Source: Tubulanus polymorphus (lineage: Eukaryota; Nemertea; Palaeonemertea; Tubulaniformes; Tubulanidae). Taken from it: a stretch of DNA of 64,000 bases. Each line of letters starts with the position of its first letter. Within the stretch, counting starts at the first letter, position 1. The notes under the pieces are model-generated. The model saw only the letters and a list, made by a program, of their open reading frames with translations. It was not told the DNA's origin and did not search any database. Made by a program: the position numbers and the translations under genes. The stretch covers positions 26,554,650-26,618,649 of the forward strand of contig NC_134026.1 of NCBI RefSeq assembly GCF_964204645.1, in the 5' to 3' direction. Positions 1-64,000 of this stretch are shown here, piece after piece.

Positions 1-3000
1 TTACTTTTTCAGGTTTATGTCTTGCTGTGTGCGTACGTTAGTTGGTCTAGTTTCGGACGAGTATCGGGTTGCGTTTTTACAATTATTCATTTAACTGACA
101 TTTCGATAATCTAGTTTGATTTTTCTGTATCTACAGTAATAATCCAAAAACGATACTTCTCCTATAAGCTCATTCTTATGATCTCCAATTTCAATGGGAC
201 TGACAACATAAATATCTGAACATTGAAGCGTCTGAAATTTATTGAATGTGATTAGCACAAGCTAATCTCATGAATTCAATTCGATTTCATGTTTTCTTAA
301 ACAAGGGGAATGGTCTTGGCTTTCCCTTGTATCGGGCGGGGGGGGGGGGGTATTCTTTATACTTCTGTTTGTACAATTCTGTTATAATTCAAGGGAAAAA
401 TAAAGTTTTTGTCATTATTGTTAAATGAAAAATACAAGATATCTGTCGGCTAGATAAACCAGTTTGTTTATTAGCTGCAACTAAATACTTGCGATGAATG
501 CAAAAATAGATAAGGTATTGTCACAGCATCATTGTCTGATAATCTACAAAATATCACATGCCTCCTAGCAGAAAAGGTACGTGCACCACACTACAATGCA
601 ATGCAATCTAGAATGGCTAAATTGGGAAGTTATAGACATATAAAACAGTTCATTAGTGTCACCATCAATAGTTCGTAAATGGTCAGCCCGGGGTGGACGA
701 AATGACAAACACGGCATACAAATATGACCAGAGTAGCTGTTAAGTTTACAGTCGAGAGATGTATTGCGCTAAGCTATTAGTCAAACTAGACAGATACATG
801 CTCCTTTTACTATTTACTACTGTTACGAGATTCTAAAGCAATATCAGCAGATAAGTCCCCGGTATTACCAGAATGTCGCTGTGCTTTCCCGTGATCTTTT
901 TGTAGAATTTGATTCCGATTGGCGTCTAGATGATTGAGGAATATTTGATATGATATAGACACATGCACAGCTATTTGGGGGTCAGTTTTTTGCGCGAACG
1001 TCATGTGGGATAACTATAAATTACCAAAGTATTTGCCTAACCTAAACTGAGGAAATGATAGGTGTGTACAGAGACTTCCAAGGACACTTCTTTTGTTCTT
1101 ATGCCAACATAGTGTTTGCTTGTTATCGTCTTGGCTGGCTCGCCACACTGTTGACACTGCTACTGCTGAGAGCATGGTTGCGGTCCTGTTGCCATCAAAT
1201 CGGTAAGGACTGCCACTCCTACACGCCAAATGCACCAGTAATACATCAACACCTCATGTTCAGAAATTGATTGCTATTAATTTGAGCTGTTCTGAAAGAA
1301 CCCATTAACATTGTAAGACACGCTATACCAATTATGACACGTATCTTTCAATTGTGCATTGGAAGGCTGTGTCAGATTATTTTCTGTTTAACTGTGTTTT
1401 TCTGTTACCGGTATCTAACTCATCAGTCAAACATTTCATTTACACTTCTACTCCATATTCGGAGTCCAATTCTGCGATTACAGTGTAAGAATCTTCAAGT
1501 TCAGGTGCTCATTCAACACAGTAATTATCTGTCATTTCTTCCACTAAATATCCCCCGCCGTCAAGTATACATGTGATGACTAATATATCACGTTTTATGT
1601 CTGTCCGTGGTACTTATTTGCAATGAAAATACCAGACCCTAGATAGTGGACATTCCATGATCAGCAAATAGATCTATGACATTTAGCAATAATTATGCTT
1701 CGTCTTTGATGCAGGAAATAAATGATTGTCACAGATGAGGGCATCAGGGGTGGAGCTGGTTTTTTATTTCATGGTTTTTGATCGGATGATTATTGATCAA
1801 TAGGATTATATCTAAGTATCCTGTTATCGGGACCACCACTGCTATCGAGGGTACCGGTGCACTCCTATTGATGTCACACATGTGGTCGTGGTCGACTGAT
1901 ATCGAATGACAAATCGTCCTTTTGCATGAAAATTTCAGCTCGAAATGTCTTGGGTTTCCGTGTATACAGGAGTATAGGTTACTATATGTAGATTACACGC
2001 TGTTAGATACAGACATTCATTACTGAAAGATGATTGAGGGCGTATTAATATAGATTTGTCCTAGATTGATGATGCCTTGACCGCAGTGAACATCCCTTAG
2101 CTACATTTGTTCCTATGAAGAATCATGAGGGGCCACGTTTAACAGGGTCATTTGTTCATTGGCAGCAATGCTTGCTACGGTGTAAACGCTTAATTTCCCT
2201 ACGGTAGCGTGACCAGACTACTGTCACATTACTATAATTGACCCTATTATTTTTTCAATGAAAATAGAATTGCTTATTTGGTCCGATTACTACAACAGTA
2301 CCATGGTAAAGGTGTGGAAAACTAATAATGTCTTAAACTTCTTCATCACCCTAGCCAGAAATTGAATTGCCATAGAAATGCCGAGCTCTTTTATACCAGA
2401 AAACTATGCATGACAGTTTTTTCTTCATTAGCTTGATGCACAGAAAATGACAAGATGGATAACACTGATTCATCGCTAAACAGTGGTTTAGCGTGAAAAC
2501 TCTCAGTAGAACCTGCCGTAGTGAGAATGACATTTTCTTGTCTCATTGACCACATTTTCTTGGAAATCGATATTTCAAGCAGGCACGACTTTTTATATAG
2601 TTCATTCCTGGTATAAACATTAATTGAATACGAAAGTCCAAGGTGATGCTTTAGGTGCACTGAAGCGGCATGATGTTTACATAAATTATTATCGATTAAT
2701 CTACCCAGTAAATTATTGGTTTTGTCTCCCTAGTTGCACGAGACTGTTTCACTGGAGATTTTCGGTTTGGATAGATTGCGCAGTGTTGCCTAATTGAATG
2801 CGCTAGAAAGGAAATGGTTCGTTCATAATGTCATTATAGAGACATCATCAGAGACTTCATATTTGCAAACGAGATTTTTTTTTTGAAAAAAGAAGATTTC
2901 ATATAGTCATATATTCTCAAATGTATTTGTTCGCCTTGTGAATCAAAATGATTTTAATTAAAAGCCAAACATTCTTCTGTCCACCGGGGATATCCCTGGT

Positions 3001-4365
3001 ACTTACATTTAATGATAAAAATTGTGCTTCTTCTGCCGCGTGCCTTGTACCATGTTTTCCCATCTGTACATGATTCTAGCGGAAAGGTGAAAGGTAAAAC
3101 TTCACTAAGGAAACTTGTCCGTACTGCTGAAATCAATACTGTAAATGCTTTTCAAACCCCAGCCCTGTACAGCATTATCTATTGCCGAGCTATAGATTTC
3201 ACAGCAGACTTGTCTTTTCATCGGAAAAATAAAAAATCTTTTCGATGTTGAATCACAAGTTTTTCTATGAATTTCTTCACAGTGATGATAACGCCGAAGA
3301 AATGTCTAGCCTCATGTGATCCGTATTAATCACTGAATCCCATATAGATTTATTTGATTTTAATAGCTTTATTAGTAACCTTTATTCGAAAATCACAGCA
3401 TATCAGAGAATTGAAATCTCGATGGTTTCTTTACTGTCACGACGATATTGATGAAGTACACAATTAATTAAGCTTCTCCTACGTTACAAATGATCATGCG
3501 ATGTGATGTGTCTCGCATATAACCATTTCCTGTAGAATCAAAGTGATATGATGTGAGGGCAGATAAAGAAAAAGGTGTGTTTGCCTGTTGTGATGAGTTA
3601 CTTTAAAACGTCATCAGATGTTTAAATGGCTGATTCAATCCTCTTAGCGTAAGTCGCTCACTGTATTCTCTGACCTTTACACGATGACGTGTGAATTCAT
3701 TTCTTGTAACTGGTGTATTTTTATCCCTTTTTCGAATTACTGGATGTCTTTTTTATATCAAAACTCTTGTTCGGAGTTCATCAATGAATAGATATATGAT
3801 TGTCGATCATGTAATGGTTCTATGTTTGCTGATGATTTGAAATAAGTGTGGTAGATTTCTATTGAGCAATGTTCAGGATGTTTTCTCACATGATAATACT
3901 ATAAAATTCATAATAGATAGAATTGGATTATCACCAAATACTAAGTTGAGAAGCAAGTTGATCAGATTTCCGCTAAAGTTTCATTCATGAATCTCGTGAG
4001 AGCTATGATGAACAGAATGACTTCATACAATTCATAACTTTACGTTTGTTGCAAGAGGATTACAGGTTAATTTCAATCTCTTTTACAAGAGCATTTTGCA
4101 TTATTCATAGCTGACTCAATGAAAAGATGTTTGGTGTAATTGTTATTGTTTTAATCTTTTGGTCATTGCTTTTCAGCTCATACTCGAATCCCTTCAATTT
4201 GATTTGTTTTTGCACTTATTAATGATGCCTGTGTTATCTTGCTGTGCATCACTCATTGGCAATGGTTTCATTTAACGTTTGATGTCAACCCCTACTACAT
4301 ATATCAATAGTGTATCATGGTAGAAATTTGATTTTTATATTCGTACTTATATTTTGCATTTATAG
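1..4365. other. gene-free left flank
   Basis: No exon with recognisable protein similarity was found on either strand; open frames are short and show no domain. It contains a run of 13 G at 338-350. The right end (a polypyrimidine-poor acceptor ending at 4365) is where the first coding exon of the pseudokinase gene begins, so 5' untranslated exons and the promoter of that gene probably lie here, but I cannot place them. Confidence 0.5.
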
Positions 4366-4378
4366 GAAAGTGTTGTTA

Positions 4379-7300
4379 ATGTCGTGCCTCTCAGCCAAGC
4401 TTTGTAGCATGGAGGTTCTCTCTATGATCAAACATAGCTTGGTAGCTGATGGGAACAATCCTATAACAAAGCATTTCCAGATCGGCAAGCACGTGGCCAG
4501 TGCAGGTCCGGAGTCAGTGTGGAAAATCTATGACGCCGTGCGGATTGAAGATAAACAGGTAAGCCATGAAATATAATAATATGATGTCCGCAACACGAGT
4601 GAATAAACCTGCTAACTGGTTGTCAAATGATGTGACTTTAATGTGTGTCGAATCATATAATTTGTCACTTCCACCTGCTCAGCAAGATCTATCTAAGACA
4701 GCTACACACTCTAATTATCAGATGGTTTAGAGGTCAAAAGAGATTTCGTATTCATCGTCGATATATATTTGTCTATACGAGCAATTTTGATTCGGAAATC
4801 TAACACACACATCAATCGACCAAATATAAATACTTGCTCATAATTGCAAGGATATTTGAAATATATACATACTATTCATTCAGTCTTTCAAAAATTCCTA
4901 ACTTTTGTTGATTTATCTGAAAAACGAACAGCTTATACCAATGGGAGTTTGCTGCCAGCGAAATCTCTTTCATTTGTATTCAAAAAAGGTACAAGTTCCT
5001 GGAATTGACTGCAGCAGTGGAGATAATGTGACGATATATCTTGAATAACATGTTACATATTTTTATTTATCCTTAGGGCCGAGCACTCAAACTTTGATCG
5101 ATATCAAAAACTTCAAAAATTTCAGTCCCAATAGACTTGTAGTAATATTAATGAAAAACGTGCCCATTGTTTTTTATTGACAGTACCCATTAGGAATAGA
5201 TATGTTTAATGTAATAGTCCATTTTTTGCGTTTACCCAAATAATTAAAGATACTATTTCAGAGATTGAATTTATGGGTTTTTACCTTGTGTAGATCATTT
5301 AGATCATCACGGAAAGTAAGGAAACGGTGTGATCTAGATTAGTCTACTCATGGATATTGGTAATAAGAACCAATTGTTCGAGCATATCACGCATTGAATT
5401 AGTAAGCAGTCACAGTAAAGAGTCCAGGGATTCTGATTCTGATTATTGAAACTATTGACTAGTGTCTGCTCTCTCATAGCGCTTAGTGTCTTTTCATCAA
5501 GACAAAAATTGTAGGATACTGATAACTGCAATTTTGTTCTTTCTAGATTTTGTATCTCGTAAGGTAGTAGATTATATTGTGAATTGAATAGTGAATTATT
5601 GTCCAAATGAAAGGGATAACTGAGTGTCCTGTAGTGACTGGGCTATTTGATTTTAACGATTAAATGTCATATGCAGTTAGAATTGATTGATAGATGATTT
5701 GAATCTTCTCTAATATAATATTGATTCAATTCATTTACAGATCTCAGCAATAAGAGCAATTTCTATCCTTTAGAGATCATTTGGAAAACGTTTCAGTTAT
5801 TGAGTTGGGCCTGAATCAATGGTTTTTTTTTTCGCTTTTATCATAGGAGGCATCTGTATTCATATTTGAGAAGAGAATTGCGGATAAGTTACATAAACCA
5901 CGTAGACGTGAAACTGTTGCTGAAATTCTGCGCCGTGAAGTGAAACATCTCGGTCGATTTAAACATCCGAAAATATTGACCATCATGCATCCAATTGAAG
6001 AATGCCAGTAAGTTGTATCAGGAATATATGACACTAAATACCAATCTGAACAAATCAGATCACTGCAGTTTACAGTTATATTGAAGGATTTGCGTTGCAC
6101 ATTTACTGCCAATGAGGTGACCATTTGATATGTGGCATCCTTATCTGTTTACTAATGTGGTCATTAGGTGATGGCAAGGAAATGACTCTTACTGCTTGTG
6201 AATAATGGCGTGTTGGATTGTGTGAAGCCATTGAATACAAGCTATCAGTAAAGCATTAATATAATACTGTCAGACTTCTTTGGATTTTGAAAATGTTGTA
6301 CATGTATTAAAAGACATGTATGTATTAAGACATTAAGACAAGTAGTTATGATATCTATAACTCAATCATCTCTATGCAATAATACTCAAACGTTTACTTC
6401 GATTTTCAGTGACAGCCTGGCTTTTGCTTCAGAACCTGTTTTGGCAAGTTTAGGCAATATGTTGGGCAACTATGAGCGGATGCCCTCACCAGTACCGCAG
6501 GAAATAAAGGTAAAGTTGTAGTGAATTCGGGTTTACTTTAACATCGTATAGTCATCTGCTTCTAGAAGAATCTAATCAGGTCTCAGCTTCTTCGACAAAT
6601 CTCACGGCATAGAATTCGATTAAATTAGAGCCATGTCACAAAGATGCCAGTGCCCTGAAGGGTTAAGTTCATGGATGGATTATTGCGTTTATATTGCTAT
6701 TATCATACTTACTATGTATAGTTGCCAGATTATCTCATATTCTCGAATAAGATTTTAATGTGAATTTCCACTCTACAAATATTGCACGAGTATTTAACTT
6801 TCTTCATTGGAAAATCACTGAAATGCAACCAATGAGCGCTGACTGTGTAGAGTCTATTGCCCTCATATTCTCTGCTTGAGAACGTGATTAAAATTTTGTT
6901 CCTTTTTTCGTGCTCGCGGCGACAGTTCCCTTATGAAAGTGTGTTAAGAGAATTCATGATAAATGCGTGGATGCAATTGAAAACTATAAGAATGTTCTCA
7001 GTTAAACATCAAGGCTGTCATTTTCCCGTTGGCCTCAGCACTGCTGTTACAATGTCTAATAAATTCTGTCATAAATAAGCTTCGGAAATGAAAGTTATGA
7101 AGTAATTTTTTTACGAACCGCGAAGAGTATGTGTGATTAGGAAATAGGTGTAGAAATGGTTTTATTGGTTGGCACCGAGTTTAGCTGCATGATGAAAATG
7201 ACTGATGACTGAATGAATGGAAATGGCCTGACTGTTTTCCTATAGAGCAAATTATGATATGAGTATGTGTATGGTAACTGCTTCATGTAATGCTTGCCAC

Positions 7301-10300
7301 TAGTAGCCATTAAGTAGCCATTTTTCTGGCAGGTTTAAGAGCAGCACAAGAAAGAAAGGTTGAAGGACTTTTTTCTGTATTCCCGATATTGCGCTGACAT
7401 TGGGGACTTGATAATGGAAATTAGTATAGAAAATTTGCTCTTAAGATTATTTTCTTGTGTCCAAACTGTCAGAAACAACCAAGAAAGTAAAAAATGATAT
7501 AAAATGTTAGCATTTAGAAAATCGGACTAATGTTTAAGTCTGTTCTCTTTTTTAGGACTGTGAATTCTTGGAGTTAGAGATAAAGTATGGTGTACTTCAG
7601 GTAGAAGATATGCTTTTGTTCGATTCTCCTTGACATTTATGAAAAATGATCACAATGATCATTATGTTCTGTTAGCAAAAATAAGTTAGCAATCCTTGAT
7701 TTGTTCTCAGATTGCAGAAGCACTCAACTTCATTCATGGCATTGAACAGATGTTACATGGCAACATCAACCCACAGTCCATCATCATCACAAAGAAAGGA
7801 GCGTGGAAGCTTGCTGGTTTGGGATTTGCTGAAAAAGCGCAAGATGGAAAGGTTAATTAGTTGTTATTAGTCTTTTTCTCTGATTTGAATCATCGCGATT
7901 TTGGCTAGTTTCATTTGAGGAATGAGGAACGTGTCGCCTCTGGGAGAAGTGCTGTCTGGTTGACCTTTAAAACTTGGTGCATCAGTTTGGTATTGTGGCT
8001 GTTGGTCCTACATAAAAGGGTGCGTTGTTGATATATCAGACATAATACCTAAAAGCATTTCAAAACTACTAGCAGTGACATTGTGTTTCCAATACATAAT
8101 TCCTTGCCAATTACCTCAAGGGCTTATTGGTTTATTCTTTCATCCGGGTTTTTGAAAAAAGTTATTTGTTCGTCTGCCATGTATTGCTTGATTGATTAAT
8201 TAAGATTGTAGGATGGATTTTCTTTGATGTACAAGTATTTGAACCCAGTTGATATGAGCCGCTCCCACAGGTGCTTACGTTGATGGGTGGGGTTTCATAA
8301 CTGGTGATGATTGGCGCTGAAAGTCTTGAAATGTATTGAAGTACATGAAAAGGCAGTTGTCCAATTTTGTCCAAAAATTTAGAATCATAGTATCATTATT
8401 TTTGAGGATTAAAATACTGTGTAAAACATGATGGTACAGTACAATAAGTTGTAGATATGGGAAAGCATCTCATTCATCTTATCTCTGTTAATATCACAAT
8501 CACATTATGTCTTTGATTTTAGGACTCATTTCCTTGTTCACCATGGACTACTAAATCTCCAAAAATGGCACAGCCGGATTTGGATTATATCGCTCCTGAG
8601 CTACAACTTGATAAAACTTGTACATTTATGTGTGATATGTTCTCTCTGGGACTAGTCTTATGTGCTATTTATAATAATGGCAAATCTTTATTGGACTGCA
8701 ACAGAAACCCTGCAGTATATGCAAAAAAGGTGGAACAGGTAAACCATAAATGATTAGATTGCACCAAATTTGTTGAAATACACAATGTAGGCGAATCATT
8801 GTTACATGTTGAAAATGATGCACGCTGTAGTAAGTTATCAGTTTCAACATCATTGAATTTGATCATATTCATAACAAACTCCCCATCACATCACCAGTAC
8901 AACACTCCCATTAGTAATTTCAATAGGTTATGTATTCACGAGACTCCTGTGATTTCAGCTCCATGATGCATTTAGTGAAGTCGCGCACAAAATTCCGTTA
9001 CCATTGGTTGAACCAGTGGAAAAAATGATTAACCGAGATATTCGTTATCGTCCTACAGCTCAACTATTTTCTTTGGTAAGTAGCAAAGTTGTCACCAATG
9101 TATGGCATACGCATACTGTCACAGACGTAAAAAAATATAGATTGGAAAATATTTTGCCTAGATTCGACACAATTATTGGCACAAATGTTTAATCCTCAAC
9201 TGTAATACACACTGCAGCATGGAAACAAAAAAACGGGTTTTCTTTTGGAAACATGTTTTCAGGTTAATACTTGGAGAATCATTCGAATCTGTTGAATTAT
9301 GTTGAAAATGCTTGCTTCATTGGAAGTATGACCGATGGGCATAAAATAGATCATGGCTCTGTGCTGGCATGTTTACCGGCATACAAAAAAATTATCAATT
9401 CTTTGATAAAACTATGTATGCATGTATTTGAATAAGCAATGATTAGATTCGGTAAAATTGTGTTTTACTTATTTAGTGTTTAAACAGTATACACAAAAAT
9501 GAATGTGAATGGGAAGCAAACTAGAAACTAGGATTTATTGGTTATAAAAATAGCTTCTGTGATTCACTGTAACACTTCATTGACAAGTCTGTATTGCTCC
9601 TATCCTCATGCTGCTACTTAAGTTGTAGTGCAGCATCGTATGTCTCAGTCCTTATGTTCTAACAAATCAGGGGCAATGAGATCTGTTGACCTCTTTTCTC
9701 GAATTATATCAACAAATGTCTCCCCAAGGGAGTAACTTAGTCATTTCTATAATGAGGGAACAGTGGTTCTAGCTATTACTGTCATGTTCACATTATCACT
9801 GCTACACAATTCTTCATCTTAATCTCTTACTCATTTCAGTTGAAGTATTTCAATGATCCTGTGGTATCTTGTATACAAGTTCTCGATGTGATAGATCAAA
9901 CCGATATGACACAGAGGACGGAATTCTTCGCCAGCTTGCCTGCTCTTGTGCCAGAAATTCCCAAGGTATGCTGCGATGTTGTTAACTTTATAACGTCCAA
10001 TAAGAAGAAATCTCAGATTAGGATATATGCAAATGACAATTAGTGGAAATTAGTGATCCCACATCTTTCCCTGTGTGTCTTGATCATAGTCAAACTCTTG
10101 ACCTCTTCTCTGATAATTGGAATATCGATGTATATCTATTTTTAGTCACCAATCCAGACAGATTTCATGTCACTCGGATTAGTCTATTTTATGAAATGAG
10201 AATTTTATAAATCAGTAACAATGACATAGATAATCTCATTAGGTACTGATCTTTCCTAATCGGTAATCAAAGATGGTGATATATTAATTGACCAAAATGA

Positions 10301-13300
10301 CGAGAACAATTTTTTGTTAAAGCTAATGGAAAATATTCTTAATTTATTTTTCAATGATCTTCTACCTCCTAGCTTCCAACCAACTCACGGGTTCTATATG
10401 CAACTGTTTGATGTTTCAGCTTAAGCAATTGTTATTGAAATGAGCTACGTGTGAAAAATCATCCAATATTTGTTGTTACGACATCAAATTTTCCGAATTT
10501 CAGCATTGATTTATTCATCAGTGTTATTGATCAAAGGTTGTTTTTGCTCATTGAAAGCGTGGGTGGAATGTCTTGTTGGCTATGATTAAACCGTGCAACT
10601 GTCACTTTTACGGTTTTATAGATATCCATCAGGAAAACTTTGACTTACAGAAATTGAAATTATGGATTAGATGATCATAGAGAAATAGAAGGCCAGATCA
10701 CTCGATGTGCAGATCAAAAGAAAAAATCAATTAATCACTACCATTCAAAACAAAATTTTATTGATTGATGTGCGTACGCACGCTCATAAATTCAATTTGA
10801 AGGTGTTTCCATGTTTTTGAATATCGATGAACCTTGAGAACTAGTCTGGAAGATATTGACGATTGGTTATATGCCTACGCATATAAATATAAGCCAACAT
10901 TGTGATTATTTCAGAAAATATTGTATCAACACGTCTTCCCCATTCTCAAGGAACAGATGAGGTCGAATGAACTACTGGTCCATATATTTCCCACTATCAT
11001 TGCCCTAATTGAAAATGCAACCATGGATGAGTATAAAAATACCATATTCCCTGGTGTCAAGAAAGTCTTCTGTGCTCCAAAACCAGTTCAAGTAAGTCAA
11101 AGATGAAGTATAGATGTGATATCATGGGTCACATTGTATATGTGCTTCCACTGTCACAACAATATTGATCCATGTCATTCAATGCAGTAATTTTGTAAAT
11201 AATGGCTATAGCCTTGATACATATCATATAAACTATATGGAGATCATCTTTGGTGTATTATTCTTATTTTGCAGGCTACTGTTGTTTTATTAGAGCACTT
11301 GGATGTTATTTTAGCCAAAACACCGAAGGAAGATGTGAAAACTGAAGTTTTACCACTGGTTTTCAACATGTTAGATTCAAACTCGTCACAAGGACAGGTG
11401 ATTTTGCTCGATTTGCCAATGAAACTTCATCAGTGAATATTATACAAATGTAGAGTTGTACCTGAACATTTGATAATCAGCCAACTCATTTAAACCATGC
11501 AAGTCTTCCATATGATTTTCAACCCCCAATGGAATTGATATCATTTATTAATCAATAATAGTTCATCATCTGTAAGTCAAGTACTTGACCAACCCTCCTA
11601 TCGGGTTGTATAATACATGTTTCCACACTGTGTGGTGTGTGGAAGGTTTAATCTTTCTTTTTGAAATGAATAATCTTTTAACAATAGAGTGTATGTATTA
11701 CTGACATGTCTATCTTCAGGAGGCAGCTCTTAATACTATTGCGGCGATTCAGGATTATCTTGATGAGAGTGTAATGAAGAAAATGGTGCTACCAAAAGCC
11801 AAAGGCCTATATAATAAATCTTCAAATATAAAGGTGTCTAAATGAAACATTTGAAAAACCTTTTTTGCATACATAATAAAATCTATCTAATATATGTACG
11901 TTCATTTCCAGATGCGGCTAAATGCATTGTTATGTATAGACAAGTTGTTGGATAAACTTGATAAAATGATAATATTGGATGAAGTTTTACCCTTCCTTAC
12001 TGAGATCTCATACCAGGACACTGAGATATTAATGGCTGTGATAGGTAATAATGTCAGATATACAAGATGTATCATTTATCTTTGATGTTTAAATGATCCA
12101 AATCTAATTATTACTCTTTTTTAAAGGAATTTACAAACATATGCTTAGCGATAAGAAGTTTGGACTAACGCACAATCTGATTGCCTCAAAAGTAATGCCT
12201 CCATTGATACCATGTACAGTGTCTCCGGGCCTTAACATGGAACAGGTATTTGTGTACATTTACATGCAATTTGTTCTAATCACAGATTGAAACATTAAAC
12301 GTTTTACGCAACTTAGCAGACACTAATGGTGCATCTATTGGCACTCAAACCTATACATTATATCTCGGTAAAGAAGAATGAAAGTTCTTTAATGTGAGAG
12401 TTTAAGTTCTTCAATCACCATTTGACGAAAAAGCTGTGTAATAACCAAATGACTAAGGTTTTCAGTGTCTCTGCATTGTGCAGTATTTGTTGATTAGATT
12501 AGTTTTAAGAAGACTGTTTTTTGGGTTCAAGTTTGGCACGTTGATGGAAGTTTTGCGTGAGATGCTAGAACATATTGATAGACAACGACGGAACAAGATG
12601 AAATTAGAAAGTATGAGCCAGTCAGGTTCTTTAGGGTAAGAAAACTGGGAATTCCTGATTCAATTTATTAGTTTTGATAATTGTTTCCAAATATTTGTAT
12701 TCATTATTTGTAGGTCACGGCCAACGATTAAGATGCATTTAAGTGTTGAAAAGCCTGACCTATCATTTTCTCCTTCATCAGATACAAAACCAAGCAATAA
12801 GAATTTCTTAACTGTAGATGATGCTATGCATACTGTTCAGAAAGTGAGAACGGGTAAGTTTTATATCACTGTACTACGTAAAAATTGATATTAATATCCA
12901 CCTTGGGCACTCGGATGAGTTATGTTGACAATTATATCACCAACTGGAAGCTAAGGAGCCAGTACGAAGGTCAGAGATGCTGAAATTGGATAGAAATGTC
13001 GGAATGATTTGTATGTTGAATTCAGTGTGAAGGTGTAGATGCTGGGAATGCTGACAATCATTGCTGAACGCTGATGATATATGAATACTTAAGGCGCCAT
13101 ACAATGTAGTAAACTTTCAAGTTGATTATACTTTGTATTAATAATTCATTTGAAATTGTTGATTCATGAATAAAGAATTACATAGAAAAATAAGATTACA
13201 TGTTTATTCGTTTATGTGCATCGTCTTATATATGTTGAATCATCCCTTTAACCAAATGCATGGGTGCACATGAGGTGGGGTCCTTTAAACTGCAATCATA

Positions 13301-16300
13301 ATGATTCAAGGGTCAAAAGAGAGCTGGCTGCTACTAAATGAAAATGTATCCGTACATCGCTTCAAGTAAATGCCTAATTTCAAACTATTAAGACTGAACT
13401 TTCTATCCTGCCAAGACTGTTTAAATGCAAATAAACTTATAATCTTTTTGCATGCTTTTGCAAGAAGTCCTTTCTTCTAAAACACCTAAAAGAGCTTCTG
13501 TATACGTTAGTAATTTCCGGTTGAACATTTTCTTTTTGAATAATTGTACAAGCAATGTGGCTAGTGTTGTGTTGGTTTGAAGTGCATGGCCTTGACCCCT
13601 TTTGACCCTTGACCTTTGTAATTGACCTTAAACCCTTTTCCTTTCCAGACCTCGATTCCCCTGAAATACTTAAGAATGTTCTCAATCTTCGCACATGTGC
13701 GGCCAACTCGATCAACGTCAAGTATAAACCGAAACGCAGGCATTCTGAGTTTGGATTGCCTGTTCATCAGCTTTCTGCACTCTTGGGGCAATGTAAACCT
13801 TCAGGTGTCGTACAAACAACATACTTTAATGTGATTGGCGCACTGTTTGTCATCTTTCTTCCTTTTTCACTTTCACATCTCCTTCCTCTTTGTCTTGTAT
13901 CGTGAAGTCGCTACCCCCACTTGCAGTGTTCTTGTGTCGCTTATAGTAAATCTATTCAGTAAAACATGATGTGACCAGTGATACATATATATAATTGTGC
14001 AAAATGCCAGGACAGTATATGATATGTTTGTTGAGAATTAGAAGAATTATTTGATCCTAGACCTACGTATTCTTAAGTAAGTCGTGACTGTATGTGAAAG
14101 GTGCACCTTTCAGCTCGTTGTGTGCACCTTGCCATCTACTGGTAGCTTTTTGTCATACTTCTGTCTTGATGCTGAATGACACTGTTAGATGATACAGGAT
14201 TAATGAATTATTCTTTTGTATGTAGGCAAATCTAATAAATCTGAAGATTACTTCAGAAAAAGATAGAAAACTGAGAATTTTTACTTTTACAGATATAATC
14301 ATATACAGTGTAAATTCAGTTGTAGGCCTAAATGCAGACCACCCTACCTTGATTCAATATTGTGTGTAGATATAAGTCATATTCCTTTAGTTATTTATGT
14401 CTGATATTTCAAGTAGGCGCTGAATTATTAGGTTGGTTAGAAATTCAATAGATGTCATATACAAAGAATTACAAATATACCTCCTGGCATTAATCGCGTA
14501 TCAGCTTCTTCAAGAATCTTAACTCTTACAGCCTTCGTGAGCTCTTGTGCTGCTGTGAATATGGAGTTTTTACTTTGTATATATTATATATACATCTATA
14601 TTTATAGATCTGGGCTTCAGCTCTGTTTCACACGTATATATTGTCCACCTATACCAATATTCAAAAGACTATCCATATTTATCCTGCTCGCTTTGATCTG
14701 CTGCAATGTTGTTGTCACAGTTAATTGGTTTTGATAATAGTATACATTAGACATATTTGATGTTTTTGAAGAAGGCAGGTATTAATACTTATCTCTAATA
14801 GTAAAAACAAGTAAATTATATGATGATATTTACAATAATGATGAGGATACAATTATTTGATAGTTCTATTTTATACAGTTAATACTCTCAAGCACAATGC
14901 TTTCTTATGCTTTTTATATATTCACTTGATTTAAAAATTAAATTTAAATGATATCATTTTGTTATCCAATGATAAATAATGCTTAAGATAATTCAGATAT
15001 GATAATTCAGGATAAAGGGCTTCACATGAACACTGCAAGCTGTTTGTCACTTTTGTCCGTCACCATTGTCAATGTCTTTAGTGTCATCTGTTGGATGAGA
15101 GACTTTTCCGCAAAATATTTCATAATTGTTTCTTTTTAATTATTTTCAGCTCCCAGTACCCCTGAAAGCCAAAAGAGAACAGTCCAGGTTGGTGTTTCTA
15201 GCAATCCATTACCACGGAGACGCCATTCCAGTGTGCATGGTGTTCACCCTAATGTAGCCCCTGTGAGTACCCAAAATGTGGGTTTGAGTATGGATAATCT
15301 TCATATCCATACATTATCTTCTGTACATAGATTGGAAGTTGTTCTAGTATGTATTAGATTAGAAGGGTGGTCCCATCTGTGTAGAGCCTGGGACCTACGT
15401 AGATTAGTATTTGTATGACATTTATTTCAAAAACAAATATTATCTTTAGTTTGTTTGCATGATGTTGATGATAGCATTATGTCTGTGTTGTTTCTGTGTG
15501 GATGTTGAATTAAATGACTTAAATTTTTTGCTCTGCAAGATGTTGCGAGTGATCTTTTTCAATCAATAGTAATTTTACTTTGACCCATTATTCTGAAAAA
15601 GAAAGATATTGAATTTTAGTGAACTGAATTCTTAGACTAGCATTTGGGATTAAGAGAAAACTGATATTGCATAAAAATAGTTGTGATTTTCTCATAAACC
15701 CAAATAGTATTGGAGATGATCATCAAAAAACTTTATTGTTGTAGATGTATTGTCTTACTGTTGTGCATTAGTTGGCAAAAGTTTAAATATTTTCGACCTC
15801 TCAAACAAAATGCTTAAGTGAGACTTGAAGGTAAGTGATGTTATTCAACTTAAATCATTGTTTTGATAGTATTTGTTGTTGTTTGTCTGTATGAAATGTA
15901 TAGTTGATTTGAAAAAATTTTAATGTGATTGATTTTAATATATATATTTGAATATTGGATGATATTTTTATGACATTCTTCTTTGAAGATTAATTTTCAG
16001 AGATTTTTGCATGATAGATTTTACAGACTGAAATTGATCTACTTTTTTTCAAAAAATACTTTTTTTTACAAAATAAGATACATATATATCTTTATTTATT
16101 ATTATTTACAAATATTGCACAAATTTTCCATTTCTCTTCACTTTAAAACATGTCGGACCAGGTTCTATACTCGTTCTCTGGGTAATGTAGAATGATTTAC
16201 AGTTGTCCAAAACATAACATGATAGATAACATAATCTCTGCTTCAATTTTCTTAGGATAAGGTACAAAGTGTGCCCGATCGGCTGGCTGATCGAAGGTAT

Positions 16301-19300
16301 AGTCTTTTGTTGCCCGATGGAACTCGTAATCCAAACTTATTGCTGCCGGATGGAATGGCTGATGGTATTTTTACAAATTCACCAAGACGATTAAGTACTC
16401 AAAGCCTCGGCCCTGTTGTTGTTCCGGTAAGTTACACATGCTACAAAGTGTCCATCAATATAGTGGCCATATTTTGCACTTTGTACACATATCATTATTG
16501 AAGCCGTGATGGTTTTCTGATGGTTCTATGATAAAAATACAAAAAATCCAATACCAATAAAAACTGAAATCTGACTAGCAGATCTTTTTTATTACAGTAA
16601 ATGTCACTGCACATTTTCAATTTGCAAATTTCACAATGCTTGCTTTGCTATTATGACCATGTTCTACAGTTGTGTGAATTGATTAACGATGGAGTCACAA
16701 TTCGATCATTTCCAATTGTTTAACTCCACTGTATTGACCGACAACTGTCATCTAGCTCCAGGATTCTTTGAGAAAAATAACTAAAAGAAAGATAGCTGGA
16801 AACGGAAGAAATTCAACATTCATGATTTGACAGATTTTAATAACTAGATGGCCAGCTATAGAAATAAATTTCTTATGGAATCTTGTGATATGCCTGCGTA
16901 AGCTTTAATCACAAAAATTACAACTTGTTTCGAGAAGGAATTTCACTTACATGAATAGGCTATATGTATATATAGTATATTTTTTTATATTTATTTCAAT
17001 TTCTTGATATAATAAATATAAGGATGACTACCTGTCAGTGCCCAGACGACCGAGCACACAGAGTGTAGGACCATGCATTGTACCAGTAAGTTAACGCGTA
17101 CCACAATCAAACGTTACCCAAAACTAACCATTCAACATTTACCCTAAACCATAACCCTTTAACTAACCTCACCATGCATTCTGTACCTAACAATAATCAC
17201 TTCAGAGGTTTTCATGAGGATGGAGTTAACAAATACATGTACCATTATTTATAGTCGTATATAGTCGTACATTGTATATGAAATGATATATGAAGAATTT
17301 CCTGATATTCAAACTATACCTGTACTATAAGTAAGTCGCAACGATGTTGATTTTCAACAATACCACAATATCTAGACATTATTGAAAATAATCTTGATCT
17401 ATGTACCTCTATCGTACTCATGAAGGGTTTACAAATGAAAACTATTGTATGACCTCAAACCTACTGTACAGAAAATGTCCTTGGAATGCCACTCCCGCCA
17501 CAAATTTAACCTCACCAAACTATCTCAATAATTACTGGTCCTTCGACTATGTTCAGACCTTTGTTTGATTTTAACTGTCGATTCTATGATTTTGTAACTA
17601 AGATTTGTTATTTTGTAATTGTTCTGTCTGTCTGCTATTGAGTGATGATGTTTTTGCAATTTGCTGAATGAATGATCCCAAATTATTGTCTTGTCTGTCA
17701 CTTGTGTCAGTGAACTGAGTCCTTTTTCAAAATCTATATCTTTCATCGAACATACACCATAGAGACTACTCTGATTCTATGAATAAGAGAAGTTGGTCTT
17801 GTAATGATGTCTGATATCATTTATACCCAGCTGTGCTAGCTACTTCTATCCATATATTATGGTTTATTTTACCCCAATAACTACCATGTATAGATTTCCT
17901 GATTGGGATCAATCATCGTCATCGCCACAAAATTACAAGAACAGTTGTCATTAAATTCTTTTAGAAGGTGCTTCATCGGAATTCAAGTTTTCCTGCAATG
18001 GTATGTACGTACTGGCAGAATACCATGTGCTTATATATTACCACTTATTTATTCACACACTAGATATTAATATAGAAATGTATATTTTATTCAAATATTA
18101 TATATATCATAGAGGCGGCTCCAAATAGGCGATAGCTCTTAATATCAAACTGATGAAGATAAAAACTTTACTGCCATTTTACATGATGGTCCGAATTGTG
18201 CAGGCTGATTTTATGTATTCACCTTGTAGTTTCTAGAAGTTCAAAACCTCAAATGTTTTATTTACCGGTTGGAAATGTCACCTAATTTTGCAGTTCAATC
18301 TGTAGTTCTATTCTATCATCCACTGCTGAACTTTCAGAAACCTTATCTGTATCAGTGAATTTAGATCCCACTTTTTTCTCCTTATTCATTTTTCTATAAT
18401 GTATATTCTTCATATGTCGCACATGTTGATATTTATAGTTTCTGATACATGATTATTGACACCCGACTGATATTTCTTCTACTTCAATTATTCCTTTTCC
18501 ACTCTATTATCACTGTTGCATCTCATTAAAGTTGTTCGTCGCATCATTGAAAATTGTTTGCAGCCGATGCAATTAAACTATATATTCCAGTATTAAGCTA
18601 CGGAAAAGGTACATCTAACATCAGTCAGTGATGATAGAGTGCGCTTTTTCAATGCATATTATTTTCTTCTGATCCCGAGTCATTGGAGACAAACTGAAAT
18701 TGATGAAAGCCAATATTTTGAATGTTTGACTCCATTGGTTCTACTACACATAGACATATCCAACTCAACGTTTAAGAATTTTATTATGTCATCCATTTTC
18801 TTCTTCGCATCCTCCTGACTTCACATCTAGTGCGGTCAGCATTTCTCATTTGATTACATTTCTAATTTAATTTGGGAATGATGTTTGTAAATGGGTAAGC
18901 TGTAATCTCCAAAATCAGGTAGCATTCTATTGCTAATGGAATGTTCATTTAATGATTTAATGAACCTTTGATAATAGCTTTTCAAACTGCCTGCATCAAT
19001 CAATCTAATAGAATGAAATTTTTCAAATATATGAATAGTTCTAAAATGAAATAGAAATATTGTTTTCATGCTGTATAGATTTCATTCCAATCAAATGGAC
19101 AATTTGCAAGATAAAAAGTACAGTGATTTTGGTGTACCCTGCCATCTCACTGACCCATGCATGTTGTAACCTGTAGATAACCAGCATGACACTCTAATAT
19201 TCCCATCTAGGATGTGACTATTGAAGACGTTGCTGAAGCTACAGTAAGATCATGTACACTATGCTTTCTATTATCTCTCTTCATCATTATGAGGCACATA

Positions 19301-22019
19301 TATCACCATCCGGTTAATAGATATGAGTACATTTTGCTAATTCGTTCATTTAGACATATACATTATACATAATTCACAATTCATTTCAATTGGAATAAAC
19401 CGATGACTTCTTATGTGCCTGATATTTGCATGCAGTGCATGAGTGAGTTTTGTTGAGATTATTACGTAATTACCTAACTTTGCTGTTGTTTCCTAAGTTG
19501 AAAATCGCATCCAATCCAGTTTTTTTTTGTCTGATTTTTGCTGATGAAATTTTATACAAAATTTAAGAAATCAGCCAAATATACATGATGTATATATCTA
19601 TATATGTAATCTGTCTACGTTACAGCAGGGGTCTACGAAAAATAAAGTTTTATTGCGTAAAGTATGCTGCTTTAGTTTTGTTTGGTAATAGTATGTTAGA
19701 ATTATAGGTTAGACATATTTGTTGTTTAGGTTTGCAATGAGATTTGTAGAGAATTTAGTTTATTTAGAGGAGAAAATTAAGCTAAGGGTTGGTTTATAAA
19801 TGATTGTTTCCTGCTTAAAGATGGAAATAATTTTCTGCTTCACCCTTATTTGTTGATTAGTTACTGAAACTTAACTGAATTCATGCGGCTGTGTTTTGGC
19901 TCCGATTGGTTTTTTTTATTTAGGGTCATAGATAAATGTTAAAGTGAAAACGTTTTTTGTGTTCTGCTATTACTGACTACTGACCACTTTCAGAAGGCAA
20001 ATATCTAAACTACGAGTTTTACTGTGATACATGTTTTGTGTTATAATCATTAGTTTTATAAGTTGTTCATTTGTTCGAAAATCACGAAAAAATGCTTAAT
20101 GTTCTGCACTTTAGAAATATAGAGTTTTGTGAATCATTTGATAACAGCAGTTTTATATAAAGGTTTTCACACTTCTTGAAATATGTTACATTGGCAAATT
20201 CCCTGATGACTATGATATATTGATTTCCTGTTGAAAATTTCCATTTAACTTCCCTGTCGGTGATAATGTCGTTTTGAAATGTCATTTGTGGATTTGGAAT
20301 TTTTCAATTGTTCATGACCTGAAAATAAGGCTACATGGGTAGGTTTATTTTACAAATGTATTTATCCAGTTTCACATTACTCATCTTTTGTACAGTTGTA
20401 GTATTCAACTATGAAAATGATTTTAGAAATTATATTTCCTTATGACCATAAAGAGATGATCAATCAATATAGCCGATTTGGGTTCTTATCATTTTGATAG
20501 AGATTATCCAGTCATTAGAGTTGTTTCACTTAGACCAGTTAGTTGTTTATGACTTATTGATATGGATTTATGTAGAAATCTATCCCTGGCAGGGAATGGC
20601 AGTATGTTCCTGGTCTCATATTAATGATTTTCAAATGGAAATTTTGAGTTAAATTGTTATTGTTATTTGTGATACGTACTTAACCACATTATTTTACCCT
20701 CGTTTCCAAAAGCAATGGTCTAAAAGATTAACATGTGGCTCAGTTTTGGATCAAATTTGAATTATGCACAATTCAGCCAAAGAAATTGTTTCCATCATAT
20801 CCGATCCCTAGTCTTAATACGATATTCTGTTTTTCAGGAACCAGAAAGACGAGAGAGCAAGTTTAATCTTTTCGACACAATCAGTCCGACACTGCAACGT
20901 AGAACTAGTTTCACAACATTAGGTGAAAGTGTGGTGAGTGCAAATTGTATAAGGCCTGGTATCTCAATGTTCCGACTTTTCTACGTATAATCTTTGATAT
21001 TTCATCTTATTTTCAGATGCAGTTGTTCACTGGCAAATCATCAGGGTGATGATGATATCTCTACCCTACCCTGGTTTGTTGGTCCCAGTGTGTTGTCTAG
21101 CCCGGTGTACCCTTCATTGAAAAGGCGTGTTGCCCTCGATAGAACCCCAATCGTGGTATATATGGGAATGGTGTTAGTTTATCAATACCCCATAGTGGTT
21201 ATATTGTGCCATATATTGCACACATAGTGGATATGTAATTGTACAAAAAAAGCACTGTAAAAAGATTAAGTAATGTTTGTCATTGTTATATGATAGTAAT
21301 GAAGAACCAAAGTGGTAGCTAATCTCCTCAAATTGTCGACCATATTTGAAAAACAAAACTGAATATACCAAAATATATTTCATTATGGATTTTGAGACTT
21401 GTTTCTCGGCATTGATGATTCTTACATTTAACAAGAATTTTACTTATTCAAGTTGTTGAGGAGGGATTTTAGGGATGTAGTTTCGTAGTTATGTAATATT
21501 CAAGGAACAGGAGGCTTGAAAATGTGATATGTCATAAGTAAGGAAGTCAGTTGTTGGATTGGAGAAGCCCAAATGGGGAACAAAGTAAATAAGGTTGGAG
21601 GATTGATGATTGTTTTTATATGGAGGCTGTAAGAAAACCTATAATCAGGGCTGCTCAGAATGGCTCTTGAGGAATCCTTCAAATCTTCACAATGTTACAA
21701 ATAGTTTTGTGCTATTGAGGATAAGAGCATATGTGAACAATAAAAATGCACTATCAGCATTTTTGCTATGTCTCGTCTTGACAAGACCTTCGAAACAGCC
21801 CTGAAATGTACATAAACTAGATATGAATATTTTCCTTGTGCCAATAACTACTATATGTCAGCTGTTGTTGTTATGAAACGGTGATCTCTAAATAAAAGTT
21901 TAGTTGATTGTTTGTTTGCATTTTAGGTGGTGTCAGTAGATGATGTGAATATCTATCCGCTTTATATAGGCATAGGTGTTATTCATCTACTTTTAGAACT
22001 AATGATAAGGCTTCATTAA
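4379..22019 (+). CDS. SCYL2: SCY1-like protein 2 (SCYL2), pseudokinase with HEAT repeats
   Basis: SCYL2 proteins are clathrin- and AP2-associated pseudokinases of endosome/Golgi traffic. Coding exons: 4379-4558, 5847-6007, 6410-6509, 7556-7600, 7711-7851, 8523-8738, 8959-9075, 9840-9965, 10915-11091, 11275-11397, 11720-11833, 11912-12044, 12127-12245, 12532-12635, 12714-12853, 15150-15262, 16256-16426, 17023-17085, 17965-18000, 19211-19243, 19626-19661, 20838-20933, 21045-21155, 21927-22019. All junction phases agree and give about 915 residues, close to the family length. Residues about 25-330 are the kinase fold; the catalytic motifs are degenerate (HGNIN in place of HRD-x-x-x-N, AGLGF in place of DFG, no VAIK lysine), as in the family. 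Residues about 330-590 match the SCYL2 helical repeats. The tail (about 590-915) is Ser/Pro-rich and not clearly conserved. An optional exon at 13649-13804 and an alternative last acceptor at 21017 are described separately. Start: first ATG of the exon; a second ATG 10 codons on is also possible. Confidence 0.88.
13649..13804 (+). CDS. SCYL2: optional cassette exon of SCYL2
   Basis: A pyrimidine-rich acceptor (ctttccag) precedes an open segment that is in phase with the exon ending at 12853 (phase 1) and leaves in phase 1, either at a donor after 13792 (gtaaac, 144 nt) or after 13804 (gtgtcg, 156 nt). It would insert about 50 residues that start DLDSPEILKN and include KPKRRHSEFG. The RRHS motif resembles the RRHSS motif of the following exon (15150-15262). 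Inclusion or skipping keeps the frame. Inference from splice signals only; transcript data would settle it. Confidence 0.45.
16256..17085 (+). repeat. SCYL2: duplicated SCYL2 exon module (RRxST-QS-GP-VP)
   Basis: The end of exon 16256-16426 encodes PRRLSTQSLGPVVVP, and the whole 63-nt exon 17023-17085 encodes a related block, PRRPSTQSVGPCIVP. Both are phase 0 at their ends and both stop just after the shared VP. This looks like an internal exon duplication. Each copy carries a basophilic kinase consensus (RRxS). Confidence 0.6.
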
Positions 22020-24331
22020 TTCATTATTGTTGACACCTTCAGAAATATTTTGGATCAAAGGCAACCGTTGCATGTATTAATATTGAAATGGTCAACACAA
22101 TTTTTGGTGTTTTTTATGTAGAAAATAAAACAAATTCATGCAACCACTTATTCCTCGGTCATTTGCTATTTTGAAGCCTAAAACCTCTACAACCTGTTAA
22201 TCATGAAATGGTTCAAATTTATTTGTATTTAGATCTTTATACAATGTAAATATTGTACATAATTTGTATTTTGTTATACTGCATCATTCTATTCAATGTT
22301 CCATAAAATAAGATATTACAGAATAACACATGGAAGAAGATGATTTGTAAATGGATCAACACATATATAATATAAAACAGCATATATTGTATATAGAAAA
22401 TGAATACATTGTACGCCTATGGTGAATATGAAAAACATTTTCAAAGCTATGTATTTGATATACCTAAAAGTTAATGGAAATATGTAACTGCCTGTGAAGC
22501 AGGGTAACTTAATATAGTATAACAGAATTAATTGTATCATTTCACGGGTTTATCATGGAAAGCCTAAAAAAACTGGTTCGTGTTAGACAACCTCAATGGA
22601 ATCACTGTCACAGGAACCATGCTTAGATCTGTATTTATTATGGAGTTTAACAGATTTTCAGTTATCATGTTGAAAATGAAACGGGATATGTAATGGCTTA
22701 TCTTCAACAATTCTCACAATGTTTTCTGTTTAATGAGTATTCTTTATATTTGTGTTAAGATAAAAATGGAAATCATGGCTGTAAAGTAAACCTTAAAAAG
22801 AAGGCAAACCTTATGTTAGCAAGAAATAAATGAGATCCCTTCCAAGATGATACCTCACACATAACCTATCACTGCATTTGGAGTACGACATGCTACAACA
22901 TGTTATGGTTACAATTAACATTTCTGAAAAAGCAATGACTTAGCCCTATAAAACTTCCTTCAACATCACATTGAGAATCTAGTACTATGTTTGATAATAA
23001 ATGTATTTAGTTTCATGCTATTGTTTGGGTAATGTTGATGAGGATGTAATATACCAACTCTGCCACTATTTCGTCCAGTGAAGTGGAGAAGTCACCACCT
23101 TACAACCGCTCAATTACTTGTGTAATTCATATTATCGGGCTCTTACAGCGGGCGGACAATCTACGTTACTACTATTGTGTTTCAGTTTTAATTGTGATGC
23201 CCAGTGTATATAAAGTTAAATGTTTCATGTACTCATAGAAAATATATCGATATGTATAGAATATATATTGGAACACACACAAAATATAGATAAAACAGCC
23301 TCATGTGAATGTATATAGCTTTTTACAGAGAAAAAACAATTGGAAATGTTGAATATGTATTTTGTTGTTAGAAATTAATTTATACAATTACTAAATAGTT
23401 TTACAATACTAAAGTGTACCTCTAAGCAAAAATTATTGTTTCGTTTTTAGATGTCTTGGTTTCTTTTTTCTCTGTTATCCCTGCGCCGCAATAACGTCGC
23501 TTGGGATCTGATTATTCGATTGGTTTTAGTTCAACTAAGTAAGTTGTAGTTTCTTCCAGAACAATCAGTCGGGCCAGTGTAGTCAATACTACAGAATGAA
23601 GTGTGTTTTCACACTTAACATCGAACTCAAATCAAATTTGATTTGAGTTCTATGCACACATCTACAACACTTGCATTGGACTTGACATCGTTCAGCTGAA
23701 ATGGAACCAAAAGAAAAAGATAGTTGTTCAGAATATCTGCAGCTGAATGAGCAGCCATCGAGACAAAAGACATAGCGAACATTATTTCGAACATCGAAAC
23801 CCAAAATAGAATGTCAATAACAGAACTTCGGGGTTTTACCAATTTTACTGAATTACCTTTGAATATATCCTAAAGTGATATTTGACATAAATCTTAAGGA
23901 CTGGTCTTTAAGTTGTTAGTTGGTCTATATAACTTTTATTTAGATCACAATCCAAGATTGTTTTTCATGTGCCAAAGAAAACTGCGAAGGAAATACGTGC
24001 TTTCGCTGTAAAACTGTATTTATGTAGCAGTAAAACATGAAACTATATTTACTAAATTTTTTGTTCACAATTATACAGTATTTATCATAAATGATGTACA
24101 CAATTTTGTGCTATTGTGTTAGACACAATGAAATTTATCAGATACGAACATGGATCCAATGGAAAAACTAACGGTGATTATCATATGTAGGGATAGGCCG
24201 GATTACCATTGGTTAGTTTGTAATTCAAAATCTATTTTGTAGTTTGAACACCTCGACATAAATTCATTCTAACAGCTTCGTTTGTGCTTTCACTTCCGCG
24301 TAATTAAATTCAGAACAGAAAAAAACAAACG
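22020..24331. other. SCYL2 3' untranslated and intergenic stretch
   Basis: No supported coding exon. AATAAA-type hexamers occur from about 22.1 kb onward, so the SCYL2 transcript probably ends in the first few hundred bases. A 28-bp perfect palindrome lies at 23623-23650. A minus-strand frame at 23627-23842 is hydrophobic but is not assignable. Confidence 0.5.
23623..23650. repeat. 28-bp perfect palindrome
   Basis: Two 14-base halves, GAACTCAAATCAAA and its exact reverse complement, meet without a spacer. It can form a cruciform or hairpin, and it overlaps the edge of the hydrophobic minus-strand frame. Confidence 0.8.
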
Positions 24332-26932
24332 ATGATTCGTAGACGGAATAGAATTATTGTCTGTTTTCAATTTTCTCTGATTATCTGCATTGTTAGTCAA
24401 GGATTATCGACCGATGAACCGACGAAATATGTAACAAAATCAACAACAACACCAGGTATTTCAGTGATGAATCATATATTATCTCGTACGTCGGATCATG
24501 GACGTTTAAACTCTAGTTTGTACGTCACTGGTCGGATGAAGATTCTAAATAGAAAATATCAAGTGAAACGTTATAGTTTTGATTTAGATGTTAATTTCTT
24601 TACGTAGTTCCAAAATGTAACATTAAAGCGGAGCTGGGTGAACCCCGAGACCGCGCTTCGAGTAACGCAACATTCACTTTGGATCTTATCTACGATGACG
24701 ACAATGATCAACAGTCCGATATCAAAATGCACTTGAACACAGCATCGATCAAGTGCGAAAAATTAGATCGTTTGAAAGGAATAAGAGTCACGCCTCCGAA
24801 AACCAAATGGGATATTGACTGGTTTGTACACACATTCAAGGTGAGTTATGTATGTTTTATTATTGTCGAAAGTCTCTCATCGATGACGATAAACATGAAG
24901 TATCAATTCACAAAACGTGGGAACGGATTTATATTCTTCTTAAATTATCAGATTTTAAAGAACAGTAATCTTCAGAAATCAATAATGAGTGATAGCTGGA
25001 TAGAAAAGGATGTTGAAAACTTTGCTTTAAGAAACAAAGGTAAATCTCCAGTCAATGTTCTAGCAAAATATCCGCCCTCGAATTCTGATGTCATCACGAC
25101 ATATAAAGTGTATTGTCTTTTAAGTAGAAATCAGAACGCTGTATCATATATTAGAATTCCGAAAGCAAGCACAATGAATCAATCAAAGAAGATGACCAAA
25201 ATGAGCGAAATATTTGGCTACAACGGCAATTAGAACAATTAGAACAAAAAATTTAAGGAAATAATAAACTATGTCAGCTAAAAACATAATATTCGCTTCA
25301 GGTGTGACATGGGAAGCAAATATTCTCACAGGAAATCGATCGGAACGATTTGGAGAAACATTGGCTAATATTTGGCTGAAACTTTACGGTGGCGGTCAAT
25401 TTAATTCACGTGGTATCAGCGTAAAGGCAACAGTTCACAATGGAGAACGACATTTTACATTTCATACTGTAGATGTTGGTGATCTTTCGGCCATCAAGAT
25501 ATGGCATGACGGTAAAAACGGTTTTCCTGAATGGAACCTTGAACAGGTAGGTATACAGAAAGAAATACGATATCATAAATAAAAATAAATGGTGATTGGT
25601 TCAACGTATTTCTGAATTGAATTGATTTGATTAATTGTTAAAGGTTAAACTACGTCGTTCCGATAGATCTATAGATTATCTTGCCAATTGTGACTGTTGG
25701 ATCACAACTGATGGAATGATTCGCCAGGGAATATTTCTGGGAAGATCGCCGAAATTAGATGGTAAGTTTTCTTGTTTAATTATTGATGTAGATACTATAA
25801 TGAAACTACTTTTTATTCAATCATCTCATTTTCAAATTCAGCCATTCTAGAAATAGAAATCCCGAAAGTAACTATCGAAGCGAATCAAATCACCACTACC
25901 GTAGAAGCTATCACCGAGAAGGAACCAACAGACGCAAATACACCCCCCTGGAAATTTTTTGTTAATTACGTCGGATGGATTGTGTGTGCCATTGTCATTT
26001 TGATGTTTGTAGTGCTTATTATGATAGGAAAAAAAAGAAAGAAAAGAAAGAAAAAGGGAGATATCACATTAGATCCGATAGTCAATCGTGCTCAAGGTAT
26101 ATCTGCGGTAGATAAAGCGAAATAAGTCTGTTTAACTAGGGATAGAGTTCCAATAATTTAATACCGATATATCTTTTAAGGAGATGATGCTCGTCTTGAT
26201 ACTTGTATCGAAAACAATATTCCAGCGACCCCAAAATTGTCGGAGAATACATTTCCAACTGCAACAAACGGTGTGCAGATTCACGTTCGGCACGAACAGA
26301 GTAACGGCAATAGGGACAATCTTGCCGTTGGTAAAAACGCAATTGCGACATTTATTGACGAAGATGATCAAAAAATGTATGTCGAACCTGACCAAATTGT
26401 TGATGCCCAAGAATTCCAAAATCAGATCGTTTCTGAACAGATCACAGCTCCACAATGGAAGAACAGGCCGGGTCCATCGGTAAGTATCTTTATTTCAACA
26501 TAGAACTCAAGTTCTATGATTTCAAGTCGCATCTCAGTAGATTCGATTCGCCGTAGATTATGTAATGTTACAATTATTGATATCCCGAAGTAAGAAGGCG
26601 ATAAATGATAATTTTATATACCAAAACGATATCGTGTATCTTATTTTCAGAATGAGCCTCTTTATCTGGAACTAGTAAAAGACCTGCAAAGCGAACTTGC
26701 TGGCAGCAGAAATCGCTTATCCGATCCTGTAGATGAGGATTTGTACGGAATTGCATCTCCTAAATTAAGCGCAACAGGAACCTTTGCAAATGCTTTGACT
26801 CCAGGAGCAAATTCTCCAATTTATGAGAACATACTTCATTTAAATAATGGGCCTGCTTATCCCGATATTTCAGAGGCAGATGCGATTTATGAGAATCATC
26901 ATTTTCCCAGTTATGACAAAAAAGGAAAGTGA
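24332..26932 (+). CDS. single-pass PLAT-domain receptor with ITAM-like cytoplasmic tail
   Basis: Exons 24332-24455, 24608-24840, 24952-25039, 25302-25546, 25644-25761, 25842-26096, 26181-26479 and 26651-26932 join in phase to about 547 residues. Residues 1-25 form a basic then hydrophobic signal peptide. Residues about 42-148 are an unassigned ectodomain. Residues about 149-265 match the PLAT/LH2 beta-sandwich (start VTWEANILTG, then DVGDLSAIKIWHDG, and a closing C-x-CWI strand); this domain usually binds lipid or protein. One transmembrane helix lies at about 310-332 (GWIVCAIVILMFVVLIMIG), followed by a stop-transfer run of Lys/Arg. The roughly 215-residue tail carries YLEL (459), YGIA (486), YENI (512), YPDI (524) and YENH (534). 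YENI and YPDI are 8 residues apart, which fits the ITAM spacing. I know no family with this architecture. AATAAA at 27077-27082, 27492-27497 and 27666-27671. Topology and signalling are inferred. Confidence 0.75.
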
Positions 26933-27491
26933 GATTTGAAAGTTTGAAGTATATTGAAATGAAATATTCTAAGGAAAATGAATCAGTTAAAAGTAAGTCT
27001 ATTCACTGATCGCCTGTGTGTATTGGGTTGATACAATGTCGTGTTTGTACGAGGAAGTGTGGTGTGCAGTATTGATAAATACCGGATGTGAAACGATCGA
27101 ATGATTAGTTGTTATTCATTTCTCAGAACAAGCTTATCAGACTATGCGGGAATGACAAAATATTTAAAAAAACCGAAATAAATTCGATACTGGTTACGTT
27201 TATTTTATCTAATCACGAGCTACTATGATGTGTATTATCTTTCATCCTCAAACATGATGCACCGACCATTGTAGAAAAGCATATTATCAGTTACTGGTGT
27301 TAGTCATTTCATAGTTATAGGTAATGACTTTTTAATTTAGTTAATTCGTTTATATTGTGTTTATTATTTTTTCTCTGAATTCAACATATTCCATTGGTTT
27401 CTAGAATTGCACCATTTGTCTGTGGAAATGCGATAAACTGCAATAAATACGTTATGAATTAGCTATCATAACATATCCTTATTGTCATTCA

Positions 27492-27671
27492 AATAAAACA
27501 TAGTTTCAGACCCCAAATAGTGTTTGACATTTTATCTGTAAAATAGCGAAATAATTTCTAACACATGATCTACCTTCGTTCTAAGCCACTATATCAATTT
27601 ATCTATGATTATATGCATGTAATCTATCAGTACTCGTATTGATATTGTAACATCACGAGTGTGTAAATAAA
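27492..27671 (+). terminator. polyadenylation signals of the PLAT receptor gene
   Basis: AATAAA hexamers at 27492-27497 and 27666-27671 follow the stop codon at 26930-26932; an earlier one is at 27077-27082. Which is used cannot be told. Confidence 0.4.
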
Positions 27672-27847
27672 GGTGAAGTATTCTGAATGAAAATCATCTA
27701 GACATTTGATAAGGAGGATATGTGTTTGCCTATTTTGGACAACTGTATTTCCTAAATTTGATTTTGAAAAAATAAAATCTACTAATTCATAAAAACTTCA
27801 TCTAAGTACGTAATTTTCTACTAAATGGATCAAAAACTTGGGCATTT

Positions 27848-28795
27848 TCATCGACAATTACAAAATTTCTTTAATTCCACTCGAATATCACGACCAGTCA
27901 CAACGTAAAAGAAGAAATTCAGAGAATAATTCCATGTTGTTATTAGATCACACATAGTCAAAGGAATGTCTAGGGTTGGCATTTCGGGATAAATTTGACA
28001 CGCTGGCCATATGGTGTTCGGAGATACCATAGAAACCACGAAGAATATAGATGTTGCCGACACCATTATTGATACTTGAGTCGAAACGGAAGATACCACT
28101 TTGCTTTTAGAAAAATCCCGTTTTCTTTGTACAAGTGTAATAATGATAACGGTAGTTGTGATGGACAATACGGTAGATGGAATGAATGAACTTTGAGTAG
28201 TATTAGCCCAGTAGAGAAAACTTGAAGAATAAAATGTGACACAACCAACGCCAGGTACATACACTACTTCCCACCACATCTGAATGTGGCACACAAACAC
28301 AAATAGCAGAATTAAAGATAGACAAATAGAGACGGTTTTACGGGTCCAGAATCGCGGGGCTGTGAACGGGAAACGAATGACCGACATCCGCTCTGTCGCT
28401 ATTATCACCAGAATCAGAGGACTGGCAGTTCCAAAGTAAATCCACACATAGTCAACTAAGCTACATATGAATGCACTATGGATAAATGTCCCCAGTCCAA
28501 TGTCTGTTAAATGATAAACGATCTCACAAACTGTCGTTATCAGCACGAACAATAAAACGATACAATCCGAAATAGCCAGCACGCTAAATGGAAGACTGTA
28601 AGACTGTTGTCTGAATTTTGGTCTGGACATCACTACAACTATCAACGGATTTCCGACCAAACCAAAAACAACGCATAAACCATTGTTTACGCTACGTATA
28701 AGTAACCGGGTTGCACTGATGTGGTATCGAGGTATCCAGAACATTTCCGCTACTGACAGCATATAGGAATTTGATGTGCCGTTGTCAAAATCCAT
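27848..28795 (-). CDS. rhodopsin-class GPCR, peptide-receptor type, intronless
   Basis: A 315-residue protein from one exon with seven hydrophobic segments. Start: the ATG at 28793-28795 (MDFDNGTSNS). The open frame continues upstream to a stop near 28890 without another ATG, so a 5' exon is not excluded. TM1 carries the GNPLIVVV signature. A Cys at the TM3 start and a Cys in loop 2 (GVGCVTF) can form the usual disulphide. The TM3 end reads ERM instead of DRY. TM7 has NYSLNFFFYVVTG in place of NPxxY, a form common in invertebrate FMRFamide- and other neuropeptide-type receptors. The C-terminal tail is short and ends in a Cys pair. Two N-glycosylation sequons are near the start. It is probably a plasma-membrane receptor for a neuropeptide; the ligand is unknown. 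Confidence 0.82.
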   Translation of the reverse strand: MDFDNGTSNSYMLSVAEMFWIPRYHISATRLLIRSVNNGLCVVFGLVGNPLIVVVMSRPKFRQQSYSLPFSVLAISDCIVLLFVLITTVCEIVYHLTDIGLGTFIHSAFICSLVDYVWIYFGTASPLILVIIATERMSVIRFPFTAPRFWTRKTVSICLSLILLFVFVCHIQMWWEVVYVPGVGCVTFYSSSFLYWANTTQSSFIPSTVLSITTTVIIITLVQRKRDFSKSKVVSSVSTQVSIMVSATSIFFVVSMVSPNTIWPACQIYPEMPTLDIPLTMCDLITTWNYSLNFFFYVVTGRDIRVELKKFCNCR

Positions 28796-29918
28796 CAGGC
28801 TGCGTGCATCTTGACCTAACACATCAATTCCGTCAAGTACTGGTATATGGTTGAATCGATTTCCTGATTTAATTCGACTATGTTCGTTACGTTAGAGTTA
28901 GGCGATTGGTCTGCAGTCTCTAAACTAATTTCATGTATAAATTGTTGGTAAATTCTATTACCATGCAACTTCAATAAAACTTCAATATATCTATTTCTCA
29001 AATTATTGTCTGAGGATATTATTGAAGAATATATATGATACTGAAATCGTCGTTCAGTATATTTAAATGAGTGTATTCTGTCTATTAATTGGTTAAACAG
29101 GTTTACATTTCATTCATTGTAACTAAGCACTAAGTACAGTATTCAAATATCATGTATGCAATACCAAGTTTGCTTGCAATACACAATAGTGATGCATAGT
29201 AATTTATTGGTTTAGGGATTTAGGGGATGGAGATTCAAAAGCGAGAGTATAAGTAGAGAATGTTTCCAGGTACTGGTTAGCTGATGATTAGGCAATGCAT
29301 CTATTTTATAATTGACATGCATAACCAAAAATAAATGGAGAAATAGGGGACAGTATACTACTGACCACACTACGATTCAAGAAATCATTCAAAATGTTAC
29401 TACTTTTGGTAGAATGATAAAGAACATGACGAGATCATTTTGAACATGTCTTCAAACATGACGTTGCTCCCATTGTTTTGATTTTGATCAATTTGTAAGT
29501 TGGAACTGTATGCCCCCTCCTCCTCCCCCCCCCCCCCAATATACGGCTGCAAGAGTGCTTCTCGTACCTGACGTGTGACGAAGATTCAATTAGACATTGC
29601 CATTTACAAATAAAAGAATTGATTTTCTTATGCTATGCGAAAGTATTTGTGTTCATAAATCGACCAATACATGCTTATGATATAAGTTCGATAAGTACGA
29701 TTGTTATAGTTTTGTCTTCATCACTTAATAACATTGATCCTCCATTTATTCCAATGCTTGAAAATCAAGCGTTTGTGGAATCGTATTTTGAAACGTCGTA
29801 CTGGGCATGTGTCCACTCAAAATAATTTCGGAGAATTCTGAAAATATCAACAAAACATTGCATAAGAAATGATTGACACTGCAATCCTTATACAATTTTA
29901 GTAAATAAAACCGCTGTT
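28796..29918. other. intergenic, upstream of the peptide GPCR
   Basis: No supported gene. It holds the promoter or 5' leader side of the minus-strand receptor and a C-rich stretch with 13 consecutive C at 29525-29537. Confidence 0.5.
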
Positions 29919-30746
29919 TCACGACGGACCTTGAAAAGTAAGTTTTCCATCACCGTCTAAATCTGCGTCTGACAGAACACTGTGTACATCTCGTCGAATT
30001 GTATCGTTCCCATCTCCCAGAATACTGAGAGCTTTTCGTAGATCAGATTTGTTCAGGTAGCCTTTATCGCCGATGTCGAATTGCCGGAATGTCTCCTGTA
30101 GGACAGCGTTGTTAGTTTTTGCCTCTTCCAGGTGAACCGCCATAAATGCTAGAAATTCTCCAAAATCGACTGTACCATCACCTTATATATAAGATAATCT
30201 AAATTGCTACGTTCAGATCGTAAAAAGAGTTGTTACAATACACGAAAGAAGAATTTACCTCCCGAATCAATTTCTGCAAGCATTTCATCTAATTCTCTAT
30301 CACTGTACAATAGTCCCATTCGTTCCATTACATTTGCCATTTCAGACTTTGAGACATGTCCATCGCCATTGGTATTAAACAATTCAAAAGCTTCTTTTAT
30401 CTCTATTGATATAATAACGATTCACACTGTGTAACGTAGGCAATGTAACTATCATAATAAAACATTTGAATTTACTTTCATATTGAAAATCTAAGAAAAA
30501 ATATCATTTTTACACAAACAGTGAAACACAAATTGCACTTATTATACTACGTACTAGATCACATCCCAATGATTTAATTACCTCCGATTAACCTTTCATT
30601 TAGTGCGTGAGCCTGAAAATCAAGTTACACATTTTAGCGACATTTTTAAAGAGACATTTTTTTTTACTTTCTTAAAAAAACGAAATCATTACAATACGTA
30701 CCCATGATGTTGAGTTGAGATCGCTATATCCAATGCTAGTCGCCAT
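29919..30746 (-). CDS. calmodulin-like EF-hand protein, copy A
   Basis: Exons in transcription order: 30702-30746, 30582-30612, 30259-30402, 29919-30181, about 160 residues. The N-terminus is MATSIGYSDL, then ALNERLIG and EIKEAFELF aligned with the start of calmodulin. EF1 loop NTNGDGHVSKSE has Asn at position 1; EF2 DSGGDGTVDFGE has Gly at position 3; EF3 DIGDKGYLNKSD is degenerate; EF4 DLDGDGKLTFQG lacks the final Glu and the protein stops two residues later. The C-terminal half of EF4 is therefore missing. Loops 1 and 2 could still bind Ca2+ weakly; 3 and 4 probably not. Its structure matches the neighbour at 31333-32224 exon by exon, so the two arose by tandem duplication. A further spliced last exon cannot be excluded. 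Confidence 0.8.
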
Positions 30747-31332
30747 TACTCTCGTTATACATTAAGACATAGAGACATTTGAAGGAAGGGTAACCATTGA
30801 AATTAAACCGTGCAGAGAAAACACGACGAAACAGCAATTGTCACGTCTTTAAGTACAAACAAACTTAAACCATGCGATTAATTGGCTCATGTTATTCTCA
30901 GATTATGAGATAATATGTGCTCTATCGCATTGGAAAATCTAAGCCTGAGTTCGATTAGCACATTTACCGGTACTAATACATTTTCTGTAATATAGATTTT
31001 TCTCTATATGAATCTTATTTCTACGAGAATACATGTATGTATATATTTTAACTTAATGACTAATTATAAACCCTGGGGTACAATGAGTATCGCGTATTGA
31101 ATAAAGTATAGTATAGTATATTGTTTTATTTTGAAATTAGGAACAAACGATTTTTGGGGCGATTTATCAACTTTTATTCTTATAATGTATGTAAACAAAA
31201 ACATGTATTTGTTAATGAAGTCTGCGAATATCAGTATGATTCATCTGTCCAGCGACTACGATATTTGCGAATTCTGAAAATTCAAAACAAAATTCAGAAA
31301 TGGAATAAACACGTTCAAAACGATTGTATGAT

Positions 31333-32224
31333 TTAATTGACCGATTCTTTAGGATTAATTTCAATGCAGGATCGATCACCACTGCAGAATCTACCTTGAA
31401 AAGTAATTTTTCCATCACCATCCAAATCTGCGTCTAACAGGACACTGTGTACATCTCGTCGAATTGTATCGTTCCCATCTCCCAAAATACTGAGAGCTTT
31501 TTGTAGATCAGATTCATTCAGGTAACCTTTATTACCGATGTCGAATTGTCGGAATGCCTCCATTAGGACGACGTCACTGGTTTTTGCTTGGTCCAAGCTA
31601 ATCACCATAAACGACAGAAATTCCCCGAAATCAACTGTACCGTCACCTATAGCAAAATATTTAACTCTAAAGTTCACGCACAAAAGTTGCGTTCAGCAAA
31701 CAACAAATATGTTTACCATCTGAGTCAATTTCTGCAAGCATTTCGTCCAATTCTGAATCGCTGTACAATAGCCCCATCCGTCTCATTACATTGGCTATTT
31801 CAGACTTTGATATGTGTCCATCGCCATTTGTGTCGTATATTTCAAATGCTTCTTTCAATTCTGTATAAGATATTCGATCATAAGCCAAGCAAATAGAAAT
31901 TTAGCAAAGAAATCATGATAATCAATCTAAAAAGATTTATTTGGTAGATTGCTCGATTTTCTGTTATTCAAACGACGTAATGCGTACATGTTCATAGATT
32001 AGAACCGGATACTTACCTGCGATTAACTCCTCCGAAAGTGCATTAGTCTAAAATAAGAGTGAGATTTGAAGATATATGGTCTAAAATAAGAGTGAGATTT
32101 GAAGATATATGAATATGAAAGCTATTCCTAAGCACGTTGAATGTTATATGTGGTTTTCATTCTGAATTCTCTCACATACCCAGGATGTTGAATTAAGATC
32201 GCTATATCCAACGCTAGTCGCCAT
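31333..32224 (-). CDS. calmodulin-like EF-hand protein, copy B
   Basis: Exons in transcription order: 32180-32224, 32017-32047, 31717-31860, 31333-31646, about 177 residues. It opens MATSVGYSDL, then TNALSEELIAELKEAFEIYD. EF1 DTNGDGHISKSE and EF2 DSDGDGTVDFGE have all canonical Ca2+ ligands. EF3 DIGNKGYLNESD is degenerate (Gly at 3, Lys at 5). EF4 DLDGDGKITFQG lacks Glu at position 12 and runs into a unique Cys-containing tail that ends KESVN. A donor-like GTAGAT follows the FQ codons, so an unseen exon might replace this tail. Relative to copy A, this copy keeps better EF1 and EF2 loops. It is probably a lineage-specific Ca2+ sensor; the partner is unknown. Confidence 0.82.
32046..32111. repeat. 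33-bp tandem duplication across a splice acceptor
   Basis: A 33-bp unit (starting gtctaaaataagagtg) is present twice, head to tail and identical: 32046-32078 and 32079-32111. The copy at 32046 contains the acceptor of exon 2 of the minus-strand calmodulin-like gene B, so the second copy provides a duplicate acceptor 33 nt upstream in the transcript. Confidence 0.9.
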
Positions 32225-35200
32225 GACTTAGTAATTCCTTAAAATCCAACCTTTTGTAGATATCTAACGACAAACTACGTATGATTTCATATATACAAAT
32301 GTATGTATATAAATGTAACGAGTTTTTTTATTCTCTTACTCCAACAATTATTTCTTTCTTTTAGAGGAGATAATTGCTGAATAAAGAACAGGAATGTGTA
32401 TCAGCGTAACAGCGTGTGTTCATATTTCGTATACAGTGAATTAATATAACGAACACGGTAACACGTTTCCGTGAATGTAAAAAAATGCTATTTTTGCCGA
32501 TAGACAAAGACAACTATAATATGTACTGGTCACGCAGACGATATTGAGAAATATCTAAATGCAAAAACTAAATCTACGATAATAAAACCTATACTTAATC
32601 GAAAACCTCGTGCAATGAGCTTATAGAAAATTAACAAATACCAACAGTTCTAACCGGAATAAACAGTTTTATTACAATTTCATTTCTCATTTCTTTTTAC
32701 AGTACCTGCGTATCTATAGATTTTTGGGTAAAAGATAGTAAGATTTTGTGTACAGTAATGTTATGCACACTCACACACAGAATTATCTAGAAAACACGAA
32801 ATACCATTAATCATGCAGCAGTTACGTAGAAGCCATGTAGGAAATTCAGATATGAAAATACTTTACTTATATAGACGAGAACACGGTTTATATCGAAAAA
32901 GGCTTTATATTCTGATTTTTAAATTTGTCACTTGAATCTTTTCCAAATTCACTGTGAAAAGAAAATTCCAGCATATATATTACATTGGAATTAGTATTAC
33001 GTAGGATTGAATTTTAAAAAAAGCCCACCTACCACCAGATAGAACTTAGGAGACGGGAGGTAATCCCACTGGAGGTACACGTGATTAAAAGCTAATCACG
33101 CCTTAATTCACGATCAAAAGCGATTTCTAATTACAAATTGTCTGTATTCTTTCTCGGTGATTGCTACGTAGGTACCCGGCACCCAGGATCAGTTTCGCGG
33201 TTCCTTCATTGTGAAATTGTTCATTAGTGCTGAGAGCTACTAATTCTTAGTTCCTTCAACTTGCGGATTAAAATAAGTCCAAAAAATGGGAATCTATTTC
33301 CAGTAGACAGATTTTTATCAACAAAATAAACACAAAGAATGGATCTCATTTCGCGTGGGCCCAGTGGCTTTATACCAAATTGATTAGAAATGCATCTGTG
33401 AAAGCAAAAATATAAAATGTATGATACGACACGGATTTAGATCTAAATCATCGCTATTCTATTCAGATGGAATATGTATTTATCTTCTAGTTTGCAGTGA
33501 CTGTAAAAATAGTTCGAAGTGATGTAATGAAAGCGTAATGTTACCCGATACTTGTGGTTTGAATGTGTAGGAGTCTGCTTTGATTCAGCCTGTCTATCTC
33601 CAGGTAGTCTGGTAACAAGTGCTGTGTAACTCAAGATCGACCATTTCATTGCTCAACCATCCTCGAAATACGATTCCTTTGGCAAGTGCAGAAATCCTTT
33701 AAAAAAATCTCAGCGTGTGGGCGTACTACGAGCAGGAACGTGTATACCCCATCAAAATATGATGTATTCCCAGAACGCAATTAATTAATCATCGTAAGGG
33801 TTTTGTTTCGTTTTCCACCCCGTCGTTGGGTGAGTTCAATTACGTTTATGGAAGGAATCAGACAGTCCCATTAGTTATCCATACATGTGTCTCAAAATCT
33901 GATAACTGCAGCGATACCTTTGATTATTTCCCCATGGCCAGCACGACAATACAAAATAACGATTTATTTTTTGGTTTGAAAGTCTTAAAAATACACCGTG
34001 CTTTACTGGATATGATGTCTGGTATTTGACAGTTTCCTTTAGTGTACTTATTCGGGTACCGGTACTGTTTATCTCAGTTCTTACGCCTATCCTCTAATCC
34101 AACCGAAAGTGCTGAGGCAATGACGTTTTCGGTTTTCATTGTGACAACTGGAGAGATGTCGTTCGTGACGTCACGGACTTTGTAACCAGAAACTCTAGAC
34201 TTATTCATCGCATCGCAGAAAAGATTGAAGACGAGGAAAAGAGATTGCGGTGTGTGCGCGCTCGTAGGTGGATAACGCTCACCTAGCGAATCATTTGTGA
34301 GCTTCCAAACGTTGCGTGTGGACAGTTCTATCAGTAAACCTCTCCGTACCGTAATAGGATAACATCAAAATCGAGTCACATGGGAAAATTATTGTTAGGC
34401 GGCGACAAGTATTGCCTATAAGGATTAATATTTTCATTTAAGGTAAATAACTTCTTCGTTATTATTTGGCATTCGGCAGTATATCTAATCATTACATCAA
34501 AAGGTGTGTATTTAGAGTTTAAAGTTGAGCTTCATCTTGTTGAGCCGAATTATAGAATAATTCTAACAAAAGATAGTAGTGTACTTTTTCATTTGTTTTC
34601 CCGTATATCTATTAGTCATCAGAAATGTTAACGAAAATAACAGTTCCAAGTAAACTATGATTTCCTTTTATTCGCACTGAGATAGAATAATGATACTGTA
34701 TAGTTAGGCGATAAGCTTCAGTATCGGAGCATCTTTGTTTCTTTTTAATTCCAATCCTGTCGCTCGGTTTGGCAACTTTTGTTTTTTTTTGTGAATACGA
34801 TATGCACCACCTTATTTCATCAGGCGCCAACACTGATGTCGGTGACGAGGCGCCGTACCTTTTTAATTACATTTTAATAGATCAAAGATGTGATTTATTA
34901 GATGATGCTTTTCATAAAATCAAAAGTGACAGTTCGTCGATGAAATAGACGTGACGTGCAACGTACGTAATTATGCCATGTGACCGTTGAAGGTCACGTC
35001 TTCATGTCTTTAATTTTAATATTATCGGAACGAAAGTGGCTTGAGAATTAGGATAATCCAACGACTAGCCATAGATGTGTCAAAAGAGTACTTTTTATCA
35101 AATTTTCACCCATTGTCGATTCACAATTTAATTGACAAGACCCAAAAGCAGATAGATTTTTACTTAATCTCTGCTTCTTGTCCTGTTGAATCAAAATGCA

Positions 35201-38200
35201 TTCGATGTTCCTACTAATGCCTGTCAATATAAGGACGGAGAGTCGTAATCATTTTTTCTCGTGAAAAAAGAATTATCGGTAACTAGATATCACGAACATA
35301 GATAAAGAGTGAAATTTAATGATTCCTCTTAGAGATCATAAAGCCCTTTGAAGTTGCCTCAAAATACCGCTTCTGACGCAGAATCACGATTGCTTAACTT
35401 CATTTGGACTCGTCAATGAATAAAAAACAATGTCTCCAAATATCAGTATCAATAGAATACATTTTGTTTCTGTATATTTGTTTATGGGTTGTGTATGTCC
35501 GTTTTTACCTACTCAAATGGTGTAAATCTTAAGTACGAGATGAGCATACGGTCATTAGTCTCAATTCATCATTATGGCTCGCTTTCTTTGCCTAAGCAAT
35601 ATAATATGCTCCAAATTTTACGAGAGCTTAACGATGATCAATGGGTAACGGAAATATTCGCGGAATTAATATAGGATTTAAAATTAATACCAACCCTGTA
35701 GCAACTAAGCAGTTATGACGTAGACTGAGGTTCAAGTCCTTCATCTTTACATGGCCTCTTCGCAACAATATCCATATCATTTTTGCCAGTGTCATCATTG
35801 ATTACAATATAAGTTTTGATTTTGTATGGAATTGTGTATGCTGTCCAGCTGACAAATTAAGAACAGTGTCTCACTAGTTACGTTACAACTTGACGATGAA
35901 CGAATAAATCACGGGGTTGTATAATAAGAACTCCTAGTTTAAGATTTCGCCGATCTACAAGTTTTTCGATGAAGTTTATTTTCACAACATCAACACCAAA
36001 GATATATACACCGTTTACAACGTACAACGAACCCACATGTGAATATATAGATACACAGGAAATGAACTCTTTTTTACGATATGGTGAATGTGCGGAAGAT
36101 TGTAATTCGGTCTGGTATGAGATCACGATTCGTTATATTACCGGAAAATATCATTTCATCGGCGGCATATGAATTCCTTAATTACACAGATAAACATATA
36201 CGTATTCGCCTGGTTTTTTTTTCACCACCCACCCATTGGTTACCATGCAAATGAATATTTGTTTTGGGAAATATTCATTCGACTACATTGCTTTGACGAT
36301 ATAATGAATCGGAAAAAAAAACGCAAAAGAGCCACTATGACGTTCATGCGATAATCGCTAGCCCCAGAAGTATACGTGTTTTGTCTATCGCAGATTTTTG
36401 TGAAATGCGAATTTGGTAGTGGCACTTTATATAAATAATAAAACAACTTGCAAAATCTTAAGGTTTTAAAGATATGGGATGTAAATTGTTTCAGACAGAA
36501 AAGCGAAACGAGTAATTTGAATTATTGATATATCTGCCGAAAATGAAAGGAATAGCGAAAGCATAGTAACTTTTTGGACATGCAAAGACTGTTGAGCACT
36601 ATTTTTCTAGGATTTCGTTGTGTGTCACTTGGTCACAACCTGAACCAATCCCAACTTCGTACTACCCCGTGCATACAATCGAAAAAGCCCTTCTGTTGGC
36701 GAGGCTCTGTATTTTCTTTTCGATCATTACTTAAAGGCTAGATCTGTGATTTCTTCTCGGAAGCATTTACCGCTGATAACCGTAGATCGGAAACGAAGCC
36801 CAACGTCATTATACGAATGAATGTCCATATTTGCGCTCGGTATCACACCCGTTGGCTCGACTTTGATCTCCCAATTTGTGACTTTCTCATTTGGCGTCTT
36901 TTTATGTAGCTCGTAAAGACCGTGAGCTACGGCGAGAACACTGAAAAACTGCTAAGTGTTGTTTTGACTTACTTCCCCGGTCATTCACTGATTCAAATAT
37001 TGATAATATGAGCCCGATGCTGAATGATTAATCGTATACTTGGGCCGAAGCTAGAACTTTTTTCTAATGGCATCGTTCGTGGGAGTCATGGAAGAGGGTT
37101 GTAATGTTCAAGAAATTTCAGCCCACATATTGCCTTCAAAATCAGAAAGTGTGTGTTACGTGCATCTAAAATAGCGTTTTCTTCGTTTTGCATTCGATCA
37201 CGCTTATTAAAGACATCAAAGGTGGAATAGCTTCGACGAGTCGACTCAATGTATGGGAAATATCAGCTGAAAATTGCCGTTCGGCATGTTGCGTCGTCCT
37301 TATCGTTATGATAAGTATTAACGATGGTTGTTTAATATTATACATCAACGTATAGATAGAAATATGGATTATAGCAATGCACCGCTTCACCTGTGCGGAG
37401 TAAAAATCACATAGAATAGTAATTATCATAACTTTATACCAATAAACACTCCTACTTAGTTCTTTTTTTTACATCTCGGGTAAAACCTTAAAATCTAACG
37501 ATGCAATCATTTTGAAAATCCGATCGAAAAGCACTCAATAATAGCGTGGCAAAAATTCGTCTACAAGATTATCAACGCCTGCGTATCAAGGCTACGAGTT
37601 AAGGAAGAGCGACTACTTTGCGCTGATAAAAAGAAAAACATTGTGAAATTGTGAAGTAAATTCTCATTGCGTCAAACGATTGCCGCATATTCTTGTATCT
37701 GATGAAATGACGAGTGTAGGCTAACGTCTATGCAATGGATTTGTGTGTACACATCAAACTATCTTTCTTAGTACTTTCTTATACTCATAAGCTCCAACAT
37801 ACATCAGTGTGGTGATCTATTTTGCCATTTAAGGAAGGTTGTTGAGATGCAAAGTCATTTAGCTTTTATCGAATATTTCGATCCGATAGAGTCTCGTGCA
37901 GTTTCTAGAAATATTGCTTGCAGCAACAAATCTTAATCGGAGGGTGTAGTCATATTTATGTGGGTTGAGTGAGGCCATATTGACCTCGATAGATTTTACA
38001 GTCTCATACGTAATACGGTCAATATCACATTGAGAATGAATCGTGGATAAACTGGCGGGATAGCTTACCAATTTTCTGCTTTCACGCCTAATGAGAAAGA
38101 CATTTATCTTCAGTTAGATCGACCAAGCGTAACCCATTAGTTTGTGTCCATTTTGGGAGAATTTATCGCGAGAAGATCTGCTCATCTATTTGTCAATATT

Positions 38201-39788
38201 GGAAGCATGTTTAGTTTTTTCTTTATCCATAACTACATTAGACAATTAAACAGAGCTATCGTCTATTTTGTTGAGTATTTGGTGATTTGACGACTACGCT
38301 CTTGCAGATGTTAGTTCGATCATAAATCAGGTATAATTACTCTAAAGTTTTTATCATCGATAGAATAATGGCTCTTCAACCCGACTATATTTAAGTCAAG
38401 AATCATATTTGCATCATCGATGTACATTAGTACATTAAATGCGATTCTTTATTTCCCATGGAAAACATTCGATACAAAAGCACCCTTGAGTGAATAAAGT
38501 GTTGCTGAAAACGGACATTTCATTTATATCATATAATCAGTAATATTGGATATGCTTATTTTTCAGGTGGTGAATGCGGAAGAAACAAAACCAAAGGAAA
38601 GTTATTTCGCACTAGAGGAATGAATAGAAGAATATCCGCGTAATATTTCACGGTCGCAGTTTTGCTGAAATTAATTGAAGTGAAGTAATTGCTAATTCGC
38701 TGTTACATTCACTTCAGAGACAACACAAAATTACGGGTGATTAAATCCTCCAGACTGTACACGCCATCAACAACAACAACAACTACAACATCACGTAACC
38801 GTGTATAATAAGTGTATATACGTCCATTAAGCCTGGTTTAATGAAACGGGTCGAATGCGAGGATAACGTAAGATACGTGAAATACGTAAGATAGTTTTTT
38901 TAATGATAGTTTAGAAATCTATCTTCTTTGAGTTTGCAAAAACTGGATCGAAAAATCTTGATTGATTCGTGAATGAGATTTGATCAACTGCGCTTCAGCA
39001 ACACGGTTGGATGAAACACAAAAGAAATGTGACGACGCCGATAAAAATGCACGCACTACTCACAACTTCTGAACCGGGATTTGTGATGCAAAAATGGGCT
39101 GTTACAGAACTGACTCATTCATGATGAGGACAATTTTCGCCATGATTACGCTTATTAACTTGGGATACGCCAAACTCGTGTTACGAAAACTAGCTACGAG
39201 GAATTAGCCATAAAGTGAGACATTGGTTCACATTTACCGCCAGCTATTTTACCTCATACGTGACACTGACGAGCAAAGATAGCGACTGCCGAAGCTATCG
39301 TGCGACATGTCTCAATGGCATGGAAAAATATACCGAATATTCGTTTTCCCGTGTTGAAAATTAATAAAACTACGTGATCGTTACAGCTGCTGTGGTGCTT
39401 TGGTAAAAACCAAGATTCACATCTTCACTATCAGTTATCAATCAGGCTTCAGTATTAAACACAAGTTGTGGCAATTACACTCGCCTGCCGCATATCGATT
39501 TTTTCTATTTCGAAAAGATCAGGGAAACAATCATGAAAAAGAATTGACGAGCTTTGTGAAAGAGAGCTTTCATGACGCTATACGCCAATCTAGAATAGTC
39601 ACAGGAAAAATAACAGTAAATCAGAAAATGCATACGAGTTACCTTAAAGTGGATGTTATAAACATTGATTGTGATAAATAATCGAACTGATCAGAACGAA
39701 GAACGTCGTTATTAGTATCGGGTTAGATCCAAAATCAAGCGTTTCTTCTTATCGACGACGCGCGTAGAATAAATCAAATTGATCAAAA
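32225..39788. other. gene-poor 7.5-kb region between calmodulin-like gene B and the amine receptor
   Basis: No exon with recognisable protein content was seen on either strand. Small structures: an 8-bp-stem hairpin at 33080-33100 and a consensus CRE octamer TGACGTCA at 34166-34173 in a CpG-richer patch (about 34.1-34.4 kb) that could be a promoter or 5' exon. An acceptor-like site lies near 38567. The likely content is 5' untranslated exons and regulatory DNA of the downstream GPCR; this is inference. Confidence 0.4.
34166..34173. promoter_or_regulatory. candidate CRE (TGACGTCA)
   Basis: The full palindromic CREB/ATF octamer, with a further TGACG half-site about 45 bases upstream (around 34121), in a patch richer in CpG than its surroundings. 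It may mark a promoter for a plus-strand transcript toward the amine receptor; function is unproven. Confidence 0.35.
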
Positions 39789-41549
39789 ATGGATGCATCT
39801 TTTAATCTATCGTTTGAGAGCGGAATCATTAAAAATAATGACTCAAGAGGTTTCCCCGTGAATCGATCACTAACACTGTCAAACTCGTCTGAATATTATA
39901 CGGATCAAAATGACAACACCCATGTAGAAACGTTAGCCATCGCCTGCGTGGCAGCGGTCATTATTTTTACGACGGTTTGCGGTAATATTCTAGTCGTGGT
40001 GGCTGTAGTCACCGAGAGACGACTTCGTAAAGTCGGCAACTCATTCATCGTTAGTCTGGCGGTTAGTGATCTACTCGTAGGAATAGTTGTTACACCGTTT
40101 TCGATCGTTTACGAAGTGATGGGCCAGTGGGAACTGGGCCATATGCTTTGTGACATCTGGATATGTCTCGATGTAACTTGTTGTACGGCGAGTATAATGA
40201 ATTTGTGCATAATCAGTTTCGACCGGTATAACGCGATTACTCAACCGTTACAGTATGCTTGTAAAAGGACGCCACAACGCGCATGTCTGATGATATTAGG
40301 GGCTTGGATGTATTCGGTGATAATAGCGCTTCCACCGATATTAGGATGGCGAGAAACTTCGTCCTTAAGAGAAGCGAAAACGTGTCTGATTTCACAAGAT
40401 AAAGGTTATACAATATTTTCGACCGTTGGTGCATTTTATTTGCCGTTGATCGTCATGTTTTATCTGTATGGCTGGGTTTTCCGAGCAACTTTAAAAAGAA
40501 AGCGTGAGTGGATTCCAGGTCCTGGATCCAGTCAGGTCAGCGTTAGAATGAACAAAGTCCGCATTGATGAAGGTTCTATTCTTTACGCGGGTGAAACCGC
40601 TGATTGTAAAACCAATTCGACTTTAAATAAAACATCGAAGAAATCGAAGAGCAACAAAATAGACACGATTAACCCATACATAGGGTATCGGTTGATGCAG
40701 AATGGCGATAATAATCTTAATTCAAGTTGCGAGAGTCTTACCACCTATGTTATATCTCCGAGAAAAAATAGCCGTCTTCTTCAAGTAGAAGCACCAAATT
40801 CACAACCGAGGACTAGCATTGGTGGAATTAGTGTCACATGTGACGGCTCAACAACATACGATTTTTCCGGAAGAAACAGCGCTTATTCTGATGGCGAATT
40901 AGCCGAAAATAAATTGACGTCGAAACGACTATCGATACAGCACGAAATGAGATCTTTCGATATTAGAAATTCCGTTGACAAACCTGGAAGAAATGAGGGC
41001 TCAGGTAATAATGCTTTGAGAACGTTTCGCACAGCCGCAATTGCCATCAACTTCGCGCAGTCGCTGCCGAAGAAAAAGAACAATATTTTAGTGAGTTTCA
41101 AAACGTTTTTCCGCAGACGAACTGTTGAATTCGAGACTGACGAAGCCAGCATTAGCAACGATTCAAATCCCGAACAAGAAGCCAGTAATTTAAAGCGAAA
41201 AGTACGAAAACTAATTCGACCACGCAAAAAACACATTTCAGTGTCACAAGAAAAGCGTGCCGCCAAAACTCTCGGAATAATAATGGGTTGTTTTGTGGTA
41301 TGTTGGCTTCCGTTTTTCGTGTTAGCCGTGATGCTGCCATTTTGTCCTAGCTGTGACATACACCCGGCCATTACGAGTTTTTTCACGTGGCTCGGTTATT
41401 GTAACTCGGCCCTGAATCCGATTATATACACATTCTTCAATCAGGATTTCAGGAAAGCTTTTAAGAAAATTTTATGCCTTCGAGGAAATGCCTTTTATAA
41501 AGCTATGTGTGGCGTCTGCTCACGCAAGTCGTGCTCGTATCCCGTATAA
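39789..41549 (+). CDS. biogenic-amine GPCR, serotonin-receptor type (5-HT1/5-HT7-like), intronless
   Basis: 586 residues in one exon. N-glycosylation sequons at N6, N17, N25 and N32. TM1 has GNILVVVAVV (65-74). TM2 has NSFIVSLAVSDLLVG. TM3 has the amine-binding Asp at 128 (LDVTCCTASIMNLC) and DRY at 145-147; C121 and C199 form the loop disulphide. Loop 2 to TM5 reads CLISQDKGYTIFST, close to 5-HT1/5-HT7 receptors. Loop 3 is very long (about 235-490), Ser- and Lys-rich. TM6 has CWLPFF (505-510) and TM7 NPIIY (543-547). The C-terminal tail is short and Cys-rich (possible palmitoylation) and ends SYPV. Serotonin is the most likely ligand class by motif; octopamine or another amine is not excluded. 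AATAAA at 42000-42005. Confidence 0.88.
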   Translation: MDASFNLSFESGIIKNNDSRGFPVNRSLTLSNSSEYYTDQNDNTHVETLAIACVAAVIIFTTVCGNILVVVAVVTERRLRKVGNSFIVSLAVSDLLVGIVVTPFSIVYEVMGQWELGHMLCDIWICLDVTCCTASIMNLCIISFDRYNAITQPLQYACKRTPQRACLMILGAWMYSVIIALPPILGWRETSSLREAKTCLISQDKGYTIFSTVGAFYLPLIVMFYLYGWVFRATLKRKREWIPGPGSSQVSVRMNKVRIDEGSILYAGETADCKTNSTLNKTSKKSKSNKIDTINPYIGYRLMQNGDNNLNSSCESLTTYVISPRKNSRLLQVEAPNSQPRTSIGGISVTCDGSTTYDFSGRNSAYSDGELAENKLTSKRLSIQHEMRSFDIRNSVDKPGRNEGSGNNALRTFRTAAIAINFAQSLPKKKNNILVSFKTFFRRRTVEFETDEASISNDSNPEQEASNLKRKVRKLIRPRKKHISVSQEKRAAKTLGIIMGCFVVCWLPFFVLAVMLPFCPSCDIHPAITSFFTWLGYCNSALNPIIYTFFNQDFRKAFKKILCLRGNAFYKAMCGVCSRKSCSYPV

Positions 41550-44500
41550 CGCAATTCGCCTCTTCCCTTCCGGTCTAGCATGAATCGCTACGACCGGCAA
41601 TCTTTTTCCGGTAAATATCTTATAAACGCGTACCCGAAATACCGTCTATAGACATCACGACATAAAACATATCGATGTAACAGTTCATATCAGAGGAGAA
41701 ACAAAGACTCACGTGTGATAAAACACCTTGCCCTATCAATGCTAAAATTGTTTTCATCTGTAAGTATAATTCATTGTATTTTTGTAATACTATCTATTTT
41801 TATACGAGGCTGTAATATGTTAACGATTCAATAATCAGTTCTTTGTTCGTGTACGTATGCGTATAGAAGGATTTGAAATCTTAATCGTTAATTGCATCTA
41901 CATCGATGAATACTCAATCTATTTCGTGGAAATGTTATTTTAAGACCATGACAATAATACATAGTTGTTTTGTAACGTTGAAGCAATTCTATATGTGTCA
42001 ATAAAGTTATCTCTTATTTTCAACGATATTCTTTTTTCTTTTATCATTATCGTTGAGGAGTATACGTGTTGAAGACATCAATCATATGAATTCAGGACTA
42101 TCCACAGAACTCGTTTTTAAAAGATGACCGGAAAGTTATATACATGGTTATGATAATTTGGTTTTGACCCTAAGATCGTTCGATTTCCGACTTCAGAATC
42201 GAACCCCTGTTTCTCTTACGGCAGGTGGGGTGGGTTTGTAAGGTGTACACTTAATCAAAACAAATCGAACGAAATCTACCAATCAAATGAATAACAGGGT
42301 CAATCCCTATTTCAAGATCAAAAAAGATCGTACTTGCGGCTGTGCATATACAATGATGTGACATCACAGTTGTATGATATCCAATGTATTTTTAGAGTGT
42401 GTTCTGTAATTAGGGACATTGATCACGTGTAATTACTTGAGAAACCACAAAAATGTATATCTCGACGACGGTATATCAGTCACCGGATACGTGTTACAAT
42501 TACAGCATGGCATAAAATGACAAGTCGTATCCATTGAATCAGGCAGCAGAGCGATTCGTTTCCAAATCACTACTCATAGAATAATCCGGACATAGTACGA
42601 GTACATAATCAACAAATTATTTACATTGGCCTCGAGATTAGCGATTGAGTTTAGATTATTCAAGATAACTAACTTGTAGATTCATATTGCATAGAAAATT
42701 AGACTCATGAAATTGATTTGCTAACAAAATAAATACCAATATTCACAATTTTCAATGTTATTTTGAAACCCCAAAATTGATGACGTATGCACATCGACTG
42801 ACACAGTAACCCTTAGATAAGGCCGTATATGTACATAGCGGGGGCAATTGAATTTAGGCAAAGTGCCCTTTTTTCTAATATCTACTGACAAGATTTTGCT
42901 ATTGGCCTAAAAGAGTTTTTGTTAGGGCATATTAGATGAATCGCTCATCGGGTTTTTTGTTTAGGTAACTACCTTTTGTCAGGTTTCTCTGAGCATCCCC
43001 CTCCAATAGAGTAGTTTTGATATGAATACATAAAAACATTATTGCTTTCCTGCAGTTGGATATTCGAGAAGCGCACTCAAACATAATCACCATGTCTTTA
43101 GAACGGAATCTTCTCAAACTCGAACTGTATGATTTAGATATTTAGCACATCATCATCTTGCCACCCACTGCCATAGCACGTGCAACAGCGATTATCACGG
43201 TACAACTAAATTACCAGATATTTCTTCGAGCCATCGTCAAACTGTCTCAGAAAATAATTACACCAAATAATCGACATCCTTCCGCGCACACTCTTGCATT
43301 GCACCCCGTTGTCATGAGATGTTCGATACATACTATGATCGAAAAATTAGAACCGAATTTCTAAAGTGATTTATGATTGGGTAGCCAACTGAATAAATCG
43401 ATATCATCGTGGTTTTCGTAGAAAACTACGTCGTTTTCGAATTTTGGTTCTTGTTCATCTTATCGCCCCACCGGAGATGCTATAGGTCCATTAAATTCGA
43501 CTCAGTATGACGTCAATGCACCAGGATAGCCCCAGATCCGTATCTAACATTCTCGTGGTATCAGCGTAAAGCCATATTGAGAGAAAGAGTGCAAGGCAAA
43601 TATCTGACATTAAACACAACGTGGACTATGCTACAAGTTACTTTTACCGGCCAAGTAATGAAGCGACTGTCAGTATGGCTTTCATCCTTGAACGATCTCT
43701 CTTGGAAAACCTGTAACCATGTAAGGAAAAGTACCACAGAATTCTGAGAATGAAGATTCGGAACATAATAGAGCAGGTAAATGTATGTATGTTTCGAATC
43801 GATATGCCTAGTCAGAAGATCGTTGCCAATGACTGATACCATCTTTACAGTCTTTATAAAGTACAATAGGCTCTTTCCGCGAATGTCATTTGGGAATGCT
43901 TGACGGACCAATTCATGTTGGATTTTCTTCATGACTCTTCAGCCATGCCAATAAAGATGAAAACCCTATTTCCGATAAAATACATTTAGGAAGGTGGTCG
44001 AATGTGATTGGAACCGTTGGATACGGTGTACTAAGACATCCGCGTAAGATTAAAGAATCGTGTTTACATCGTACTGCGTTACTTAATTTTTGAGACAATC
44101 GTGATTTGATAACATCAGATGTGATCCCGTCGCAATTGCATCCGTATACGGACGATTGAAAAAAATTACAAAAAAATCCAGACAGCACTTAGTTCACTGA
44201 AATGGAAATGCAATGAGGCTTCACTGCTACCTCAAGTCAGTGTACACTAATCATTGGCGTATATTCATCGATTCAAAAGAAAAAAGATAATTCAATTTCA
44301 AGTTTAGATTTCATTCGGCGAAAAATGTCGTCAACATAGTGATATTTCAATAAGGCCTATAAAAAAGCTTGGATGGCGGACTTTTTGGAATAAATCCGTC
44401 GTCATCCAAGTTATCTAAAAGATAGTCTTGCAAATATATTTGGATATCAACCTATATCAACCGATAGGAAACGATGAATACATACAAGCATACATGCCTT

Positions 44501-46426
44501 CCGTACAAATTCCCGAAGTGAATCCCCAATAACGCCCAGTGTTGAGTTTAAAAAAAAGAGATTCAAAATAGATTGCGATAAAACATCGATTGACATTAGA
44601 CAGAAGTTTTTTTGTAATTCTGATAAAATATTGCAGTAAATTATAACATCTAACCACATGTTGAATTACATATTCACGATATGAACTACTTATTCGAAAA
44701 ATAAAATTCTCCGCCAAGCTATCCATTATATAGCTAGCCTACGTCATAAAAGTCAATAAATCTTGTCTGAGGCAAAAAGGTGTATTTACAGTTTGAAGCA
44801 ATGTAGGTTATAAGGATATCGACAATTTTCTGGATTAGCGAAAAAACTAAAATGATGAAATGTATGATGGAAAATAGTTGCGGATCGTATTCCGCAATTC
44901 GGTAGGACACACTTTAAAGGATGTTTCGGAAAAACATGATTTAAGGTTAGTGGGCGACAACATTAAAAAAGACAGTCGTCTCACTCCGGCCGGTCGGTGA
45001 TGCGCTCTTTTGGTTTGATATATCAATCCATTTTCTTCCCGACAGCTTGCGTCGTCTGAACTCAGAAAAGGAATTACATGGCCCACCGGAATTGATCGGT
45101 TATTACTGTCATAAGTTATTGCTGAATTGACACCATGAATAAAAGATTTCCCTCCGAATCATCGTTAATGGCACCGCAAAAGATACTCATTATCAGTGCG
45201 TCTTGCGTTAGAAATTTATCACCGCATTCCAATTTTAAACAATATGCTCATTTGTAGCCAATTTTTGAGATGGGTATGACATTTTAAGGCATCTCATTCA
45301 AAGACTGCCATAAATTAATCGTAGCTTATTATGCTTATTGACCGAACTGGTGAATTAAGCACGAATGAAGTATAACAGATCAGTTTGAGTGATACATGTT
45401 TCAGCATGCATTCTACCAAAATGAAAGAACTCCAATACCTTCACAGTGAACTTGAACTGTTGCGCACGAATCAGACGAGACAAGAAGCCTGAAGTGCATT
45501 TCAAAATTTAATTTTCGGTCTTCGTGTAGTAATTAAAACATTTTGTTGTTGCAAATCAAATTACTCAACTGATTAGGCTTCAACGTGAAATTATTTTTTA
45601 ATCAGGCTTTGTGGTTTTCAGGACGAGGGCTTGTAAATATGATTTAGAAAAAGAACCAAGTTCCATTCAAAAATGCCAAAAGAGGAAAGTATATTCTTCT
45701 AAGAATTTCAGTTCAGCATGCGCTGACTGGGTCTTTAATGGACACAAAAATCGAGAATACGGCATAAGAAAGGGCATCATTCGTTTCACTTACAATTATG
45801 ATCGATCTATCCCATCATTTTCATCGGCAATATGAAAAGAACGTGGTTTCCAATAGATATCGCAGAGCGCGGACAGAGGAAAAATTTCCCAATCATCATT
45901 ACCCACGAAAGAATCAAGTCTAGACGACATTGGAAAGGTTCACCAAAGATACTCCGAGGAAATTAGCGTTCTCCCAGAACTATACTAATGCGGCTGGTTA
46001 AATTAACCAAAATAATCCAATAATATACGCCAAGTGCCGAGGAGGACACCCGCTGTCACATGGAAATGTCAGATCAAACTTATTGGTGGTAACAGAGAGG
46101 TATAACTGGAACTGGTCACCATGCAAGACATTGCGATGCTCTATCCGTCAGTTCAAGTCTCGTCATTCTGGTGTGGACACTCGGCGCAAGTATCACATGA
46201 TTACAATTTGGCAAAACACAGTTTGACAGCTAGAAAATCCTCATATTCGGGATTCGAACCCAATACAACAACAATCATCAATCTGACCCTTCAAAGTATT
46301 GCATTAAGTAGTGATTGAATTGAATTGATGTGTTTTTGACGTGAAACTCAAAACAAACCGGTTTAAACCCTAACCATTGAATGATAGATAGGTATTTTGT
46401 TCTTATTTTGTTAATATACTCCTATT
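41550..46426. other. intergenic between amine receptor and CHEK2
   Basis: The first 450 bases are the receptor 3' untranslated region with AATAAA at 42000-42005. The rest has no supported exon on either strand. A small hairpin with CTTGGATG arms occurs at 44368-44410. Confidence 0.5.
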
Positions 46427-49608
<3,182 letters not shown>

Positions 49609-50464
49609 GAACTTGGCTTACTACCTGTGTTGTGTAAATATACCAGTACGTAACTGAAAAAGAAACTGTGTCTGAAAGCAATTCTGATGAATGAAAAAAT
49701 GAAACTTTGAAAATTTTAACATGTACGGTTTGTATCTATAAATCTGTAAGAGTTAATTGACCATCATGTACATAGGGAAGGTCGCCAATTTATGAATGGG
49801 ACCAGCATCATAATTTTTTCAATGTCTGTTCAAAATCATGGATACATCCATCTTAAATGTCTGTTTTATTTTTGTATTGATAACTGATGATTGTATTATT
49901 AGCATTTATTGTGTTGATATCTCGTTAACTGTAGTCTATTCACAATTTTATCATTAATGTTCTGTTTACAGAATATTGTCCTGGTTTTCTAACACTAGCC
50001 ATAATTTCTCAAATCATGAACACCTTTATTTCGTTTTTGACACTTTATGCATCGAAAAGTATCAAATTCTTGAAATATTGTCTTGTGTCAAAACCTATTA
50101 TCATTTGCTCTAAGTTGTTAACTGTAGAAATTCATGTAAATAAAAATTGACAATTTGCAGAAAATCGTCCTTGGTAAATGTATCCGGTTTCTGGTTGCGC
50201 TTCATTGAATTTATATGTTTCCTGGGGAGTAAGAGGAACGAGATCTATCGAAAGTTTTAATTTCTCCAATTAATAAGTTACGAGTTCAGTATCGTCATTT
50301 CAGTTTCGGGCGTGTCGCGTTTTATAAGGCAAATATAGCATTGATTGAATTGAATTCGTGCCCCAGCCGCTCATGCCAGGCTTCAATAGCTGCAGAATAT
50401 TCGGGATATATAGAGCTCTATCATTTTGCTATATCAGACATAGAACTTAATTATTTGTTTCATA
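49609..50464. other. CHEK2 3' UTR and SUPT4H promoter interval
   Basis: About 530 bases of CHEK2 3' untranslated sequence lead to AATAAA at 50139-50144. The remaining 300 bases must hold the promoter and 5' leader of the following gene on the same strand. No other feature was seen. Confidence 0.5.
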
Positions 50465-51203
50465 ATGTCGTTGGAAACTGTCCCAAAAGATTTGAGAAAC
50501 CTTAGAGGCTGCCTTCTGTGTTCATTAGTGAAAGTAAGTATTGAAATGAGCTTATAGATCGTGGCAATTAGTCCTCATTGTAGCAGGTCGTGCTAAGTAT
50601 CGCAAAAACCAATGAAAATCTTTCATGAAATTATTATAATGCTTATTTAGACGTTTGAACAGTTTGAATTTGATGGATGTGATAACTGTGAAGAATATCT
50701 ACGGATGAAAAGCAACAGAGATGCGGTATATGAATGCACCAGTAATAACTTCGATGGGTCAGTATCGTTAAAATCCACCTACTTCTCGTGGTAGAGTTCA
50801 GTTCAGAGACTTGATTGATTGATATTCTCCTAAATCTGAAGACTCATTTACAATCTAAAACAGCATTTTCATTGCGAGTGAGAAAATAGTATCCAATTTT
50901 GATATGTAGTAATCTTTTCTACAGATTGATCGCTATCATGGGACCAGAGGACAGTTGGGTTGGCAAATGGCAAAGAATAAGTAGGTAGTGGGCTCTCAGA
51001 AATAAGAATAATGAGTTTGCACTGATCAGTTTTATTATATCAAAGGTACTTCACTAATAAGTATATATTGATTTACAGATAAATTTTCTAAAGGTTGTTA
51101 TGCGGTATCCGTGACCGGCCGGTTACCACCTGGTATAGTTCGAGAATTAAAGAGTAAAGGAATTACTTATCGATCACGGGATACTAGTGAGAAAAACTCC
51201 TAA
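50465..51203 (+). CDS. SUPT4H1: transcription elongation factor SPT4
   Basis: SPT4 pairs with SPT5 to form DSIF, which controls RNA polymerase II pausing and processivity. Exons: 50465-50533, 50651-50757, 50925-50980, 51079-51203, about 118 residues, the normal family length. It opens [19 protein letters not shown]. The zinc ribbon is formed by C-x-x-C in GCLLCS (first exon) and C-x-x-C in GCDNCEE (second exon). The middle has [13 protein letters not shown], and the C-terminal part has [12 protein letters not shown] and [11 protein letters not shown]. All are hallmarks of SPT4. The 3' untranslated region contains an inserted inverted-repeat element (51291-51454) before AATAAA at 51475-51480. 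Confidence 0.95.
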
Positions 51204-51290
51204 TCATCTAATAGATGTCTTATAGTATGAAACCACATTATTTTGGACTAATTTCAAAAGACTTTGATTGTAATATATATATATATATGT

Positions 51291-51454
51291 GGGATCATTC
51301 ATTTATTACGTACACATAAAATTTGAATATTTCAACCCCCCTCCCCCTCTGTACGCAAAATCGGCCATTTTTTCATATACATTAAGCATTACAGTACGCA
51401 GTTGCAATGACCCCTCCCCCTCCCCTAATGCGTACGTAATAAATGAATGACCCC
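51291..51454. mobile_element. 164-bp MITE-like element with 23-bp terminal inverted repeats
   Basis: Left terminus gggatcattcatttattacg plus tac (51291-51313). The right terminus (51432-51454) is its reverse complement with one mismatch. The element is flanked by identical TATGT pentamers at 51286-51290 and 51455-51459, a target-site duplication. The interior is C-rich, and both inner sides carry CCCCTCCCCC-type runs. There is no open reading frame, so it is non-autonomous. It sits in the SUPT4H 3' untranslated region. Each terminus holds an AATAAA hexamer (51438-51443 on plus; the mirror one on minus). Confidence 0.8.
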
Positions 51455-51737
51455 TATGTATTGTGATTTGTGTAAATAAATATTTATGTAGAAAATTGGA
51501 TATTGCTGTGACTTAATCATTGAGAGAGCTTTTCAAGAGGACAAGGTTGAACTTAGTATTGAACATAATTTATTAACCAATAACAGGAAAATTAATGCAA
51601 CAATCAACTAAGAATTATTGAAAACTCATAGAACTTTACATGGAAATTAAGGAAGGTAAACTTTATCACAGAGGTTGGATGCTGATATCACACTTTCAGC
51701 ATATGTGTATTATAACTTAAGATGTAGATGCATCTTG

Positions 51738-54087
51738 TCAGATCTCGTTAATTGTTGCAAGAATTGTGTTCATCATCACTTCAGCTGAATCGATGTATGA
51801 TTCATAGGCATAGAACTCTGCATCAGTGAGTTGGCGTACAGAAAAGCAACGGAATACATCTGTATTCTGATCATAATTACCAATACACCTACGAATACCA
51901 TTATTGAATGTAGTTCCATAATTCGAATAATGTTCAAAATAGTAAACGAATAATGTTCAAAATAGTAAATAAGTCTTGTGATTTGGTACATACTTATGTA
52001 TTTTTCCAGCTTCCATTTGAGATATGCCACGATCCTTAAAAACAAAGAGAAAGAATTCAACCGGTGCATTCAGTGACATATATACAAAACGTCAGAAATA
52101 TTTCATACAACTCACAATTTCATAAAAGATGCATTGTACAGTATCCTCTCTATCTGATAGTCTAAATGATCTGTATGAATGATCTATACCAACAGACCTC
52201 AATTCACCGAATATTTCAAATATCATGTTCATTTGACTGTTCAGTTGTGACCATATTTTCATCTTAGTAATTGATGCAGGTACAACTCTCAATCCAATAC
52301 TATCATTCTTAGGTTTTTTTATTGGTTTTGGTTGAGGCCAAGCATCTCCAGCTGGACCAGGTCGAGAATTCTATAAAAAAGGATGGACAGTACGTGCCTT
52401 GCGACATGCATTGTGCTCTACAACTTTATAGTTGTGTTTTCTTTTACAATATGATTGAAATGAGTGTGGATAAAAATGGACTGAGTAATTTTCAGATTCT
52501 GGGTACTAGACATGTTCCCAGTTGAGCGGCCTTGTGATACGAGGTGCTGCCGCTATGTTAACCGTCAGCGGATTTTTCATACACTAACATGAATCGACTC
52601 TGGCAATCGAGTTGCACGTGCTGCCGGTTGATTGCCAGGGTAGATTCTTGTTAGTGTACGAAAAATCCGCTAACGGCTAATATAGCGGCAGCACCTCATA
52701 ACGTAACGAGTCGTTACGTAGACCATCTTTAGTCGCCCGCGACGGCGTCGGCGTGAGACTGGTCACACGTTCTACTTTAGTCGACGCAATGCGATTTCTT
52801 TTCCCAGCCGTTATAGCGCTCAGTAGGCTGGACTGTCAAAACGGGACCTGTGAGGCGCATCACACGATTGGATTTCGATTAACCATGGACTCTATCCATG
52901 GATTAACTTACCGTTTGATAATTATCTGTTGGTTTAGTGAGTATACTCATAGTCTGATTGATACAGTGTGAGGATTGATTTTGTTTACTCTGATAGTTGA
53001 TAGCAGAAGTAACCGATGCATTGTAGTGTTGAGTTGATTCAACTTGTTGCCAGGATGATGTTTGCCGATAATTTCCTAATTGTTTTCTAAATAGAAAGAT
53101 ATCACACTCCATAGTTTCATTTCCTTCATTAACAATAAAAACAAAGACATTTTCCTACCTGTTCTTAGCGGTATTATTTGCGCTTGTTTTTGCTATTTGT
53201 GTTGGTGTTGGAAGCAGTCTGGGAACTTTATTGTGGGAATAATTTGGTTTGGAAGACATCGAGCTAAATGGGAAAAAAGTAGTTTAATTACTGCAGCAGG
53301 TCACCAATTGAAATTTATATCACATTTTACCAGGATTCCATAGTGTGATTCAAGGGTTCAAATCCTTTATTCCGTTTGTTCCATCCTACAATTGTATAAT
53401 GCAGACGAAAAAGCTAACTTTCGATAAACTCGCTAATATCAGAGAATTCAACATTTTACTGTGCGTAGTTTTATCCCATACCGTTATTCTGAGGTTCTGG
53501 TAGATTTTGTTGCTGCCCTGCAGTATATCGAGGGGGCAGTGTTGTCTCATTGGGTATTTGTTTTATCAATTGCTGAGGAGGTTTTGGAACGAATTTAGCC
53601 ACTGCATTTGATGACGGATGCTGAATATTTGAAGTGTTAGTTGGTTTCCTTGGTAGTGCACTTTGATAGATCGCATGGTTCTTCCATTGAGTGGAATTGT
53701 AAGTTGAACTGTCGAACTCATCTAGAGTATTTTGTTGGTAAATAGAACTGAGTGTTGCAGACGTCGATGGTGGTCTTTTAGGTTTAGCCAAGCCTTATAA
53801 TTTGGATTAAAAAAATTACAATAGAATATTAGAAAGAGTCCACAGGGGTTGAGTTTTGCTAGATTGCCTCCGCACAGCACAGTTTTGAACTTACTTGCCG
53901 GGGTTGGGGCGTTTGTTAATGATGCTGGGTTATTTGTTTGGCTCATCGGATAGGCATACAAGGCTTGTCTTGGTTTCTTTCGATTGAAAATGGGAACAAT
54001 CGTTTTTTGGTTTGATTTTGCTGGAATGGAAGAATACGATACAATCGGGACTCGAGTGGAGGTGAGAAAATTCAACGAAAAAGTCAT
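51738..54087 (-). CDS. SPATA22: SPATA22-like meiosis protein
   Basis: SPATA22 partners MEIOB on single-stranded DNA with RPA and is needed for meiotic recombination. Exons in transcription order: 53895-54087, 53482-53793, 53159-53263, 52912-53086, 52116-52370, 51994-52034, 51738-51888, about 410 residues. Similarity is strongest at the C-terminus: LRVVPASITKMKIW, then DTVQCIFYEI, DRG and KIHKCIGNYDQ, FRCFSVR, ending in a helical tail. An N-terminal VPIFNRKKPRQAL block also matches the vertebrate start. The middle is low-complexity (Pro, Gln, Asn, Ser), as in relatives. One junction (53482 to 53263) does not keep phase (1 versus 2), so a small exon of 3n+1 bases is probably missed. The intron 52371-52911 holds a 157-bp foldback. 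Assigned from remembered family sequence; alignment would confirm. Confidence 0.75.
51924..51969. repeat. 23-bp tandem duplication in the last SPATA22 intron
   Basis: The unit cgaataatgttcaaaatagt plus aaa occurs twice head to tail, 51924-51946 and 51947-51969. It lies in the short intron before the last coding exon, near the branch-point side. Confidence 0.85.
52541..52697. mobile_element. 157-bp foldback (MITE-like) element with 68-bp arms
   Basis: Arms 52541-52608 and 52630-52697 are inverted repeats with 7 mismatches in 68 bases, around a 21-base loop. The outer ends start GAGGTGCTGCCGCTAT. There is no open frame. It lies in an intron of the minus-strand SPATA22 gene. No clear target-site duplication was seen at its ends. 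A transcript of either strand would form a long hairpin. Confidence 0.8.
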
Positions 54088-54149
54088 CAACAACCACCAG
54101 GCCGGCCGTCGTCGACGAGACACGCAGGAGGCAGAGATGATAATCAAAT

Positions 54150-54605
54150 ATGATTTATAATATATTGATAGGTAAGAGAGGTTTCAGTATATCAGTATGT
54201 CGCATTTCCGGGGTAACCAACACGACGACATACCTGCCGACATCGCTAGGTTTATTAAATGAATTTGAAACTGAATGGAACTCTTCTCTGAAGCACGTGA
54301 TATCATTGATCCGTGACAGGCCCAGATGCCGAGTTAAATGCAAGTCAGCGATGCGAGTGGCATGGTATAATCGATGGTTCGAATCCCACGATCGTGAATA
54401 CCCTTGCTTGCCACAGACAATTTATTTGCCTTTACGGGATGAATATATATTGCCATGGGATGGCCGAGTGAAAGCATCTTCAAGCTATCTCGCCCGGGTT
54501 AGGCACAATTTGGAAGAGGTATTTTCAGCATACGGGTACGAAATGCGAGAAACAGCACCATCATTGGATTTTCACACACACAACGACGAATCAAGTCTAC
54601 ATTAA
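54150..54605 (+). CDS. unrecognised 151-residue ORF, head-to-head with SPATA22
   Basis: A single open frame from an ATG preceded by an in-frame stop (54141-54143). The protein opens MIYNILIGKRGFSIS, has ETEWNSSLKHVISLIRDRP, several Cys (RPRCRVKCKS), a Trp/Tyr-rich middle (VAWYNRWFES), and DEYILPWDGRVKASS, then an amphipathic helix YLARVRHNLEEVF. I do not recognise a family. It begins 63 bases from the SPATA22 start on the other strand and ends 360 bases before the convergent stop of the next gene. Its length and non-repetitive composition favour a real gene, but it has no introns and could be a chance frame or a first exon. Confidence 0.45.
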   Translation: MIYNILIGKRGFSISVCRISGVTNTTTYLPTSLGLLNEFETEWNSSLKHVISLIRDRPRCRVKCKSAMRVAWYNRWFESHDREYPCLPQTIYLPLRDEYILPWDGRVKASSSYLARVRHNLEEVFSAYGYEMRETAPSLDFHTHNDESSLH

Positions 54606-54630
54606 CAATGACTACTTTACTTAGGCAAAT

Positions 54631-54636
54631 TTTATT
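54631..54636 (-). terminator. polyadenylation hexamer for the minus-strand gene at 54966-56959
   Basis: TTTATT on the plus strand is AATAAA on minus, 330 bases downstream of the TAG stop at 54966-54968. It is the most plausible signal I see for that gene. Confidence 0.35.
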
Positions 54637-54965
54637 TCATAAGCAGTGTATAGCTACAATTTTGAAATAATTTAATGATTTGAACTGAATACTTTTACAT
54701 AAATTTTTAACAGTGGAACCAAAGGTTATAATTATTATAGGCTATGGAAATGAACTGATTTATCAAAAGGTGACAAGTGTCAAGATTTTTCAATTAAAAT
54801 GATTATTAAAGTAAGATTGCACAGACCCTGATAAGCTCTCTTGATGTCGTACAATGTGTTAAGAAATTAATGGCTATGCATCGTAACAATATAACAGTTT
54901 AAACTATACAACCATACACCGGTTTATAACGCTAATGATTAACTGATCAAACTTAATAAGAGAGG

Positions 54966-56959
54966 CTACATAATGGAGTCATCCAAACAATGAACAGGGA
55001 ATTCCTTGGGTGGAACATCAATGATAAGACAGCTATCATCACCGACGTACGTAACACTGTCATCGAGTTCTTCAATTAAAGCTATATCCTCATCGATAAC
55101 AATTGCACGCTCTTTTGGCTGAACTTCCTTACGAACTAGAACTTGGTAGGATTTGCCTTCAGCATCCACACGATTCTCAAACTGTTCGATCATTTCGCGT
55201 TTAATGTGAACCAATGGAACACCGGTAGACAATGTTGAAAACTGTTCCATGGTTTGATCAACAGCCGATTGAAACTCGACATTGGCATCTACTTCCTGAA
55301 AGGATATAGGAACATGATATCTTTATCTTTCAATAAGCGGCCAATTGCACTACAGAGTACAACAGTGGTTGCAAAGGGCCCACTGATCCATATCTGGTTA
55401 TCACATGAGCTGAGGGATTGTGAAAGTTTGCTAACATTAACTAAATCAGAAATTAATTATCATCTATGTAGATGTACTCCATAATTTTAAGGTTTAGCGA
55501 AACAACCAAAGGCGTAGCATATTCGCAATGAAGAAGACAATAACGAGACAATGAAAGGACTAATATGCCCATGGCTTCTAAATACTACTATCCCTACAAC
55601 AGTAAGAATATTCCTAGAGTAGCCGTGTTAACCTGGTTTAAAGTAAGTAACGAGACGAGTAGTACTATATAGGTTAACTATTTAACAGTAAGAATCTAAC
55701 TTACTTGCTTAATTTTTTTTGATTGAGCTTTTGATGGGGTAGTCCTTTCTGATTTAGGCTTCAGATTTTCCTGCAAATGCGGCAAAGAGAAAATACAAAC
55801 TTATCACAAATAAAGTGGGGCAAATACAGTATAAAAAAGTATATCATACATCCTGGATAAGACCCATTTCTACGAGTATTGGTCTCATTCTATAATTAAG
55901 GGTTATTGTATCCAACAATCTCCCCCTCGAGTATCTTGTCATTCGTGTATATTTCGTTCGATTTGTCCCCACGTAACGATATAACTCTTTACCACTGGCC
56001 GTTGTTGCTAAGCCTTTAGATCCTACAATCAAATTTTACAGTTAACACTGGGTGGCAAATTCATATAATTGATCAGAACACACAGAGACTTAATGAATAT
56101 TTTTCAGTCAAACTCACCACAATCTTGTTTGGTTGCGTGTTTAAAACCAGCACTAGAGCTGTCACCCATGTTGTTACTGAAATCCCGAAATCTATCTTGC
56201 ACTGTTTTTGTCACCTCTCCCTTGTGAAAGGCTTCCAAACATCGCAGTTCTATTGTACCAAGTTTTTTTCTCCTCGCTTTTTCACACCTGTCTTTCTGGA
56301 ATAAACAGAAAATAAATGTTTAAAAGCAATGCAGGCTTATGCATAAATACAAACTCAAAACAGGGGTGAAAACAAACTAACCTCACTTTCTGAGAATCTT
56401 GGCAGAGTAAACAATAACTCTCTATGAACACCTTCTCCATCTGTATAGCCATCTACAGTCCTACAATATTACAATCATAATACATTTATAGGCGGTATAG
56501 ATAACACAAGAGGATACTGATAAGGCCGGAAAAATATTCTATAAGGTATGGGCCAAATTTGACTCTGTGGTCCAACTGTTTTCTACAGATATCTACGAGA
56601 TACTTTACCAACACTTTCCAAATTTGAGTGGTTTGTTCCATATGTATATCCCATCAATATAAAGTTCATACCATGCTACACCGCTGCATTTGGGATTAAC
56701 CTCAATTTTGTAAGGCGTTACCGGCCATTCCTAAACAAAAAAGTCTATTCAGTCAAATTATATTCTCAAAATCGTAAGTAAATAATATTTGGCATTTAGA
56801 TACCTGACATACCTGAACTTCTGGTTCCGTTGTTTTGACAGTGTATGTCCATTTTGTGTTGATTTTACTTTCTATGTATATCTGTCCATCATGATGATAT
56901 TCTTCGAGCGCTGAACCACCAACTTTAACAAATAAATCAAAGTACTTGCCTAATCCCAT
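54966..56959 (-). CDS. unrecognised 343-residue protein with SUMO-interacting-like motifs
   Basis: Exons in transcription order: 56813-56959, 56672-56730, 56382-56460, 56118-56295, 55850-56022, 55705-55770, 54966-55295; all phases agree. Residues 1-95 look like a beta-rich domain (FDLFVKVGGSALEEYHHDG, IYIESKIN, then VDGYTDGEG), recalling fungal DUF7918-type folds; this is only an impression. Residues about 96-155 are charged (RRKKLGTIELRCLEAFHKGE). Residues about 155-213 are Tyr/Arg-rich (KYTRMTRYSRGRLLD). After a basic linker (KSERTTPSKAQSKKIKQ) the acidic C-terminus holds IVIDEDIALIEELDD, VTYVGDDS and CLIIDV, which are hydrophobic cores followed by acids, as in SUMO-interacting motifs. Probably nuclear. 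It shares a short upstream region with KANSL3 in divergent orientation. Confidence 0.72.
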
Positions 56960-57413
56960 GGTAGGCGCGCGTCAGATGATTCAAATTCCCCTCCTCGTGT
57001 AAAAAAGTCACTTTCGTAGAGCAGAGCCAGTCACTGTTTAATTGCAGCGCCAAGCGCATGAGTAGAAACATTTAGGCCTATATCACTTTTTACTGATTGA
57101 ATATACTCAAATGAGTGTATTCTAAACACGGAAAAATAAGAAAGATCGAATAGGTAATACTGAAATGAAAAGAAATCCCATTAATAAACTTAATTGATTT
57201 AATAAGGGTACGGTTCTCGGCGGTAGATAGCATAAATTTTGCCAACATGGCGTCGTTTGCGTTCTGATTCATATTGATTTCATATTGTAAGTTCTTTTTT
57301 CCGAGAACCCTCATTTTAAGATGAACTGTAACTGCATGATTGCCTCATATTGATTCTGGTTTTTTCCATTTTAAATGATGTTTCAGTTGATTGTCTGTGG
57401 TCATCGTAAACTT
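56960..57413. promoter_or_regulatory. divergent promoter interval with KANSL3 5' leader
   Basis: The two genes start 454 bases apart in opposite directions. On the plus side, a possible 5' untranslated exon holds CCAACATGGCGTC near 57243 and a short upstream frame, and ends at donor gtaagt (57288). The matching acceptor is tttcag ending at 57386. No TATA box is evident. Confidence 0.4.
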
Positions 57414-60400
57414 ATGATGTTGGCGACAAAACCATTCAAATCGGATTTGTGGCTCCACAGTCATCGAATTCAAAATGCAGTTGGTGATGAAAGGATTGAT
57501 GTTGTTTTACTCGATCATTCCTATTCGAAAGCCTGGAGTTCTCACCCGGATGCTAGTAATGCTAGGCCAGCCAAACTACTGTATATGCAGCCGTTCATGA
57601 GACAATCTGAACCTACAACCAGCAGGAGCCCGAGGTAAGAATAAGATTTAATTAATTGCTCTACTAAGTTACACTTACAGTGAGAGTGACCAATTTTAAC
57701 AGATATGATATTTTTATGATATATCACAATTTTTCATAGTGAACATGATGATATAATCGATGTTACAAGTGAACCGAAGCAGACAGTGTCTCAATTTGAT
57801 TCAAATAAATCTCACACAATTATGAATGAATGCGAACGCCATGTTAATTTCGCTCGCCTCGATGAGGGTTCGGATGATTGGGAAGAAACAGTATGCAGAA
57901 CCGGCTGGTCTATTCAGCAAAATAGATTATTCAATAAAGTAGTCAAAACATTACAAGGTGATCGCTTAGCGAGACTTACGTATAGAAAGGTCAGTTTGTT
58001 AAGATATTCTTTCTGAGAATTATTACATTTTAGATTTAAGATTTTTGTATGTATATTGATAATTTCTATTTTTAGACTTCTAATGAACCTATAAAAAGAC
58101 GGATTCATGTTGATAAGACAGCAAGAAGGATAAGACATGCTTTAGCTTCAGTATCTTGGGTTAGTCTTGACTTTATATGCCTATATTATTGATTTGACCC
58201 ATTTCATTCAAATTATATGTCTACATTGATATTTCATCACCTTGCGTATAGGAACCAAAATTGACTCAGTGGCTGCACAGAATGCTCATTGAATATCTCA
58301 GTCAACCGTTGCTCGCTACTTATCTTGATGTATTGCAGACTCTAAAAGCAAAGGTATTTTTCATGAAATCTGTTTTTATTTCATAACCGACTGATCAAAT
58401 ATGAGTTTATATTTAATGAGTACAGGTGGCTACAACTGAATGAGTGAAGTTTCCTGTATTTCTCTATTTAGGTTCCTAGTTTCATTGAGAAGATGATTGA
58501 GTCATCACTCAATCCTTCGGTGTCTGGTAAAACTTCTACGGATGCATTAAGCTTGCTGCTGAAACGCGTCTGGGATCCAGTCACTTGTAATTTATCCACA
58601 AAATCTGTAAGGGCCTACTACTATCTGTGAGCAAAACAAAACGTTTGCTCTCTTAATACCTTCGGTATGAGTGATAATGGAGTTAATCAATATTCAATTA
58701 TTGTCATTTACAGCAGCGTTTACCGGGAAATCCACTTCTCGTGATCGCTCCATCTGGTCCTGTACAGAATGTGAATACACGTCGAAATCGATTCTGGAAT
58801 TCTCAGCTTTCAAATCTCGGTAAAGTAATCCCAGTTATGATGCACAATCTGGGCAACAACAATGGCGCAGGGCTTCATGTGTCTCAATGCCTCGAGAACA
58901 TTGTTGGAGCTGTAAAGACTAAAATAATGGAGGTAAGCCATTCAATCATGCGATTCCTTTTCGATGGTCATTGAAGACATCTACATCGTATGTTATCATT
59001 TTTCTGTTTCAGTTAAAAGGACATTTTCCACAACGACCTTTGGTCTTGATTGGTTGGAATATTGGAGCCTTGGTTGCACTTCATGTGAGTTTATGGCATT
59101 TATTCTGGGTGTCTGCGCTAAACTTTGTTCACTAAAGAATTAGTGTGAAAATTAGATTTTTGTTTATTCTAAGGTATCATTGAGTGAAATGGTGGCAGCC
59201 ATTGTATGTCTTGGTATGCCATTTAATGGTATAGATGGAGGAAGAGGGGTAAGGAAATAAAATGAATTAATTAAATGGTCAATGTTTGATACACATTCCT
59301 TCAAAATATAATTTTCATTCATCTCAACTCTAGGGTATCGATGACCCTATTTTGGATACCAGGGCACCAACGCTTTATGTTCACGGTCAAAATTCCACAA
59401 CTGGCAGCATTGATGATATTGAAGACTTACGAGAGAAAATGAAAGTTGAAAATGGACTAGTTGTAGTTGGTGGTGCTGATGATATGCTGAGGATGACTAA
59501 GGCGAAGAAAAAACAAGAAACGATAACACAAGCTGTAGTAGACAGAGCTATCCAGGTAAGCCTTATTACATTGTCTTATTTTGGTGAATTCATCGTCTTA
59601 TGGAATTGAAATGATTATTTCCTCTAATTCTAGGAAGAAATGGCTGATTTTCTTGGCAGCATTCTCAGTCAGAATGGCAACTTAGCACAGGAAAGCCCAG
59701 AAAGCTCATCTGATGTCGAGTCAAAGAGAAGATATGTGAGAAAAGTTAGAGGTTCCAGTCCCCCTAAAGGTCTTCCTCTTAAGGTGTGTAGCTTGGTGTG
59801 CCGGTACATGAATTATGAATATGTATAAGATCAAATGATTTTAAAAGTTCTTTGTTATCATGTTTTACAGAAACCAGTAACTTACATGCGTTCAGATCTA
59901 ACCAATCGTCAGAACGCTACCGGTAACATCATTGGTTTAACGTCACAATCTGGTTTAAATCAATTGCAGCAAAATTTTGGAGGTATCTATCAAAGAATGG
60001 CGTTCATTTAGTTCTTCCCTTCGATTAAGTTTTGCATAAAATTATTGCGGTGTATCTTATTTTCAATAGGGCGACGCATGTATATCAAGCGACCATTGAA
60101 TAATGCTAGTGATTTATCAGCACCACCTGCAAAACAGAGAAGGACTGTTTTACCGCAAAATACTACATCAAGTTTAGGAGGTTCGGTGAAACAGAGATTC
60201 AGTGCTGAAAAGCCTTTATTGACTCCATCAAGCGTTTTGCAAGCCGCGATCAGAGCATCAAATCTTTCGCCGTCACAAATAACTGAGATTCGACCGAATT
60301 CTGTTTCAAATCCTGCGTCTAATGTTTTGCCACCGGGTACAACGTATTATACAGTTCATCATACCGGATCCACTCCGACAACGGCTTCAGCTGCGCAATC

Positions 60401-60950
60401 TACACAAATATATCAACTCTTATCTAATATCCCGAAGGTCTCACGAATACCCGGTAATCGCAATGAACTACAATATCACGATTTTCCATTGACAACATCA
60501 ACATTTACGAATTCGACCACAAAAATTACCGACATCGGAATCAGTTCACAGAATACAAAACTCTTAACTCATGCAGTCAACTCGTCACGAGCTTTCGACA
60601 GCCCTTCGAATGTCAGTCCCGATATTCGAAATGTAAAGCCTATTATTGTTAGCTCGGAGCGGCTCGGATATGTTTCTTCTCTTATAGACTCTAAACAGCC
60701 CAGCAAAGAACCAGTAAGGTCATACATCTCCGCTGCGTCAGTGGGTTCTACTTCTAGACCTTCGTCTCCTACAGTCTCTTATCGGTCTATCAATATCGGT
60801 AATAATAGCACTGCTTCTAAAAACACTTTTTCGACAAAAGTGCATACCCCAATGACGTCCTATACGACTACACCAAAAACTGTTCTCCCAACAGCGATTT
60901 CAGCGACAAGGACTCGTAAGATAAAAACACCCAAACAAATTGATATGTAA
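57414..60950 (+). CDS. KANSL3: KAT8 regulatory NSL complex subunit 3
   Basis: KANSL3 is part of the NSL complex with the acetyltransferase MOF/KAT8, acting at promoters and on spindles. Exons: 57414-57634, 57740-57989, 58076-58159, 58252-58353, 58472-58606, 58714-58932, 59013-59084, 59174-59248, 59334-59555, 59634-59783, 59871-59982, 60070-60950, about 840 residues. Signatures: [43 protein letters not shown], and the alpha/beta-hydrolase region with [52 protein letters not shown] and [15 protein letters not shown]. The nucleophile elbow reads GWNIG, with Asn where an active hydrolase has Ser, as in the family. The last exon encodes a Ser/Thr-rich disordered tail. Start: ATG pair at 57414/57417 after a likely acceptor at 57386; an upstream in-frame ATG at 57375 exists but would lie in that intron. 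AATAAA at 61016-61021. Confidence 0.93.
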
Positions 60951-61015
60951 GAATTGTACTCATTTTATTGTGTGTGTGTGTATACATTTAAAATCCATAA
61001 TGTCAATTCATTGAA

Positions 61016-61021
61016 AATAAA
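61016..61021 (+). terminator. KANSL3: KANSL3 polyadenylation hexamer
   Basis: AATAAA 66 bases after the stop codon at 60948-60950, preceded by a TG-rich tract. It is the first signal downstream. Confidence 0.6.
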
Positions 61022-61375
61022 GAATAGTTCAGTTTTGAAATGTTTATGAGCGTTTGTTAAGCTGTAGAGGAATGGTTTCAACTCTGGTATTATTACGCAA
61101 TGCAATCGCCGTTTCACTAGTGGATTATTGATCGATCTTCGTTTTCAATGTCACCATCATAGCAACATTTTAGCGTAGTAATATCAACAGGTGCTCTTTC
61201 ATAGGAGTTAATGACGAGTCCTCCAATCATATAATATGTTTCTTATTATCAGTATCAATTCATGTAGCTATATCAAAGCACTTTCCATTTCGAGAATAGC
61301 TTAAAGTTACTACAAAAAATTGTTGTTTATTTGGACGCGGAGAGTGCACTGGTCGGTAGCGCTTTAACAAACAAC

Positions 61376-64000
61376 ATGGCGGACACGGCGCAGCGGTTGG
61401 TCTCTTCCCACCGTTCGGGTCACAATTTCCCTAGTATTCCTCCAAAGCCGAATAAAGGATCGATTTCGTACCCGAGGTGAGATACTTTCTTATATGAATA
61501 TAATATGTGATGTTGCCACTTAACTCGACATCCTCAAATCAAGCCTGCGAGTGAACTTTAAGGAAGTCCTTGGAAAAGTTCAATCCTAAAATGAAAACCC
61601 GTTGTCCGGAACGAGTTTGCGGATTCGCTTCATTATTTCATATTCACACTGAAAAGCTCAATTGATACTATATCTCAAAACCGATAATCCATTTTAACAG
61701 GTCGGTGCTAGCAGCTCCATTGACAGCTTTGAAGGGTGTCCTAGTTGATGGAAGAGAACAAGCTCCTGTAAGTATCTCTAACTTTTCAAAATGATTTTTA
61801 TATTACTGTTGCTTGAGTACTTATAATTTATTTGTAGCATCCACAGACACCAAGATGCCGAATTCGAAAAATGGTGGGATTTAGTAATAGATGGAGATTA
61901 CCTCAATCACTTGGCAGTGATTTACTTGGTTCTTCTCAAGCTATCAGGGCAATAAAAAGTTCTTATAATGGAACCATGATACATTTGATATCGGGTAATA
62001 GGATTAAGTCTCGAAAAAAGCCTGATTTGTATCAAGCTCAAATTTTTAAGTATCAAAATTCTTTTATGAAGCTGAAAGTCCAAAGATGTCTATGAACATT
62101 GATATAGCGCAGCCATATACATTCAGAGTGAATGATGATAAGCCTTTTATTAACAAGACAAGCCAGGAAACTAGACATCTACACACTGCTCCACCATCAA
62201 TGCAAAGGTCTGTATATCTCATGTTGTAGATGTGTTGTGAGACATATGTGTTAACCATGTTTTTATCGTGCCAATCCATACAAAAGAGATAGAACGATAC
62301 ATAAAGACTTGAAGAACACTAGGAAATGACATACAAAAAAAGATTTGAACGAAAAACATAAAACTTACAAATTTATAATTCATTCCATCTCAATTTATTT
62401 CTAGAGGTCATGCTCCAATCAAGACATTCATTCCATCCTATGCTCGTCCAGCCACTCCCCTAGACATATTTTTGTATCATTCGAAGGCAGGTAACAACAG
62501 CAGCGCTCCAGGTATAGTTAAAGCAGTATGGGTTAGAGACCGATAGAGATATTGATGAAGTAAAATGGATAATATTCATCATCTATTTCATAGATGTGCT
62601 GTTGCGATGTCTTAAGATGAACTGGGAACTGCACCGACCAGTCGTCCAAAAATCTGAAGCGCTATCTAGACTTCTTCGTACGGCTTCTTCAGCTAAAATG
62701 CGTAAATATACTAAAGACAACTCGACTAGCGAAACCCTGGATAGATTTGTCAGGAAAAGTCGGTATTACGACAGTAATGGAGGGCATGATGTAAATGAAA
62801 CAAGTGTTCCAGAGAATGTTGAAGATACTCTCGTTGATAAAGATGAAGCGATTAAGTCTTATAATCCGACTAAATCGAGTCATGTTGCTGTTATTAAGCT
62901 TAAGATTACTGATCCAAAAATTACAAAACAAGGTACTTTATTTCACGCTCGAGTAATTTGATATACTGGAGATTTTTTTATTCATATGTAATTTGGTTAT
63001 TTGATAGCTCTTGCTGTTGCTCTTGGTAACCTGTATCATGAAGAGGTTGATGTAGAAGATAGCGATGTTGCCGGTGTTCTTGCTGCTGCCCATGCTTTAA
63101 AATTCAAGGCACTATCAGAGGGGTATTTAGTTGATTCACATGTTGACTTGGAATATATATCAACATAAAAACCTCTCAAACCCTTTAACAAATTAGAATA
63201 AATTCAATTGTTTAATATTTATTTTTTAGCTGTGTATCTTTGATGCTGAAGACAATCAATGTGTCTACTGTTTGTTCTTATCACCAAACTGCTGTTAAGG
63301 TAAATACTGATGAATTGTCCCAAACTGAAATGTTGTGAGCACTTAGTTCTAAACATGAATTGATAAAGTTTTAAAATTTTTTCAGTATGGTGAAGAAAAC
63401 CTGATTGTTGCATGTGAACGTTGGTTGGAATTAAACCTTGTACCAAAAGTGAGCAATTGAAATATGTGTTGCAATGCATAAAAGCAAAATTTCACAAATC
63501 TCTGATATTAGGTTACAAGTCAAGTTTTACTTAATTTAAGTTTGCATATTTCTTATATATCCAGTTGTCTACTCAGATCTACTTGCGGCAATTGCCTTAC
63601 AGTTTATTACAGAAAGTATTGAATTCCTCGCGGTGAGTTGTTTTAGAAACAAACATATATGTAATCATTTGTTTGATTCAGTTGGCTACTGATTATTACA
63701 TTAATCCTAACATCCACAGTAATTTGTATATCAATCTGCGGAAATCATATATATTACAGGCTGTTTACGTATAATGAGTACTGTCTTTACAAGATGCTAA
63801 CATTTTGGCTGTTTCTACATTTGAATCCTGATCTGCAACTAATGCCTTCAACAACTACAGTTAAAACTTACTTCAACTGGTAAATTGATTCTCAACTTAT
63901 GGTATGTACGTTGGATCATTTTCTGAACGTTCATGTTTGTTATCTTTACTTCCAGTTTGCCAAAGTCATCGTCATTTTTGGAGCATGAAGTAGGTCAATA
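61376..64000 (+). CDS. BTBD16: BTB/POZ domain-containing protein 16, 5' part (continues past window)
   Basis: Exons: 61376-61476, 61701-61767, 61838-61994, 62072-62207, 62405-62511, 62594-62932, 63008-63122, 63230-63299, 63386-63448, 63565-63632, 63760-63879, 63956 onward; phases agree. The upstream block GFSNRWRLPQSLGSDLLG matches the BTBD16 family start. The BTB domain follows: VLLRCLKMNWELHRPVVQKS, then IKLKITDPKITKQALAVALG, NLYHEEVDVEDSDVAGVLAA. The BACK-like region includes CSYHQTAVKYGEENL, CERWLELNLVPK, LPYSLLQKVLNSSRLFTYNE and SFLEHEVGQ. The related germ-cell-less proteins share this layout, but the N-terminal block and the LELNLVP segment favour BTBD16. The vertebrate gene is testis-enriched and its function is poorly known. 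The start codon lies in AACATGGCGGAC, a YY1-like element. The 3' end is outside the window. Confidence 0.82.

Follow-up and report, generated by a model that had tools for sequence, protein, structure and literature searches.

Does the window analysed here, a 64-kb stretch (C2:26554650-26618649) of a 267.8-Mb animal genome, encode an immune-type receptor in which a PLAT ectodomain is joined through a single membrane pass to an ITAM tail, as a sequence-only reading had proposed? Signalling through ITAMs is used by Fc receptors, by the chains of the TCR and BCR, and by Draper of Drosophila, which works with the Syk-related kinase Shark. The ITAM receptor ectodomains that we know of are of Ig, EGF and lectin type, with no lipid-binding type among them. 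Furthermore, we know of no described receptor in which two PLAT domains lie outside a one-pass membrane protein that carries a tyrosine-rich tail.

The gene structure is an ORF-based prediction. Splicing of the eight predicted exons (24332-26932, + strand) yields an uninterrupted 547-aa ORF, with GT-AG boundaries at all introns and the reading frame preserved throughout, in agreement with the eight-exon splice put forward earlier. The predicted features are as follows.

24332-24455, + strand: exon 1, signal peptide MIRRRNRIIVCFQFSLIICIVSQG and a short Thr-rich linker, called from an ORF with an n-region and h-region; donor GTATTT
24608-24840, + strand: exon 2, initial three quarters of the putative, diverged PLAT1 (residues 42-119); phase 1 entry, donor GTGAGT
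24952-25039, + strand: exon 3, end of the putative PLAT1 (residues 120-148); phase 0 entry
25302-25546, + strand: exon 4, PLAT2 through four residues past the conserved Trp (residues 149-230); phase 1 entry
25644-25761, + strand: exon 5, end of PLAT2 (residues 231-269); phase 0 entry
25842-26096, + strand: exon 6, juxtamembrane stalk, predicted TM helix (residues 312-332) and basic stop-transfer block, called from hydropathy
26181-26479, + strand: exon 7, first half of the tail, including Tyr421 (MYVEP), called from the open frame and GT-AG sites
26651-26932, + strand: exon 8, second half of the tail, with Tyr459 (YLEL), Tyr486 (YGIA), the ITAM-like pair Tyr512/Tyr524, Tyr534 (YENH), Tyr542 and the stop codon
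26822-26869, + strand: ITAM-like stretch YENILHLNNGPAYPDI (residues 512-527)

The PLAT-TM-tail gene is single-copy in the genome. Skipping of exon 3 would lose the frame between exons 2 and 4. Intron 2 (24841-24951, 111 bp) is itself in frame and stop-free, exons 2 and 3 sharing a single 212-codon open frame, and its retention would add 37 residues inside PLAT1.

The exon joins are predicted from genomic DNA, and unspliced read-through of exon 6 would generate a short alternative tail ending ...RAQGISAVDKAK. In a rival gene model, the PLAT exons would encode a protein that is secreted or has a short tail, with exons 7 and 8 forming part of a different transcript. However, exons 6, 7 and 8 are in frame and have good GT-AG sites, no separate gene start is evident, and the neighbouring gene lies on the opposite strand. 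An error of this kind in the gene model seems very unlikely.

The N-terminus of the predicted protein has a basic n-region followed by a hydrophobic stretch, and a single TM helix, in which residues 313-331 average 3.2 in hydropathy, is followed by the block KKRKKRKKK; thus the signal peptide, single TM helix and Lys/Arg stop-transfer block described previously were all recovered. Because the basic block is C-terminal to the helix, a type I topology is predicted, in which a single-pass membrane protein would present the PLAT pair outside the cell and a tyrosine-rich cytoplasmic tail of 215 aa inside. A TMEM154 match returned by the profile search (E 0.027) was rejected, the similarity being confined to the TM region.

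We then considered the ectodomain. Residues 163-252 match Pfam PLAT (PF01477) with 27.6 bits in the whole protein and 31.5 bits when the domain is taken alone, compared with a gathering cut-off of 23 bits. Among solved structures, the only matches were to the PLAT proteins RAB6IP1 and polycystin-1, and these were weak (E about 1). An HMM built solely from other PLAT exons of the same genome gave this region 49 bits (E 2e-17). On these profile scores, PLAT2 is a PLAT domain. The same own-genome HMM also matched residues 42-148 (11.3 bits, E 1.1e-5), a score that was reached by 0-2 of 3000 shuffles at each of four profile-building stages. This second region, PLAT1, was not matched by Pfam PLAT in the profile search of the whole protein, carries no HD(N)xxG signature, and did not align significantly with PLAT2 in a direct comparison. 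A match of residues 42-148 to ApeC (E 0.15) fell under the cut-off, and PLAT was preferred.

The exon architecture bears on both domains. In PLAT1 and PLAT2 alike, phase-1 outer introns flank a phase-0 inner intron; the inner intron of PLAT2 lies exactly four codons past the conserved Trp (WNLEQ, then GTAGGT), and that of PLAT1, also in phase 0, lies two codons beyond the PLAT2/LOXHD1-like position. Together, the own-genome profile and the repeated exon architecture strongly indicate the identity of PLAT1, and the ectodomain very probably consists of two PLAT domains, of which PLAT1 is degenerate. The earlier proposal of a single PLAT ectodomain thus holds for PLAT2, which exceeds the Pfam cut-off, but had overlooked the diverged domain at residues 42-148. 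Since an AlphaFold model of exon 4 alone (81 aa, no alignment) reached a pLDDT of 48 and offered no usable detail, the assignment of the PLAT fold rests on the profile matches and the intron positions.

Two separate LOXHD1-like multi-PLAT arrays are encoded elsewhere in the genome (C11:8112776-8142935 and C2:19228716-19257649), and many of their PLAT domains are split four codons after the conserved Trp (WFLDK then GTAAGT, and WHLDK then GTGAGT; C11 and C2). The lipoxygenase PLATs of this genome have their intron elsewhere, around profile column 72. Given this shared intron plan and position, both PLATs of the window gene are strongly indicated to be kin of the LOXHD1-like repeats. We interpret them as a duplicated LOXHD1-type module. 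The arrays differ in having many PLATs, whereas the window gene has two together with a signal peptide, a TM helix and a tail; in the stretches read, the sequence beyond the last PLAT of the arrays showed no obvious TM helix joined to a tyrosine tail. Most of the remaining PLAT loci found adjoin lipoxygenase or PKD-channel exons or form PLAT arrays. Three further loci that could not be clearly assigned to a family were inspected by eye, one polycystin-like with a TM helix immediately before the PLAT (C10:1.128 Mb), one with ankyrin-like repeats (C4:3.955 Mb) and one beside charged low-complexity sequence (C8:10.57 Mb), and none of them showed the arrangement of TM helix and tyrosine tail seen in the window gene. 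An exon-by-exon search of the genome revealed no second PLAT-TM-tail gene, and a genome search with the tail found no relatives. The lone weak tail match, at C4:14798858, adjoins a reverse-transcriptase-like reading frame and was not accepted as a paralogue.

What might the tail do? As noted previously, YENI and YPDI are exactly 8 residues apart, and the stretch at residues 512-527 (YENI-x8-YPDI) satisfies the core ITAM pattern YxxL/I-x(6-8)-YxxL/I in the predicted tail. When the tail was shuffled with its composition preserved, 1.0% of the resulting sequences contained the same pattern; by composition alone it is expected in about 500 proteins per average proteome, and about 13 chance occurrences are expected among 1500 tails of 150 aa. 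At this chance frequency, the match in the tail is a lead rather than a diagnosis. An acidic residue before the first tyrosine is frequent in ITAMs, if not strictly required, and positions -2 and -3 of Tyr512 hold none (GANSPI-Y). An ITAM reading is hence possible but weak.

The seven tail tyrosines are scattered, four have Ile or Leu at -1, and the YEN motif occurs twice; tyrosines preceded by [ILV] exceed expectation (p 0.02), and the tetramer IYEN is repeated within 26 residues (p 0.016). Neither the clustering of the tail tyrosines (p 0.19) nor their acidic context (p 0.63) departed from expectation. As several tail statistics were tried, modest support is all that can be drawn from the two or three that reached 1-2%. 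YENI, YPDI and YLEL also each match the Yxx-phi consensus, and could act as AP-2 sorting signals in an endocytic lipid or lipoprotein receptor that lacks kinase signalling; PLAT domains are known in general from lipid-handling proteins. Yet the number of Yxx-phi motifs in the tail is at chance level (3 versus 1.5 expected, p 0.16) and all three are distant from the membrane, and we consider an endocytic receptor of this type unlikely.

If the tail is phosphorylated, partners for it are at hand. A Syk gene at C2:4185220-4189191 contains collinear N-SH2, inter-SH2, C-SH2 and kinase exons. The locus was searched for with an approximate ZAP-70 SH2 query, and its identification rests on searches with the genome's own sequence, in which the best matches of the tandem SH2 were ZAP-70 (E 6e-27) and SYK (E 4e-20), and the kinase matched SYK with E 2e-68, a single chain scoring better (9p9u_A, deposited as EGF receptor). 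A Src-family kinase is encoded at C2:27.195 Mb, and inspection by eye identified an SH2-SH2-phosphatase of SHP2 type as well as Grb2-like and p85-like genes. Judged by homology, kinases able to use an ITAM-like pair, namely a Syk with tandem SH2 domains and a Src-family kinase, are thus encoded in the same genome. In Drosophila, the ITAM of Draper is phosphorylated by Src42A and then recruits the Syk relative Shark, which provides a precedent for an invertebrate ITAM receptor (PMC4503800).

These partners leave two ways of reading the tail. In a true ITAM receptor, Tyr512 and Tyr524 would be jointly phosphorylated and would bind both SH2 domains of Syk. The core spacing YxxI-x8-YxxI, the two kinases and the Shark-dependent precedent all speak for this, but the chance frequency of the pattern and the context of Tyr512 speak against it, and we regard it as rather unlikely. 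The ITAM receptor suggested by the sequence-only reading is thus partly supported: the core pattern and the encoded Syk and Src-family kinases are present, but hundreds of proteins would carry the pattern by chance. The tail tyrosines could instead be separate SH2 or PTB sites (for Grb2, Src, PI3K or SHP2) or form a scaffold, with a coincidental ITAM spacing. The dispersed tyrosines, the Ile/Leu residues before four of them, the two YEN motifs and the Grb2-like, p85-like and SHP2-like genes fit such an arrangement; the exact 8-residue gap between the two YxxI motifs is left unexplained by it, although chance suffices. We see in this a real possibility that nonetheless stays clearly below an even chance.

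The best overall reading, which we put forward tentatively and at slightly less than an even chance, is that of a LOXHD1-type double-PLAT receptor that signals through phosphotyrosine and SH2 docking. In such a receptor, the extracellular ligand of the PLAT pair would be either a protein partner or a lipid surface, and clustering by this ligand would allow a Src-family kinase to phosphorylate the tail tyrosines. SH2 proteins could then dock on the phosphorylated tail, which would serve as a tyrosine-based docking platform: pY-E-N at 512 and 534 would suit Grb2, and the spacing of Tyr512 and Tyr524 could let the Syk encoded in this genome bridge both with its tandem SH2. We doubt that Syk would be the main effector; independent SH2 docking seems somewhat likelier. 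We infer the ligand class, the phosphorylation, the recruitment of Syk and the cell type of this receptor, and its 'immune' and 'lipid-sensing' roles are putative in the same sense. PLAT domains have been tied to membrane association, and a phosphatidylserine pocket in polycystin-1 is under discussion (PMC11918491). A stronger proposal would place the protein in a new class of receptors coupled to Syk: its LOXHD1-type tandem PLAT ectodomain would detect lipoprotein or membrane lipid, such as the phosphatidylserine of dying cells, and an ITAM would carry the signal. This proposal appears quite unlikely.

Comparison with known systems helps to place this docking receptor. In polycystin-1, the PLAT domain is intracellular and follows TM1 of an 11-pass protein. 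Polycystin-1/PKD1 and the REJ family are likewise PLAT-bearing membrane proteins, and the sequence match to them is weak; unlike polycystin-1, the window protein is predicted to have its PLATs outside the cell, before one TM helix, and no PKD_channel match was found in the 64-kb window. PLAT lipoxygenases and lipases share the PLAT fold but are enzymes, and the lipoxygenase PLATs of this genome differ in intron position, as described above. With Draper/MEGF10 and the vertebrate ITAM receptors, the predicted protein has in common a single TM helix, a YxxI/L-x(6-8)-YxxI/L tail and the availability of Src- and Syk-family kinases. These receptors, however, have EGF/EMI or Ig ectodomains in place of PLAT, and a tested function where that of the PLAT protein is putative. 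A literature search covering few subscription journals returned no protein combining PLAT and ITAM. If the tail does signal through Syk, ITAM receptors would gain an ectodomain of lipid-binding type, new among them, and the finding would bear on the pre-vertebrate wiring of Src-ITAM-Syk signalling, in a lineage that has Syk and presumably lacks adaptive immunity. Even without an ITAM, a double PLAT displayed at the surface would link LOXHD1-type PLATs to cell-surface recognition.

Several other genes are found in the window. Directly downstream and convergent with the PLAT-TM-tail gene is a single-exon rhodopsin-type GPCR (27851-28891, - strand; 347 codons open) with a weak 7tm_1 match. Beyond it, two very similar exons, each encoding an EF-hand pair, lie about 1.4 kb apart (29922-30182 and 31336-31692, - strand) and look like the product of a tandem duplication of a calmodulin/troponin-C-like gene. 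Finally, an intronless 588-codon rhodopsin-type GPCR (39783-41546, + strand) matches 7tm_1 with 263 bits; by eye it is amine-receptor-like, and it has a long third intracellular loop.
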